A stretch of 64,000 nt of DNA from Nephrocerus scutellatus. Its lineage: Eukaryota; Arthropoda; Insecta; Diptera; Pipunculidae. A program made the translations under genes and the position numbers. The DNA is taken from NCBI GenBank assembly GCA_947095585.1, contig OX352762.1, forward strand, positions 31,720,669 to 31,784,668, read 5' to 3'. Positions within the stretch are counted from its first letter, which is position 1. Every line of letters begins with the position of its first letter. Positions 1 to 64,000 of the stretch are shown here, piece after piece. Below the pieces are notes generated by a model. It saw only the letters and a list, made by a program, of their open reading frames with translations, was not told the origin of the DNA and did not search any database.

Positions 1-45
1 TATTTATATATAAATGTCCGGGGTAGAGACATCTATCAACAAAAA

Positions 46-195
46 ATAATAGCTGTATTTTATTTGGAATCCGAGTAAGGAATTCGAATGTCAAAACCAG
101 CCAAACAGCAGGTTTTCCAAATCCAAATTCGACAGTGCAATTGTTGTTGTAATTTCTTATTCCTCGGCAATTAAAATACAGCTAATATGTGATTG
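46..195. repeat. Small inverted-repeat MITE, copy 1
   Basis: About 150 bp that begins near AGCTGTATTTTATTTG and ends with its complement near 190. The ends form imperfect terminal inverted repeats of roughly 27 bp. The interior carries AGCCAAACAGCAGG and a TTGTTGTTG stretch. There is no coding capacity, so a non-autonomous DNA element (MITE) is the best description. At least four related copies lie in the inverted repeat at the right end (around 54,535-54,845 and 60,700-61,030). This copy has drifted most in its left terminal repeat. The parent transposon family is not recognisable from these ends. Confidence 0.7.
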
Positions 196-699
196 GGGCG
201 GCCATGAAAATCTGACATTTGCGATTTATATATGAAGAGCACAAAATAAAAGCAACAAAAGGACTGGTAAGTATTTATTATATTTAAATAAAAATAAATT
301 ATAATTTAACAAAATTTAAGTTTTTTTCATTTAACAAATAAGTTATTTATTTAAAACTCAAATAGAATGTATTGTGTAAAATCGTAATATTCAAAATTTA
401 TATTCCTCTCACAAAAATATTGAAATATTTTGGAAACTCAAAAAGGCCAATTCAAGAAGGCGAAGAAATTTTAAAAGTTGGCTGGATGCAAACTATAGGG
501 TTTGACCCAAATTCAATTCTGGTTGTCACATATTCGTCATGACATCGAGTCATCCATACTTGGTATACCAGTAAATAATTTTCTATCGTTATCCCACAAC
601 GACGTAATGTCCAAAAAAGTGCATATGTTTGCTTGGACAGCTTTTGAAATGGAAACAACGAGTAATGCCACAACAAAATAATTTGCTTGGGTGAGTAAA
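196..699. other. AT-rich stretch without a recognised feature
   Basis: I see no gene here. A short open frame on the minus strand (452-676) matches nothing I recognise and lacks the signs of a real exon. Base composition is that of ordinary AT-rich fly intergenic DNA. Confidence 0.5.
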
Positions 700-1850
700 A
701 TTATAGAGTTATGGCTAAACCGCAGCACAACCCGCATTTCTTTTTTTCAGAAAAATCCATTTTCCCAAGTGATTTGAAGGAGGTTTGGGGGTTAATTGAT
801 ACCATATAAAAGGTAATAAAAATACCTTCCATTTTAAAAAATTAGGCCAATCGAGCCACCTTCGGCAGTGGTAGAGCCAAATAACTGTTTTTTAAAAAAA
901 GGTAAAAAGAGGCGTGCTTAAAAGTGGGTGGGCCTCAATATTGGTAAAAAATTAAAGGTAAAAATTAGTTCTACACGGTCCTACTGTTTTTAGGGGCATG
1001 GCATAGTTTAAACGGAAGGTGGATAAATTTATATTCCATTAAATTACAAATGTAGGCACACTGTAAAATACTATGCGCTCAATGAATTTATATTTAAGTA
1101 GGAGTTATTCCTTTTAAAAGGCGTTTTTGGAAAGTATGGGCAGACTGTAAAATACTATGCGCTCAATGAATTTATATTTAAGTAGGAGTTCTTCCTTTTA
1201 AAAGGCGTTTTTGGAAAGTATGGGCACACTGTAAAATACTATGCGCTCAATGAATTTATATTTAAGTAGCAGTTCTTCCTTTTAAATGGCGTTTTTGGAA
1301 AGTATGGGCACACTCTAAAATAAGAATGTTTGGGGGTTAATTGGTATCGAATGAAAGGTATTACGGGTAAGTTATAACAAACAAAAAAACGGGACCAATC
1401 GGACCACCCTTGCAAGTGGTAGGGTAATTAGAGGGCGTGTTAAAAAGTGGGCTGACATAAATATTGGTACCAAAAAAAGGTTGACATTACCTCTATTTTT
1501 ATGGGTATGGCCCAATTTTAGTGGAACGTGCATCAGTTTGTATTGCTTTTATTTCCCATACGAAATTAGGTGCTATATGGCGAACAGCAGTATAACCCGC
1601 ATTTGGTGAATGGTTCCAGACACCACTCTAATGAAAGCCCTTATTGAGCACACCATGAAAACCGCATTTTTTCTCGGCGGTCACGGCCCTTTATGTAGGA
1701 GGGCCATACAAAGTTATGAAATTTTACACAAAAAACCATTTTCCCGAGTGTTTTACTTATCCACCTTCCGTTAAAATTATGCCACGCCCATAAAAACAGT
1801 ATGACCATACAGAACTAATTTTTACCTTTCATTTATAGTTCCCACGTCTA
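700..1850. mobile_element. Foldback-like repeat unit containing a tandem array
   Basis: Roughly 75 bp near 955-1,030 reappear in inverted orientation near 1,755-1,830, at around 85% identity by eye, enclosing the 84-bp tandem array. Shorter motifs also recur inside the unit, for example GGGGGTTAATTG at about 787 and 1,330, and ACCCGCATTT at about 730 and 1,595. Related sequence is seen at 50,846-51,170 and near 24,345. There is no coding capacity. This looks like a non-autonomous foldback-type element or a decayed repeat family; the true ends are not clear. Confidence 0.55.
1061..1312. repeat. 84-bp tandem repeat, three units
   Basis: Units start at 1,061, 1,145 and 1,229, with a fourth partial start at 1,313, so the period is exactly 84 bp. 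Units differ at only a few positions. Each contains CTGTAAAATACTATGCGCTC and the sequence CCTTTTAAAAGGCG, of which CCTTTTAAAAGG is a 12-bp palindrome. Single relatives of the unit occur near 24,350, 51,955 and 63,930. The unit-to-unit similarity implies recent expansion. Confidence 0.9.
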
Positions 1851-1893
1851 AAGTCCAAGACCTGCCGGAAATAAGCAGGAGTTATTTCTTCGA

Positions 1894-3740
1894 TTGCAAC
1901 AAGTCATTAAAGGAGGAAAGCAGCAAGCTAGTGAAGTGTTTTCACTTGAGACGGAGTTAGTGCAGCGAAAAACGGCTACTTCGGAAGAAAAGGGTGGAGT
2001 GCCAAACATGGAGGCGATGTTGCAAGTTCTAATGCAACAAATAAATATCCAGTTTGACCAGCAGAGAGAGCAAATGAACAGCAAGCTGGAGCGGCAAAGT
2101 GAACAATCGCAGCAACAGAGTCAGGAGAATAAACAGATGAATTTAGAATTGAGTTCCAAATGAAATGAAATGAAAGCTAAAGCCATCCTCGAATTTTGTT
2201 GGGCTACGCAAAAAAGAGGAGATCCAAAAATCAACCACTGTTCGCTTTAAAAACGAGAGAAGTAGCAGATTCGATTCTTCATTAAGATGTTTTAGATGTC
2301 ACAAACCTGGACATTTCTTTCGGGATTGCAAGGAGCTGAACACTGGAAACATTATGAGACAGCCTGTGAATGGTGTCAATAATCTGGAAATATCACGGCG
2401 GATAGATGCACAACATTTGGCTTTGCTAGGCAAAGGTTGAAGAAGACAGGGGAATGTCCCAGGGTCACAATACGGAGTAGAAATCTTGGAAGGGATTGCA
2501 ACAGTTTGGTTGTTAATGGTATATTGGAGAGAAGGCCTTGCGATTTTATTCTAGACATAGGAGCTTCCAGATCAATTGTAAGTCCTGAAATGGTGTCTGG
2601 AGAGAAAGAAAGAAAGTGCATCACTACAAGTTGAGGACAGCTGTAGGAGAGGCTGCAGCCGTTAAGGGTGAACGTTTCTTTACAGTCGAGTTTGGAGGAT
2701 TAAGGTTTCGACATCGGTTTATTGTTGCCCGTATGGAAGATGAATGCATACTTTATGATGGCGCACCATATGTCAATTGATTAGAGAAAGCAAGTACTTC
2801 TGGCGTAATCTCCAAATTCCGCTCAGCATGACAGGCAATCACAATGGTGGATCATTCAGGAAGTGCTGTGTCCCTGAGTACAAAAACAATAAAAGACCGG
2901 AAAATCAGAAATGCTCAGTTGTTTCACGAACCCGATCCAGCAGATGAAAGATCATTTGACAAAAAAGCAGCTTAGGGAAGAACAAGAGCAGGACGATTCA
3001 ATTGGTCGATTGATGAAGCAAGAGCAGTGGTACAAAATTACAACCGCAAGTCCAACAGTAAAAAGTTACTGGACTCAATGGCAGTCATCGAGATTCAAAG
3101 ATGGACTACTAGTAAGGAAATGGGAATCTGCCGATGGTCGGTATTACAAATCAAAGGTAGTGTTACCAACGAATTTGGTGAACACAGTTCTTCACGATGC
3201 ACACAGTGGAACATCAGGCAAACATTTGGGAATTAAAAGTACACTAGATGAAGTAAGAAGTCGATTCTTTTGGGTCAATTGTCGCAGAGATGTTTCATGT
3301 TTTCATGTTGAAAACTGGTGCCGAACGTGTGCGAAATGTGCTGCAAGAAGAGAACTGCAACAAAGAGCTAGAGGGAAAACGCATCGATACAAAATTGTAG
3401 CGCTACTAGTTGGGAAATATGCAAAGGATTCCGATCGAAGACCAATGGTGATTAATGGCCATAGATAAGTAAAGAACAACGTCGTGAATGGTAACGAAGG
3501 AATGAAAACAAAGAATCACCTGCGTGCGAACTATAAAAAATTGCGAGAAGGAGACTTCGTTTGGCTATACAACTCCAAGACAAGACGAGGAAAATTACAG
3601 AAACCACAGCAAGAGGAACAACGTCGCAGTATATTAGATTCAACAAAACCCCAGATGTCAAAAGGTAGTTTTGACAACATTGACAAGGTACAACATCAGA
3701 AGGAGTGCTGAATTTGTTCGGGACGGAAGAATTAAGGTGA
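1894..3740 (+). pseudogene. Ty3/gypsy retrotransposon gag-pol relic
   Basis: Broken coding pieces run in the expected gypsy order. First comes a Gln-rich coiled gag segment (1,894-2,163). A CCHC zinc knuckle follows at 2,288-2,329 (CFRC, then GHFFRDC). An aspartic-protease remnant around 2,535-2,600 has its active-site triad changed to DIGA. An integrase zinc-binding domain with H-H-C-C spacing lies around 3,190-3,360, and a basic integrase C-terminus at 3,500-3,630. Reverse transcriptase and RNase H, which should sit between protease and integrase, are absent, so more than 1.5 kb has been deleted. Stops and frameshifts occur throughout. It is followed by a purine-rich tract and an LTR, which supports a single decayed element on the plus strand. 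Confidence 0.8.
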
Positions 3741-3746
3741 GGGTAA

Positions 3747-4310
3747 TGTTACGAAAAGTAGTTAGTAGTGCATATAATAGAATTAGAATCCTAAGATAAA
3801 TCCCAATGTAAATACTGCATACTAAAAATAAACACTTTTATGTAGCATACTTTTAGGCGGTAAGACTTTAGATTATTTGAAATTTGAAATGTAACCGCCT
3901 GCAAGTTTGAATCATTGGTCTGGTCAAACAAGAAGTCAAACCGGTTTGTGCGGTTTGCCCGGTTTTTGTAAAAGAACATGATTGAACATGTAGTCTATTT
4001 TTAGAAGATGACTAATTACTTATATTATACATATAAGTATCGTTTGTTGTAAATAAGGGAATAAGGCTACAATTTTCTGGTCTTTTCTCGATATTTCTGT
4101 CTACAATATTGAAAGTTTCTGGAAGCTTTTTAATGAGTATAAAAGGTGGCGTTCACTTCAGAGAATTCATTAGTTAATTGGAATTTATTCCAGTGAAGTT
4201 GTAAAAGTTCTTGCAAAGTGATTAAGCTACTACCTAAGAGATTTAGTGTAAAGTACAAGTGTTCTTGTGTACGTTTAAAGTTGTCATCATCATCATCGTG
4301 TCCTGTAACC
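3747..4310 (+). repeat. 3' LTR of the gypsy relic
   Basis: It starts with TGTTACGAAAAG directly after the purine-rich GGTGAGGGTAA, the usual polypurine-tract to LTR junction. It contains AATAAA at 3,827-3,832 and a TATAAAA box at 4,138-4,144. The right edge is a guess, placed near the ATCATCATCATC run, because no second LTR is present for comparison. Confidence 0.65.
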
Positions 4311-5098
4311 CCGGTTTGGGCATAGGAAAAAGGTGACCTCTTGGGGACTCATTTCCAGTTGTTGTCATAGTTCATGTATTTGCATATATCCTTCCACCAT
4401 GGTGTTTTCCGAGATACGATTAATAACATACATAAGCTCAGATTTGACAGGCACACCCGCCCTTTGTATGGTCAAAATCATAACTGATCGAGGCCTCCCA
4501 CTATGGGAAAACGTCTGTTTTCTACCTTTTGTAGCCGCCCAATATAGGATTACAGACGCTACTTGCTGCTGCCGTTGGCCTTTCAAGATAGGCTCCTCCG
4601 CCACCAGACGACGCATGACCTGATCCTGATTACAATACAGACGAAGATGAAGTATATGTAGAAAATTTGGATGCCGATTAAGTTTCCAATTATCTTCCCG
4701 AAAATATTGCTCCTTTTAAGAGTGATGAATGATAATCACTTTAAAAAAGAGTGATATTTTTATAATAATAACTAAGCAATTTATTCGAGGAAAGCTGGTG
4801 CGTTTTGGTTTCAAAAATTGGATGTTGACTAGTAGTTGTGGCTCCTTATATTATTTTGACACCTACTGCGAATCTTAAAATGTGAGCCCTGAAACAATTA
4901 CTGCTAGAATCTTGAGTTTTTTCAAGATTTATTAGAAACGATAAAATATTCTCTTATGTTATGTTATGCCAAATGTTATGAAACAATGCACTTACCGCTA
5001 GAATCTTGAGTTGTTTAAGATTTATTAGAAACGATAACATATCCTACGGATCACATTTTATATTTTAATAATTTTTTTGAATCTAGTTAAATTGTTTA
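4311..5098. other. No clear gene; possible decayed transposase scrap
   Basis: A minus-strand frame at 4,365-4,616 (83 codons, no stops) is the only notable coding stretch. Its central part faintly recalls the DNA-binding region of pogo/CENP-B-type transposases, but I cannot point to a diagnostic motif. Two near-identical 30-bp segments (TCTTGAGTT with AGATTTATTAGAAACGATA) repeat at about 4,912 and 5,001. The rest is AT-rich and featureless. Confidence 0.3.
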
Positions 5099-5990
5099 AG
5101 AAATAAAAAAAACAACCCATAAAAATTAAAATTTTTCATCTAAATTCTCTAATCGCAGAAATTGATATGGGAGCCCCTCGATCCTGGGCCATTTTTTTTA
5201 TTGTAGGAGAAAATCATCGAAACAAACATTTGACATCAGATGTTAAAATTGAAAAAGCTCAGATCATTTTATTCTGAGCACTTAGAGCACGCTCATACTC
5301 TGAGCAAATAAGAAACACGAACATTTATCTTGAGAACTCTTTGACTGCTCTGAACTAATTTATGAAAACGCCAAATGACAGAATATTGTGAAAACTTGTT
5401 GTTCTATCTGTAAGTTGATATCGACAACAAAAAAAACGACATCAATAAAAATACAATTCAGTAAATAAAAATGTAAGTTGAAGTAAGCATAAAACATGTA
5501 TGTCTCGTTTCATTTGCTGGGTTCATTTGTGCGTGCGCTAAGATTTCTCTCTCTCTCTCCACCACCACCAAAACCATGCAGCGCAGCCGACTGCGCAGCA
5601 CACACCGCACACAGTCCATAAAGGGCGACGAATATCTGATGCCAGTACAGATATTTAAAAAATGTATAAGGGCCTTGCGGCCGAACCCGGGTCCCGATCA
5701 CTAAATCGAAAAAGTATTGTTAATTGGGTATACACATGTGTGTAAAATTTGAAAAAAAAAAAAAAAAATTTTTAAAATTTTTGTTTGGGAGCCCCCCGAC
5801 CCCGCAGCCCGAAGGGCCTCAAAATTTAATAGAAAGTGTTGTCTCCGGAAATACACATGTGTGCAAAATTTCAATAAAATCGGGCCATGGGAAGTGGGTT
5901 AAAAATTGATCGCAAGAATCCACGACAGACGACCGACGACCGACGACCCACGGGCAAGTGAAGTTAATATAGAGAATTTAAAAAGGGGAA
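5099..5990 (+). repeat. Dispersed ~120-bp-repeat element, block 1
   Basis: It opens with ACAACCCATAAAAATTAAAA and AAATTCTCTAA near 5,115-5,155 and closes with TATAGAGAATTTAAAAAG near 5,971. The interior carries ACACATGTGTG near 5,732 and 5,852, followed by AAATTTGAA, then AAGTGGGTTAAAAATTGATC and a short CGACGACC repeat. The same framework recurs at 17,107, 31,743, 53,705 (reverse) and 61,430. Unrelated AT-rich DNA between about 5,200 and 5,690, with a CTCTCTCT run at about 5,548, appears to have entered this copy. It is non-coding and probably mobile; its class is unknown. Confidence 0.6.
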
Positions 5991-6931
5991 CTTTTATTTA
6001 TAAATACGACATCAACAATCGAATACTTTTTGGTCAAATTGTCAAGTCAATAGCATCGTTGTAATGTGCTAACCAATTTCGATACTGTTGAACCATTGCA
6101 AAATGTAAATCGTTGGTCAAAGGAGAAAAAGCAAAGAGTAAAAGTTAAAACCAGTAGAGCGTTGTAACGGAGTTATCCCAGCCAGGGTAAACTCAAGGTG
6201 ACCAGGGTTCAAATTAAATATGGTCGTTACAATAAGTTTTATATTTGTGGGACTTTCAATTAAATTTAGTCTTTATTTCTCTACTTAATTTGTATAGGTG
6301 TTTACAATTCAGATTATATGCTAGATGTGTAGATAATGCGGTGTATAATCCTGTATGAACCTTTGCGATGTGTGCCTGTGTGCGTGAGTCTCTATGCGAG
6401 AGCCTTTGTAAGCCTTTGTTCGTAAGCTTGAGTCTAGCGTGACCCGTGAGCGATGCGTGAGCGTGAGCCCAAGTCTAGCGTGAACCTTGAGCGACGTGAG
6501 CCATGATGTCGTGAGTCCCGAGAGACGTGAGCCTTGAGCGACACCTCGACGTGTACCTTAAACGAGCGTGAGCGTAGCGAGCGTTAGACGAACCATAGGG
6601 TCAACGATGATAGCGAGGACAGCGAAAGAATAGACAGCGACAAGCTGAGAGTACCAGCGTAACAGCCCGTGGGGCAATAGCACAGAGAAGTTACGTCGTA
6701 CGGCGGTGAATGCAGCGACGTCGACAGAGAAAAGCAGGGAAAAACGTTGGCAGCGGTAAGCTGAGATGACAAAATTTCTGAGTGACGTGTTGGGCGGTGA
6801 TGGGCCAGTTCGGTGGCATGATGTTATTTTGGGTATCTTTGATATTGGTACCTATTTCTTGAGCACTGCGTGGGTACAGGGTGCATCCAATGTTTAAGTT
6901 TTAGAAAAAAAAAAACTAGAAAACTTCGGTG
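5991..6931. other. Gene-free stretch with degenerate GTGAGC repeats
   Basis: Between about 6,360 and 6,600 many variants of GTGAGC and GCGTGAGC recur without fixed spacing, giving a GC-rich island in AT-rich surroundings. The flanks show nothing I can identify. No plausible exon is present. Confidence 0.5.
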
Positions 6932-7360
6932 TTAATTTTTCTTTATTTGTAATTTTTTTTGTGAGAAAATTGGTTCACTCGAATTTTTCCTCATAATGTT
7001 GCCCACGAAATTCGTACTGCCGGTTACTAAGAATTTCGTTGGTTTCAGATATTTAATGAGCTGAAAATTGATCAGCATTTCCATGACCTTGGAAATAATG
7101 GATGTAAGTGCTATGGGTCGGTACGAAGAGACGAGCCGTCGTCTCCCTTTTTTTGGGTATGGGTTGGACAAAGGCTGTTTTCCAACTTCTCGGGAAGAGT
7201 CCAAAAGAATAGGAGAGATGAAAAAGCTTACGCAATGGTAATGCCAGCTTGGAAGAACACCTCTTCAGAACTAATGGGGAAATACCATCTTTGTGAATGA
7301 TTTGCGAATGTTGAGATCGTTTAAAACTCTAGCAACTCTAAAAACTTTGTCATAATTCAT
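6932..7360 (-). pseudogene. Jockey-like LINE reverse transcriptase fragment
   Basis: Two overlapping minus-strand frames together carry the N-terminal RT landmarks in order: a LPRSWKTAFVQPIPKK-like box, then SYRPIALTS and KVMEMLINFQL. These are the standard jockey-clade motifs. The frame shifts within 'PIPKK', and the catalytic palm is missing. The same family, with the segment LFPRSRKTAFVQPIPKK, is present in both arms of the inverted repeat (about 59,020 and 56,540), so this is a third, older copy. Confidence 0.8.
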
Positions 7361-7659
7361 ATTTTTTGTCTAGCCGGCACATTAAATAGGTGCCGGTATT
7401 AGAATACTTGTGCGATTTTAGGGCTCCGTACACTAATAAAACTTTGTCTTCGTGGAGTAATAAATGTTTATTGTCAATTTATCTCTTGTTAGTAATAAAA
7501 ATTACTCTTGTTCTCTGACTTGCTACTGAAACTGAAATCGCATGACACAAATAATATTTATACTACATATTATTATACATATATATAATATTTAATATAC
7601 ACCGATAACAGCCGATAATTGACGTAGCCCACAGACTATTTTGACATATTGCTCATTTT
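7361..7659. other. AT-rich spacer
   Basis: No gene or repeat recognised. It ends in a run of TATA-rich sequence around 7,565-7,600. Confidence 0.4.
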
Positions 7660-8069
7660 GTGCAATATTTATAAACCCACAAAGGTATGAGCGGTGTTGA
7701 CCTGCATGGTGTCAATGCTTACAAAATTAAAATTCGAGATAAAAAGTTGTGGTGGTGTCTGTACTTGGATGGTGAATTCATCTATAGTAAATGCATGGAA
7801 ACTTTACGAGCTGGCAGTAGATCCTAAAGAAGATTAGCTCCCTTTCAAAGTAAGTTAAGCACGACACTTCCTTAGGAATTATAGGAATTATACCATAAAT
7901 ACTAATAGTTCCAAACATCTGTTACACTGAATAGAACAGATGTTCGTTGGCTGAAGAACCGCATTTTCCTAAAAGAATTAAGAAACCACTTAGATGCAGA
8001 ATTTGCCATAGCCGAATACGATGGATATGCGAGCTTTGTTCTATTCCTCTTTGCGTAGAAAAATATTAG
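7660..8069 (+). pseudogene. piggyBac-like transposase, C-terminal fragment
   Basis: From about 7,687 the frame reads MSGVDLHG followed by KIKIRDKKLWW, the pattern of piggyBac-type transposases just after the last catalytic region (GGVDLHD, then RSKKWWW). After a frame break, 7,965-8,066 encodes a cysteine-rich end with CRIC, then WICELC and LCVEKY before TAG at 8,067-8,069. This matches the zinc-binding C-terminal domain of the family. Nothing of the catalytic core upstream is visible. Terminal repeats were not found, so this is a decayed piece and not a mobile copy. Confidence 0.75.
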
Positions 8070-9083
8070 ATTATGGAATTTACCCTCGCTTGGGCACAGC
8101 TTTAGATCACCTTTAAAAAAATTATTTTTTTTTCAAATTTACTTATTTTAATAAAAGTTATAAGGTACCTACTGAATTTTTTTAATTTTAAAGAATGTTG
8201 GTATTAAATTGGTTAACCGAACACCACTGGATTTTCATTTTATTTTATTTAATTAACATTTACAATAAATTCAATTTTATAAATAAATTAAGAACAATAA
8301 AATAAGACATATTTTTTGACGCCCTTTTTTGCTCTTTCTTTGATTAACACTGACATTTATCTGAAGTGAAGAATAACGTTCAAACAGTCTCTTCACTTCA
8401 ATTAACTCAATTGAAGTGAAGAGTCGCTCAATTAACAGAAGAGAAATGTTGTACTCTACAGTTAATCGTACGCGGATTCTATATTTTGCTTATTTCTTTC
8501 CTTATTTTGTGTAATGAAATATTTTCTAAACTGAAAGCAGTATATGCTGTATTGCTTTGGCTAATCCAGCTTGGCTTACAACAACAATCGCATAAGTATA
8601 AAGCCGAAAATAAATCCAAAAAGTTTTTATGATTTATAACTAAAGCCATTTTTTAGTTATAGCGCTCACCGTAAGGCGGTGTTTTGTTTAACACGCATTG
8701 AAAAACGATTTAAATAATTCTACAACTTTTGAGATGAGTAACATTGACATTTATATGTAGTGAAGAATACCAATCGAACAATCTCTTCAATAACGTAGAT
8801 CTAGCTCAGATTTTTTGTAGGAAAGTCGAACACGAAATGTGTGTTATTAAGCCAAAACCTTTTCTATAGAAAGCCCAACTGTTCCGATCGTACACAGGTA
8901 CATGCTTAGATTTATACCAAACGTATTTGTATTAGTAATCAACTAAAGAGCAAAATCCATATAAAATTTTTCTGTTTCCCACTACCGCATCTTACGTCAG
9001 GGTTTTTCAGTCAATACGTCACGTGTATTAGAGTGACTGAAACTGCATTCATTCAAAAGTAAATTTTATAGAGTGCAGACGTC
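8070..9083. repeat. Repeat-bearing spacer with a long hairpin
   Basis: A block of about 45 bp containing TGACATTTAT and GTGAAGAATA at 8,351 recurs about 396 bp later at 8,747. The first copy runs into a perfect hairpin at 8,389-8,423: CTCTTCACTTCAATT, a 5-nt loop and the exact complement. No coding sequence was recognised. It may be the remains of a MITE. Confidence 0.5.
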
Positions 9084-9430
9084 ATGGCGAAAAACACCGA
9101 AAGAAATTTTGTTATTGAGTTCATCGAATTTTACCGCACTTTATCTGCGTTATGGGATATAAGGAGCAACGAATATAGCAACTTAAGTATTAAGGGAGGA
9201 GCAGAATCAGCAATTAGTGGAGAAATACCGGGAAAGATACCCAAATGCTGATAGAAAAGAAGTTGCTAAAAAAATAAATATGATACGCAGCAACTACAAG
9301 CGCGAGATAAAACGCTTAACTGCAATCACTGCCAAAATTATTTTATCCGCTTCTGAAAAATGTATGATTGAAAAGTATGCAGGTACTGCACACGTACATG
9401 AGGATGATGTAAGGAATGCAGTAACGTGTC
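9084..9430 (+). pseudogene. MADF-domain protein relic
   Basis: From ATG 9,084 the frame reads a helix with FIEFYRTLSALWDIRS, then after about 9,190 the match continues in another frame with VEKYRERYPNADRKEV, INMIRSNYKREIKRL. Joined, this has the layout of a MADF (Myb/SANT-like) DNA-binding domain: L-W at the end of helix 1, an N-Y/R-x-E helix at the end. The shift is explained by one extra G in a GGG run near 9,194-9,197, so the domain is broken. MADF domains occur both in host regulators and in accessory proteins of PIF/Harbinger transposons; here the latter source seems likely because no other exons follow. The similarity stops by about 9,430. Confidence 0.6.
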
Positions 9431-9439
9431 GGGGCCGCT

Positions 9440-9800
9440 TTAAAGTAGCTATTGTAAGGAGCAGTACATTACCAAAAATATACAGATCTGTTAGAGGGGA
9501 ATTTCGATCTACCTTATGTTGGATTTTTGTTATTTTAGATATCTACGCTCGAGCTCAATTTTTTTTTCGAAAAATCGAACACGAAAGCCGAGAATCTTTT
9601 GTTTACATTGTTTAGTTGTGTTGTTGTTGTTGCAGTTAATTAAAAGAGTGGTAAAACTCCCAAAATATCAAGATCTGTTAGAGGGGAAATCCGATCTACC
9701 GTAGATTGGTTTTTTGGTAAAAACGAACAACTTGACAGCCAAAAAATCAATCTGCGCCAGATTTTTTGTAAAAAAAACGTATTAGATTGGTTTTTTAGAG
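9440..9800. repeat. Imperfect direct repeat around AGATCTGTTAGAGGGGAA
   Basis: The segment with AGATCTGTTAGAGGGGAA and CGATCTACC occurs at about 9,483 and again at about 9,670, some 187 bp apart. A second pair with TTAGATTGG and TTTTTT appears at about 9,705 and 9,783. Probably a small local duplication of a decayed element directly upstream of POFUT1. Confidence 0.5.
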
Positions 9801-10070
9801 AAAACGAAAAACGTGAAACACAAAAAAATAAATCTGAACCAGATTTTTAATGAAAAAAATGAAAATTGTTACGAATGTCATTTTATAGTAATTTTTGTTT
9901 TATTTTTCAAGCCAATTGAACGCGGTAGATATCGTACGATATTTATATGGCTTTTTTTTACTCGGACATGGGGAATAGTAAACAAAACTTGCAGCTTTGG
10001 TATTTGGAATTTGGATACCGGTAACATACATATAAATATAACCATATAACCATATTTGTGACTTTAAAAA

Positions 10071-11365
10071 ATGAGAGTAACAATATTTTTAGTAATTGTA
10101 AAAATACTAACTGAGTTGTTTGTTAAAGGTAGTGTCCATGCAATAGAACAGGATCCTTCTGGATATCTTATGTACTGTCCGTGCATGGGTAAGTTGCAAC
10201 CCTAATTCAAATGAAGACCTACATTAACTAATTAAATTAGATACAACTTAAAAATGAAACTTTTTTCTGTGCCTTAGGTCGCTTTGGAAATCAAGCAGAT
10301 CATTTTCTTGGAGCTGTAGCGTTTTCAAAAGCTCTTAATCGAACGCTAGTTCTTCCTCCTTGGGTGGAGTACCGTAAAGGAGAATTGCGATCTATCCAGG
10401 TGCCATTCAATGAATACTTCGAGGTAGAACCACTGCAACAGTTCCACCGCGTGATTTTAATGGAAGACTTCATTAAGCACCTGTCCAAGACGGTTTGGCC
10501 ACCATCAGAACGCACCTCATTCTGTTACCTCGAGAGAAAAAGTCTAAATAACAAAAACACAAAGAAAGATTGCTACGCCAAAGATGGCAATCCGTTTGGA
10601 CCTTTCTGGGATACATACAGAATTGATTTTGTACGTTCAGAGTTTTTTAGCCCACTTCATTTTGATGTAAAACACAGTGACATTGCAAAAAAGTGGTCTA
10701 CAAACTATCCAGCTCATCGGTGGCCTGTTCTTGCATTTACGGGGGCGCCTGCCAGCTTTCCAGTTCAATTAGAAAATCGTGAGTTACAAAAATATCTTGT
10801 GTGGTCACCAAAATATCGTGACATGGCCAAACAATTTATTCGGGAAGTCTTGCCAAAGGGTTCATTTATCGCTGTACACTTGCGCAATGGAATCGATTGG
10901 GTCCGCGCTTGTGAACACATCAAAAGTAGCCAACACCTGTTCGCTTCACCTCAGTGTCTTGGCTACAATAACGAACGAGGTGACCTGTTTCCAGAGCTAT
11001 GCATGCCGCCAAAGGAAGTTATCGTTAAACAACTTAAGCGTCTTATCAAAAACGTCAAGCAAACTCACAAAACCAACGAAGTACGATCAATTTTCGTAGC
11101 TTCAGATTCAAATAACATGATTCCGGAGCTTAATTCAGCGTTAGCTCGAATGAATATCACTGCCTATAAGGTGCGTACCGATAATCCTCATTTGGATTTG
11201 GCTATTCTGGGACTATCTAATCATTTTATTGGAAACTGCATTTCATCGTTCAGTGCCTTCGTAAAAAGGGAACGTGATGTAAATGGATTGCCATCATACT
11301 TTTGGGCATTCCCCAAAGAGAAGGAGCGCCAGCATTCGATGTCTAAATTTCATGAGGAATTGTAG
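10071..11365 (+). CDS. O-fut1: GDP-fucose protein O-fucosyltransferase 1
   Basis: The enzyme transfers fucose from GDP-fucose to Ser/Thr of EGF-like repeats, notably in Notch, inside the ER; in flies it also assists Notch folding (family knowledge). Two exons, 10,071-10,188 and 10,278-11,365, joined by a 89-bp intron with GTAAGT donor and TTAG acceptor, give 401 residues, the usual family length. Residues 1-24 are a hydrophobic signal peptide. The junction restores the family signature [16 protein letters not shown] at residues 36-51. The catalytic-region H-L-R-N motif is at residues 240-243, with R242 the expected essential arginine. FVASDS and the [13 protein letters not shown] motif lie near the C-terminus. 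The protein ends HEEL, an ER-retrieval signal of the KDEL type. The gene is intact and no frame problems are seen. AATAAA at 11,709-11,714 is a possible poly(A) signal. It converges on Pcf11. Confidence 0.96.
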
Positions 11366-12905
11366 ACTGGTGTTTATTTAACTTTTTAACTTCTCTTATT
11401 ACAGTACAGACATAGTGTTTTGGTTAAGTTACATGATTTAAGATTTCCAATCATTTTTTCGGCACCGTCCAGCTTTCAATATGCTTGTTTGTGGAAATAT
11501 TTATTTATCATCACCACCACAGATTTATATCCGTGTCACCCTTCACCCTTCACGTTTATTATACATTTACTTGTATTGTTTTAACTTTTCTTTGGCGATA
11601 TAAATAATCTTTTAATATGTAAGCTAACTTATGGTTTTCTTATTGATACATAAAGATACATATATTCTTATTGATACATAATTATGTAGTATTGATGAAT
11701 AATACCGAAATAAAACCGAAAATATTTATACATATATTTTTTAATTTTAAGAAAAACAACTAAATTGTGTTTTACAGCGTAAATACTAAAACTTAAAGCT
11801 ACATGGAATGGCGTGATGATAGGTGTATCTTTTATTCGTACATTTAAGATGACACAAGAGCATAAATATTCGCGTTTATCTCGCAAACGGATTCGTCAAA
11901 AATATTTGGGGAGGAAAAAAAAGCGCCTATCGAAAGAACGAGTTCGTCGGATCCAACATGAATGAGAATGAAGTTTGTCAAAGATATTTAAGCCTCGCTG
12001 CAACTGGCTGAGAATGGAAAATCCGAACCGAACGCGAATTTTAATAGAAAAATTGGATAATTTGCAAACGTATGCATGTACTTTTATGCTTTCAACAACG
12101 TTTGCAAATTGGTTTTATGGCAAGTTCTTCAAACAAAGCTCACAAACAGACGAGAAAACCACTTGAAAATTGGGCATCCCAATTGAAAAACCTTTATTAT
12201 GGTACCAGGCTCTAAATAAATTGCGGTAATCTAATATCTGCCCGATAATGAAAAAGTCTCATCCCCCCGATACAGTCAACAGCGACTGCTGATATGTCTA
12301 TCAACAAAGTTTAGGGGTACACATTTAATTTTGCAATTTTCACTAACAAATCACTTGTGAAAAGAAACTGTATTATTTCTCAAGTTCAGCAATAACCCAA
12401 ATATTATCGCTCATTTTCGCAATAAATAAAAACAACATTTCTACCATATTTATGATTAATTAGTTAATGTATTTCTTTATAGATAATTGTGATCATCTTT
12501 TTATGTTATGAATGAAAATCAAATCCACAAAATTTCGTTACTAAAAACAACACATTCATGTTTCTATACATATATATATGCATATGTAATAGATAAGTTT
12601 ATTTTTTTTTATTTATGTTTTGAAGCAATAACAATAAAACTGCAAAAAATCCAATCCAGTTACGATTATTCATAATTCCGAAAAATATTAAGATTGAGGG
12701 TAAAAGAGCGTACAGAGAATAAGTCAACGTTTTGCAAAATTTTCATATATTTTTATTGTTGTTTTCTACTTATTTTGTTATTTGTGTTGTATATAGAAAA
12801 TTATCACATTTGTTTGGTTGCCTTTTTTAAAATTTTGTGTTCGTATAATGCAAATAATATTCGTTAAAATTGTAATTGAAATTAAATAATAAATTAAATA
12901 AGTAA
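11366..12905. other. Convergent intergenic region between O-fut1 and Pcf11
   Basis: This is AT-rich 3'-flanking DNA. AATAAA at 11,709-11,714 could end the O-fut1 transcript. The short open frames present have no recognisable content. I see no RNA gene and no transposon. Confidence 0.6.
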
Positions 12906-12906
12906 A

Positions 12907-13003
<97 letters not shown>

Positions 13004-13036
13004 CACATATATATATTTGCGTATGTATATATATAC
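12906..13036. repeat. (CA)n(TA)n microsatellite
   Basis: A run of AC dinucleotides is followed by about 35 TA dinucleotides (12,923-12,992), then TG and a shorter TA run. It lies about 60 bp downstream of the Pcf11 stop codon, probably in its 3' UTR or just beyond. Long TA runs are prone to length error in assemblies. Confidence 0.95.
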
Positions 13037-13094
13037 TTCAATGTCTAACAAATGACTTAATATTTCAATAATAATCCGGTGTTATTATTATTAT

Positions 13095-16000
13095 TTACAT
13101 TATCGAACACAATCCCGACGTTTCAAGCCCACAGTCGACCTTTTTCATTTTCTTTAGTACTGCCTTTTGCAGTTCTAGCTTTAGCTGGTATTGTATTGAA
13201 TCGCCTCCCTCGTCTTCGACATCAGATGGAGTAATCGGTTGTGCAGGGGTTGCCATCGTCGTCGCCGTCGTAGTCATTGTGGTTGTTGTTGGAATGCTAT
13301 AATTCCCAACCACCGATATATTGCTAACAGTCGAAGACATTTCGTCGTAAGGTTCACTGATGGCGTTGCCGCCACCAATGACTGATATTGCAGAAAATCC
13401 GCCGCTTCCTTTAATACCGCCAGTTGCGTTACAATACCCTACCGTAGGAATGCTATTGTTACCACCGCCAACGTTAATGCCGCTATAAAAAACAGGAATA
13501 GTTGACGCTGTACTTATAGTGATATTGTTACAACTATTAAGTTCACTTTGATTCGGACTATTTGTTTTGCCTAATGCTGTTGCAATATTTTCATCGTTGC
13601 TATTAATTGTTGGTGTTGTTACTGCTGTTGCAGAAGGAGGTACAATATTTTTTGCAATATTTATCTTTATTCTATTAACTAGACTGCCAACAGCAATGGG
13701 AGTTGGATCGGCTGTTGAAAGATTATGGTCATCTTTCGGTTCCAAATCTGCTGTGATGTTTTTCAAGTCGTCCATTGAGGTAGTATCCTCAAGTGTTTCC
13801 AGAGTACCTGTTCGATCCGTCGATGATGGTAGCCGTGGAGATAAAGCTGCTGCTGATTGATGGTTTGGTGATGCCGAAGTTAATATTGTTGAACCAATAT
13901 CTTGCGGTTGAGTGTTATCGTCTGTAAAATTCAAAATTAATAACATAATTGGTAGATGTTTGGTTCAAGTTCCCTTTATATTATTTGATAGGTGTTAAAC
14001 GAAAAACAAAGGACTCTTAAGAGCATCATCCAAAAGATGTTCGTCCGCTAAATAATGAGAAAGAGCCACTGCATCCGATCAACGTGCAGTTCTGTTAGTA
14101 AGTCCTACTTTCTTCTCCTCGTGGTGCTGTCTCGGAATTTCTCCATAAATTGCTATCGAAAGAAGGCGAATGGCGAGTCTCCTGTGTCACAAAACAGGCT
14201 AAGTGTCTGTCTCGTATACGCACGGATTCTTTGTGACGACCTTTAGCTATCGTACACGGACAAATATCGGCCTCAAAACGCAAGATTCTTCCAATATAAA
14301 CATCTTGAGGCTGATAAGATGATACGATGCCGGGGAATACCACCCCCCAACAAAAACAAAAATAATGTTTTAGTCTGGTAGACCAGCTGGGGGCGGGCGG
14401 AGGTCCGGATTTGGAATGATGCTTACTCCGGCAGCACAAATTAGCCTTATATCCTAGAAACCTCACAATAACCAGATATTGGCGGCTAGATTCTCATGTA
14501 GAGTAAGAAAAATACCATCATACATTGATAAGGGCATTTTTATAGTCATTTAGGCTCCGTCTACAAGCAAACGCTAATGGCGACTTTGTAATGGTGATAC
14601 CTTTAACGCCAAGGTACGAAGTGCATAAGCAAGTGATGTGAGTTCGCTGCTTGGTGGCCGGAACGTCAATGGTGATCGATATGTGGACTTCTGCATTACC
14701 AAACGCCTTGTTATTGGAGGTACGCTGTTTAAGCATAACACCTGCAATAAAATCAGTTGGGTCTCAACTGACAGACAGCGAACATCCAATGGCGGCTGAT
14801 TGCTATGTGGTCGATCTACATTGCAATCAGCCGCCGCTTCAGAAACTATCTTCTAGGCGTCCATATCAGACGTCGAGCCGACATTGCACAAGAACGCGAT
14901 CACCATCTTATGCTAGTTATTATACGCCTTAGTAATGCATCCGTCAACAGCAACACTTTAAACTTGCTTTAAATTACCAGGTTCTGCCTTAAAGGCAGAA
15001 ATAATCAGCTGCATAATGCAGGTTATCGTTGGTAACCACTGCAACGCTGTGAAAAATGTTTTTGTAACTGAGCATACACCTTTTTTTTATAATGTACACA
15101 CGCTAAAGGGGTTTGCACCCTTATAATGATTAGCACAGCGTGGGCGTTAGGAAATTAGGGAGAGGAAAAGATGAGTGTCTTAAACGACTGCAGATCATAA
15201 AAATGCGGAAACACAGAATCAGGCAAATCATTCCATATAACCTACGTAGGTTAAAGGCAAAACAACCACCGCACATGGCTATCGGCAGAAACCATGGCGT
15301 CGGGAAGATAAGCGTAAGGAATTCCCACTGGACCTCGCAGTAAAACCGAAATGACAGCAGCAATCAAACCAATGAAAAAGAACAAAGCGGTGGGTATTGA
15401 TGACATCCCTGCCGAAATATGTCAAGCGGCGAAAAACACGTCGGCTGAACTGCTACATCCGCTTATATGGTGATCGAGGGAAAATTAACTATTTCCCCAG
15501 GAGTGGAAAAGAGGGCTGATCGTCAAGCTTCCAAAATAGAGAAATCTGATGGTCTGTGGAAACTGGAGAGGTATATGCGTAGCCGAGATAATAGCTAGGA
15601 TCATATTAAAACGCGTAAACGAACATTAAGATTCAACTCTCGACCTCGGGCAGGCAGCCTTTCGTGCTGGATCCAATTGCATCGACTACAACATCTTAGG
15701 GATCATAATAGAGCACAGGTCTCCGCTACATCTACTGGTTATCGACTTCGAGAAGACTTTCAACAGCTTGAATAGAGATACTATTTGGTTGGTCTTGTGA
15801 AGGAGAGGTAACCCAGAAGAACTCATATCCGTTAACAGGGGAGGGAAGTTAGTGTGACGTCCTATACAAAAGTAAGATTTCGAAAATTGTTAAAGTCCAA
15901 AGTGGAGTAGGTCATGGGTGAAAACTGTCGCCGCTGTTATTCTTGGTGGCCATCAGCGATTTACTCCGTGCATTGACGGAAGGTAACAATATAATTCCAT

Positions 16001-19000
16001 GGATTATGACACCTTACCTTAAACAACTCCACTACGCTGACAATGTTTGTCTACTTTTACATCGAATAATGGACCTTCACCTTTAGCTGAGGCAAACAAT
16101 GCAAGGCTTAAGTTAAGCACAGCCGTCTAAGCGTAATTTAAACCCCCAACCTTTATCCATGAATGGATCCTGCATCAAGAACAAACTTCGTTGGAACGAC
16201 CACATATTCACCATCGCCAAGAATGCTGCTCAATGTTAAAGTTTCTTAAAACGGTGCAAGATGTACTTCTCTCCCTCAGATCTGGCTACTATTTACAAGG
16301 CGTATATTCTCTCTCTATATTTTAAAAGTTTTTGTTGCTGAGCTGACAGATAGCGGAGAATGTTGTTCGACTGAATGCAATCATCTTCACTGAGGAGAAA
16401 GAGAACATCTCTGACCCTCAGCTATCCCGAACGCGCCTATTAAATGAATGCGTCTATGACTAGGTGCGTTTATGTCATTAAATAAGTGAGTTTATAGTCT
16501 CTCGATCGGAATTCATGATACCTAAGTTAAAGCGGGTCGAAAACAAGATATCGAAATAGTTTACGACGGAAATCAAAATAGGGCCCCTGTTGTATAGGTG
16601 CAGTTCTTGAAAGGTGGATACTATCATCACACGCAAGTTGCAAACATTCGTAAATAAATGTCTAAGAATCATTTTGGGGAACGTTTGTCTTTATCTTTAT
16701 CTGAGAACGGATCAAGAGCCTATAGACATTATTGTGCGAAGAAGAAAGTGGCAGTAAATTGAACACAACATAAGGCGCGACGACAACTCCATTACGGAAT
16801 ATTCCATGCAGTGGAAACCGCTCACCCAGGCAGACAGAACAGCGGGACGCTATAGGCAAATGTGGCGCAGAACAGCGGAGGAGAAATCAAGCTATTTGGA
16901 AATGAGTGGGAGAAAGCACAAACGCGTTGCAGAGCTCCAAACAAGATGGCGCGTAGGCTTTGTTGACGCACTATGGCCTTCAAGGAGTTAAATGATTTAA
17001 GTAGTTATTCTATGTTAAATAGTCGTATTTACATAATAATGTTTGCGTTGAGAGAATACAAAGCAAATAAAAGATGCAACAATCTAACTGTGTTTACAAA
17101 ACATTAAAGGATAAAAAAACAACATATAAAAATTAAAATTTTTCATGTAAATTCTCTAAAAGAAGTCACATATGTGTGCAAAGTCTGAACAAGGTTAATT
17201 TAAAAACAATTAATATTAGAGACCCTTTACTTTAAAATTTTTACAATAACTGTTGTCACCGGAGATACACATGTGTATAAAATTTGTATGGGAGCCCCCG
17301 ACCTTGGGGCACGATCATTTCCAAATTTCAATAGCAAGTGTTGTCATCGGAGATACGCATGTGTTTCAAATTTGAAGAAATCGGGTCAATTTTTAAAAAA
17401 ATTGAATTGTATGGGGCCCCTCATTTCTCAGGGCCCGTTCACTCCAAAAATTGTACAAAAAGTTTTGTGTTTAACATATAAAGAAAATTGGGTCTACTTT
17501 TTAAAATGGGCACACCTCGCCTCTCTGTTCACTCCAAAAATTTTACAGAAAGTTTTTTACATCGGAAATACACATGTGCTTAAAATTTGATGAAATCGGG
17601 CTAATTTTTAAAAAAAAATTTATGGGTGCCCCACTCGGGCCGCAAGGTCCCGTCACACCAAAATTTTACAAAAAGTTTTGCCCATCACACATGCGTATAA
17701 AAATTTGAAAAAAATCGGGTTAATTTTTTAAAAAATTTGAATGGTGCCTCACGACGGGATCTCCAAAATTTTTGCAAAAAGTGTTGTCCATCGGAGGTAC
17801 ACATGTGTATAAAATTTGAAGAAAATCGAGTAAATTTTGTAAAATATTTGTATGGGAGCCCCCGACCACGAGGCCCGAGGGCGCAAATTTTAATAGGAAG
17901 CGTTGTCATCGGAGATATGCATGTGTACAAAGTTTCAATGAAATCGGACTTTGGGAAGTGGGTTAAAAATTGATCGCAAGATTTCACGATAAACAAACAC
18001 ACGGGCACGCGAAGAGAATTTAAAAATAAAACTGAAAGTTTAAGACGCGTACAGCACTTATTTGGCATACATAAAATCTTATTTGAAATTATATAATTTT
18101 TAACTTACCACTACTATGTATAGAGATTTCCTCATCTGGCGCCATTACTACTGTGCCAACATCCTCAAAATCATCGTCATCCTCATCTTCATCTTCTTTA
18201 GGTTCCTGTTTAATGCGGACATTCAACAAAGAGTTTTGCGACGAATCATCAACAGGCGGCAATTCTTTTTCAACATATGTATCCAAATCGGTAAATGGAA
18301 TATGTGGCTCTTGTATTTCAACATCAGATTCTGTTGTTTCAATTAGAGGATCGGTAGACAACACAGGTTCGTCTATTACATCTTTAACAGGTTCTGTTGT
18401 TTCAGCAGCCGCAGCAGCATCAGCCGGTGCATTAGCCATTTCCTCACGCGACATATTAACTGGAACGTATTCTTCATCGTCATCAATTTCGGTAATTGAT
18501 GGCTCTTCAGTTGGTAGAATTATGACGTCGTCGTCATCGTCCTCATCGTCGATAACTTGTGTACTTTCAGGAACTGCAAGGATTAAGGCTTAGTAAAATT
18601 GACACATACATTTTAAAATTACCACAAACCGTCTTTTTCATCACTTTCTATTTTAATCACAATGTCGACAGCATTGTCATCTTCAGCAGTAACATCTTCG
18701 ACTTTGGGTTCTTCTGGTGGTTTTAGAGAGGACTTCAAAGTAACGTAAAGAAATTAATTATGAGAATTGCTATAATGTGTATATTGCACAACTTAAAACC
18801 ACTCACTTTATAATCTTCGTAGCAAAGAGGATGATAAATTTTTTCATCTATTCGCAACGCTGAACGCAAGTGCCACTCCTCTAGCTCCTCGTTGTAGAAT
18901 TGCTCGAACTTCTCCTGACACATATCACATATTTGATCAACATCTTTCGGGCCTGCTGGACAACTCAGAACTGGGGAATTTCGTGATTGCTGATTCGAAT

Positions 19001-22000
19001 TTTCTTCGAAAATTTCAACGTCATTTTGTTGAGTTTCAAAGAAGTTCTTTTCGCGTTCATCGATATCCTCAATTTCCTCGTATTGAACCCAATCGCCAAT
19101 ATCATAATACCACTTTCGTGAATGAGCTTTACGTGTGGAATCACGTTCGCGTCGGTTCTGTCGAAAATGCCAATCCAAATGTTGGCTGTACTTTATTGTT
19201 TGCTCAGGCGGAAATCGTACACCGCAACTACTGCACTGCATGCCTAAGTAGAGTGTTAATACTATTGCAGGCTGCCGAGTTTTAATTGTTTCCGGGACGG
19301 ACAGGTCGATCGGTTTAATGGGATCTTTGGTTGGTTCATTTGTCTCATCTTTCGCTAGAGCTTCGTCAGAGATTACAGTCTCTCCTGCGGAGGCAGATTT
19401 ACTATTGAGTGCACTGGCAAAGTTGCTGGTGGAAACACTTCCTCCTCCTCCACCAAGTATTCCAGATGAAAGTAACTTCTGGAAAAGATCATCAATGTTG
19501 ATAGCCGAAGGCATTAATGGAACTGCTACTGGGACTACTGCAGGAGCTTGTGATGTTCCCTGTGCATTTACAGCTGAAACTACAGCTGGCAGTATTGGTG
19601 GGTTAGGACGAATATCAATATCTTGCGGTGTGGTAGAAAACGCGTCCATAGGAACACTTTGTGGATCAGTCTTAATAAACATCATATCCTTGATGTGAAC
19701 TCTTCCAGGAACAATTCCATTTGGGAGCGCACCAAAGCGAACAAAGTACTTCTTTTCGCCGAGAATTAGCCTCTTTGGTAGGCCACCATACTCAACCTGC
19801 ATTGGATCGCCGTTAATCATTACAGTAAGAAGATTATCAGCAAACTGAATAACATGTTCGTTGCCGTCCAACTGAAAAACCTGCGGTTTAGCGTCTAGAA
19901 ATACTGGGATAATGATGAGCGCATCGACAATTAAATTAATTTTGCCCACAACCAAATCACGACGAAGGCAGCCAATATTAACCTGTGGCGGTGGACCTTC
20001 AGCTTTAAGTAAATGCATTTTGTTTTGTATGGGAATTGAAACAGGTGGTCCACCAAAGTATACCTCGTACCAATGATCATCGATATAGAGTTCCCGCGAG
20101 GGAAAACCAAAGCGGACACGATGCATCTGACCATCAATAAAAATAGATTGATAGTCGTGGTTGAATTGTAGAGCAATAGAATCATTGTTGTCAATTTTAA
20201 TGCATCGCTGACCCGCTTGAAACCCTATTTCCCTCGGCTGATCCCAGTCCATAAAAACTATAGCGACTTTATCATAAATGCGAATCTCTTTGGAGCGTCC
20301 GTCTATAGTAATGGTGCGCACCATATCCGTCTGTGGATTGTCAATGGAATTACATGGCTTAGGAATGATTGGTGGTGCAATTGGTGGCAACGGTGGAGGT
20401 GGTGCCGGAACATGTCCACTTATATTACTAAACTGTGGAATAATATTGCTGCCAATAGCAGGATTTTGCCATGGCGAGGGCATTTGAGGTGGCATGTGTT
20501 GGTTGTTATTACAGTTTGCACCAACGCTAGATGCGGCCAAGATGCTTGTTTGGAGTTGCACTGAACCTGGTGTTGCACGGAATCCTCTCTTTACGTTATT
20601 ATTACATGTAACTTGACTAAATAACCATGGCTTTTGTTGCTGGTGCTGCTGCAACATTAGGCCTGATCCGGGGAATGCCTGTTGCTGAAGAACATCGATA
20701 CGATCACCCCATTTGGAAACTTTGACACGCTTCTCTCTAGTGCTACTGTACTTTGCCTTCTGTTCGGAGTTCTTCTCATCAAAAACTGGCAAAATTTCAC
20801 CAGCTAAATCTGCTTTACCTTCAGCAGTACACGACTTTTGATCCCGATTGAGTTTTGGAATTCGTTTTTTGAGTACTGCTTCACGAGCAAGTTTGTCTGG
20901 ATCGGATGTAGAATGCTGGTCTACTTCTGAGTTCTGCTTTTTCTCTGTCACGGACGGAACATCCTTAGCTGCGGCTCCCAAAGACTCACGACGTTTGGCC
21001 TCCATCAACTTATTTGCCTCGTTTATTGACATTACGGTATGAACTATTTGCTGATATTGTTCATCTTTGAGACCCTGTGTTTCAAGCATTTCCTGTGCCT
21101 GAGTTATGATGGTACGAATGCTTTCGTCTTTGCACTCTTGGGTGTCATCACCGGTTAGCAATTCTTCAATTTTTAATCGGTGTGCCAGCTCTTTGTTGGA
21201 TTTTTCTAATGGAAAAATTTAATTTGATGAATTAGCAAATGAAAAAACCAAAATACCCATACCAAATTTATTGTACTTGGCCGCTTTAGCTAGCTTTGCA
21301 CGCACATCCTCCAGACTAGATTTTTTCGGAGAGGTTTTATTGCCACTTACTGGTGATTCATTGCAACCCTATTATCAAAGATGCAAAAGAATTAAGGAAA
21401 TTTAGCAAAAACAAAAACAAAACAATTAACCTTAACTTTAGCCCAATTTTCGCTTGGTTTCGGCTGCTGATGTTGTTCATCGGTGGAAATAACAGGAGGC
21501 GGCGGTGGAGTCATTATTCCACTTGAGGAACTAAGTGTTGCTTCATGCTGTGTTTTACCCAAAATTGGTGCGGGAATTGCAGATCTTAAGTCCACATCTT
21601 CTGTACCAAAGAGGCTAATAAACGACCCAAATTAAAATTACTATGGATTACTAATAACAGCTAACTTACGCATCAAGTTTTTCGGATTTGCTCTTCTTGG
21701 CAACTGGTGCTTCTTGATCTTCGACTGACGTAGATTGGCGTTTTGTAGTCGATTTCTCTTCTGATGTCGAAACTGCAGTAGCAGTAGACTCTTTTGAATT
21801 TTGCTGAGGGATTTCCGAAACGAAAGTCACTGATGACGAAGATGACCAACTGTTGTCATCGTTGACTGGCAGCACTTCAACGGTTGTTGTTGTCTTCGTC
21901 GCCGTCGCCGCCGCAGCAGATAAATTGTCTGGAGATTTTTCTAATATATTAATTGTTTGAATTTGAACAGGTTTTGTTGAAGTGGTAGTGGCGGTGGTGC

Positions 22001-25000
22001 TAGCAGAAGCGATAGTTATATTATTCACGGTGGCTGATGCTGTTGTAATTGTGCTTGAGCCGCTCACAAAGAAGGCAGAGCCACAAACCTTCAGTTGAGA
22101 GAATTGTCTCAAGTCAATGTCCTTACTAGAAGGCAGCATATGTAGAGCTCGTTGTAGTTCTATATCTACAATTGTTTTTGGGATTTTTTGTATTCATTTC
22201 ATAGAAAATACAATTGAAAATGGTAAAAAGGATAATTCTCAGCAAAAAGAAATGAAATAAAAACATAATCCAAAATTGGCAGGAAAGGGATTTGTCTTAA
22301 AATAAACAACTACAAACGGAAAAAATTAACCATTTCGACCGCATCGTCACCACACAGATTAAGAAAAAAAACAAATAAATGCATTATATTCACTTCTCTT
22401 AGCCGTTTCATTCATTAAAATGGTAATTATAGAAGTGAAGTACAGAAGTACATGTCATCTAATATTAATAATGTAATTAACGTTTTATATTTATATTTTC
22501 TATTATTATGTATGTCATCTTACAATAATTTGTTTTATTTTAAACAAGTAAATTTTTGGATTTTTCTTTTCTCTTATAAATCTTACAGCTAAATATTATT
22601 TTCATATAAATAGTATACAATAAATTTAATATTGAAAGAAATAAATCCCTCGGAGCAGAGCACATTGTCGATAATGCTAAGAATGCTTCAAGGGCAATAA
22701 ACAGCAAAAGTTTAATAAAAACAACAAATCCGTTTTCAACATTTTATTGTGTGTTTTCTTTTCTCTTAATACGAGTATGTATATAATTCTCTTCATTGGA
22801 GAACAATTTAAAAAAGATAGTTTCAAAATGTGATTGTTTTAAAGTTCATAACTCAGTTTTACATAATTCAATTCGTTTTCTATTTCTATGAAAATTACGG
22901 CACCTGAAATATTTGCATGCCTTTAAACTAAAATTCGAATTTCAATCTTAATGGAGAACACTGGTCTCAGGCCAATATTATGAGGTTTGAAAGAGCTAGT
23001 TTTAAAGTTACGAGGGTGGGTCAATAAGTCCATGAAAAATGAAATAAGGAATACTCTTTTCGGCATAAAAACATTTTATTTTTCAACATAGTCTCCTTTT
23101 AGATTGATACAATTCATCCAACGTTTCTTCAATTTTTTAATACCCTCCAAATAATACAATTTCTCGAGCCCTTCAAAATAGGCGTTTTTTTCAGCGATCA
23201 CCTCTTCATTCGACCCAAATCTCTTACCTCCAAGCCATTTCTTCATATTTGGAAACACGAAATAGTCGCTAAGGAGGCTAAATCTGATGAATATGCTGGA
23301 TAAGGGAGGAGTTCGTATCCTAACTCATGCAATTTTGCGGAAAGCTTTTTCATGTCCAAATATTTATGTAAAATCGAAATCACTGAACCTCTTCAAGCTC
23401 GCGCAATTTCACTTGTCGATCGTCCATTATCAAACCATGGATTCTGTCGAACATTTCTGGTGTGGTGACCTCAATTGGGCGACCAGAACGTTCGGCATCA
23501 CTTGTGCTTGAACGACCGCACCGAAATTGAGTAAACCAGTGGTGAGTGGTTCCAATCGATGGTAAAGAGTACCCATAATATTTGTCAAGTTTTGTTTGGT
23601 TTGCGTTATAGTTTTTTCTCGCAAAAAATAGTGTTTAATGAGCACTCGAAATTCACTTTTTTCCATTTTAACGAAAATTCTCATAGGACATGACAGATCT
23701 GTCTGAAAATTTGGGTGCGTTCTTTTGAAATATGATTCTTGACAAAAAAAAATGATAAATTTAAGTTGACGACACAATTTGTGTTAATTTTCAGGGACTT
23801 ATTGACCCACCCTCGTATTGCAGGAATGATATCAGAGATATTGATATCAACTTACCTTTGTTGGACTATAGTAGAGCTTTTAGGCAGCATCGGCCGCAAG
23901 AAGATATCGGACGTTATGCTCTTTAGGGGAACTCCACCAAAGCTCTTATTGTCTTGTTTTCAAAGTCACTACAATGGATGCAAATGAAAAGTCCTAAAAA
24001 ACGACATACAAATGGTCCGAAATTTTGCTCACTGGGTGCCCCAAAGGTGCCTATCTAGATCATATTCTTAACAGTTATAGATAACATATTGAGCCATATT
24101 ATCAAAGGAATAAGCAGAGGCAAACACTGTAATTTCCAATGTTAGCTTGAAGAGTTAGCTAGCTCCTTGCAAAATACCCCGACATTGCAGACAAAATCTG
24201 CTAAAAAATGCCATGAAAATAAGTATCTTGAAAGCGAAATATCAAGAAGCGAGAGCTAAGAACGATAATGGCTAAAAAATTTATAAAGCTACACGTATCG
24301 CCTGACTCAAGCTCAAACCTAGCGTCACCAAATAGTTTACCACCCAGTGTGCTCAATTAATTTATGGGATATGAGTACTTCCTCTTAAAAGGCGTTTTGA
24401 AGGAGTGGCGTAGGAGAATGAGGAGAGGGACTTGTGTGGAGGCGGAGGGCGGTAGAAAAAAGGAATTCACAAAAAAAAACAAAAAAAATTTGTAAGCCGC
24501 AGAGGCAGCACCATCAACATCGAGGTATGAAGCAAAGATAAAAGAAGAACCAATGGCCTACTGCATTAAACTGAGAAACAAACTGGTAACACAAAAATAA
24601 CTCCTCACTCCATCTTACCAGGCTACTATCTACAAAGGCGTATATTCGTCTAAGAAGAATCAACATTGGTCACTTAATTAAAATAATGGAGCGCGAATTT
24701 AAATAGTGCAATCATTTAACTATCTCGGGCCAATTGCAGCATGGAACCAGAAATGTGTACGGTTGCTTAAAGCCAACAAAGACTTCTTTAGTCTGCCAAG
24801 ACTCTTCAAACCAATAAATTTAACCATAAAATCCAAGCTTGTGGTGTTCTAGGCAATGGTTATACCAGTCCTTTCATATGGATCCAAGGCGTGGGTGCTT
24901 AGCAAAAAGCCTCTTAACCGCATTTGAGAGTCTTACGGAGAATTGTTGTTCCCGTATGTGAGGAACGTTAATTGTGAAGACTCTGACTAATGATTAGCTC

Positions 25001-28000
25001 TACGAGCGTTACCACGATCTCGACACCAAGAAGAAAATTAAGCTCGGTAAGCTCCGATTCGCAGGAAACCTAGCTTGCATCAGGGTCCTGCTCGGAGAGT
25101 GTGTTCGGATTTATTGAACACGACAGCGCAGCCAGCCAAGCATACGCTTGAAGGATGACTTAGACCAGGACGCCCAGAGGTTATCGATGCCAAACGGGAT
25201 GACCTCGGGACTCGCGGAGAGATTTTTTGCGGCAGACGAAAACAGAACCGCGTGATAAAATTTATGTAGGACATATCGCAAAAATAATCAACTTGCTTGA
25301 AAATCGAAGGTATGTTTCCTGCATGTCACTGTAGTACACCACAAGCGGTGTTCAAAAGAAATATTCAGGTGAATCGCGCCCATCTTCCAAGTCATCCTCT
25401 CGAGCCCAGGATCTATCATTGAGCTTCGAACCAGCTTCGAACGTACCGACTACAAAAATTATGTGGAATACATTTTTAGACCCAGTATTTCCGCGTCTGT
25501 ATGATCCGAGAACTTTCAAAACACATACATATACATCTTCTCTTTTTCTCTCCTTAATTCCCCAACACCAACGTGCTTAACATTATAAGGGTGCAAATCC
25601 ACGTGAGCTACATTATAAGAAAAAACGGCGAAAGGATGTGAACAAGCCTAGGAGTGAAACATGTTAGCGAATACAGAACAAGAAGGAAGTGCTTTACAGA
25701 AGTCCTATGAAAAAATGGGAATTGATGAGATGATGGTGAGGACAAAACATAGCATATGAAAAAAACTTCGATGCGTTTTAAATTTTTTCTTCCTTTTTGA
25801 AATCTTAGTATTTACCACATAAGCTTTTGTGGTTCGTTGTCGCAACCGTTGTTTGACATGTGATGTTAAGGTTGTTTAGGTTTTTATCAATGCAATGCCT
25901 TGCATTTTATTTTCATGAAAACATTTATAATTTTAAAAAAATATAGGGGCCATTCGACTTAAGTGGCTCAGATACCTTCTAAATTAGTCAATTTAATAAC
26001 TTATTTAAATATTTACCATCTTGCCCAAGAACAGATTAAACCGCAAAACCAAGCCAAGTACAAGTAGAAAAGGGCAAAACTCCCAACATTCTAAAACGTT
26101 ATATTACAATTCCCTAATTTGTGCAATACTTCGAGGGATTCAAAATTTTGTGTAATATTTCTTGAGATTATTTCAAAAGCAACTGTTTCACCCGAACTTA
26201 TAAACGTGAAAGTAATAATAGTAATTAAAATTTTGAAATAGTTTACGGAGTATGCTGTGATTAATATCACAGTTTCGAGTGTTATAGTTAAATAGAAGTG
26301 GCTGTAGTTCTTACTTTGCTCTAATTCTTTTGATGCTGCTGATGCACTCGAGGTTGTTGTTTGTGTTGTCACTGTGCTCATCGGCAACGTTGAGGAGGCG
26401 GCCGTTTCTGTACCAGACGCTACAGTAGAAGACATGGCGTCCCTATCGTCTGAATCTATTTTTGGACGTTTGTCTACTGAGCTAACCAAACGCAAGTCTA
26501 CATCCTTTGTCGTCAGAGGTGGTGAAGGACTCCTAGACTTGTTTTTCCGCGAGTAAACCCTTGGTTTCGTATTACGTTTTGTATCTTTAAACTTTATCGG
26601 CGACGTAGCAGGAGATGTAGATTTTCGTTTGTATGAAATTAGGCTATTTTCTTCTTCATCGCGTTTGTTACTGTTATTTTGATCATCATTCTTCGCCTTG
26701 GATGTATCTGATTTAGATGATGACGAGTAGACTTTTCGTTTATCGGATGGCAAGGACGAAGATGAAACCTTGGCCCGATTCCGGTCCTTTTCACGAAAGC
26801 TGCTGCTATTGCCCGAGGAACCATTTTTACTCGAAGGCCGACCTGCTGATGATCTACCCGACGATGAACGTCTCGTTGGCGACTTACTTTCAGAGCCTGA
26901 TCCTCCGCTACCAGCACGATTTGGGTGTGATTTGTTACTTGATGGTAATGATGACGATGAAGGTTTTGATGACCGCGAGTAGTCTCCACCTCCAGAGTCC
27001 CTTGAAACACTGCTTCCGCCATTTTTTGACTCGGTCCTTTTTCGTTCGTTGTTAATATTTGGTTGTACAACTTGCATTGGTATGATTGACGATACCTGAG
27101 TCTGGGGCTGTGGTGGATATTGCTCAGTATGAGACTGAGGCAATCGTTGTTGCTGTTGTTGTTGTTGACGCGCCAAACGAGGATCGCGATGGCGAACTGA
27201 ATGCAACAAAACAGAATTGACTGGTTGAACTTTTGGCTTTTTTTGCATTCCGCTTGACACCGAAAACGCCTGAAAGTTGGATACAATTTAAATTTAATAA
27301 TACAACGCCTTTTAACCATGATATTTACCTGTTGTTGGGTATTCATCATTCCAGTCACGCTGATGGGCGCCGCCATTGGCTGTTGCGGCCTAGGATTCCG
27401 AAGGTTTTGATAAAGTGCCGGACGGATTGGCCCTGATTGCATTTGCTGCGGTAGAATATTGGCGCCAACCGTTCCAGGCACTATTATCGGTGTTATACCT
27501 GGTTGCCGTATTGGCATGGCAACCAACTCAGTCGGAACAATAACGCTTTCTGTTGCTTTCGACAACTGTTTTTCCTGTTCTTCTAAATGCTTTTTAGTTG
27601 CTTCCAACTCTAATTCCAGTTTACGTTTTTTAAGCTCGAGCAATTCACGAGTTTTTGCACGAAGGGTCTCTTCCATGTCATTCTGAAGGAAAGAACAAGT
27701 CACATCGCATAATCATTCAACACATTGCAAACATTCCAAATATGTACATACTGTTTTTAAGAAATTTGGATTAACGTGAATCGCTGGTGATTTAGCTGTA
27801 TGTTTCGCTGTTATTGGCCAATTAACGTCCATTCGCTTCACCTTCACATCGAGGGCAAATAATTTCTGTGGAGCAAATACATCGTTCCATGTCTGCCGCA
27901 AAGCGTACATTCGCTCGCGGATAGACTCTTTTACCTTAAAAATAATAGAAAAGTAAAAAAATTAAATAAAATACAATTCTCACAAAATGTGTTGGCTCGA

Positions 28001-29998
28001 ATATGATACAAACCTTTTCGAAAACTCCGCAAAATATATTTACAATGCATTGACTGAACAGTGAAACGTATGTGCTTTTGACATTTTTTACGATCGAATC
28101 AATTAAATAAAGAATTGGCAATTTAAAATCTGGAGAAACCTGTATAAATGTTGGAGTAGATAGAGAGTAAAGATGTTGATTTTGTAGTAGGAATACTATT
28201 TGTATTTTTCCTACTACAATGACACCGAAATCAACGACGCAGAACCAACAAAATTGAGTAACTACGAACAATTTGTTGTTGTGTTTGTAAACGATATTAT
28301 TTGCATTTATATATTATTTAAAAAAAATAGGAATTTAAAAGAATAGTTATATATAAGAGAACAACGAAGAAGTTAAAACTGCATCAAAACATTTTTCGAA
28401 ACTCCTTACTCCTGAAAACACTAGCGCATAAATTGTACGTACATCTTAAAATATATTACATCGATATTATGTAGTTAGAAAACCAAATTCTTTTTTAATG
28501 CAGAAAATATTATGATTATATTCTGCTTGCCTGCGTCGTGTTAATAAAATAAACAAAACAAAAAACTTTGAAATATAAAAAAAAAATATGTTTAAAAAAA
28601 ATGTGTTTAAAAAAAATATATATTAAAATATATATAAATATCACTCTTTTGCAATTGCGAATACTATTGATTTATATCCTTTTTGCAATCCTAGGAGTGA
28701 AATAAAAGACAACATTACTGAAATTGTAAAAATGTTTTTATTTTTATTTTATGCTGGGAAACTGGCAAAGATGTTAAAAATATTAAATTTGTTATTGAGA
28801 AAGAGAATAAGGTTTGAATGTATATTCCACTTTAATGTAACTCCAACACTGTTTTGGGTTTTTTTAGGATCAATATTAATTCTTGTGTTTTATAGTGTCG
28901 TTTTGTTTCTTTTGTTAGTTATGAATTCAATAATAATAATAAGAAATATGCCAATATTTTATTTGAAATTTTAACAGCTATGAAAAAAGCGTATAATAAT
29001 ACTCAGACACAATCGTTTGCCTCTCGTTTGGTTTTTGCCCATAACAATTGATACAAGAAATGTAGAAAACAACTGACGGAAATTATCGGCGAGGTATTTA
29101 GAGTCCATGCCTATGAACATAATTTTACATGCCCTTCAATCTAAACAATAAGAACTTATCAAAAATATTTTGATAATTATGTACTGTATGTGACACTTCT
29201 CTTCAAAAATATTGTTTATTAATTTTAAATAACAATATACATTATCCCAGAATTTAGAAAAGGGAAATAGAAGCCTATTACCTAATCAGAAAGTTATAAA
29301 ATCACATTTATATTTTTGGCAAAAAGCTATTTTATACCGCCTTTAGGATAAATGATTGTTTTTTTACCACTATTTAGGTATAAACGAACATATCGAATTA
29401 TTATGCTGCTAAAAACCAAAAAGCGAAGTAGTGACTCGGATTTTATTAATTTTGCTTCTCTATTCCGAAAAATAGGAACCTATTACTAAGTCTGTCTGAA
29501 CTATAAGAGCAAAATTTGCAATGATTAGCTTCTTTTTTTGTATTTTGTTAACCTCCGACGTGAATTTTTAGCTGTTCTCTATTAGCCGTTATCGTAAATA
29601 CTAAAGGCTCCTCTAATTAAAGAAAAATATTTTAGTGACACTTTCACAAAAAGTTGTAATGGAAAAAACGGTGAGGATGCAAATGAAATCGCCAGTAATT
29701 GCACTAAGTATATTTGACTCATATTCAAACAGCATCTAAGAAAGAACCAGTAGCAAATTTTAATATCATATCGAATTAAAATAAAAATAAATGAATTGGT
29801 GATAACCTTAGCAATATGTTGTTCAACCACTTTCACTATGACAGGTGCATGTTCAATGTTTTCTTCTGCCAACATTGTAAGCATATTAATTAGTGGTTTG
29901 CTATTCATATTCAAATCCGCTAAACTTGAGAGATATTCTTCTGCTATTTTTTGTTCTTTTTGTGTTTTAGCCAATTCAATCATTGCTGGATCCATCAT
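13095..29998 (-). CDS. Pcf11: Pcf11, pre-mRNA cleavage complex II protein
   Basis: Pcf11 binds the Pol II C-terminal domain and the CLP1/CstF machinery for 3'-end cleavage and termination (family knowledge). Twelve coding exons: 29,998-29,807; 28,139-28,014; 27,934-27,752; 27,682-27,329; 27,269-26,315; 22,165-21,670; 21,614-21,431; 21,368-21,263; 21,205-18,807; 18,732-18,630; 18,573-18,109; 13,921-13,095. All phases match and total 2,129 codons plus stop. The CTD-interacting domain covers about residues 12-145 (NSKPLINMLTMLAEEN, YLIDSIVKNV, LRQTWNDVF). A Lys/Glu coiled coil, a Ser-rich region and repeated hydrophobic segments follow. Near the C-terminus are a CxxC...HxxxH finger, KWYYDIGDWVQYEEI (CLP1-contact region) and a second finger, CDMC...H..C, then acidic tails. 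The start is the first in-frame ATG after an upstream stop. Two splice edges (22,165 vs 22,159; 21,431 vs 21,437) are ambiguous by 6 nt. Introns of 4.2 and 4.1 kb carry transposons. Confidence 0.93.
14560..16260 (+). pseudogene. Non-LTR retrotransposon (EN and RT) in a Pcf11 intron
   Basis: This lies in the intron between the last two Pcf11 exons, on the opposite strand. Around 14,650-14,920 the plus frame shows an endonuclease end (NGDRYVDFCITKRLVIGGT, then a TWIS-like segment). Around 15,370-15,790 it shows RT fingers/palm (KNKAVGIDDIPAEI, AAFRAGSNCIDY, LHLLVIDFEKTFNSLNRDTIW). Around 15,945-16,100 a palm end reads LHYADNVCLLLHRIMDL, where the second catalytic Asp has become Asn. Stops and frameshifts are scattered throughout. 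The motif style is that of CR1/RTE-related LINEs common in arthropods; the exact clade is uncertain. Confidence 0.75.
16140..16992 (+). pseudogene. Jockey-like LINE tail fragments in a Pcf11 intron
   Basis: Around 16,150-16,320 the DNA closely resembles the post-RT part of the jockey-like LINE in the inverted repeat (compare 59,720-59,850): ATCCATGAATGG, TTGGAACGACCACATATT, GCCAAGAATGCTGC. It abuts the preceding LINE without a clear junction. Around 16,806-16,991 an open frame ends like a LINE C-terminus, but I cannot assign it firmly. Confidence 0.55.
17107..18030 (+). repeat. Dispersed ~120-bp-repeat element, block 2
   Basis: It starts with ACAACATATAAAAATTAAAA and CATGTAAATTCTCTAA and ends with AGAGAATTTAAAAAT after GATCGCAAGATTTCACGAT. 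Between these are about six diverged units, each centred on ACACATGTGTATAAAATTTG, with TGTTGTCATCGGAGAT before it and TTGTATGGGAGCCCC after it. It sits only about 80 bp from a Pcf11 exon edge (18,109), inside the last intron. Open frames across it exist only because the unit is nearly a multiple of three. Confidence 0.8.
23011..23815 (-). mobile_element. Internally deleted mariner element
   Basis: An 805-bp element flanked by TA on both sides (23,009-23,010 and 23,816-23,817). The terminal inverted repeats begin CGAGGGTGGGTCAATAAG and match over about 28 bp with one difference. The transposase is on the minus strand. Its N-terminal part starts at ATG 23,666 with MEKSEFRVLIKHYF, followed by a helix-turn-helix region with frameshifts. 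Its C-terminal end (23,258-23,076) contains MKKWLGGKRFGSNEEVIAE and CINLKGDYVEK. The central catalytic part is missing, which explains 805 bp instead of the usual ~1.3 kb. Motifs place it in the mellifera-type mariners. It lies in the 4.1-kb Pcf11 intron in the same orientation as the gene. It cannot move on its own but keeps intact ends. Confidence 0.92.
24340..25300 (+). pseudogene. Repeat scrap and LINE 3' region in a Pcf11 intron
   Basis: Around 24,345-24,420 there is one relative of the 84-bp unit (CTTAAAAGGCGTTTT). From about 24,540 the plus strand reads a broken LINE C-terminal region: IKSKLVVF, then IPVLSYGSKAWVLSKK, an ERK..R box, a NDELYERYHDLD-like segment and LGKLRFAGNL, RPGRPEVIDA. 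This is the post-RT region typical of arthropod CR1/RTE-like elements. It has many stops, and the RT core is missing. Confidence 0.7.
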
Positions 29999-30950
29999 AT
30001 TTCCTGTATGTGACAGCTTGGCTGGTGTTGGGGTGTTGGAATTCTGCAAAATGCTACGTTGTTCCTGCTGTTGTTGTCGATGTTAGTGTTACGGTGGCAG
30101 GTGTCACAACTTTGTTTATAGATATCGATTATTCAAAACAATTTCAAATGGGCAATTTTCCCTTCAGTGATTAATTTAAATTCGTGACCTGAAAGAAAAT
30201 GCAAAATGAAATGAGTTTATCCAATTTCAAATAATAAATAAAAAAAAGGAGATTTTCAATCGTTCATTGCTTATAATAACAGAATATAAAGTGTTGTTTA
30301 TTGGAGTTAAACGTTTAGAAAGCCATATTCAACATTATCGACAACAGTTTACAATTCCAAGCTATTGATGGCGTGGCCGTCCGAAGATTTAATTAACAGG
30401 AGTTTTATGAACGTATGAAAGACGATTTTGCGATTAAAAAAAATTCAGTTTATTAATAAATTAAAAATACCTTAAATAGGTGTCAATAAAGATAACACGA
30501 TAAAAGCGATAGGCATGCCGTACTAAAATTAAAAAATCAATGCATGAAATCATGAACACGCAAACCAAAAATCGATTATTATAAGTAACCCAGGTGCAAA
30601 TGAACATACCTTGACAAAAATATAAAAAAAATTAATTTTAATCGGGTTTTTATACATAAAAAATTAATTGTCTCAATTTTCCATTAAAATAAAAAAAAAA
30701 TGAAAAAATGTCCGCCAACAAAGCATATTTATCAACAAAAAAAGAAACAAACTTACCTATATAAAAAAAGTCCACGAATTCGTTAAACCTCAATCATTTC
30801 TATATTATAATTAACACGATTTTCGCACACAATCTTAATTAAAATAGCATGAAAAATATTTACGCGATTTAAAAATTAAAAATAAGATCAAAATCTTATT
30901 CGGTATTCGCTTTACTTTTCACGTAACAGAACAGCTATGTACGTCGCGCT
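29999..30950 (-). other. Pcf11 5' UTR exons and first intron
   Basis: A strong acceptor (TTTCTTTCAG) ends at 30,189, so a 5' UTR exon segment covers 30,188-29,999, with stops in all frames ahead of the start codon. A consensus donor GTAAGT pairs with it just below 30,757, placing a non-coding first exon at 30,757 upward to about 30,950. The transcription start is not marked by a clear TATA box. A near-cognate TTG, 17 codons upstream of the chosen ATG and in frame, leaves an N-terminal extension possible. Confidence 0.55.
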
Positions 30951-31742
30951 TTCCAAGTTTCACACTTCTTATTCATACAGTTTCAGTATACATCACCTAG
31001 CACTCTTTAGTCTTTAAAACAAATAATCAATAAGAATAAATTGGCATCTACCATGCCATTAAACTATAATTAAAACGAGTGTGTGCTAGTGTGCAAAATG
31101 CGATTCAAGTATGCAACAACCAACAACCGACAACCGAGCAAAAGATTTATGAAGTTGCAGTTGTTGAAAGTTTGAGGTTAAAATACGAAATTCTTTTAAA
31201 ACAATATGGCGATTTTCTATTACTTATACGTTTATAGGCAGCAGTCTCAATCTAAACGTTCATTCCTACCTAAATTAAGCGCACAACACAATTAATCATA
31301 AGGTCATTATTAGGTGTGTTTTTTAATGTAGAGTAAACGACGAGATAATTAAATAGTCAAAATTCAGATATTAGTTCGTCTTTTCGTTCTCCAAGATAAT
31401 TCTGATAATCTCTGATATGATATTATTACTCTGAAAAAATATAGAGAATGTTGTTTGATATCTGTAATTGTTTGTTTCTCTAAACATGAGACATGTTTAC
31501 TACTATCACTATGGAGCATTCAGGAGAGAAATAAAACATTCAATTTAGGTAGAACAAATTAATTTATGAAATCTTTCCCATTTTTAGATCAACGTTAATT
31601 TTAAAATTTATTCATTAAAAAGGTATTTTGTTAAATGATCTGGGTTTGTTTGTTCTCGAATTTCCCCATTATCTTCATAATTCCATCTTTATCGTCATTC
31701 GCCTCATTTTTTCAGATTTACCCATTTCCGTATCTCCTGAGT
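30951..31742. other. Upstream region of Pcf11, nothing else recognised
   Basis: AT-rich intergenic DNA that should include the Pcf11 promoter. I see no TATA-type core promoter, no gene and no repeat until the block that starts near 31,743. Confidence 0.45.
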
Positions 31743-32440
31743 CTAAAAAAAAAACAACCCATAAAAAAATTTTTCATGTAAATTCTCTAATAGGAGATTT
31801 ACAAAAACTGTTGTCTATCGGAGGTACACATGTGTATTAAATTTGAAGAAAATCGGGTTAATTTTTTAAAAAAAAGTTATGGGGCCACACGAACCCCGTC
31901 CCGGGGTCTCCAAATTTTTTACAAAAAGTGTTGTCTATCGGAGGTACACATGTGTATTAAATTTGAAGAAAATCGGGTTAATTATTTTTTAAAAAAAGTT
32001 ATGGGGCCCCACGAACCCGGGCCCGGGGTCTCCAAATTTTTTACAAAAAGTGTTGTCTATCGGAGAAACACATGTGTATTTAATTTGAAGAAAATCGGGA
32101 AAATTTTTTTAAAAAAAGTTATAGGGCCCCACGAACCCGGGCCCGATCTCTCCAAAAATTTTACAAAAAGTGTTTTCCATCGGACATACACATTTGTACA
32201 AAATTTTAAAAAAATTGGGTAAATGTACAAAATTTAAAAAAAATCGGGTAAATTTTGTAAAATATTTGTATGGGACCCCGAGGTCCGATGGAAAGTATTG
32301 TCACCGGAAATACGCATGTGTGCAAAATGTGCCTTGGGAAGTGGGTTAAAAATTGATCGCAAGATTCCATGACAAACAAATCCACAAATCCACAAACAAA
32401 CCCACAAACAAACGGGCAAGTGAAGTTAATATAGAGAATT
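31700..32440 (+). repeat. Dispersed ~120-bp-repeat element, block 3
   Basis: The cleanest block. The leader has GATTTACCCATTTCCGTAT and TCCTGAGTC (31,716-31,742), then ACAACCCATAAAAAAATTTT and CATGTAAATTCTCTAA. ACACATGTGT-type landmarks at 31,826, 31,946, 32,068 and 32,188 give four units with spacings of 120, 122 and 120 bp. It closes with AAGTGGGTTAAAAATTGATC, a short CAAACAAA run and TATAGAGAATTTAAAAA. The leader motif also occurs in the palindrome spacer near 58,000. Confidence 0.85.
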
Positions 32441-32985
32441 TAAAAAAAATGCCTGTCTGTGTTCACTATAGAGCCCAGAGAAATGTAGGTAGTGTGTAGG
32501 AATTGTTTTGTGAAACGAGAAGTTATAATTTTTAAATTCCGTTTTTTATTGTTCATTATTTTTAAAAAGTGTTTATTGTTTCCCTCAGGTTTGCAGGTGT
32601 AGATGGCAACCAAAGTATGAAAAATACGTGCGACGAGGCCGAAGGTATATAAAATTTAAAACAATGTTATAAAAATGGCTAAATATTTATAACAGTTGCC
32701 GTTTTATATTTAGACTTTACGTAATAAAAGAGAATTTAAAAATGTAGCCAACAAGAGTGAAAATAATGGTTTAGTCGCCAAAAAACGTTGAGTGACATTG
32801 AAGAGCGAATAATGGCTATAATGAATTGGAAATCCGCAGTGGGAGACCAAAATGTAGCACCAGAATCTGGGTTGCCAAAAGTAATTTTTACCCATTTACA
32901 TTAATGTCTTTAACACGTGTTTAGTATTGTTGATAAACTATTTTCATAATTAAAATATATCTTATTTAAATAAATCTCCTCACCC
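32441..32985. other. Spacer without a recognised feature
   Basis: No gene or repeat identified between the tandem block and gypsy copy A. Confidence 0.4.
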
Positions 32986-35240
32986 ATCAACGTCGTTACC
33001 GGAGAATCCTGGAAGACCACATGACACATCTGAAAGAGGTACCACGACGACTACGTTAGGCAAACTTGAAAATCAACGGAGGGAAATCTTTAAGAAAGAG
33101 ATTAAATATCTTGGACACAGGGTCAGCGAACAAGCGATCCACACAGACCCGGAAAAAATCGCTGCCATACGAGAACTTCGACCGCCCACTTCCCTGCGGG
33201 AACTACGCCACTGTCTAGGAATCGCCTCGGGGTACAGGAGATTCGTACCCGAATTTGCCAAGGTTGTCCAACCCCTAACTAGCCTCCTGAAAAATGGGAA
33301 ACACTGGATGTGGACCGACGCAAAGCAAGCTGCGATCAACTAAAGAATCATCACACAAGCACCCGTTCTCGCCTGCTCGGATTTCAAGAAGAAATTCACA
33401 CTACAGACAGATGCCAGCGACTATGGATTAGGAGTCGTACGCACGCAAGACATCGATGACCAAGAGAGGGTTATTGCCTACGCCAGTCGTCATTTTAATT
33501 CAGCGGAACGTAACTATTCGCCCCAAGAGTCGGAAAAGGAGTGTCTAGCCATAGTGTGGGGCGTCCGCAAGATGCGACCCTACCTGGAAGGATATTAATT
33601 TACGATCGTCATGGACCTCCTAGCGCTGAAATGGCTTAACTCAATCGAGAGTCCGTCTGGACGAATCGCTCGTTGGGCCTTGGAGTTGCAGCAATTCACC
33701 TACGACATCCAGTATCGACGAGGGAAGTTGAACGTGATCGCCGACGCACTATCACGTCAGCCACGAGAAATCATGCGAACGGCAGCCGTTGAGAACGACG
33801 ATTTAAAAAGGTGCAGGTGGTTAGAGAAAAGAAAGGAGGAGGTCAAGGGAAATCTGAAGAAATTGCCGGATTACATAATCGAGGGCAACGAACTACATCG
33901 TCACATCTCCCATCAGACCACAGACGAGGATTGCACGCCCTGGAAATTGTGCGTCCCAAAATTCATACGAGCACGAGTCCTGAAGGAAAACTACGACGAA
34001 CCCACTGCCGGACATTTGGGGATTCGTAAGACAATCGCACGAGTCGCCAACCGATACTACTGGCCGGGCATGTTCCGGGATATCAGCCGATATGTCCGTC
34101 GGTACGAATCCTGCCAAAAATATAAGTCGATCCAGCAGAAACCGGCCGGAGCCATGTTGTCTCAGATCGCAAACTGACCAAGCACCAGTTTACCGCCCCA
34201 TACACGCCCCAGGAAAATCCCACAGAGAAAACAAATCGCATAATAAAGACAATGGTCGCCCAATTCATTGTCGAACAACACAAGGGGTGGGACGAACTCC
34301 CCCCCGAGATCTCATTGGCGATAAACTCCAGTGAAGCAGAATCGACAGGTTTCAGTCCAGCATTTCTCACACAGGGCCAAGAGCCGCGCTTACCGCAAAC
34401 ACTCTTCGACGAGAAGACAATCCGGGACAGGACAGATAGCACAATCCTCAAAGGAAAGGTCCGAATACTTGAAAGAAGTTTTCCACATCGTACGTCGAAA
34501 CTTGGGGCAGGCAGCCCAGAACCAAGCTAGGTACTACAACCTCCGCAGATGGTCATGGAAACCCACCATAGGACAGACGGTCCTATTGAAACAACACCAC
34601 CACCCAGGTATGATGGACGACCTAAAGGACTTCAAAACGGAATACACCTCGGTGTCACCAGACACGTCACAGTCGGAGTTACCAAGTAACCTGAAGAAAT
34701 ACCCGCGATCCATCGGACGATTCACTTCCATGGGTCCAAGCATCAGCAACACCGGATGGAGAAGGCGGTGAGGTACAGCGACACGGCGGGCTCACAACTA
34801 ACCACGGCGGCCTCAAAATACACAACAGCAGGAGAAAACTACAAAACAGCAGCAGGAACCAAGTTTCACAGTAAGGGCGAAGTAGACAGTACAGCGAAGG
34901 ACCTACTTATTTAAGGGGCGGCGAAGACGATTGATGGCAGTAAGGGCGAAAATAACGCAAGCAAGAACAAAAGAGACGGCAGCAAGAACGAAGGAAAAAT
35001 ACGACAGCAGGGACAAAGTGCATATCAAGAGCAAAAGAGATGACAGCAAGAGCAAGGGAGACAGCGGTGGCAAGGCAAATAACAGTGGGAGCGAAAGAAG
35101 AGAAAGACAGCAGCAATTTAACTGTCAATATTCCCCATTGTAGCTTATCGAAGGTGGCAACGCAAGTAAATAAAGTTGGGACGACAGCCAACGACCCCCA
35201 GAACGACGTGGTAAAGTCAACCACACCAACAACATCTTGA
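32986..35240 (+). pseudogene. Gypsy copy A: 5'-truncated pol
   Basis: It begins abruptly inside the RT region and is collinear with copy B from 46,636. RT thumb: KYLGHRVSEQAIHTDPEK. RNase H: FTLQTDASDYGLGVV, then VIAYASRHFNSAERNYSPQE. An integrase zinc-binding domain follows (H and H around 34,010-34,030; C-x2-C reading ESCQKY). The integrase catalytic core is missing: the frame passes from AGAMLSQIA straight to HQFTAPYTPQENPTEKTNR. A stop interrupts RNase H at about 33,597, and frameshifts are present. After pol lies a Lys/Ser-rich repetitive segment. Similarity to copy B ends at about 35,238 and no LTR remains, because the BEL element starts shortly after. Confidence 0.9.
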
Positions 35241-35363
35241 ACATTTTCCCCCACGGTAAGGAAATTATTTGAAGAAATGATTTTCTTAACAAACTAATTA
35301 TTTTTAATATTGTATTATAATATAAAATTAATAATAATATAATATAAAAATTAAATTAATTTA

Positions 35364-36900
35364 TTAATTGCGTTTTAAAGAGATATTTAAACAAGTTGAT
35401 TTATTTCTTTTAACGGGTATTTTAACTAACTTTACAATTGGTTTTACAAATTGCTTGTTTTTGGATCTGACTGTGACCACTCTAACTATGTTATCCTTGC
35501 CTGGATGAATACAAGTCACCACACCAAATGGCCATTGATTTGGAGGTAGATTACTATCTTTCAACAAAACCACATCATCAATTATAAAATTAGCACATCT
35601 TTTCTTCCACTTGACTCGTTCTTGTAGTGTCTGCAAATATGCGCCAGCTTTTCCAAAAACCTTGATACGTTTTTTTATATTTTGCCACCGATTTAATTTT
35701 GAATCTTTTATGTGCTCTAACTGCGGCTCTGGGAAAGCAGTGAGTGGTTCGCCAATTAAAAAATGACTGGGAGTTAAAATTTGTAGCTCCGAGACATCAT
35801 CCGTAATGCAGCACAAAGGTCGTGAATTTAAGACAGATTCAATTTGAACGGTTAAAGTCGTCATCTCTTCAGAGGTTAAATTTACATTGTTCATGACCCT
35901 CTTCATGTGATATTTGGCTAACTTAACTGAAGCCTCCCACAGACCGCCAAAATGTGCTCCAGTGGGTGGACTTAAATGAAAGGTGATATGATTAATTAAG
36001 CAAAAATTATTGATATCATTATTTTGGAACGTCTGAAAGCCAATGCAAGATCAGTCCATGCGTATATTTTTATCTATTGTTTAATGAAAATTTCTGATTT
36101 AAGGTATTTCACCAATTTACACATTAAAAATGCTGCACACAGCTCCAGTCGAGGATAACTTACTTGATTAATAGGAGCTACTTTACTCTTGGCACAAACC
36201 AATGATGAGTTAATTGTACCATTGGCATATGCACAACGAGCGTAAACTACGCAACCATAAGCTTTTTCGGAGACATCTGAGAACACGTGTAATTGAATGC
36301 TAGTTGGTTGATGGTTTGTGAAATAACACCTTGGGATTTTAATTTTGTTGACAAAAGTTAATCGATTGTATATGTTCTCAAATTCTTCCATTAGCTTATT
36401 TGAAATTGATGAGTCCCACTCAATATGTTGAATCCACAATTTCTGTAAATATAGCTTAAATAATATTACGATTGGAGACAGCCAACCTAGAGGATCGTAG
36501 ATACGTGATACTTCTGATAATATTTTGCATTTTGTCCAAGTCTCCGATGGTTTAAGATTGACTTCAAATGTAAATACATCGGCTTGCGAATCCCAGAAAA
36601 TATCAAGAGTCTTCAAACTTTTTTCATTCTCCAGTAATTTCGGAATCCTCTCTACTTCTGATTTGGTAAAGGACTGAAGAAATTCGTGGGAGTTTGATCT
36701 CCATTTTCGTAAATGCATGCCTCGACTTTCTAATATTTTCATGATGTTTTCCTTTAGTCGTAACGCCTTTTCAATTGATTCTGCACCGGAGAGTAGATCG
36801 TCAACATAAAAATCATTAATTATGATTTTGGCTTCTTCTGGATATTGGTGAATATATTCATGAGCAATTGCCTTCAACGTGCGAATAGCTAAATATGGAG
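35364..36900 (-). pseudogene. BEL/Pao element, 3' half (RT end, RNase H, integrase end)
   Basis: On the minus strand, 36,900-36,074 reads APYLAIRTL and the RT active site FYVDDLLSG, then the BEL connection domain (KILSEVSRIYDPLGWLSP) and RNase H (LHVFSDVSEKAYGCVVYAR). After a deletion removing most of the integrase, 36,040-35,364 gives AHFGGLWEASVKLAKYHMK, LNSRPL and SHFLIGEPL, then the basic C-terminus typical of BEL integrases. No 3' LTR follows: AT-rich sequence (35,260-35,363) replaces it. It was once continuous with the 5' half at 40,023-42,666. Confidence 0.9.
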
Positions 36901-36904
36901 CATT

Positions 36905-39900
36905 TTTTTTTTTTTTTTAAAAAAAGACTCATTGCCAAGGGATAAGTCCCTGAATGACTTTCGTCACGGCAATAAGTTGGGCTAAGCCCTTTATTAAAAT
37001 TGAAAATTAAAAATTCGAAGGAATGTGATTTACAATATAATACATTCCTCACGTTTGTAGCCGGTTTCAATTTACTTTCTCAGAATTATCTCTGATTTAT
37101 TGAAAAAAGCAATACGAAAAAACGAACAAGAAACTAAAACGACGCGAGTCCAAATACTTTTATCAATGAATCATGGTCAGGGAAAACTACAAAAAACCTT
37201 GACCAAAAAAATGTTACAAAATAAACAACAAATATTATAAATAATACAAAAAATACAATCAATAATAATTTTTTTATATAAAATAATCGTATCCTCTAAT
37301 GAACACTACAGTCGTCCTTCAGGAAGTTGTTGACAGCTATTTTGAAGGCCTGTAAATTATAAGATTCGGGAAATACGGAGTTGACCAATTGATTCCACAT
37401 CGAAGTCACTCTCGGATAAAAGGACGATTTGAAGTGTTGGGTCCTACATGAGAAAGGTTTTAAGGCAAATCTATGTTGATTAGACCTTAAACGAGTGTTA
37501 ACGTTGCTGACAAAAGGACCTGGGAATAGAGAACGGGTTTCTGAAGAACATCTACCCTTGTAAAATTTGTAGAAAACAGATAAAGCTCCAACATTACGTC
37601 TATGCTCCAAAGAATCAAGAGATGAAGTAATTGTTACATCGTTTATCAAACGGATAACTCTATTTTGAATTCCATCAAGATGAACCAAATGCGATCTTGG
37701 AGCCCCACCCCACACAAATGTTTTAAATTCTAAAATTGGTCTAACATAAGATTTATATAATCTTAATACTTCAGAGCGGCTGAAGTAAAAATTACAACGT
37801 CTTATAAAGCCCAAGCATTGGCTCGCTCTTTTTGAGATTTCATAAATATGTTCCTTCCAGGAAAGTTCACTAGAATTTTTAAACCTAACATCTTAAGTGA
37901 AACTGATCTCGCAATAGTGAAACCATTAATTACTGGTTGAATGTTGAATTGCCTTTTGAGAAAAAAGACAAGCCTGGAATTTATTTGGGTTAAATTCCAC
38001 CCTATTAGATCTTCCCCAATCAAAAATGACTTGAATGTTCGACAGAATTGTCGAAATCATTATTTCACGCGAACCAATCAAGCGAGAATTGCATTCTATT
38101 TGAACACAAATTCCATGGAAGCCGATAACGTCGTATCGTCAGCAAATGAGTGGATATCACATGTTGTAGAAGACAATAAGTCATTGATATATATTAAGAA
38201 TAATGTAGGCGATAAGGATGACCCTTGAGGAACGCCAGCATTGATCTCATGCGGTTCCATAAATAATCCTCAATCCATGTAATGAGAGAGGGGTGTAAGT
38301 TGAGCGCACGAATCTTATTAATAAGACAAATATGCCAAACTCTATCAAAAGCCTTAGAAATATCCAAGGACACAACGCTTGATTCGCCTAGATTTTCAAT
38401 GCTTCGCTCACAACAATGAGTCATGCACGTCATTAGTTCACCTGAAGATCGATTTTTTCGAAATCCATACTGAACTTCGGATATAAGAGCATTCGAATCC
38501 AGATAGTTCATTAGTCTGAAATTAATGATAGATTCCATTACTTTTGATAAAACTGACAACAGAGCAATAGGGCGGTAGTTAGTAGGTGCAGATTTATCAC
38601 CTTTTTTCGGAACGGGTTGAATATTAGCTATTTTCCAAATTGACGGAAAAACTCCTGTCTTCGTTGAGAGATTAAACAATTTGCTAAGCGGTTTTGCCAA
38701 AGAATGATGACATCTTTTCAATAATAATGGTGCAATACCGTCGGGTCCAGTTGCTTTATTGGGGTCAAGTTCTTTAAGAATTTTGGAAACAACCCGACGA
38801 CGGAAATAAATTGAAGACATACCTGGGCCTACATTCGGGAGAATTGGTGGACTTTGGTTGGAAAATGGAAGGGTTGACGCACTAGCAAAATGCGAAGCTA
38901 AGAGATTTGCTTTCTGAATATCAGTTTTATAAAGAATACCATTATGGAATAAAGTAGGAACAGAAGAAGTCTTTTCAGCAAATTTTCTTTAAACCATTGC
39001 TGCAAATGACCAAAAGCTTTTAATGTTTGAATCAGAATCTAGAATTTCTCGAATCTTTTGGTCATTTATTATTTTGGAACTGTTAATTATAGCGTTAGCT
39101 CTATTTCTGGCTATTCTAAACTTAACATGGTTTTCTACGTATGGGCAATTAACGTAGTCCAAATGGGCTGATTTTTTACTCGCGAATGCTGACCTGCAGT
39201 TATCATTGAACCACTTATTCTTACGAATATTGCTTTTCTTAAAGGAGGAAGGAATGAAATTTTTCATTTCTAGCAGAAGGGTTGACGTGATCAGTTGAGA
39301 TGCTTCATCAGCATTATTGTTGGAAAAGCAGGTTGACCAATCAAATGAGCTAAAAAATTTGCTCAGGAGCTCCCAGTTAGCATTTTTGAAGTGCCAGAGT
39401 AGCCTTTTACTTGTTGACTCTGCAAGGGTTGGGGTTATTGAAAATTTGGCAAATAACAAAGCGTGGTCGGAAAGACCTAATGGAGCAGATAAATCAATTT
39501 ATTTATTTATTTATCTGGCATAGAAGTTAGAAATAAATCTAATAGGTGAGGTGATTGACCAGTTGTATCGGGATATCTAGTTGGCTTATCGACGAGTTGA
39601 GTTAGATGATTGGTATCTGAAAATAGTTCTGCGGATTCACCTGATCGATCTCTACCATTCGAATATGTCAAATAAGAATCATTATGGACATTAAAATCTC
39701 CCAATACTACTAATTCTGAAGTTGGTGAGAATTCGTAAATCTTGTCAATTGTTTCCAATAAATTATCAAATTCAATAATAGTGTCATCAGGTGACAAATT
39801 AGGACTACGATAAAGAGAACAACCCCTCGATGCGGAACCAAACAGTCGTTACGAGAATACTCCGGACATTGAAAATCATTAGGGGTACCCATAAAAGAAA

Positions 39901-40022
39901 CCTGCGTTTCACATAAACTAAGAACCGCAGGTTTATTCGCGTGAAGATGCGCTACGATGGAGTTAAAATTACCCTTAAAGCCGCGAATATTAGTGAAATT
40001 AATTTCAAAATAAGAATTCATT
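36905..40022 (-). mobile_element. Jockey/CR1-like LINE inserted into the BEL element
   Basis: About 3.1 kb on the minus strand. The 3' end is a poly(A) run (T run at 36,904-36,919 on plus). The 5' end lies near 40,022. In order: endonuclease pieces (INFTNIRGFKGNF, LVVLGDFNVHND, SPHLLDLFLT), a linker region (KWFNDNCRSAF, RIARNRANAII), RT (KATGPDGIAPLLL, ANIQPVPKKGD, NYRPIALLSVLSKVMES, YGFRKNRSS, VSLDISKAFDRVW) and a C-terminal region (RLYKSYVRPILEF, VWGGAPRSH, MWNQLVNSVFP). The YADD region is damaged and several stops are present, so it is not active. Insertion split the BEL RT between YGLA and APYLAIRT. Confidence 0.88.
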
Positions 40023-42666
40023 TCACAAAGTAAAAATAACGAAATACTCGAAAAAATATGCTAGACCATATGTTATAGTATCAAGCATATAGATCTTCAA
40101 ATTGTCGTCTTCACGCCAAAGAATCAACTGATAAGTTTTATCATCAGGATGTACCCAAATTTGGCGGTACATCTTCTCTATATCAGCAACGAAAGCAATT
40201 TGATGCATTCGAAATTTGAGCAAAATTGTGTTTAAATCAAGTTGAATTTTGGGTCCAACTTGCAATGTTTCGTTTAAGGATACCAAGTTTGATGTTTTAC
40301 ACGAAGCATCAAAAACGACACGAAGATTAGTCGTTGTGCTGTCTTTCATAATAGCGTGATGTGGCAAAAAATATTTTTTGTTATCATCATTAGGTAATTC
40401 GGCCCATTTTACCTAATGCATATGATCTAGTGTTAGATATTCGCTGATAAATTGATTGTATTTTTTATAAAATTCTGGATTTGTTATCAATTTCTTCTCC
40501 ATAGTTACAAGACGGCGTATTGCATTATTAAAGGATTCTCCCAATTGTCTTCGTGATAGTTTGAATGGTAATCAAACTTGATATCTTCCTTCAATATTTT
40601 TTCCGTTGTGGCCTTGAAAAAACGTTCACATTCATCATTTTTATCCGGTTGGATTTTTGCATTTGGAACCTCTTCAACTTCCCAAAACATTTTTAGTAGA
40701 TCTTGAGTCGTATCATTATTAAAATTATTTTCAATTAAAGGCCCATACATGGAAATAATTGGGTTAGTACTTTGCTGCATTATTTCACCAGCGACTATCC
40801 ATCCAAATTTTGACTCATACAACATTGGTAAGCCGGCTATTTTTGCTGATGAGTTCCAAGAATGTCAAAGAAGAATTCAACCCCAATTAAAATGTCGATC
40901 GTACTAGATCGGTTAAAATATGGATCAGCTAGTTTTATTCGATGTAATCTAGTTTGTGAAACATTAAAATCCTTTGAAGGTAACTGAGATTTAATATGTT
41001 TAACAATATGTGTGGTCATGTGTATAGTGTAATGATTATTTACACGTGAACTAGTGACCAGCGAAGCCTTTCCTCTTGTTGTCCCTGCTCGTACAAATGC
41101 TAGGCCGTAAAGTTCAATATTTGACTTCATTCGTGGTAGGCCAAGGCGTTGCATACAAGATTCGGTAATGAAACAAGATTGCGATCCCGAATCTAACAAA
41201 ACTCGAGCGGGTACTAACTGTCCACTGCGTGACTGTACGTTGATGATAGCAGTAGGTAATAACATGAACGTCGGTGGGTTTTGAATCGTCAAGATTTATT
41301 GTGTTGTGGTGTATGATGTTATAAATTCATGTATTGCATTATCATCAAATGCATTACGTTCATTTGTTGCTGGAGTAGCTGATGTACTATCATGTGTATA
41401 TGATGACTATTTTCCTGAAGTGTTTCATGTGTCGAATGAAGCAATGAATGATGTTTCTGGTGACAAATCAAGCAACTTGTTTTGAAATTACAATGACTTG
41501 CAAGATGCCCCTTTCGGAAACAATTTTGACATAGACCTTTTGCCATAATGAATTCTAAACGTGATTTTAAATCCATATTTTTAAAGACTGGACACTTGTA
41601 TAACCAATGATCGCCATTACAATTTATGCAATTAAACTTGGTTGGTTTCGATAGCGAACGCATTTGTAGAGTTTCGATGTGGAGTTGACCTTTGAGATGA
41701 TTTGGTTTCGACATGTAAACAAGATTCCAAAGCATCACATCGATTGTTTAGAAATTCTAAGAACTCCTCAAATGTTGGATGCTGATTATTTATTGATGTT
41801 TTCGCCCACATGTGTCTTGACTCATCGTCAATTTTATTGAGAATAATGTGTATAAGCCATGGATCTTTTTTCAAGCTCCGATCCCAATGCACGAAGAGCA
41901 CGAATAATTTCGTCTGACTGATCGCTCAGCTTTCTCAAATCTTTACAATTGACACGCGTGCACAAATTTTGGTCTAAGAAGGTTTGAATCAACTCAGCAA
42001 CTATTGACTTTGTCTTATTGTATCGGCCTTCGAATTTTTTCCACGCTTCTTGGTAGTTTTCTTCAGTGGTAGTAATGTGTCTCAGGAGGGATGCGGGTTC
42101 ACCACGTAAGACTGATTTTAAAAGTTGTAACTTATGAACACCTGTCAGCTTTTCATTAGTGTCAACAGCACTGATAAAAATATCTCGAAATGATGGCCAC
42201 AGCTTATAGTCCCCCGTGAATGGTTCAATATTTAATTTTAGGACGTGAACAGAATGTGATGATTTCATTCCTTCATAAAACGTTCTTTGCTGTTCCACAA
42301 AATTGCTAAGTGTCTGATTCATGTCATCATGTGCATTACCATGTAAAACACCTTTCCCAGTTCGAGAAAATATTGTTTCTTCCAGCAATTCACGGGCTTC
42401 ATAATATTGTCAATCAACCTTTTCCTGAATAGATACATAATTTCAAAATTATGTAATTCCAACTCCATATCATTAAATGTTTGATAATGATTGCACAAAT
42501 CATGAAATCTTGGTTGTAATGCACTAAGTGACGTACTTTCCTTGATTACCTTAGCAAATGTTAAAATTGAGTTGATTTGTCCAACAGCGCGATCACGAAG
42601 ACGAGTATGGCGGTCCATTGTAATTTTAACCTTACTTTTTTTGTGATGTCTCATAAAGAAGCGCAA
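40023..42666 (-). pseudogene. BEL/Pao element, 5' half (gag, protease, RT start)
   Basis: Minus strand in order. Gag-like region 42,666-41,800, with the DUF1759-type segment (LNIEPFTGDYKLWPSFRDIF, LLKSVLRGEPASLL). Cys-rich knuckles 41,660-41,440 (CINCNGDHWLYKCPVF, GLCQNCFRKGHLASHC, CLICHQKHHSLLH), the three-knuckle arrangement of BEL elements. Aspartic protease 41,292-40,837 with LLDSGSQSCFI and IDILIGVEFF. RT start 40,825-40,040 with FGWIVAGEI, LRVVFDASCKT and FVADIEKMYRQI (catalytic Asp present). The frame changes at several points, so it is inactive. It continues at 36,900 after the LINE. Confidence 0.92.
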
Positions 42667-43032
42667 TCAACAAAATATGTATCTTTAATTTTCAGAAATA
42701 ATGGTTTAATCAGTATAGAAAATTAATCAATTATAATTGTAACGCAAATACATACTAGAAAATTCATGTTCATATAAAATTTTCTTCAGCACTTTCAAAG
42801 CTGAGTTAAAATATGCAGAAATCAGTGCACTATGGGTACAAAATTTGTAATTTTTATTATTGTACAAGGAAATTTTGTAACAAATGAATCGAGTACAGAT
42901 TACTTTGATTTTATTAATATTTCAGTTTTTATCTCCAGAGAAAATATCTAAAGATGGCTGTAATTTTTAATGATTTATTTAAAAAATTGCCTGCAGTCCA
43001 CGTTTTTCAATATTACAGGAAACTTTCTAAAT

Positions 43033-43050
43033 TCCCGGGTTTCGGCACCA
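43033..43050 (-). promoter_or_regulatory. BEL primer-binding site for tRNA-Phe
   Basis: On the minus strand the 18 nt TGGTGCCGAAACCCGGGA begin four bases after the end of the LTR. They are exactly complementary to the 3' end of insect tRNA-Phe (acceptor strand plus CCA, as I know that tRNA). This fixes the orientation of the element and its 5' LTR edge. Confidence 0.8.
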
Positions 43051-43054
43051 AAAA

Positions 43055-43373
43055 TGTTTGACAAAAGAATGAATTGAATTAAAAACACGTATCATTTCTA
43101 TTTTAACTTTTAAAATCTTTAATTTCCTTTTTTTTCTTAGTTTTAATTTTAAACAGTTTCCGTCTTCAATAAAACAAGTTGCTTCCACATCGATTGCTAA
43201 TAATGCTAATCTGTCAAAAAAATCTCTCTCCTTTTTAATCATTAGGCTTGTTAACAAAAATAATCTTGTTGTTGCTTGTTTACAAAGATAAAAAAAATCT
43301 AGAGGTTTTGCTGCAATAGCACTACACCGATAATGCATAGAAACCCTCAGGGCAACACACAGTGTAAATTACA
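43055..43373 (-). repeat. BEL/Pao 5' LTR
   Basis: A 319-bp LTR read on the minus strand from TGTAATTTACACTGTG at 43,373 to GTCAAACA at 43,055, starting TG and ending CA. The primer-binding site follows directly. It abuts the truncated 5' LTR of gypsy copy B at 43,374, so the BEL element probably inserted into that LTR. A second copy of its first 70 bp is at 49,328-49,397. Confidence 0.8.
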
Positions 43374-43631
43374 TGGACTTAGTTTCCAGTTTCCGATTGG
43401 GCATGCAGTGACGTCAACTCAATACCACCAACGCGAAAGTATAGTAAGCATATATATATAGCAATAAATGCTGTAATAATTCATTGTAAGAATCTGTAAA
43501 GATAAAACCAATGTTATGATAAGCAATGAAGTAGAAGTAACAAGAAAAAAAAAATACAAATGGTCTATGTAATTTCTGGAACGAACCTCGTGGATCCGCT
43601 GAGCATACCCCAGCTATAAAACTTCGTTACA
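43374..43631 (+). repeat. Gypsy copy B 5' LTR, truncated
   Basis: It is collinear with 50,560-50,845 (GACTTAGTTTC, ATTGGGCA, TGCAGTGACGTC, AAATGGTCTATGTAATTT, ending CTATAAAACTTCGTTACA). AATAAA lies at 43,463-43,468. About 45 bp present in the 3' LTR (50,588-50,625) are missing here. Everything upstream, including promoter and hairpin array, is lost at the BEL junction. The following TGGCGCTAC at 43,633 sits where the primer-binding site should be. Confidence 0.85.
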
Positions 43632-43915
43632 GTGGCGCTACATTATCAAAAGAACAGAAAAACATCGAACATCACCGAATCACGACAGTCATCACAAAAA
43701 GAAAACAAAAAAAAAACATCGAACATCTTCAAAACACGACTATCATCACTATCATCAACAGGGAAATCCACAATCACTACAGCGCCGCAGAAGACCACGT
43801 TCGTTTCACTTCCACTTACTATACGTTGTATGCTCGCTACAGAAACGTTGATTTTACCATAGTTCCAGTGAAAACAAACACCAACACGTAGAGCATCTAG
43901 TGCCTACCCATCAAA

Positions 43916-45690
43916 ATGAAGACTACGTGGATATAGACCCAACGGAAACAGGAACTGAGAGCATACGCCAAAGAATTTGGGTTTGACGAAACAGGCACTG
44001 TGGAAGAACTCCGCAGACGCTTTGCCGCCCTACTCAAAGAGGAGGAACTCAAGCCCGAAACAAAGAAGCGACTTCTCATCCGCAAGTCATCTTCCCCACA
44101 AAAACGAGAAGACTACCAGCATACTCAACAACGCAGATCTAAACACACCGGTTCCACCCTGCTGCACACCCGCATACTCACTTGTCATCGACCAAGTTCG
44201 AAAGTAGTCGGTGAAGTTTGACGGTATGCGTGACCCATTAGCCTTAATCGAACGCGTCGAGGAGCTATCACTGGTCTATGGGATTAACAACGATTTACTT
44301 CCTCGGATGATGCCAGAACTGCTCCAAGATCGAGCTTTGACCTGGTACCGAAATAGCAACGCTCAGTGAAGTGTCTTTGGATTAACGTGGATACCTCCAG
44401 TGAATGGTTTACCCCACGGTCCTCTTCGGACTTGGATTCGTTATACGACAATCAACGTCCATCATAGACTGATGTGCCAGTATTAACTCAATGGTTAGAG
44501 CAGGACCTATCTTAAGTCCCTGCCGATCTCTGGTTTTTCGACAACCGGTTGATCTATGCAACTCCACAGAGAGCACATCATCGCACCGGTAACATCAGGA
44601 CGGTCTTCTGATGCACCAAAGACTTTTGGTAACATCAGGACCTGTTCTGATGTTACCATGCTAGTGTTCTACCCGCATTTGGGTAGTAAAGCACAGCCAC
44701 TACGTAGGCCAAAGCCAGAATAAACTGGACCTCAACCAATGGTTGACCCAGACTCAGCTAACCTCCGAAGAGATTAACCTTATCTATGGGCGGAATCAAC
44801 CCCCGTAGTACCAACGCGACCTTGGTGAGATCTGCCATCAAGGGACTCAGCTCTTTCAGAATGAGTGCCTGGGCGATTGCAAAAGCAGACCCTGGCAGCA
44901 CGTTCGTCCGGAACCTCGTATCCTATCATTTGACACTAGGGTGTTTCAAGTCCTAGGCCGCCCGGGATAGAAACTATCCCGAGCACTACCGCCTGCAGTA
45001 TGTACGGTAGGGGCGCTTGATACAAAAGACAGCGCCCATCTTTGACATTCTTTAGCACAAACCCACTGCCACTATAATCATCCGAGTAAGACCAAGTATC
45101 AAACTTATAATAACCAGACGATTAAGTAAGATACAGCGGCCCCCTCGGGGGGGGGAGCAACGCTCATTGGAAAACATTGGAAACTTTTAGGAACGACTTT
45201 CTGAAGTTTTTCCTCCCAACACGTTTTTTTGAGCGGTTGAACGATGACATCCGCCAAAGACTCGCAGTACACCGAGGATCAGAAGCTCGAGCGAATTTTT
45301 CGCAACATCCGTCAGGGGTACCAGCTCTATATAAAGCGGAAGGATTTCGCCTGCCTCGAGGAGTTGGTTAACTTAGCCGAAGACTTCGAATGTCTTAACA
45401 ACGGTGTGTCGAAACCTCGCCACGATCACCAAGGAGATACAGAATCAAGTCGCCCAGATACCAAGAGAACAAGTGGACCCACGATCAGCATGTCAACGCT
45501 GCGGCCAACAAGGGCATTTTTTCCGTGAATGTCGAAACCCCAAAGTACTGTTTTCTTGGGAATGTGGTAAGCGAAATACGTGGATCATTGACTACTGCCA
45601 CCGACCGTCGGGAGCAGTAGACGGGTTCCATCGAAGCCAGGAGATGATGGAACCCCAGAACCCCTACAGCGGGATGACGACCGCATAGCC
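43916..45690 (+). pseudogene. Gypsy copy B gag, interrupted
   Basis: The N-terminal part (43,949-44,095) has ELRAYAKEFGFDETGTVEEL and RRRFAALL, resembling the SAP-like start of some insect gypsy gags. Capsid part 1 (44,210-44,365) ends LLQDRALTWYRNSNA. A 790-bp insertion follows (44,366-45,155). Capsid part 2 resumes at 45,167 with HWKTLETFRNDFLKFFLP and, after a 1-bp frameshift near 45,290, YTEDQKLERIFRNIRQGY. A CCHC knuckle CQRCGQQGHFFREC lies at 45,490-45,533, followed by a second, damaged Cys motif. An early stop (WI-stop) lies near 43,936. Gag is therefore dead in this copy, but both sides of the insertion are clearly recognisable, which makes the insertion boundaries reliable. Confidence 0.88.
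44366..45155 (+). mobile_element. 790-bp hairpin-dense insertion in gag, unknown class
   Basis: Flanked by an exact 11-bp direct repeat, AGCAACGCTCA (44,355-44,365 and 45,156-45,166); removing the insert with one repeat restores the gag reading frame. It starts GTGAAGTGTC and ends in CCCCCTCGGGGGGGGG. It has no terminal inverted repeat, no poly(A) tail and no open frame of note. It is less AT-rich than its host. It contains at least twelve separate perfect or near-perfect stems, including a 12-bp one at 44,627-44,658, 6 bp at 44,669-44,686, 6 bp at 44,732-44,746, 8 bp at 44,963-44,981, 6 bp at 44,986-45,010, 7 bp at 45,011-45,037 and a C5/G5 end hairpin. A stretch at 44,484-44,545 resembles a tRNA D-arm and anticodon arm. 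The class is unknown; a SINE-like or structured-RNA retroposon is my inference. Confidence 0.75.
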
Positions 45691-45702
45691 GCGACGATAA
45701 TC

Positions 45703-48700
45703 ATGGAAGGAGAAGCAGTCACCGCTACAGTCGAGACGGGGGCTACGAGGAGTTTCATCAGAGAAGCCTATGCATGCGAGGTACAACACCCAGGACAGGC
45801 AGTGAGGGCAGCAGTATCAGTACGGATGGCGAATGTCACGACCAGACGAGTAGAACAGGCATTCAAATCCATGGTGCGATTTGGACACAGCAGTGTCAAC
45901 ATGCAGCTACTTATTCTCTCGGAGGCCATCGACAAAGTAATCTTAGGGCTGTATTTTCTTGGTCGAGCAAAAGCAACGATTAGCATAGGTGGACATAACC
46001 TCACTCTCGGCGATAGTAAAGTCACGAAACAACTAGAATAACCTCAGGTACGTGCAGTGCAAAGCCATACCCCCAGTCCTTTCTGGACCAAGAACTAAAG
46101 AAATTTGAGTCGATGAGCGGCGTGTCCAACATCACTATCATAAAATCGTGATGCAGGACGACCGACCATTAAAGCAACGCTACTTCCCGAAGAACCCAGC
46201 CATGCAAAACATTATAGACGAAGAAATTAACGACTTATTGGAAAAAGAGTGCATTGAACCATCCAAAAGCCCATTCGGGGCCCCAATTTTCTTGGTAAAG
46301 AAGAAGACCGGGAAATGGAGACCTTGTGTGGACTACAGGCAGCATAACTCCAAGTCTGTTCCAGATACGCACCTACTTCCGAGAATTCACCTCATTTTGG
46401 ACCGTCTCAGGAACGCGAAATACATAAGTAGCCTGGACCTCAAAAACGGGTACTGGCAAATTCCGATGGAAGAAGGCAGCAAATGGTACACAGCGTACAC
46501 GGTACCAGTCCTTGGAGTCTTTCAATGGCAAGTCATGCCTTTTGATCTACATTCGGCTCCCGCAACGTTCCAGCGAGCATTAGACCAGGTCATCGGCCCA
46601 GACATGGAACCTCATGCTTTCACCTATCTAGACGACATCGTCGTGACTGGAGAATCCCTGAAGACCACATGACACATCCGAAAGAGGTACTACGACAACT
46701 CTACGTAAGGCAAGCTTGAAAATCAACGTGGAGAAATGTGAGTTCTTTAAGAAAGAAATTAAATATCTTGGACACATGGTCAGCGAACAAGCGATCCACA
46801 CAGACCCGGAGAAAATCGCTGCCATACGAGAACTTCGACCGCCCACTTCCCTGCGGGAACTACGCCGTTGTCTAGGAATCGCCTCGAGGAACAGGAGATT
46901 CGTACCCGAGTTCGCCAAGGTTGTCCAACCCCTAACTAGGGGAAACACTGGAGGTGGACCGACGCACAACAAGCTGCGATCAACTAAAGGATCATCACAC
47001 AAGCACCCGTTCTCGCCTGCTCGGATTTCAAGAAGAAATTCACACTACAGACAGATGCCAGCGACTATGGATTAGGAGTCGTACGCACACAAGACATCGA
47101 TGACCAAGAGAGGGTTATTGCCTACGCCAGTCGTCATTTAAATTCAGCGGAACGTAGCTATTCGCCCCAAGAGTCGGAAAAGGAGTGTCTAGCCATAGTG
47201 TGGGGCGTCCGCAAGATGCGACCCTACCTGGAAGGATATCAATTTACGATCGTCATGGACCTCCAAGCGCTGAAATGGCTTAACTCAATCGAGAGTCCAT
47301 CTGGACGCTCGTTGGGCCTTGGAGTTGCAGCAATTCACCTACGACATCCAGTATCGACGAGGGAAGTTGAACGTGATCGCCGACGCACTATCACATTAGC
47401 CACGAGAAATCATGCGAACGGCAGCCGTTGAGAACGACGATTTAAAAAGGTGCAGGTGGTTAGAGAAAAGAAAGTAGGAGGTCAAGGGAAAGCTGAAGAA
47501 AGTCCCGGATTACATAATCGAGGGCAACGAACTACATCGTCACATCTCCCATCAGACCACAGACGAGGATTGCACGCCCTGGAAATTGTGCGTCCCAAAA
47601 TTCATACGAGCACGAGTCCTGAAGGAAAACTACGACGAACCCACCGCCGGACATTTGGGGATTCGTAAGAAAATCGCACTAGTCGCCAACCGATACTACT
47701 GGCCGGACATGTTCCGGGATATCAGCCGATATGTCCGCCGGTACGAATCGTCGGTCGATCCAGCAGAAACCGGCCGGAGCCATGTTGTCTCAGATCGCAA
47801 ACTGACCAAGCACCAGTTTACCACCCCATACACGCCCCAGGAAAACCCCACAGAGAGAACAAATCGCACAATAAAGACAATGGTCGCCCAATTCGTTGTC
47901 GAACAACAAAAGTGGTGGGACGAACTCCCCCCCGAGATCTCATTGGCGATAAACTCCAGTGAAGCAGAATCGACAGGTTTCAGTCCAGCATTTCTCACAC
48001 AGGGCCAAGAGCCGCGCTTACCGCAAACACTCTTCGACGAGAAGACAATCCGGGACAGGACAGATAGAACAATCCTCAAAGGAAAGGTCCGAATACTTGA
48101 AAGAAGTTTTCCACATCGTACGTCGAAACTTGAAGCAGGCAGCCCAGAACCAAGCTAGGTACTACAACCTCCGCAGATGGTCATGGAAACCCACCATAGG
48201 ACAGACGGTCCTATTGAAACAACACCACCACCCAGGTATGATGGACGACCTAAAGGACTTCAAAACGGAATACACCTCGGTGTCACCAGACACGTCACAG
48301 TCGGAGTTACCAAGTAACCTGAAGAAATACCCGCGATCCATCGGACGATTCACTTCCATGGGTCCAAGCATCAGCAACACCGGATGGAGAAGGCGGTGAG
48401 GTACAGCGACACGGCGGGCTCACAACTAACCACGGCGGCCTCAAAACACACAACAGCAGGAGAAAACTACAAAACAGCAGCAGGAACCAAGTTTCACAGT
48501 AAGTACAGCGAAGGTCCTACTTGTTTAAGGGGCGGCGAAGACGATCGATGGCAGTAAGGGCGAAAATAACGCAAGCAAGAACGAAGGAAACACATGGCAG
48601 CAGGATCAAAGTGCACAGCAAGAACAAAAGAGACGGCAGCAAGAACGAAGGAAAAATACGACAGCAGGGACAAAGTGCATATCAAGAGCAAAAGAGATGA

Positions 48701-49120
48701 CAGCAAGAGCAAGGGAGACAGCGGTGGCAAGGCAAATAACAGTGGGAGCGAAAGAAGAGAAAGACAGCAGCAATTTAACTGTCAATATTCCCCATTGTAG
48801 CTTATCGAAGGTGGCAACGCAAGTAAATAAAGTTGGGACGACAGCCAACGACCCCCAGAACGACGTGGTAAAGTCAACCACACCAACAACATCAACAACG
48901 AAGCCAACTACCACAACGAAGCAAACGAGCAAACGACAACGGCAATGGCAACAAGGGCATGTACAGCCACGAAGCAAACGAGAACAACGGCAAGGGCAAC
49001 AAGGGCATGTACAACCACGAAGCAAACGAGGGCAACGGCAAGGAGAACAAGGGCAAGGAAGAGCCCTGTGCACCACACACTTTTTAAGAACAAAATGAAG
49101 CGGTCAGGAGAAGCCATCGT
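45703..49120 (+). pseudogene. Gypsy copy B pol (protease, RT, RNase H, integrase)
   Basis: Protease 45,703-46,041, with the active site changed to ETGA and VILGLYFL downstream. RT 46,148-46,672 with PIFLVKKKTGKWRPCVDY, SLDLKNGYWQIPM and FTYLDDIVV (catalytic YLDD intact), then a frameshift. Thumb 46,716-46,920. RNase H 47,035-47,300 with LQTDASDYGLGVV. Integrase zinc-binding part 47,540-47,745, whose last cysteine pair is damaged. The integrase catalytic core is deleted; the frame resumes at 47,820 with TPYTPQENPTERTNRTIK and ends near 48,398. A Lys/Ser/Gln-rich repetitive tract follows to about 49,075. The same core deletion exists in copy A. The element cannot integrate by its own enzyme. 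Confidence 0.92.
48915..49070 (+). repeat. 48-54-bp tandem repeat downstream of pol
   Basis: About three units, each containing ACGAAGCAAACGAG and, in most, AACAAGGGCATGTACA, start at about 48,915, 48,969 and 49,017. The tract is absent from copy A, whose similarity stops at the start of it. Confidence 0.8.
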
Positions 49121-49134
49121 CACACTTCTCGAGT

Positions 49135-49149
49135 GAAGTAAAGGGGGGG
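49135..49149 (+). promoter_or_regulatory. Gypsy polypurine tract
   Basis: GAAGTAAAGGGGGGG, a purine run directly ahead of the LTR, is where plus-strand DNA synthesis is normally primed. Confidence 0.7.
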
Positions 49150-49327
49150 TTTAAGGACTATTTTGGCTACACCCAAAATCATCCTTCCATTATCAGCGGC
49201 TCAGCGGTCCAGAGCATCACAAATATATATTTTATATAAACAAATTGTTATTTGAAAATATTTTCTTTTTTTTGCACACTCTGGTTTTTGGCGTAGCTAC
49301 CCTGTACTCTAAGAACATTTTTAACGG

Positions 49328-49397
49328 GGTTTTGCTGCAATAGCACTACACCGATAATGCATAGAAACACTCAGGGCAACACACAGTGTAAATTACA
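49328..49397 (-). repeat. 70-bp fragment of the BEL LTR
   Basis: Nearly identical (about 69 of 70 bases by eye) to 43,304-43,373, the first 70 bp of the BEL LTR, in the same orientation. It ends at the same base as the full LTR. The rest of the LTR is missing. Confidence 0.85.
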
Positions 49398-49643
49398 TAT
49401 TTACACGAGTGAATGCCGCAGAGTTGCAAGGCGTAAAAAAATATAACAACATTAAGAATATTATATGAAATTTATAATACGCATGTACAACAACAAAATT
49501 ATGATATTTACAAAAACATAAAATACATAAAATTATGTAAATAACAAAACAAAATAACATGGTCATTGGGTTCAACATGCAGGCACACGGCATAGGAAGA
49601 AGTGGATTGCACGCGTGCTGGACCAAAGGTACCGTTAACTTAG

Positions 49644-49673
49644 TATAAAGGAAGGCTGCTGACCGGTCAGCAG
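49644..49673 (+). promoter_or_regulatory. LTR core promoter with perfect palindrome
   Basis: A TATAAAG box at 49,644-49,650 is followed six bases later by the perfect 18-bp palindrome CTGCTGACCGGTCAGCAG (49,656-49,673). It includes TCAG at 49,667-49,670, about 23-26 bp downstream of the TATA box, the usual arthropod initiator position. Function is inferred from position only. Confidence 0.6.
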
Positions 49674-49735
49674 ACCGTCGCAAAGTACACATCTGGCTTA
49701 GTCGGAAATTTTATTCATATTTTAATATATATATA

Positions 49736-50525
49736 GCTTACAGTTTACCCTTGGTAAGGGGTTTTAAGTACTATTAGTTTATCATTAGTCTATATATAGC
49801 ATATAGCTTCCCCCCACCCGCGGTAAGGGGTTATATGCTATTATTAATATCATTATCATAGCTTGTATACAGTTTGAAATTTCCCCTCACCCGTGGTAAG
49901 GGGTTTCAAACTATCGCCTATTCCGCTTATAGGAGGCAGGGACTTAGTCTCTCCAGTCTTGTACACATTCTGTAGCTTCCCACCACCCGTGGTAAGGAGT
50001 TAAAGACTATTGATCTATTTCGCTTATAGGGGGCAGAGACTTAGTCTCTCCAGTTGTGATTTGGCCAGCTACTTCTTGTAAATTTGATATGGTTTGTAAC
50101 TTCCCCCCACCCGTGGTAAGGGATTACAAGTCCACAGTTTGATTCCGCTTATAGGTCTCTCCAGTTCTGGTTTGGATAGATATACTTATACTCTTTGCAC
50201 GACTAGTTTAGACATAACTTACAGCTTCACCCCACTCGTGGTAAGGGGCTGTTAGTTATTATCATTAGTATTGCACTTAGTCTAAACATAGCATATAGCT
50301 TCCCCCCACCCGCGGTAAGCGGTTATATGCTATTATCAATATCATTATCATAGTTTGTATACAGTTTGCAACTTCCCCCCACCCGTGGTAAGGGGTTGCA
50401 AACTATCTTCTATTCCGCTTATAGGGGGCAGAGACTTAGTCTCTCCAGTTGTGATTTGGCCAGCTACATCTTGTAGATTTTATAGGGTTTGTAACTTCCC
50501 CCCACCCGTGGTAAGGGGTTACAAG
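49736..50525 (+). repeat. Tandem array of nine hairpins with covarying stems
   Basis: Nine copies of a core CCCC..ACC-CGY-GGT-AA-GGGG lie in 790 bp. Outer stems: 49,796-49,841 ATAGCATATA (10 bp); 49,871-49,912 AGTTTGAAA (9 bp); 50,094-50,129 TTGTAA (6 bp); 50,214-50,259 ATAACTTACAGC (12 bp, one mismatch); 50,288-50,333 ATAGCATATA; 50,363-50,404 AGTTTGCAAC (10 bp); 50,489-50,524 TTGTAAC (7 bp). Two more (about 49,737 and 49,971) have decayed stems. The spacers share TTCCGCTTATAGGGGGCAGA and GACTTAGTCTCTCCAGT. The array has a higher-order period of 492 bp (49,796 to 50,288; 49,871 to 50,363). Confidence 0.9.
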
Positions 50526-50845
50526 TCCACAGTTCTATTCCGCTTAAAGGGGTCAGAGACTTAGTTTCTCCAGTTTTTGATTGGGCAGTTATCATACTTA
50601 GCACGACCCTTTTCAGGGAATGCACCTTGCGATGCAGTGACGTCGACTCAATAACCAACACGAAAGAATAGTAAGAATATATATATATAGCAATAAATCC
50701 TGTAGGAATCTGTAAAGATAAAACCAACGTTAAGATAAGCAATAAAATAAAACTAACAAGAAAAAAAATACAAATGGTCTATGTAATTTATGCAACGAAC
50801 CTCGCGGATCCGCTGAGCATACCCCAGCTATAAAACTTCGTTACA

Positions 50846-51170
50846 GGACTTGGTGGCGGTGCCCTCTTTAGAAGGAAGGGCTTCCAAAGTTTTGAGCTAT
50901 TTTTTGAAAAATTCATTTTTCTCGGTGGTTTGATGGTTAGGGGGTTATTTGGTATAAAAAATCTTATAAAAAATAGTTCAAGTAAGAGCCAAAAACTGAC
51001 TTTCTCATAAAAGTTTATCGGGGGAAGTGTTTTAGAGTGGGATGGCGTAAATATTGGTACCATATGAAAGGTGAATATATTTATGAGCGTGGCCTTATTT
51101 GAACGGAAGGTTGATCAAGTTGTATTTGGTTCATGTGGTATTTCATTTTCATTTATTTATAATCATAGGT
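50846..51170. repeat. Relative of the foldback-like unit
   Basis: It shares wording with 750-1,030 and 1,325-1,510: TTAGGGGGTTATTTGGTA, GCGTAAATATTGGTACCA and ACGGAAGGTTGATCAA. It is a single decayed copy without the 84-bp array. Confidence 0.5.
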
Positions 51171-51399
51171 ATGAGTACAAAAGACTGAGTATTATAGTGT
51201 ACACAATTTTTAGCTAATAAATTCAAGTATAAAACTGTGATAACAAACTTAAAATAATAATACATATGAAAAGTCAAGAATTGTATAATCGATAATGTAG
51301 AAGAAATGTAAAGGTTGAAAACAGACTAAAATAAAGAAAGTATATGAACAAAAGTAAAGAGAAGATAAGTAAAGGATGAAGTAATAGCAAGCAGGATTC

Positions 51400-51930
51400 A
51401 TGGGGGGAATTATTGCAAATTATAATGATCGTAGATAGCCCTCCGGAAGCGCGATCCGTTAGCTATTAATTTTAGAGAAGGCGGCAATGAGTTCCACAGT
51501 CGGGTGGCATGAACGAGGAAGTGCCTTGAGGAATTAAGAAAATTATATTTCGGTATAATAAGAGTGATATTCCTGGATGATCGGGCAAATCGCAGTTTAT
51601 TGTATAAGTACGCCGAGGTACGTGCTACGATGATATCATGTACAGTTTCTGACATCTAGAAGCCGCCTTAGAGGGCAACCGAAAACGTTATTGAACAGGT
51701 GATCGTATCTACGAGGTTTATACACGTATCGAATCGCTCATTACAGGCCACCAACCGCTTATGTTCCGAGTGGTAGTCAAGTTTGCTATAGATTACGTCT
51801 ACAAAGAGAATATTAGGTAAAATTAAATATTTCACCAGCATGTGTCTAGTTTCCAATGGTGTAAAATCACTAGTTAGCCATAACTTGCGCAATATACCAT
51901 ATATGCAACCGACAATAAAGTTAATCAAAT
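51400..51930 (-). pseudogene. LINE C-terminal fragment (jockey/CR1-like)
   Basis: Minus strand: 51,928-51,668 and 51,655-51,410 form one broken frame. It contains RTSAYLYNKLRFARSSRN, then FLVHATRLWNSLPPSL, the conserved post-RT end of jockey/CR1-type LINEs (compare MWNQLVNSVFP in the LINE at 37,400). There is no RT core. Its upstream end (51,907-51,930) is already part of the inverted repeat. The region 51,171-51,400 holds nothing recognised. Confidence 0.75.
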
Positions 51931-52349
51931 GAAAGCTGCAAGTTTTTCATGGGCATGGGCACACTATAAAATACTACGCTCTCAATTAATTAATATTTTT
52001 CAATTCAATAGCATGTGAAATAACAAAAAATTGAAAAATGGTTAAAAAAAATGGTAAAAGAAACAGTGGTTCTTTTTTAATACAATGGTGAATTCCAAAA
52101 TTTTAAGGGAATAAGCTGTATTTTTATGAAACATTAACCACAGTTAATGCAATATACAGATTTCGAAGTAAAATATACTAGACATAAAAAAGAACAAGTA
52201 CACTTGAATGTTTAATAATTACATTTCAGGTTTGTGCACATGAAAAATTCAGCATACCATACTACTACTTTGGAACTAGAAATGATGGCATAGATGGCAT
52301 AACTGCAACTGATGTTGTCGATTGATTAATTGTTGTCTTCATCTCGTAC

Positions 52350-53290
52350 GTCAATGCAAGGAAATGCAATTTCTGCAGTCTCTAGTAGCACGAACCTGGG
52401 TTGCGATGGTGAATATGGAATCGTCAGCAAACGAAGCTAATATTAATATCGCGTTGTGATCGCTATCATACGGCAATAGCGGGATCTTATTCTCGTTGAC
52501 CGTTTCTATTTGCAGTCGAGCATCTGCAATACACAAATCTAAATATGAGTTTCCGGAAGGGTAACTTGGTTTCACCGGGCTATATAATTTCAATTTATGT
52601 TTGACCTGGTTGTCATCAACAAATTGCTTAAGAAAGTTGCCTCTTACATTCGCTGTTGAGTCCAACCAAGCCTGATGTTTCGCGTATAGGTTTCCAGCTA
52701 GGATGAAATAGTATCTATATATCTAATCCTAGTTTCTCAAGCTCGACGTTAAACTGATTATCTGCAGGAGACAAGACAACTATTATTCCGAAGTTGCAGC
52801 GAAATAATAGTCGTCTCTAGAGAGTTAAAGTTTGCAACATCACTCCTATAATTTGATTTAAAACTTAGTTGTTTTCGGATCAGCACTGCTGTTCCACCAC
52901 ATCGAATCGCGTTCTTTCTGTCCGTCCGTGTAAAGTCGCAGTTTTTTAATTCTATTTTATGTCTTGCGTTAAGCTTTGTATCGTTTAGAAGGAGTCGTCT
53001 GGAGACCGAGATTATGGTGTTGACATTTAAAGCAGCTATTCTGAGTGCCCCGCATCTAAGTTCAGACATTCAAAAGACCACGAAACAAATTCAAAATAGT
53101 GTTTAGCTTTGATCTGCTACATCTTTGGCAAGAGTGTTTATTCTCCAAATTTTCATTTGGAGAATTAGAAACCGTATATGTGCCAATATTATTTCGCGCT
53201 ATGTCAGCAAATAAAACTCCCGTTCTCACGATATTTTCAATAGTATTAGTCTTTTGAGTGGCATTTTGTTTAGCCACTCGCTTTTTGGCT
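52350..53290 (-). pseudogene. Jockey-clade LINE endonuclease fragment (left arm)
   Basis: Minus strand: 53,277-53,062 is the end of an ORF1-like frame. 53,069-52,758 starts an APE-type endonuclease (LRIAALNVNTIISVSRRLLL, TKLNARHKIELKNCDFTR, GGTAVLIRK). 52,665-52,351 continues it (SYLDLCIADARLQ, LPYDSDHNAILI, with the S-D-H catalytic motif). A stop or frame break separates the two halves. The mirror copy is at 62,175-63,330. Confidence 0.85.
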
Positions 53291-53704
53291 AGTAGTCGGT
53301 CATTGAGGTTTTCATAGACCTCGTTAGGAAGCAGGATGTCCTGCTTCTCCTTGCTGCTCCTTGCCTGCAGCTTTGTGCACCTTGCACTCTCCCGGACTAT
53401 GCAACGTTTGGAACTTAACGCACCTGAACTCCATATTGCAATTTAATTTTTTTTCCTTTTCGATATAAGTGCAGAATTCAGTCTTTGTCTCATTTAGTAT
53501 GCCTTTCCACTTGTCTAAATTTTTACTTTCTGTAACATTTAATACTAATTTGTTTTTGTTAATGTTTTTTTTAACTAAATTGCCCCTTTCCTATTGTTCC
53601 ATCATAAATTAAATTAAGCTGTCTGCTGCCTTCCTTGAATATATTAATTGGTGGTGTTTTATTTTTTGTGCTCACTGTTTTGTCTGCGTTTTTTTGTGAT
53701 TTTT

Positions 53705-54175
53705 AAATTCTTTATATTAACTTCGCGTGCCCGTGGCTGGCTAACTGGCTGGCTGGTGGGCAGAATCTTGTGATCAATTTTTAAACCATACAAATTTTAT
53801 GAAAAAAGTACCCAATTTTCTTTAAGTTTTATACGCATGTATATCTCCGATTAACAACACTTTTTGTAAAAATTTTGTAGCGAACGGGCCCCGGGGTCGG
53901 GGGGCACCCATACAAATTGTTTATAAAATTTACCCGATTTTCTTCAAATTTTATATGCATGTGTATCTCCGATGGACAACACTTTTTGTAAAAAATTTTA
54001 TAAAATCAATTACCCGATTTTCTTAAAATTTTATATGCATGTGTATCTCCTATAGACAACACTTTTTGTAAAAATTTGTTAGTGAAATGGCCCCGGGGTC
54101 GGGGGGCTCTCTAACAAAAATTTTAAAAAATATACCCAATCATCGATAGTGACTCTCCTCCCTCCGAAGGAGACG
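53705..54175 (-). repeat. Dispersed ~120-bp-repeat element, left-arm copy
   Basis: Reverse orientation. It ends with AATTCTTTATATTAAC near 53,710, then a short GGCTGGCTAACTGGCTGGCT run and GATCAATTTTTAAACC. Three units follow, with landmarks GCATGTATATCTCCGAT, GCATGTGTATCTCCGAT and GCATGTGTATCTCCTAT. Mirror copy at 61,430-61,860. Confidence 0.8.
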
Positions 54176-54289
54176 TCAAAGACATTTTGTTTTTTTTTTC
54201 AGTTATTTTAGACACTATTGTTTCGAGAAAATTTTTGTGCTTTAATAATTTAATGTATTTCCACGCGACCACAAACGAATGAAACATAT

Positions 54290-54450
54290 CGATGTAAAGT
54301 ACAATTTCATTTGAGAAGCTGCCGCCAACAAGGAAATCAAGTTGCAATACATCTCAAACAACGATTCAGTTGCGGATATGATGACAAAAGGACCCGGTAG
54401 AATATTGTTTCAGAAACATCGTGAAAGTTTAAATTTATACTTTCGTTGAT
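54290..54450 (+). pseudogene. Ty1/copia RNase H tail (left arm)
   Basis: The plus frame reads HIDVKYNFI, a stop where an R-E pair is usual, then EIKLQYISNNDSVADMMTKG and a final ESLNLYFR. This is the characteristic C-terminus of copia-type RNase H (KHIDVKYHFIRE...VADMLTK). It is only about 55 codons long. Mirror copy at 61,140-61,310 on the minus strand. Confidence 0.85.
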
Positions 54451-54534
54451 TAATTTTTGGTTTTGATTTTATTAAATTAAACTTTTAACGTAGAGTTCTT
54501 AACTAAAATTGAATTGTGTTAACGGATCAAATTA

Positions 54535-54880
54535 AAGCCGTATTTTATTTGCCGAGGAACAACAACAATTGCTTCTTTGGAATTGTGAAAACCTGCTGTT
54601 TGGCTGGTTTTGACATTCAAATTCCGAAATCGCTCGGCAAATAAAATGCAGCTTAAGAGGCGGTGACAGAATATTAATTTGTCACTTGCTCAATACAATA
54701 ATAGCTGTATTTTATTGCCGAGGAATAAGGAATTCGAATGACAACACCAGCCAAACAGCAGGTATTCTTATTCCAAAGAAGGAATAAGATAGTGCAATTG
54801 TTGTTGTAATTTCTTATTCCTCGGCAAATAAATGCAGCTAATAGCTGTATTTTATTTGAATTCGAATTGAAAACCTGCTT
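54535..54880. repeat. Two head-to-head MITE copies (left arm)
   Basis: Copy a (about 54,535-54,660) and copy b (about 54,700-54,848) have inverted termini of the type AGCTGTATTTTATTTGCC. They are in opposite orientation to each other, judged by the position of AGCCAAACAGCAGG. A third partial end follows at about 54,850. The same family is at 46-195. Confidence 0.75.
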
Positions 54881-55650
54881 TTTTTGAAACTTTGCACATA
54901 TGCGTATTTGGAAAAATTTGGAGCCCCTCGGGCCTCGGGCCTCAGGGCTTTAAATGAAATTACCTAGTTTGTAGCTTAAGCCGCAGAGCGCTGCTTACAA
55001 GTTAGCATCTCATTTATTGTCACAGATTGGGTTACTTGCTTTAAGTTTAACAATTTTCGTAATGTTAAGTGTTGATATCAGTAATTAATTAATTTATTTG
55101 CCTGCTGGCTGCATAGCTCTTGGGTGTGAGACTGTCCGTAACGCAAATCCAACTATTTCTGTATCATTCCGAAGCTCATCTCAGCTTCTGGAATCATCTG
55201 TAACACTTCATCTGCCTTGTACCCCTTCCATTGACCGCAGCACAAAACTAGACTTTGAAATTTTCAAATGCAGTCTCGCCATCGAATGCATGAGGATTCA
55301 AAATTGTTGTTGACAGTGGATAACCCACTACCCATCGTTGTAGGAGCACTACCGGTAATTTTTGGCAGAAAAAGAAGAAAATTTATTATTTAGGCTCACT
55401 TTTGGTCCCATAAAAAGCTGAGAAATAAGGTCCATCTGTACAGAGATCCGCAGTGTACAGATAAGGCAAGCTAGTGGACGCCAGGTATCCAGATACATCA
55501 TTTCACACTGGGCCTTATCATCGACACTGGTCGTATGATACCTTAAACACAGCAGATACCGGTTAGAAGACGAACAGCATTAAAAAAGGCATCAATTGCT
55601 AGATCGCCTACAATATTCGTTGCTGTTATTGTGCAGCTGTATTTTTCATA
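54881..55650. other. Unassigned part of the left arm
   Basis: Non-coding, and mirrored at about 59,890-60,665. It contains GGGCCTCGGGCCTC and the segment with TGGGACCAAAAGTGAGC (as read on the mirror arm), probably the 3' part of the neighbouring LINE. No protein motif recognised. Confidence 0.4.
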
Positions 55651-56990
55651 ACTTTTAAGTGATGGAAGTGATCGGGCCTAAGGGGCTCCGAATAAAAGCC
55701 GTGCTAGAAAACCTAAACATTTCGCAGCATTTATGGCGACGGTAAATATGTAGTCATTCCAACGAAGCATTGCGATAACGCACATACTGAGAATTGCGAG
55801 ATTTTTAGTTTCCTCGATGCAAGTGCCATTCATGGATAATGGCATGGGATTTAGGATTCGCTTAGACGACAGGAGACAGCATTGGGTTTTGGAAGCGTTA
55901 AATTCTACTCGATTGACTGTCTAGGTCAGAATCAAACGTGCATGTTTGAGTTCCACATGAGAATTGGAGGGACGTTCCTCAAACTTATATGAGAAGCTGA
56001 GAGTGCTGTCGGCAGCGATATAGTGAATTGGTTTGGAAGTCACAGATAATAGATCATTTATAAAAATGAGGAAGAGTGTCGGAGACAAAACAGAGCCCTG
56101 GGGAACACTAAGTAAGTAATGAAGTTTAGACTTGAAACCGTCCAATACAACTCAAATTGAGTGATCCAAAAGATAGCTTCTAATCCAGTGAAGCAGTTTA
56201 TCTTCGACTCCATAAGCACGCATTTTGGACAAAACTCTGTCAAATGCCTTATCGAGTGCAACAGCTTTGCTTTCTCCAAATTGATGCAAAGACCGGTTCC
56301 ACTGTTCGGTGAGATATACCATCAAATCACCAGTAGAACGTTGCCCACAAAATCCATACTACCGCACTAAGGATTCCGTTGGTTTCAAGATATTTTTTGA
56401 GCTGAAAATTGATCAGCGTTTACATGACCTTGGTAAGATTGGATGTAAGTGCAATGGGTCAGTACGAAGAAGGAGACGACGGCTTCCTTTTTTTGGGTAT
56501 GGGCTGGACAAAGGCTGTTTTCCTACTTCTCGGGAAGAGTCCAGAAGAATAGGACAGATTGAAAAGCTTACGCAATGGTAATGCCAGCTTGGAAGGACAC
56601 CTCTTCAGAACTATTGGGGAAATATCATATGGCCCACCGGATTTGTGAGTGTTGAGATCGTTTAAAACTCTAGAAATTGCACGAGTACGAATGAATATCT
56701 ATCCCATAGAGTGTTTAATACTCTGAGGGTCAGGAGGCAGCATTGCACAATCTGGAAGCGTGGAGCTAGTTGTGAAATGCACAGCAAACATATTGGCCTT
56801 TTCTAAAGAGCTGACAACTGGAATGTCATTAAAAATGAGTGTTGGACTCGACGACAAGGCTGTCTTTTTAATTATTTTCACGAATTACCAAGAATTGTTA
56901 CTACCTTTGGGACATTGTAGTATTTTTTGCCTCAATTTTTGGTTGTAGGCGAATTTGACTCGCCGAAGATGGTCATTGCAATCATTTATG
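55650..56990 (-). pseudogene. Jockey-like LINE RT fragment (left arm)
   Basis: Minus strand, many frame breaks: the pre-RT segment (IKKTALSSSPTLIFNDIP), then the PRSRKTAFVQPIPKK box, KVM.TLINFQLKKYLE, and 56,145-55,921 with PQGSVLSPTLFLIFINDLLS and YIAADSTLSF, where the catalytic YADD is damaged. It is mirrored at 58,500-59,900. Same family as 6,932-7,360. Confidence 0.85.
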
Positions 56991-56999
56991 ACACGTTTA

Positions 57000-57780
57000 A
57001 ATGATAGTCGTGCAGTGCTTACCACTAATAAAAATCTCCAAATCATCCCCATAACCAATGGCGATGTAGCCTGATCTGTGAAGATCGACTAGAAGATTGT
57101 CAATGACTAGTGATTATAGATGTGGAGAAAGCACTCCTCCTTGGAGATATCCCTTAACTGCAGCCATGGGCAGAGACACTCTCCCCGAGGAGAAAATAAT
57201 ATCTAGACTTACAAGCAATGGTCCGTATCCAATGATTGGTGGAGTCTTTGATACCTCTGCTCCTGATTGCCATTGCAAAAGTGTCGTAGCCTGTGTTATC
57301 TAAAGCGCCCTCAACAACGAGGAAGGCACACAGGACCACTTCCTTGGAACGAAAAGTTATTTTTATCTTTTTTACAAGATAAAGAAGGGCACCTTCTTTG
57401 CTTTTGCCTTTCCTGTACGCAAAATGACTTGAGTGCAGAGGGGTAAACAATTCTAACCGGCCTCTAAATGAACATCAATAAGTCTACATGGTTTTAAGGA
57501 TGAATGATGTTAGACTTATAGGTCTGTATGATTTAGGCATCTCACTGGGCCTATTGTCTGGTTTGGGGATAAATATCACATTTACCTGTCTCCAGATAGT
57601 AGGAATGTACCCCCAGTTGTAGCTGGCTCTAAATAAAGCAATCATACCCGGTAGGATGAGATCGATTGCCTTCTGCAGAAGTGCTCGAAAGATCCCATCA
57701 CCGTTAGGAGCTTTGAGAGGTTTAAAAGAGCCTACTACCCATTTAACCTTAACCGGGCTGAAGATTTTACCGGACAAACT
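57000..57780 (-). pseudogene. R1-like LINE reverse transcriptase
   Basis: Minus strand from 57,777: FKPLKAPNGDGIFRALLQKA, LPGMIALFRASY, FIPKPDNRPSEMPKSYRPI; from 57,450: PLHSSHFAYRKGKSKEGALL and VVEGALDNTGYDTF; then QGGVLSP and GYIAIGYGDDLEIFISG near 57,050, the RT active site as YGDD. The motif order is that of R1/LOA-type elements. The segment 57,158-57,000 is also the inner end of the inverted repeat, while 57,159-57,780 lies in the spacer, so the right arm holds only the active-site part. Confidence 0.8.
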
Positions 57781-58343
57781 ACTTACCTTACTAGTAATAC
57801 AGAGCCTTTGGTCAGATGCGTTCGGGTACGTGTATGATGCACGAGTAGAAGAACCTGGGAAATAAACCTGGAATAGGGTTTTGATTGCATCCTCACGGTC
57901 CGACGTGTAGGTGCCATTGGTCTTTTACTTTTTTTTACATAGTTAAAGGAAGTATAGTAATAATAATAATGACAATTTTCGAACTCGGGATTTTTGCAGA
58001 TTTACCCATTACCGTATGTCCTGAGTCAGAAAAAGCGAAAATAAAAAAATCTCCGTCTGTCTGTGTCTACTCTCCAGCCCAGACGGCTGAACTTATCGAG
58101 ATAAAAATGCATATTTAACCTTTTTACATAAATTGTGAGGGGCCAGATGATTTTGAAGAAAATCGGACCATCGGAAGTGACATTTCACTTAAACAATTTT
58201 TCGAGTTTTTGCAAATAACTCAAAAAGTATACATACACTTAGGAGAAATCTGTAAAGTGCAAAATAAATTTAAACAAAAAACAAAACAACCCATAAAAAT
58301 TTAAATTTTTATACACTAAAGTATACACTTCCAAATTCCAAAT
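57781..58343. other. Palindrome spacer, repeat debris
   Basis: Single-copy relative to the arms. It contains the leader motif GATTTACCCATTACCGTATG and TCCTGAGTC (57,999-58,026) and ACAACCCATAAAAATTT (about 58,287) of the dispersed ~120-bp-repeat family, but almost none of its units. No gene. Confidence 0.55.
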
Positions 58344-58500
58344 GTTAAGGGATATCTCCAAGGAGGAGTGCTTTCTCCCCATCTATAATCACTAGTCATT
58401 GACAATCTTCTAGTCGATCTTCACAGATCAGGCTACATCGCCATTGGTTATGGGGATGATTTGGAGATTTTTATTAGTGGTAAGCACTGCACGACTATCA
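58344..58500 (+). pseudogene. R1-like RT active-site piece (right arm)
   Basis: Mirror of 57,000-57,158: GYLQGGVLSP, then LVIDNLLVDLHRSGYIAIGY and GDD. The upstream RT parts are absent here because the arm starts inside the element. Confidence 0.8.
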
Positions 58501-58559
58501 CTAGTATTTTCAAGGTGCTTTACTACACGTTTTAGATTGGTGCAGCATTTTAACAACAT

Positions 58560-59900
58560 CATTTAAACGTGTCATAAATGATTGCAATGCTCATCTTCGG
58601 CGAGTCAAATTCGCCTACGAGCGAAAATTGAGGCAAAAAATGCTACAATGTCCCAAAGGTAGTAAAAATATTTGCTCATTTGCGAAAAGAATCAAAAATA
58701 CAGCCTCGTCGTCCATTCCAACGCTCATTTATAATGACACTCCAGATGTCAACTCTAAAGACAAAGCCAATCTGTTTGCTGCACATTTTGCAGCTAGCTC
58801 CACGCTTCCAGATTGTGCATTGATACCGCCTGCACCCCCGAGTATTGAACACTCTATGGGACAGATCTTCAATCGTACTCGTACAGTTGCTAGAGTTTTA
58901 AACGATCTCAACACTCACAAATCCGGTGGGCCATATGATATTTCCCCAATAGTTCTGAAGAGGTGTCCTTCCAAGCTGGCATTACCATTGCGTAAGCTTT
59001 TCAATCTGTCCTATTCTTCTGGACTCTTCCCGAGAAGTAGGAAAACAGCCTTTGTCCAGCCCATACCCAAAAAAAGGAAGCCGTCGTCTCCTTCTTCGTA
59101 CTGACCCATTGCACTTACATCCAATCTTACCAAGGTCATGGAAACGCTGATCAATTTTCAGCTCAAGAAATATCTTGAAACCAACGGAATCCTTAGTGCG
59201 GTAGTATGGATTTTGTGGGCAACGTTCTACTGGTGATTTGATGGTATATCTCACCGAACAGTGGAACCGGTCTTTGCATCAATTTGGAGAAAGCAAAGCT
59301 GTTGCACTCGATAAGGCATTTGACAGAGTTTTGTCCAAAATGCGTGCTTATGGAGTCGAAGATAAACTGCTTCACTGGATTAGAAGCTATCTTTTGGATC
59401 ACTCAATTTGAGTTGTATTGGACGGTTTCAAGTCTAAACTTCATTACTTACTTAGTGTTCCCCAGGGCTCTGTTTTGTCTCCGACACTCTTCCTCATTTT
59501 TATAAATGATCTATTATCTGTGACTTCCAAACCAATTCACTATATCGCTGCCGACAGCACTCTCAGCTTCTCATATAAGTTTGAGGAACGTCCCTCCAAT
59601 TCTCATGTGGAACTCAAACATGCACGTTTGATTCTGACCTAGACAGTCAATCGAGTAGAATTTAACGCTTCCAAAACCCAATGCTGTCTCCTGTCGTCTA
59701 AGCGAATCCTAAATCCCATGCCATTATCCATGAATGGCACTTGCATCGAAGAAACTAAAAATCTCGCAATTCTCAGTATGTGCGTTATCGCAATGCTTCG
59801 TTGGAATGACTACATATTTACCGTCGCCATAAATGCTGCGAAATGTTTAGGTTTTCTAGCACGGCTTTTATTCGGAGCCCCTTAGGCCCGATCACTTCCA
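58560..59900 (+). pseudogene. Jockey-like LINE RT fragment (right arm)
   Basis: 58,628-59,104 is open for 158 codons: pre-RT segment, IEHSMGQIFNRTRTVARVL, LNDLNTHKSGGPYDISPIVL and LFPRSRKTAFVQPIPKKRK. Breaks follow, with ALTSNLTKVMETLINFQLKK, then PQGSVLSPTLFLIFINDLLS and YIAADSTLSF (59,418-59,642). It resembles the scraps at 6,932-7,360 and 16,150-16,320. Mirror of the left-arm copy but slightly more complete upstream. Confidence 0.85.
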
Positions 59901-60699
59901 TCACTTAAAAGTTATGAAAAATACAGCTGCACAATAACAGCAACGGATATTGTAGGCGATCTAGCAATTGATGCCTTTTTTAATGCTGTTCGTCTTCTAA
60001 CCGGTATCTGCTGTGTTTAAGGTATCATACGACCAGTGTCGATGATAAGGCCCAGTGTGAAATGATGTATCTAGATACCTGGCGTCCAGTAGCTTGCCTT
60101 ATCTGTACACTGCGGATCTCTGTACAGATGGACCTTATTTCTCAGCTTTTTATGGGACCAAAAGTGAGCCTAAATAATAAATTTTCTTCTTTTTCTGCCA
60201 AAAATTACCGGTAGTGCTCCTACAACGATGGGTAGTGGGTTATCCACTGTCAACAACAATTTTGAATCCTCATGCATTCGATGGCGAGACTGCATTTGAA
60301 AATTTCAAAGTCTAGTTTTGTGCTGCGGTCAATGGAAGGGGTAGAAGGCAGATGAAGTGTTACAGATGATTCCAGAAGCTGAGATGAGCTTCGGAATGAT
60401 ACAGAAATAGTTGGATTTGCGTTACGGACAGTCCCACACCCAAGAGCTATGCAGCTAGCAGGCAAATAAATTAATTAATTACTGATATCAACACTTAACA
60501 TTACGAAAATTTTTAAACTTAAAGCAAGTAACCCAATCTGTGACAATAAATGAGATGCTAACTTGTAAGCAGCGCTCTGCGGCTTAAGCTACAAACTAGG
60601 TAATTTTATTTAAAGCCCTCTGGCCCGACGCACGAGGGGCTCCAAATTTTTCCAAATACGCATATGTGCAAAGTTTCAAAAAAAGCAGGTTTTCAATTC

Positions 60700-61030
60700 G
60701 AATTCAAATAAAATACAGCTATTAGCTGCATTTATTTGCCGAGGAATAAGAAATTACAACAACAATTGCACTATCTTATTCCTTCTTTGGAATAAGAATA
60801 CCTGCTGTTTGGCTGGTTTTGTCATTCGAATTCCTTATTCCTCGGCAATAAAATACAGCTATTATTGAATTGAGCAAGTGACAAATTAATATTCTGTCAC
60901 CGCCTCTTAAGCTGCATTTTAATTGCCGAGCGATTTCGGAATTTGAATGTCAAAACCAGCCAAACAGCAGGTTTTCACAATTCCAAAGAAGCAATTGTTG
61001 TTGTTCCTCGGCAAATAAAATACGGCTTTA
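60700..61030. repeat. Two head-to-head MITE copies (right arm)
   Basis: Mirror of 54,535-54,880. AAATACAGCTATTAGCTGC marks the outer end and TCGGCAAATAAAATACGGC the inner one. Confidence 0.75.
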
Positions 61031-61139
61031 ATTTGATCCGTTAACACAATTCAATTTTAGTTAAGAACTCTACGTTAAAAGTTTAATTTAATAAAATCAA
61101 AACCAAAAATTAATCAACGAAAGTATAAATTTAAACTTT

Positions 61140-61310
61140 CACGATGTTTCTGAAACAATATTCTACCGGGTCCTTTTGTCATCATATCCGCAACTGAATC
61201 GTTGTTTGAGATGTATTGCAACTTGATTTCCTTGTTGGCGGCAGCTTCTCAAATGAAATTGTACTTTACATCGATATGTTTCATTCGTTTGTGGTCGCGT
61301 GGAAATACAT
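61140..61310 (-). pseudogene. Ty1/copia RNase H tail (right arm)
   Basis: Mirror of 54,290-54,450, reading HIDVKYNFI and VADMMTKG on the minus strand. Confidence 0.85.
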
Positions 61311-61429
61311 TAAATTATTAAAGCACAAAAATTTTCTCGAAACAATAGTGTCTAAAATAACTGAAAAAAAAACAAAATGTCTTTGACGTCTCCTTCGGAG
61401 GGAGGAGAGTCACTATCGATGATTGGGTA

Positions 61430-61860
61430 TATTTTTTAAAATTATTGTTAGAGAGCCCCCCGACCCCGGGGCCATTTCACTAACAAATTTTTACAAAAAG
61501 TGTTGTCTATAGGAGATACACATGCATATAAAATTTTAAGAAAATCGGGTAATTGATTTTATAAAATGTTTTACAAAAAGTGTTGTCCATCGGAGATACA
61601 CATGCATATAAAATTTGAAGAAAATCGGGTAAATTTTGTAAACAATTTGTATGGGTGCCCCCCGACCCCGGGGCCCGTTCGCTACAAAATTTTTACAAAA
61701 AGTGTTGTTAATCGGAGATATACATGCGTATAAAACTTAAAGAAAATTGGGTACTTTTTTCATAAAATTTGTATGGTTTAAAAATTGATCACAAGATTCT
61801 GCCCACCAGCCAGCCAGTTAGCCAGCCACGGGCACGCGAAGTTAATATAAAGAATTTAAA
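61430..61860 (+). repeat. Dispersed ~120-bp-repeat element, right-arm copy
   Basis: Mirror of 53,705-54,175: three units around ACACATGCATATAAAATTT, then GATCACAAGATTCTGCCC, an AGCCAGCCAGTTAGCCAGCC run and GTTAATATAAAGAATTT. Confidence 0.8.
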
Positions 61861-62099
61861 AATCACAAAAAAACGCAGACAAAACAGTGAGCACAAAAAA
61901 TAAAACACCACCAATTAATATATTCAAGGAAGGCAGCAAACAGCTTAATTTAATTTATGATGGAACAATAGGAAAGGGGCAATTTAGTTAAAAAAAACAT
62001 TAACAAAAACAAATTAGTATTAAATGTTACAGAAAGTAAAAATTTAGACAAGTGGAAAGGCATACTAAATGAGACAAAGACTGAATTCTGCACTTATAT

Positions 62100-63330
62100 C
62101 GAAAAGGAAAAAAAATTAAATTGCAATATGGAGTTCAGGTGCGTTAAGTTCCAAACGTTGCATAGTCCGGGAGAGTGCAAGGTGCACAAAGCTGCAGGCA
62201 AGGAGAAGCAGGACATCCTGCTCCTGACGAGGTCTATGAAAACCTCAATGACCGACTACTAGCCAAAAAGCGAGTGGCTAAACAAAATGCCACTCAAAAG
62301 ACTAATACTATTGAAAATATCGTGAAAACGGGAGTTTTATTTGCTGACATAGCGCGAAATAATATTGGCACATATACGGTTTCTAATTCTCCAAATGAAA
62401 ATTTGGAGAATAAACACTCTTGCCAAAGATGTAGCAGATCAGAGCTAAACACTATTTTGAATTTGTTTCGTGGTCTTTTGAATGTCTGAACTTAGATGCG
62501 GGGCCCTCAGAATAGCTGCTTTAAATGTCAACACCATAATCTCGGTCTCCAGACGACTCCTTCTAAACGATACAAAGCTTAACGCAAGACATAAAATAGA
62601 ATTAAAAAACTGCGACTTTACACGGACGGACAGAAAGAACGCGATTCGATGTGGTGGAACAGCAGTGCTGATCCGAAAACAACTAAGTTTTAAATCAAAT
62701 TATAGGAGTGATGTTGCAAACTTTAACTCTCTAGAGACGACTATTATTTCGCTGCAACTTCGGAATAATAGTTGTCTTGTCTCCTGCAGATAATCAGTTT
62801 AACGTCGAGCTTGAGAAACTAGGATTAGATATATAGATACTATTTCATCCTAGCTGGAAACCTATACGCGAAACATCAGGCTTGGTTGGACTCAACAGCG
62901 AATGTAAGAGGCAACTTTCTTAAGCAATTTGTTGATGACAACCAGGTCAAACATAAATTGAAATTATACAGCCCGGTGAAACCAAGTTACCCTTCCGGAA
63001 ACTCATATTTAGATTTGTGTATTGCATATGCGCGACTGCAAATAGAAACGGTCAACGAGAATAAGATCCCGCAATTGCCGTATGATAGCGATCACAACGC
63101 GATATTAATAGTAGCTTCGTTTGCTGACGATTCCATATTCACCATCGCAACCCAGGTTCGTGCTACTAGAGACTGCAGAAATTGCATTTCCTTGTCTGAA
63201 GTTCCTAATAATAGGAATCTGACGAACGAGGAGTGTAATCTCTGCATTGAAAGACTGAATTCGGTGATTCGGTCGAGTATTAATTCGACAAACAGAAATT
63301 TAACCTTTAATCATGCCACAAATTCAGACG
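62100..63330 (+). pseudogene. Jockey-clade LINE ORF1 end and endonuclease (right arm)
   Basis: 62,175-62,489 is the end of an ORF1-like frame (ENKHSCQRCSRSELNTILNL). 62,482-62,793 begins the APE endonuclease with LRIAALNVNTI. 62,886-63,353 is open for 155 codons (SYLDLCIAYARLQIE, LPYDSDHNAILIV) and extends past the point where the left arm is deleted. The catalytic S-D-H segment is present. RT is missing: copia sequence follows. Confidence 0.85.
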
Positions 63331-63610
63331 TACGAGATGAAGACAACAAATAATCAATCGACAACAACTTGAACGAAAGTGACAAATTTGTAGATGCACA
63401 GGAAGAAGATCAAGAGGAGCCAGCTCCAAGACGAACCGAACGAGCTAATGCTAGAATTCCACAACGATATTTGGATGACTTCGTCCGATTTTATAAGGGA
63501 AAAGTGTGGAGAACCAGATCTATATTCCTCCCGTTTTATTCTATTTCCTCTCTTTCTTTTATTTGCCTCGACCTTCATGCCTAATTCGTATTACTACCGA
63601 GTTTCAACAG
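63330..63610 (+). pseudogene. Ty1/copia pol linker fragment (right arm only)
   Basis: The plus frame near 63,369-63,480 contains PAPRRTERANARIPQRYLDD, matching the segment just ahead of the RT in copia-type pol (RRSERIRRPPQRYGD-like). Most of it is missing in the left arm. The remainder of the arm to 64,000 is non-coding and pairs with 51,907-52,260. Confidence 0.65.
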
Positions 63611-64000
63611 TTATGCCATCTATGCCATCATTTCTAGTTCCAAAGTAGTAGTATGGTATGCTGAATTTTTCATGTACACAAACCTGAAATGTAATTATTA
63701 AACATTCAAGTGTACTTGTTCTTTTTTATGTCTAGTATATTTTACTTCGAAATCTGTATATTGCATTAACTGTGGTTAATGTTTCATAAAAATACAGCTT
63801 ATTCCCTTAAAATTTTGGAATTGTATTAAAAAAGAACCACTGTTTCTTTTACCATTTTTTTTAACCATTTTTCAATTTTTTGTTATTTCACATGCTATTG
63901 AATTGAAAAATATTAATTAATTGAGAGCGCAGTATTTTATAGTGTGCCCATGCCCATGAAAAACTTGCAGCTTTCACTTGATTAACTTTATTGTCGGTTG

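Follow-up and report, generated by a model that had tools for sequence, protein, structure and literature searches.

A non-coding retroelement family with an R1-type 3' end, found inside and outside the rDNA of the fly Nephrocerus scutellatus, is very probably mobilised by R1

tRNA-derived SINEs are short, non-coding, LINE-dependent elements with target duplications, and the family described here is likewise short and non-coding, yet no tRNA head was found in it and no poly(A) tail is visible. Its closest described counterparts are the R2/R1 hybrid SIDEs of Drosophila (Eickbush and Eickbush 2012, PMC3414825), which are reported from four species as non-coding elements with an R2 ribozyme, an R1 3' end and 14-bp duplications at the R1 site of the 28S gene, and which are mixed into tandem R1 arrays in D. 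willistoni. The lack of coding capacity, the R1 3' end, the site, the duplications and the place in R1 arrays recur here; the head of our family was not recognised by Rfam as R2 or HDV-like, and unlike those SIDEs the family has many copies outside rDNA and shares heads and tails with elements of ~170 bp. Persaeus, a CR1-derived SIDE of Lepidoptera (PMC6740152), is also a short non-LTR derivative that is widely spread together with its partner LINE, but that partner is CR1 rather than R1. Short, internally deleted non-LTR derivatives are termed rare in both accounts (PMC3414825, PMC6740152), and we found no paper in the open-licence literature on an R1-tailed SIDE with another kind of head. 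The R1 LINE itself resembles our family in 3' UTR, target site, duplication length and off-target preference, but carries an ORF2 with endonuclease and reverse transcriptase (RT), whereas the element here is non-coding and begins with a different head. In a published account of R1, 14-bp duplications separate the members of tandem arrays, and insertions outside the 28S gene have duplications of 3 to 14 bp and are identical to the target over 4-9 bp close to the cut in the lower strand (PMC2718515).

The element was found in a 64,000-nt stretch of N. scutellatus DNA (the window), where an insert of 790 bp between exact 11-bp repeats splits a reading frame that we read as gypsy-like gag (Table 1). 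An RT lies downstream of the two pieces at 46148-46672, and neither piece, to the left or the right of the insert, matched Pfam. The left gag segment (44200-44365) has at least 40 matches in the genome, the window's own included (40 scored of 67 candidates), and in all four relatives fetched from these matches the site is uninterrupted, with one copy of the 11-mer (one or two changes) and the flanks joined with a gap of 0. The coordinates, the 11-bp duplication and the interruption of gag, as set out in a preliminary description made from the letters alone, are thus confirmed, and its remark that the insert has no inverted ends, no poly(A) and no ORF was borne out: the longest open stretch in six frames is 64 aa, which leaves the insert without coding capacity, no poly(A) is visible in it, and the repeat listing holds no inverted repeat linking its two ends. 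A DNA transposon or MITE is rejected, as terminal inverted repeats joining the ends of the insert are absent.

Table 1. Features of the insert and its surroundings (positions in the window)
Feature	Position	Strand	Remark
Target site duplication, copy 1	44355..44365	.	AGCAACGCTCA; sense TGAGCGTTGCT
Target site duplication, copy 2	45156..45166	.	exact repeat of copy 1
Reading frame left of the insertion, read as gypsy-like gag	44208..44365	+	named from position and sequence
Reading frame right of the insertion, read as gypsy-like gag	45156..45353	+	RT downstream
Non-autonomous element, very probably R1-dependent	44366..45155	-	5' end 45155, 3' end 44366; copies with shared ends
5'-terminal hairpin CCCCC-GA-GGGGG with extra Cs	45140..45155	-	29-nt end at 346 places
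37-nt block in common with R1 3' UTRs	44668..44704	-	86-89% identity
12-bp hairpin, strongest local fold	44627..44658	-	similar hairpin in a related second family (L047, L036)
3' region homologous to R1 3' UTR	44366..44572	-	by alignment; ~200 nt
Stem AGGAC/GTCCC, part of the stem at 44500 of the preliminary description	44502..44520	-	R1 and related elements carry compensatory changes
Stem CGTGG/CCACG near the 3' end	44386..44418	-	paired in 15 of 15 sequences, one with a compensatory change

A genome search with the insert returned 53 matches, at least 40 of them near full length (the window's own included), a count which is a lower bound as only 40 of 2773 candidates were scored and from which copies of less than 750 aligned bases had been dropped (5 of 45). 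The 39 other near-full matches are 90-97% identical to the insert. Both ends are common to the copies, the flanking duplications differ among them, and 38 of the 40 are flanked by an exact repeat of at least 9 bp; the 27 whose repeat lacks GTCCCTAT (two of them at a variant site on contig C6, three in a single duplicated unit) have a mean repeat of 13.0 bp, compared with 3.5 in 702 mismatched flank pairs. The 29-nt end CCCCCGAGGGGGCCGCTGTATCTTACTTA occurs at 346 places in the genome (up to 3 mismatches; relatives that have the head alone in common are taken in) and at none in a reversed control. From exact matches to this end outside the near-full set, 40 further loci were picked by hand, and hence non-randomly: 15 have no R1-type 3' end, whilst 25 have the same 3' end as the insert, and 18 of these 25 show duplications of at least 9 bp (0 of 600 control pairs), the other seven having both ends and no duplication of 9 bp. 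The insert is a mobile element. In this respect the preliminary description, which had proposed a mobile element inserted at a staggered cut and had pointed to a genome search for many copies with the same ends and different duplications, was right. At C3:55348617-55364302 (L040, L041) three near-full copies have an identical 17-bp duplication and partial copies share the left flank, which indicates duplication there of a larger unit that included the element. The C run at the 5' end exceeds 20 bases in one copy (L013, C1 near 129.21 Mb) and varies in length in others; this variation suggests that cDNA synthesis finishes with slippage or untemplated addition.

The last 53 nt of the insert (44366-44418) are identical in two R1s with an RT upstream (R1_L042, R1_L043a) and in two ORF2-less R1 derivatives (R1_L045, R1_L052c); L052a, another R1 that has an RT, differs there by one change, and the remaining R1 rows diverge more. 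As judged by sequence comparison, this identity is the strongest single link to R1. Aligned with three R1 sequences, the 3' region is 71-76% identical over 210-237 columns. The R1 LINEs in the C6 arrays carry an endonuclease (PF14529) and an RT (PF00078) according to Pfam, and the best PDB match of the endonuclease is that of R1Bmks ORF2 (2ei9). Three R1 copies of ~2.4 kb between R1-site duplications (L043:6303-8724, L052:2714-5160 and L052:5177-7624) keep part of ORF1 and the 3' UTR and have no ORF2 match; these are larger internally deleted R1s.

On contig C6, where 14 near-full copies lie, 12 have the R1-site repeat of 28S, TGTCCCTAT(C/T)TAC(T), on their flanks; at least 12 bases of it are present in each of the 12, in the form AGTA(G/A)ATAGGGACA, which is TGTCCCTAT(C/T)TACT read as its reverse complement. 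In this fly's own 28S gene TGTCCCTATCTACT, which we take to be the R1 duplication, comes after GGATTAACGAGATTCCTTC, the site reading TGTCCCTATTTACT. At L046 the 28S gene lies in two parts (Rfam), with the same reading of the site; an R1 fragment with RT and a pair of element copies occupy the space between these parts, and the duplication separates each from the next. R1 and the element are interspersed in the C6 arrays, with R1-site duplications between them and copies stacked in tandem. Members of the family on C6 insert at the R1 site of 28S with a 14-bp duplication, and the focal copy sits in gag with one of 11 bp. The R1-site flanks on C6, the interrupted 28S gene at L046 and the R1-type 3' end at 44366 all place the sense strand on the minus strand; the preliminary description had read the antisense.

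Many copies, the focal one included, lie outside rDNA, and the sites examined resemble the R1 site. The first set of copies gave 22 unique non-28S sites; 10 of these have TGT close to where the duplication begins (10.7% in background windows), and 6 have TGT(C/T)C (0.7%). A larger collection of 39 unique non-28S sites, from this set and that of the further loci, was what remained of 65 copies after removal of nine with a duplication below 9 bp, eight repeat sites and nine 28S-like sites; around the first cut, 6.05 of 11 positions agree with the 28S R1 target, compared with 4.42 in controls, where the offset was picked for the best match in sites and controls alike and the controls, up to 40 draws per locus, are non-independent. 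Because the offset maximises the match, the per-position frequencies (T at 0 in 85%, T at +2 in 87%) are inflated. The duplications at 22 of the 39 sites are 13 or 14 bp. The focal site, read in the sense direction, agrees with the R1 target at positions 0 and +1 and disagrees at +2, a strongly preferred position. This off-target preference agrees with the behaviour described for R1 (PMC2718515).

The R1-type 3' end, the 28S R1 site and the R1-like targets outside rDNA indicate a non-autonomous element apparently mobilised by R1, and we consider it very probable that the insert is a copy of a non-coding, SIDE-like retroelement family that R1 LINEs mobilise in trans. The RNA of the element would correspond to the minus strand, running from a head with a 5' hairpin through a structured body to a 3' UTR of R1 type, and would be transcribed either by read-through from 28S or from a promoter of its own. 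R1 protein would bind the structure of the 3' UTR, its endonuclease would nick the bottom strand directly before a TGT(C/T)C-like sequence, target-primed reverse transcription would begin at the 3' end of the RNA, and a cut in the top strand, mostly 13-14 bp further on, would give rise to the target duplication. As a class of its own, the "new mobile RNA element" of the preliminary description did not hold up, given the R1-type 3' end, target and duplications; the family is a variant of R1-dependent, SIDE-like elements, distinguished by its copies beyond the rDNA and by relatives of modular make-up. It shows a probable parasite of an element directed to rDNA spreading into the rest of the genome, and its dozens of natural target sites and 3' ends may help to establish which features of DNA and RNA the R1 protein recognises.

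The stems listed in the preliminary description are present in the sequence, and the insert folds more stably than shuffled sequence on both strands, more so on the minus: the minimum free energy is -263.7 on the plus strand (shuffled mean -221.1, z -5.4) and -304.0 on the minus (shuffled mean -250.0, z -8.0), with 0 of 40 shuffles as low in either case, whilst seven control stretches of the window (plus strand only, 16 shuffles each) gave z of -0.4 to -2.0. Perfect stems of at least 6 bp number seven in the insert and 2.4 in shuffles, of which 1 in 200 reaches seven; however, at least 11 of 161 tiled 790-nt stretches of the window (mean 4.5) hold 8 to 11, so the stem count alone is unexceptional. 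In steps of 100 nt the strongest signal is z -6.8 on the plus strand at 44566-44665, which holds the 12-bp hairpin, followed by -3.9 in the next step; the remaining steps of the insert range from +1.1 to -2.7 on either strand, except for -4.2 on the minus strand in the step after 44566-44665, and a gag stretch outside the insert (45566-45665) reaches -4.5. The 12-bp hairpin was not seen in the R1 3' UTR rows that were folded. Eight 3' UTRs of R1 or its derivatives gave fold z of -1.8 to -3.4, and the related L047 and L036 stretches gave -5.6 and -4.9.

The preliminary description had held that pairing itself seems selected, and had named covariance among copies as a check. Covariation in 40 close copies is small (4 pairs and 11 cells with double changes, compared with 1.6 and 1.8 in shuffles, maximum 5 and 5), and divergent R1 3' UTRs were therefore added. 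In an alignment of the 3' region of 15 sequences (three of the family, six R1s with RT upstream, three ORF2-less R1 derivatives and three related), changes on both sides occur in 8 of 39 predicted pairs compared with 5.1 when shuffled (3 of 500 as high), and double-change cells number 28 compared with 9.2 (0 of 500); slid controls gave 0-3 pairs and 0-11 cells, and the structure was predicted from the very alignment scored, which biases these figures in its favour. Further pair types went in the opposite direction, 18 compared with 20.1 shuffled. Part of the stem described at 44500 is among the best supported in this region. Across the whole element (84 rows) double-change cells number 44, compared with 8.3 shuffled and 12-25 slid, but the 15 double-change pairs are not above the slid controls (11-21). 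When the pairs of the insert are traced in relatives, 130 of 185 are kept in L047 (13 of them by compensation) and 55 broken, whilst 36 of 76 are broken in R1_L042. Pairing thus appears, from these alignments, to be conserved in part of the 3' region, where the earlier claim stands by its compensatory changes, and selected pairing over the whole body is weakly supported.

At the other end of the element, sense positions 1-330 were compared with two R1s and one ORF2-less derivative and matched none of them, so internal deletion of an R1 from these lineages does not by itself account for the element. The extra Cs at the 5' hairpin number nine in the focal copy and five or six in 30 of 40 copies. 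Elements of ~165-180 bp lie between R1-site duplications at L036:3153-3316, L042:4815-4990, L045:245-417, L047:4982-5162 and L052:9555-9725; most have a 5' hairpin, their tail is near ...AAGCGCGGGGCT..., and they are apparently another R1-site non-autonomous family. The first ~80 nt of the head recur in one of them (~170 bp, at L045). Up to ~460 nt of the head recur with another tail in dispersed copies; eight of the 15 loci without an R1-type 3' end were looked at, without a control for duplications, and six of the eight have duplications of at least 12 bp. L054, L062, L075, L079, L082 and L088 combine the family head with a tail like that of the ~170-bp elements and have duplications of 12-17 bp. 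From these shared segments we infer that the family exchanges heads and tails with the ~170-bp R1-site elements as modules. Several of the R1-site elements begin with short hairpins of differing sequence, GAACC-GTGA-GGTTC, ACCC-GTGA-GGGT, GACCC-GAG-GGGTC and CCCCC-GA-GGGGG; as the test used allows G-U pairs, 40% of random positions pass it at 4 bp and 20% at 5 bp, and at such rates the observation rests on the recurrent pattern and not on the count. A reading that we regard as speculative and rather doubtful is that the heads, several of them opening with a short hairpin whose sequence varies, are an undescribed 5' processing or capping module which replaces the R2 ribozyme, in modular R1-parasitic RNAs whose heads and tails recombine and which have escaped rDNA genome-wide.

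R2 cuts the 28S gene after TTAAGG, and the head could instead be the fly's own R2 5' ribozyme, freeing the RNA from the 28S cotranscript and joined to an R1 3' end, so that the family would be an exact R2/R1 hybrid SIDE. The site, the duplications and the arrays agree with the Drosophila elements, which do have an R2 ribozyme and an R1 3' end in four species (PMC3414825), but Rfam found no family for the insert at curated or permissive thresholds (E up to 5) and no match to the ~175-bp sister element, and the hairpin that opens the 5' end does not resemble an HDV-like ribozyme's first pairing strand. One form of R2 5' junction (28S to GGTAGC, then non-C) occurs at 0 places in the genome, a pattern which typical R2 junctions would escape. 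With these points set together we judge the hybrid unlikely. Two Rfam matches to R2_retro_el (RF00524), at 49.6 bits, lie on the minus strand of L042 (6314-6426 and 7262-7374), and for the RT of the LINE beside them LINE-1 ORF2 ranks higher than R2 among the best PDB matches.

Another alternative is an ordinary tRNA-derived SINE that depends on RNA polymerase III for its transcription; the preliminary description had taken a tRNA-like stretch (44484-44545), read on the plus strand, as a hint of a SINE-like origin. That hint failed: the stretch lies within the R1 3' UTR homology in the opposite sense and away from the 5' end of the sense strand, and ARAGORN, run with the bacterial code, found no tRNA, which makes such an origin very improbable. 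The strong structure and the absence of an ORF would also suit a processed copy of a structured cellular RNA with no life cycle of its own, but with no Rfam family, and with subfamilies, R1 arrays, modular relatives and an R1 3' end, this is the least credible of the readings.

Elsewhere in the window, 52357-57005 and 58558-63194 form an inverted duplication of 4.6 kb at 98% identity, and a 120-bp tandem repeat at 31798-32224 has diverged relatives near 17.3-18.0, 53.8-54.1 and 61.4-61.8 kb. An O-fucosyltransferase in the window points to a fly host, perhaps close to the hoverflies: its identity is 78% to the Eupeodes corollae protein and lower to the other named flies listed.
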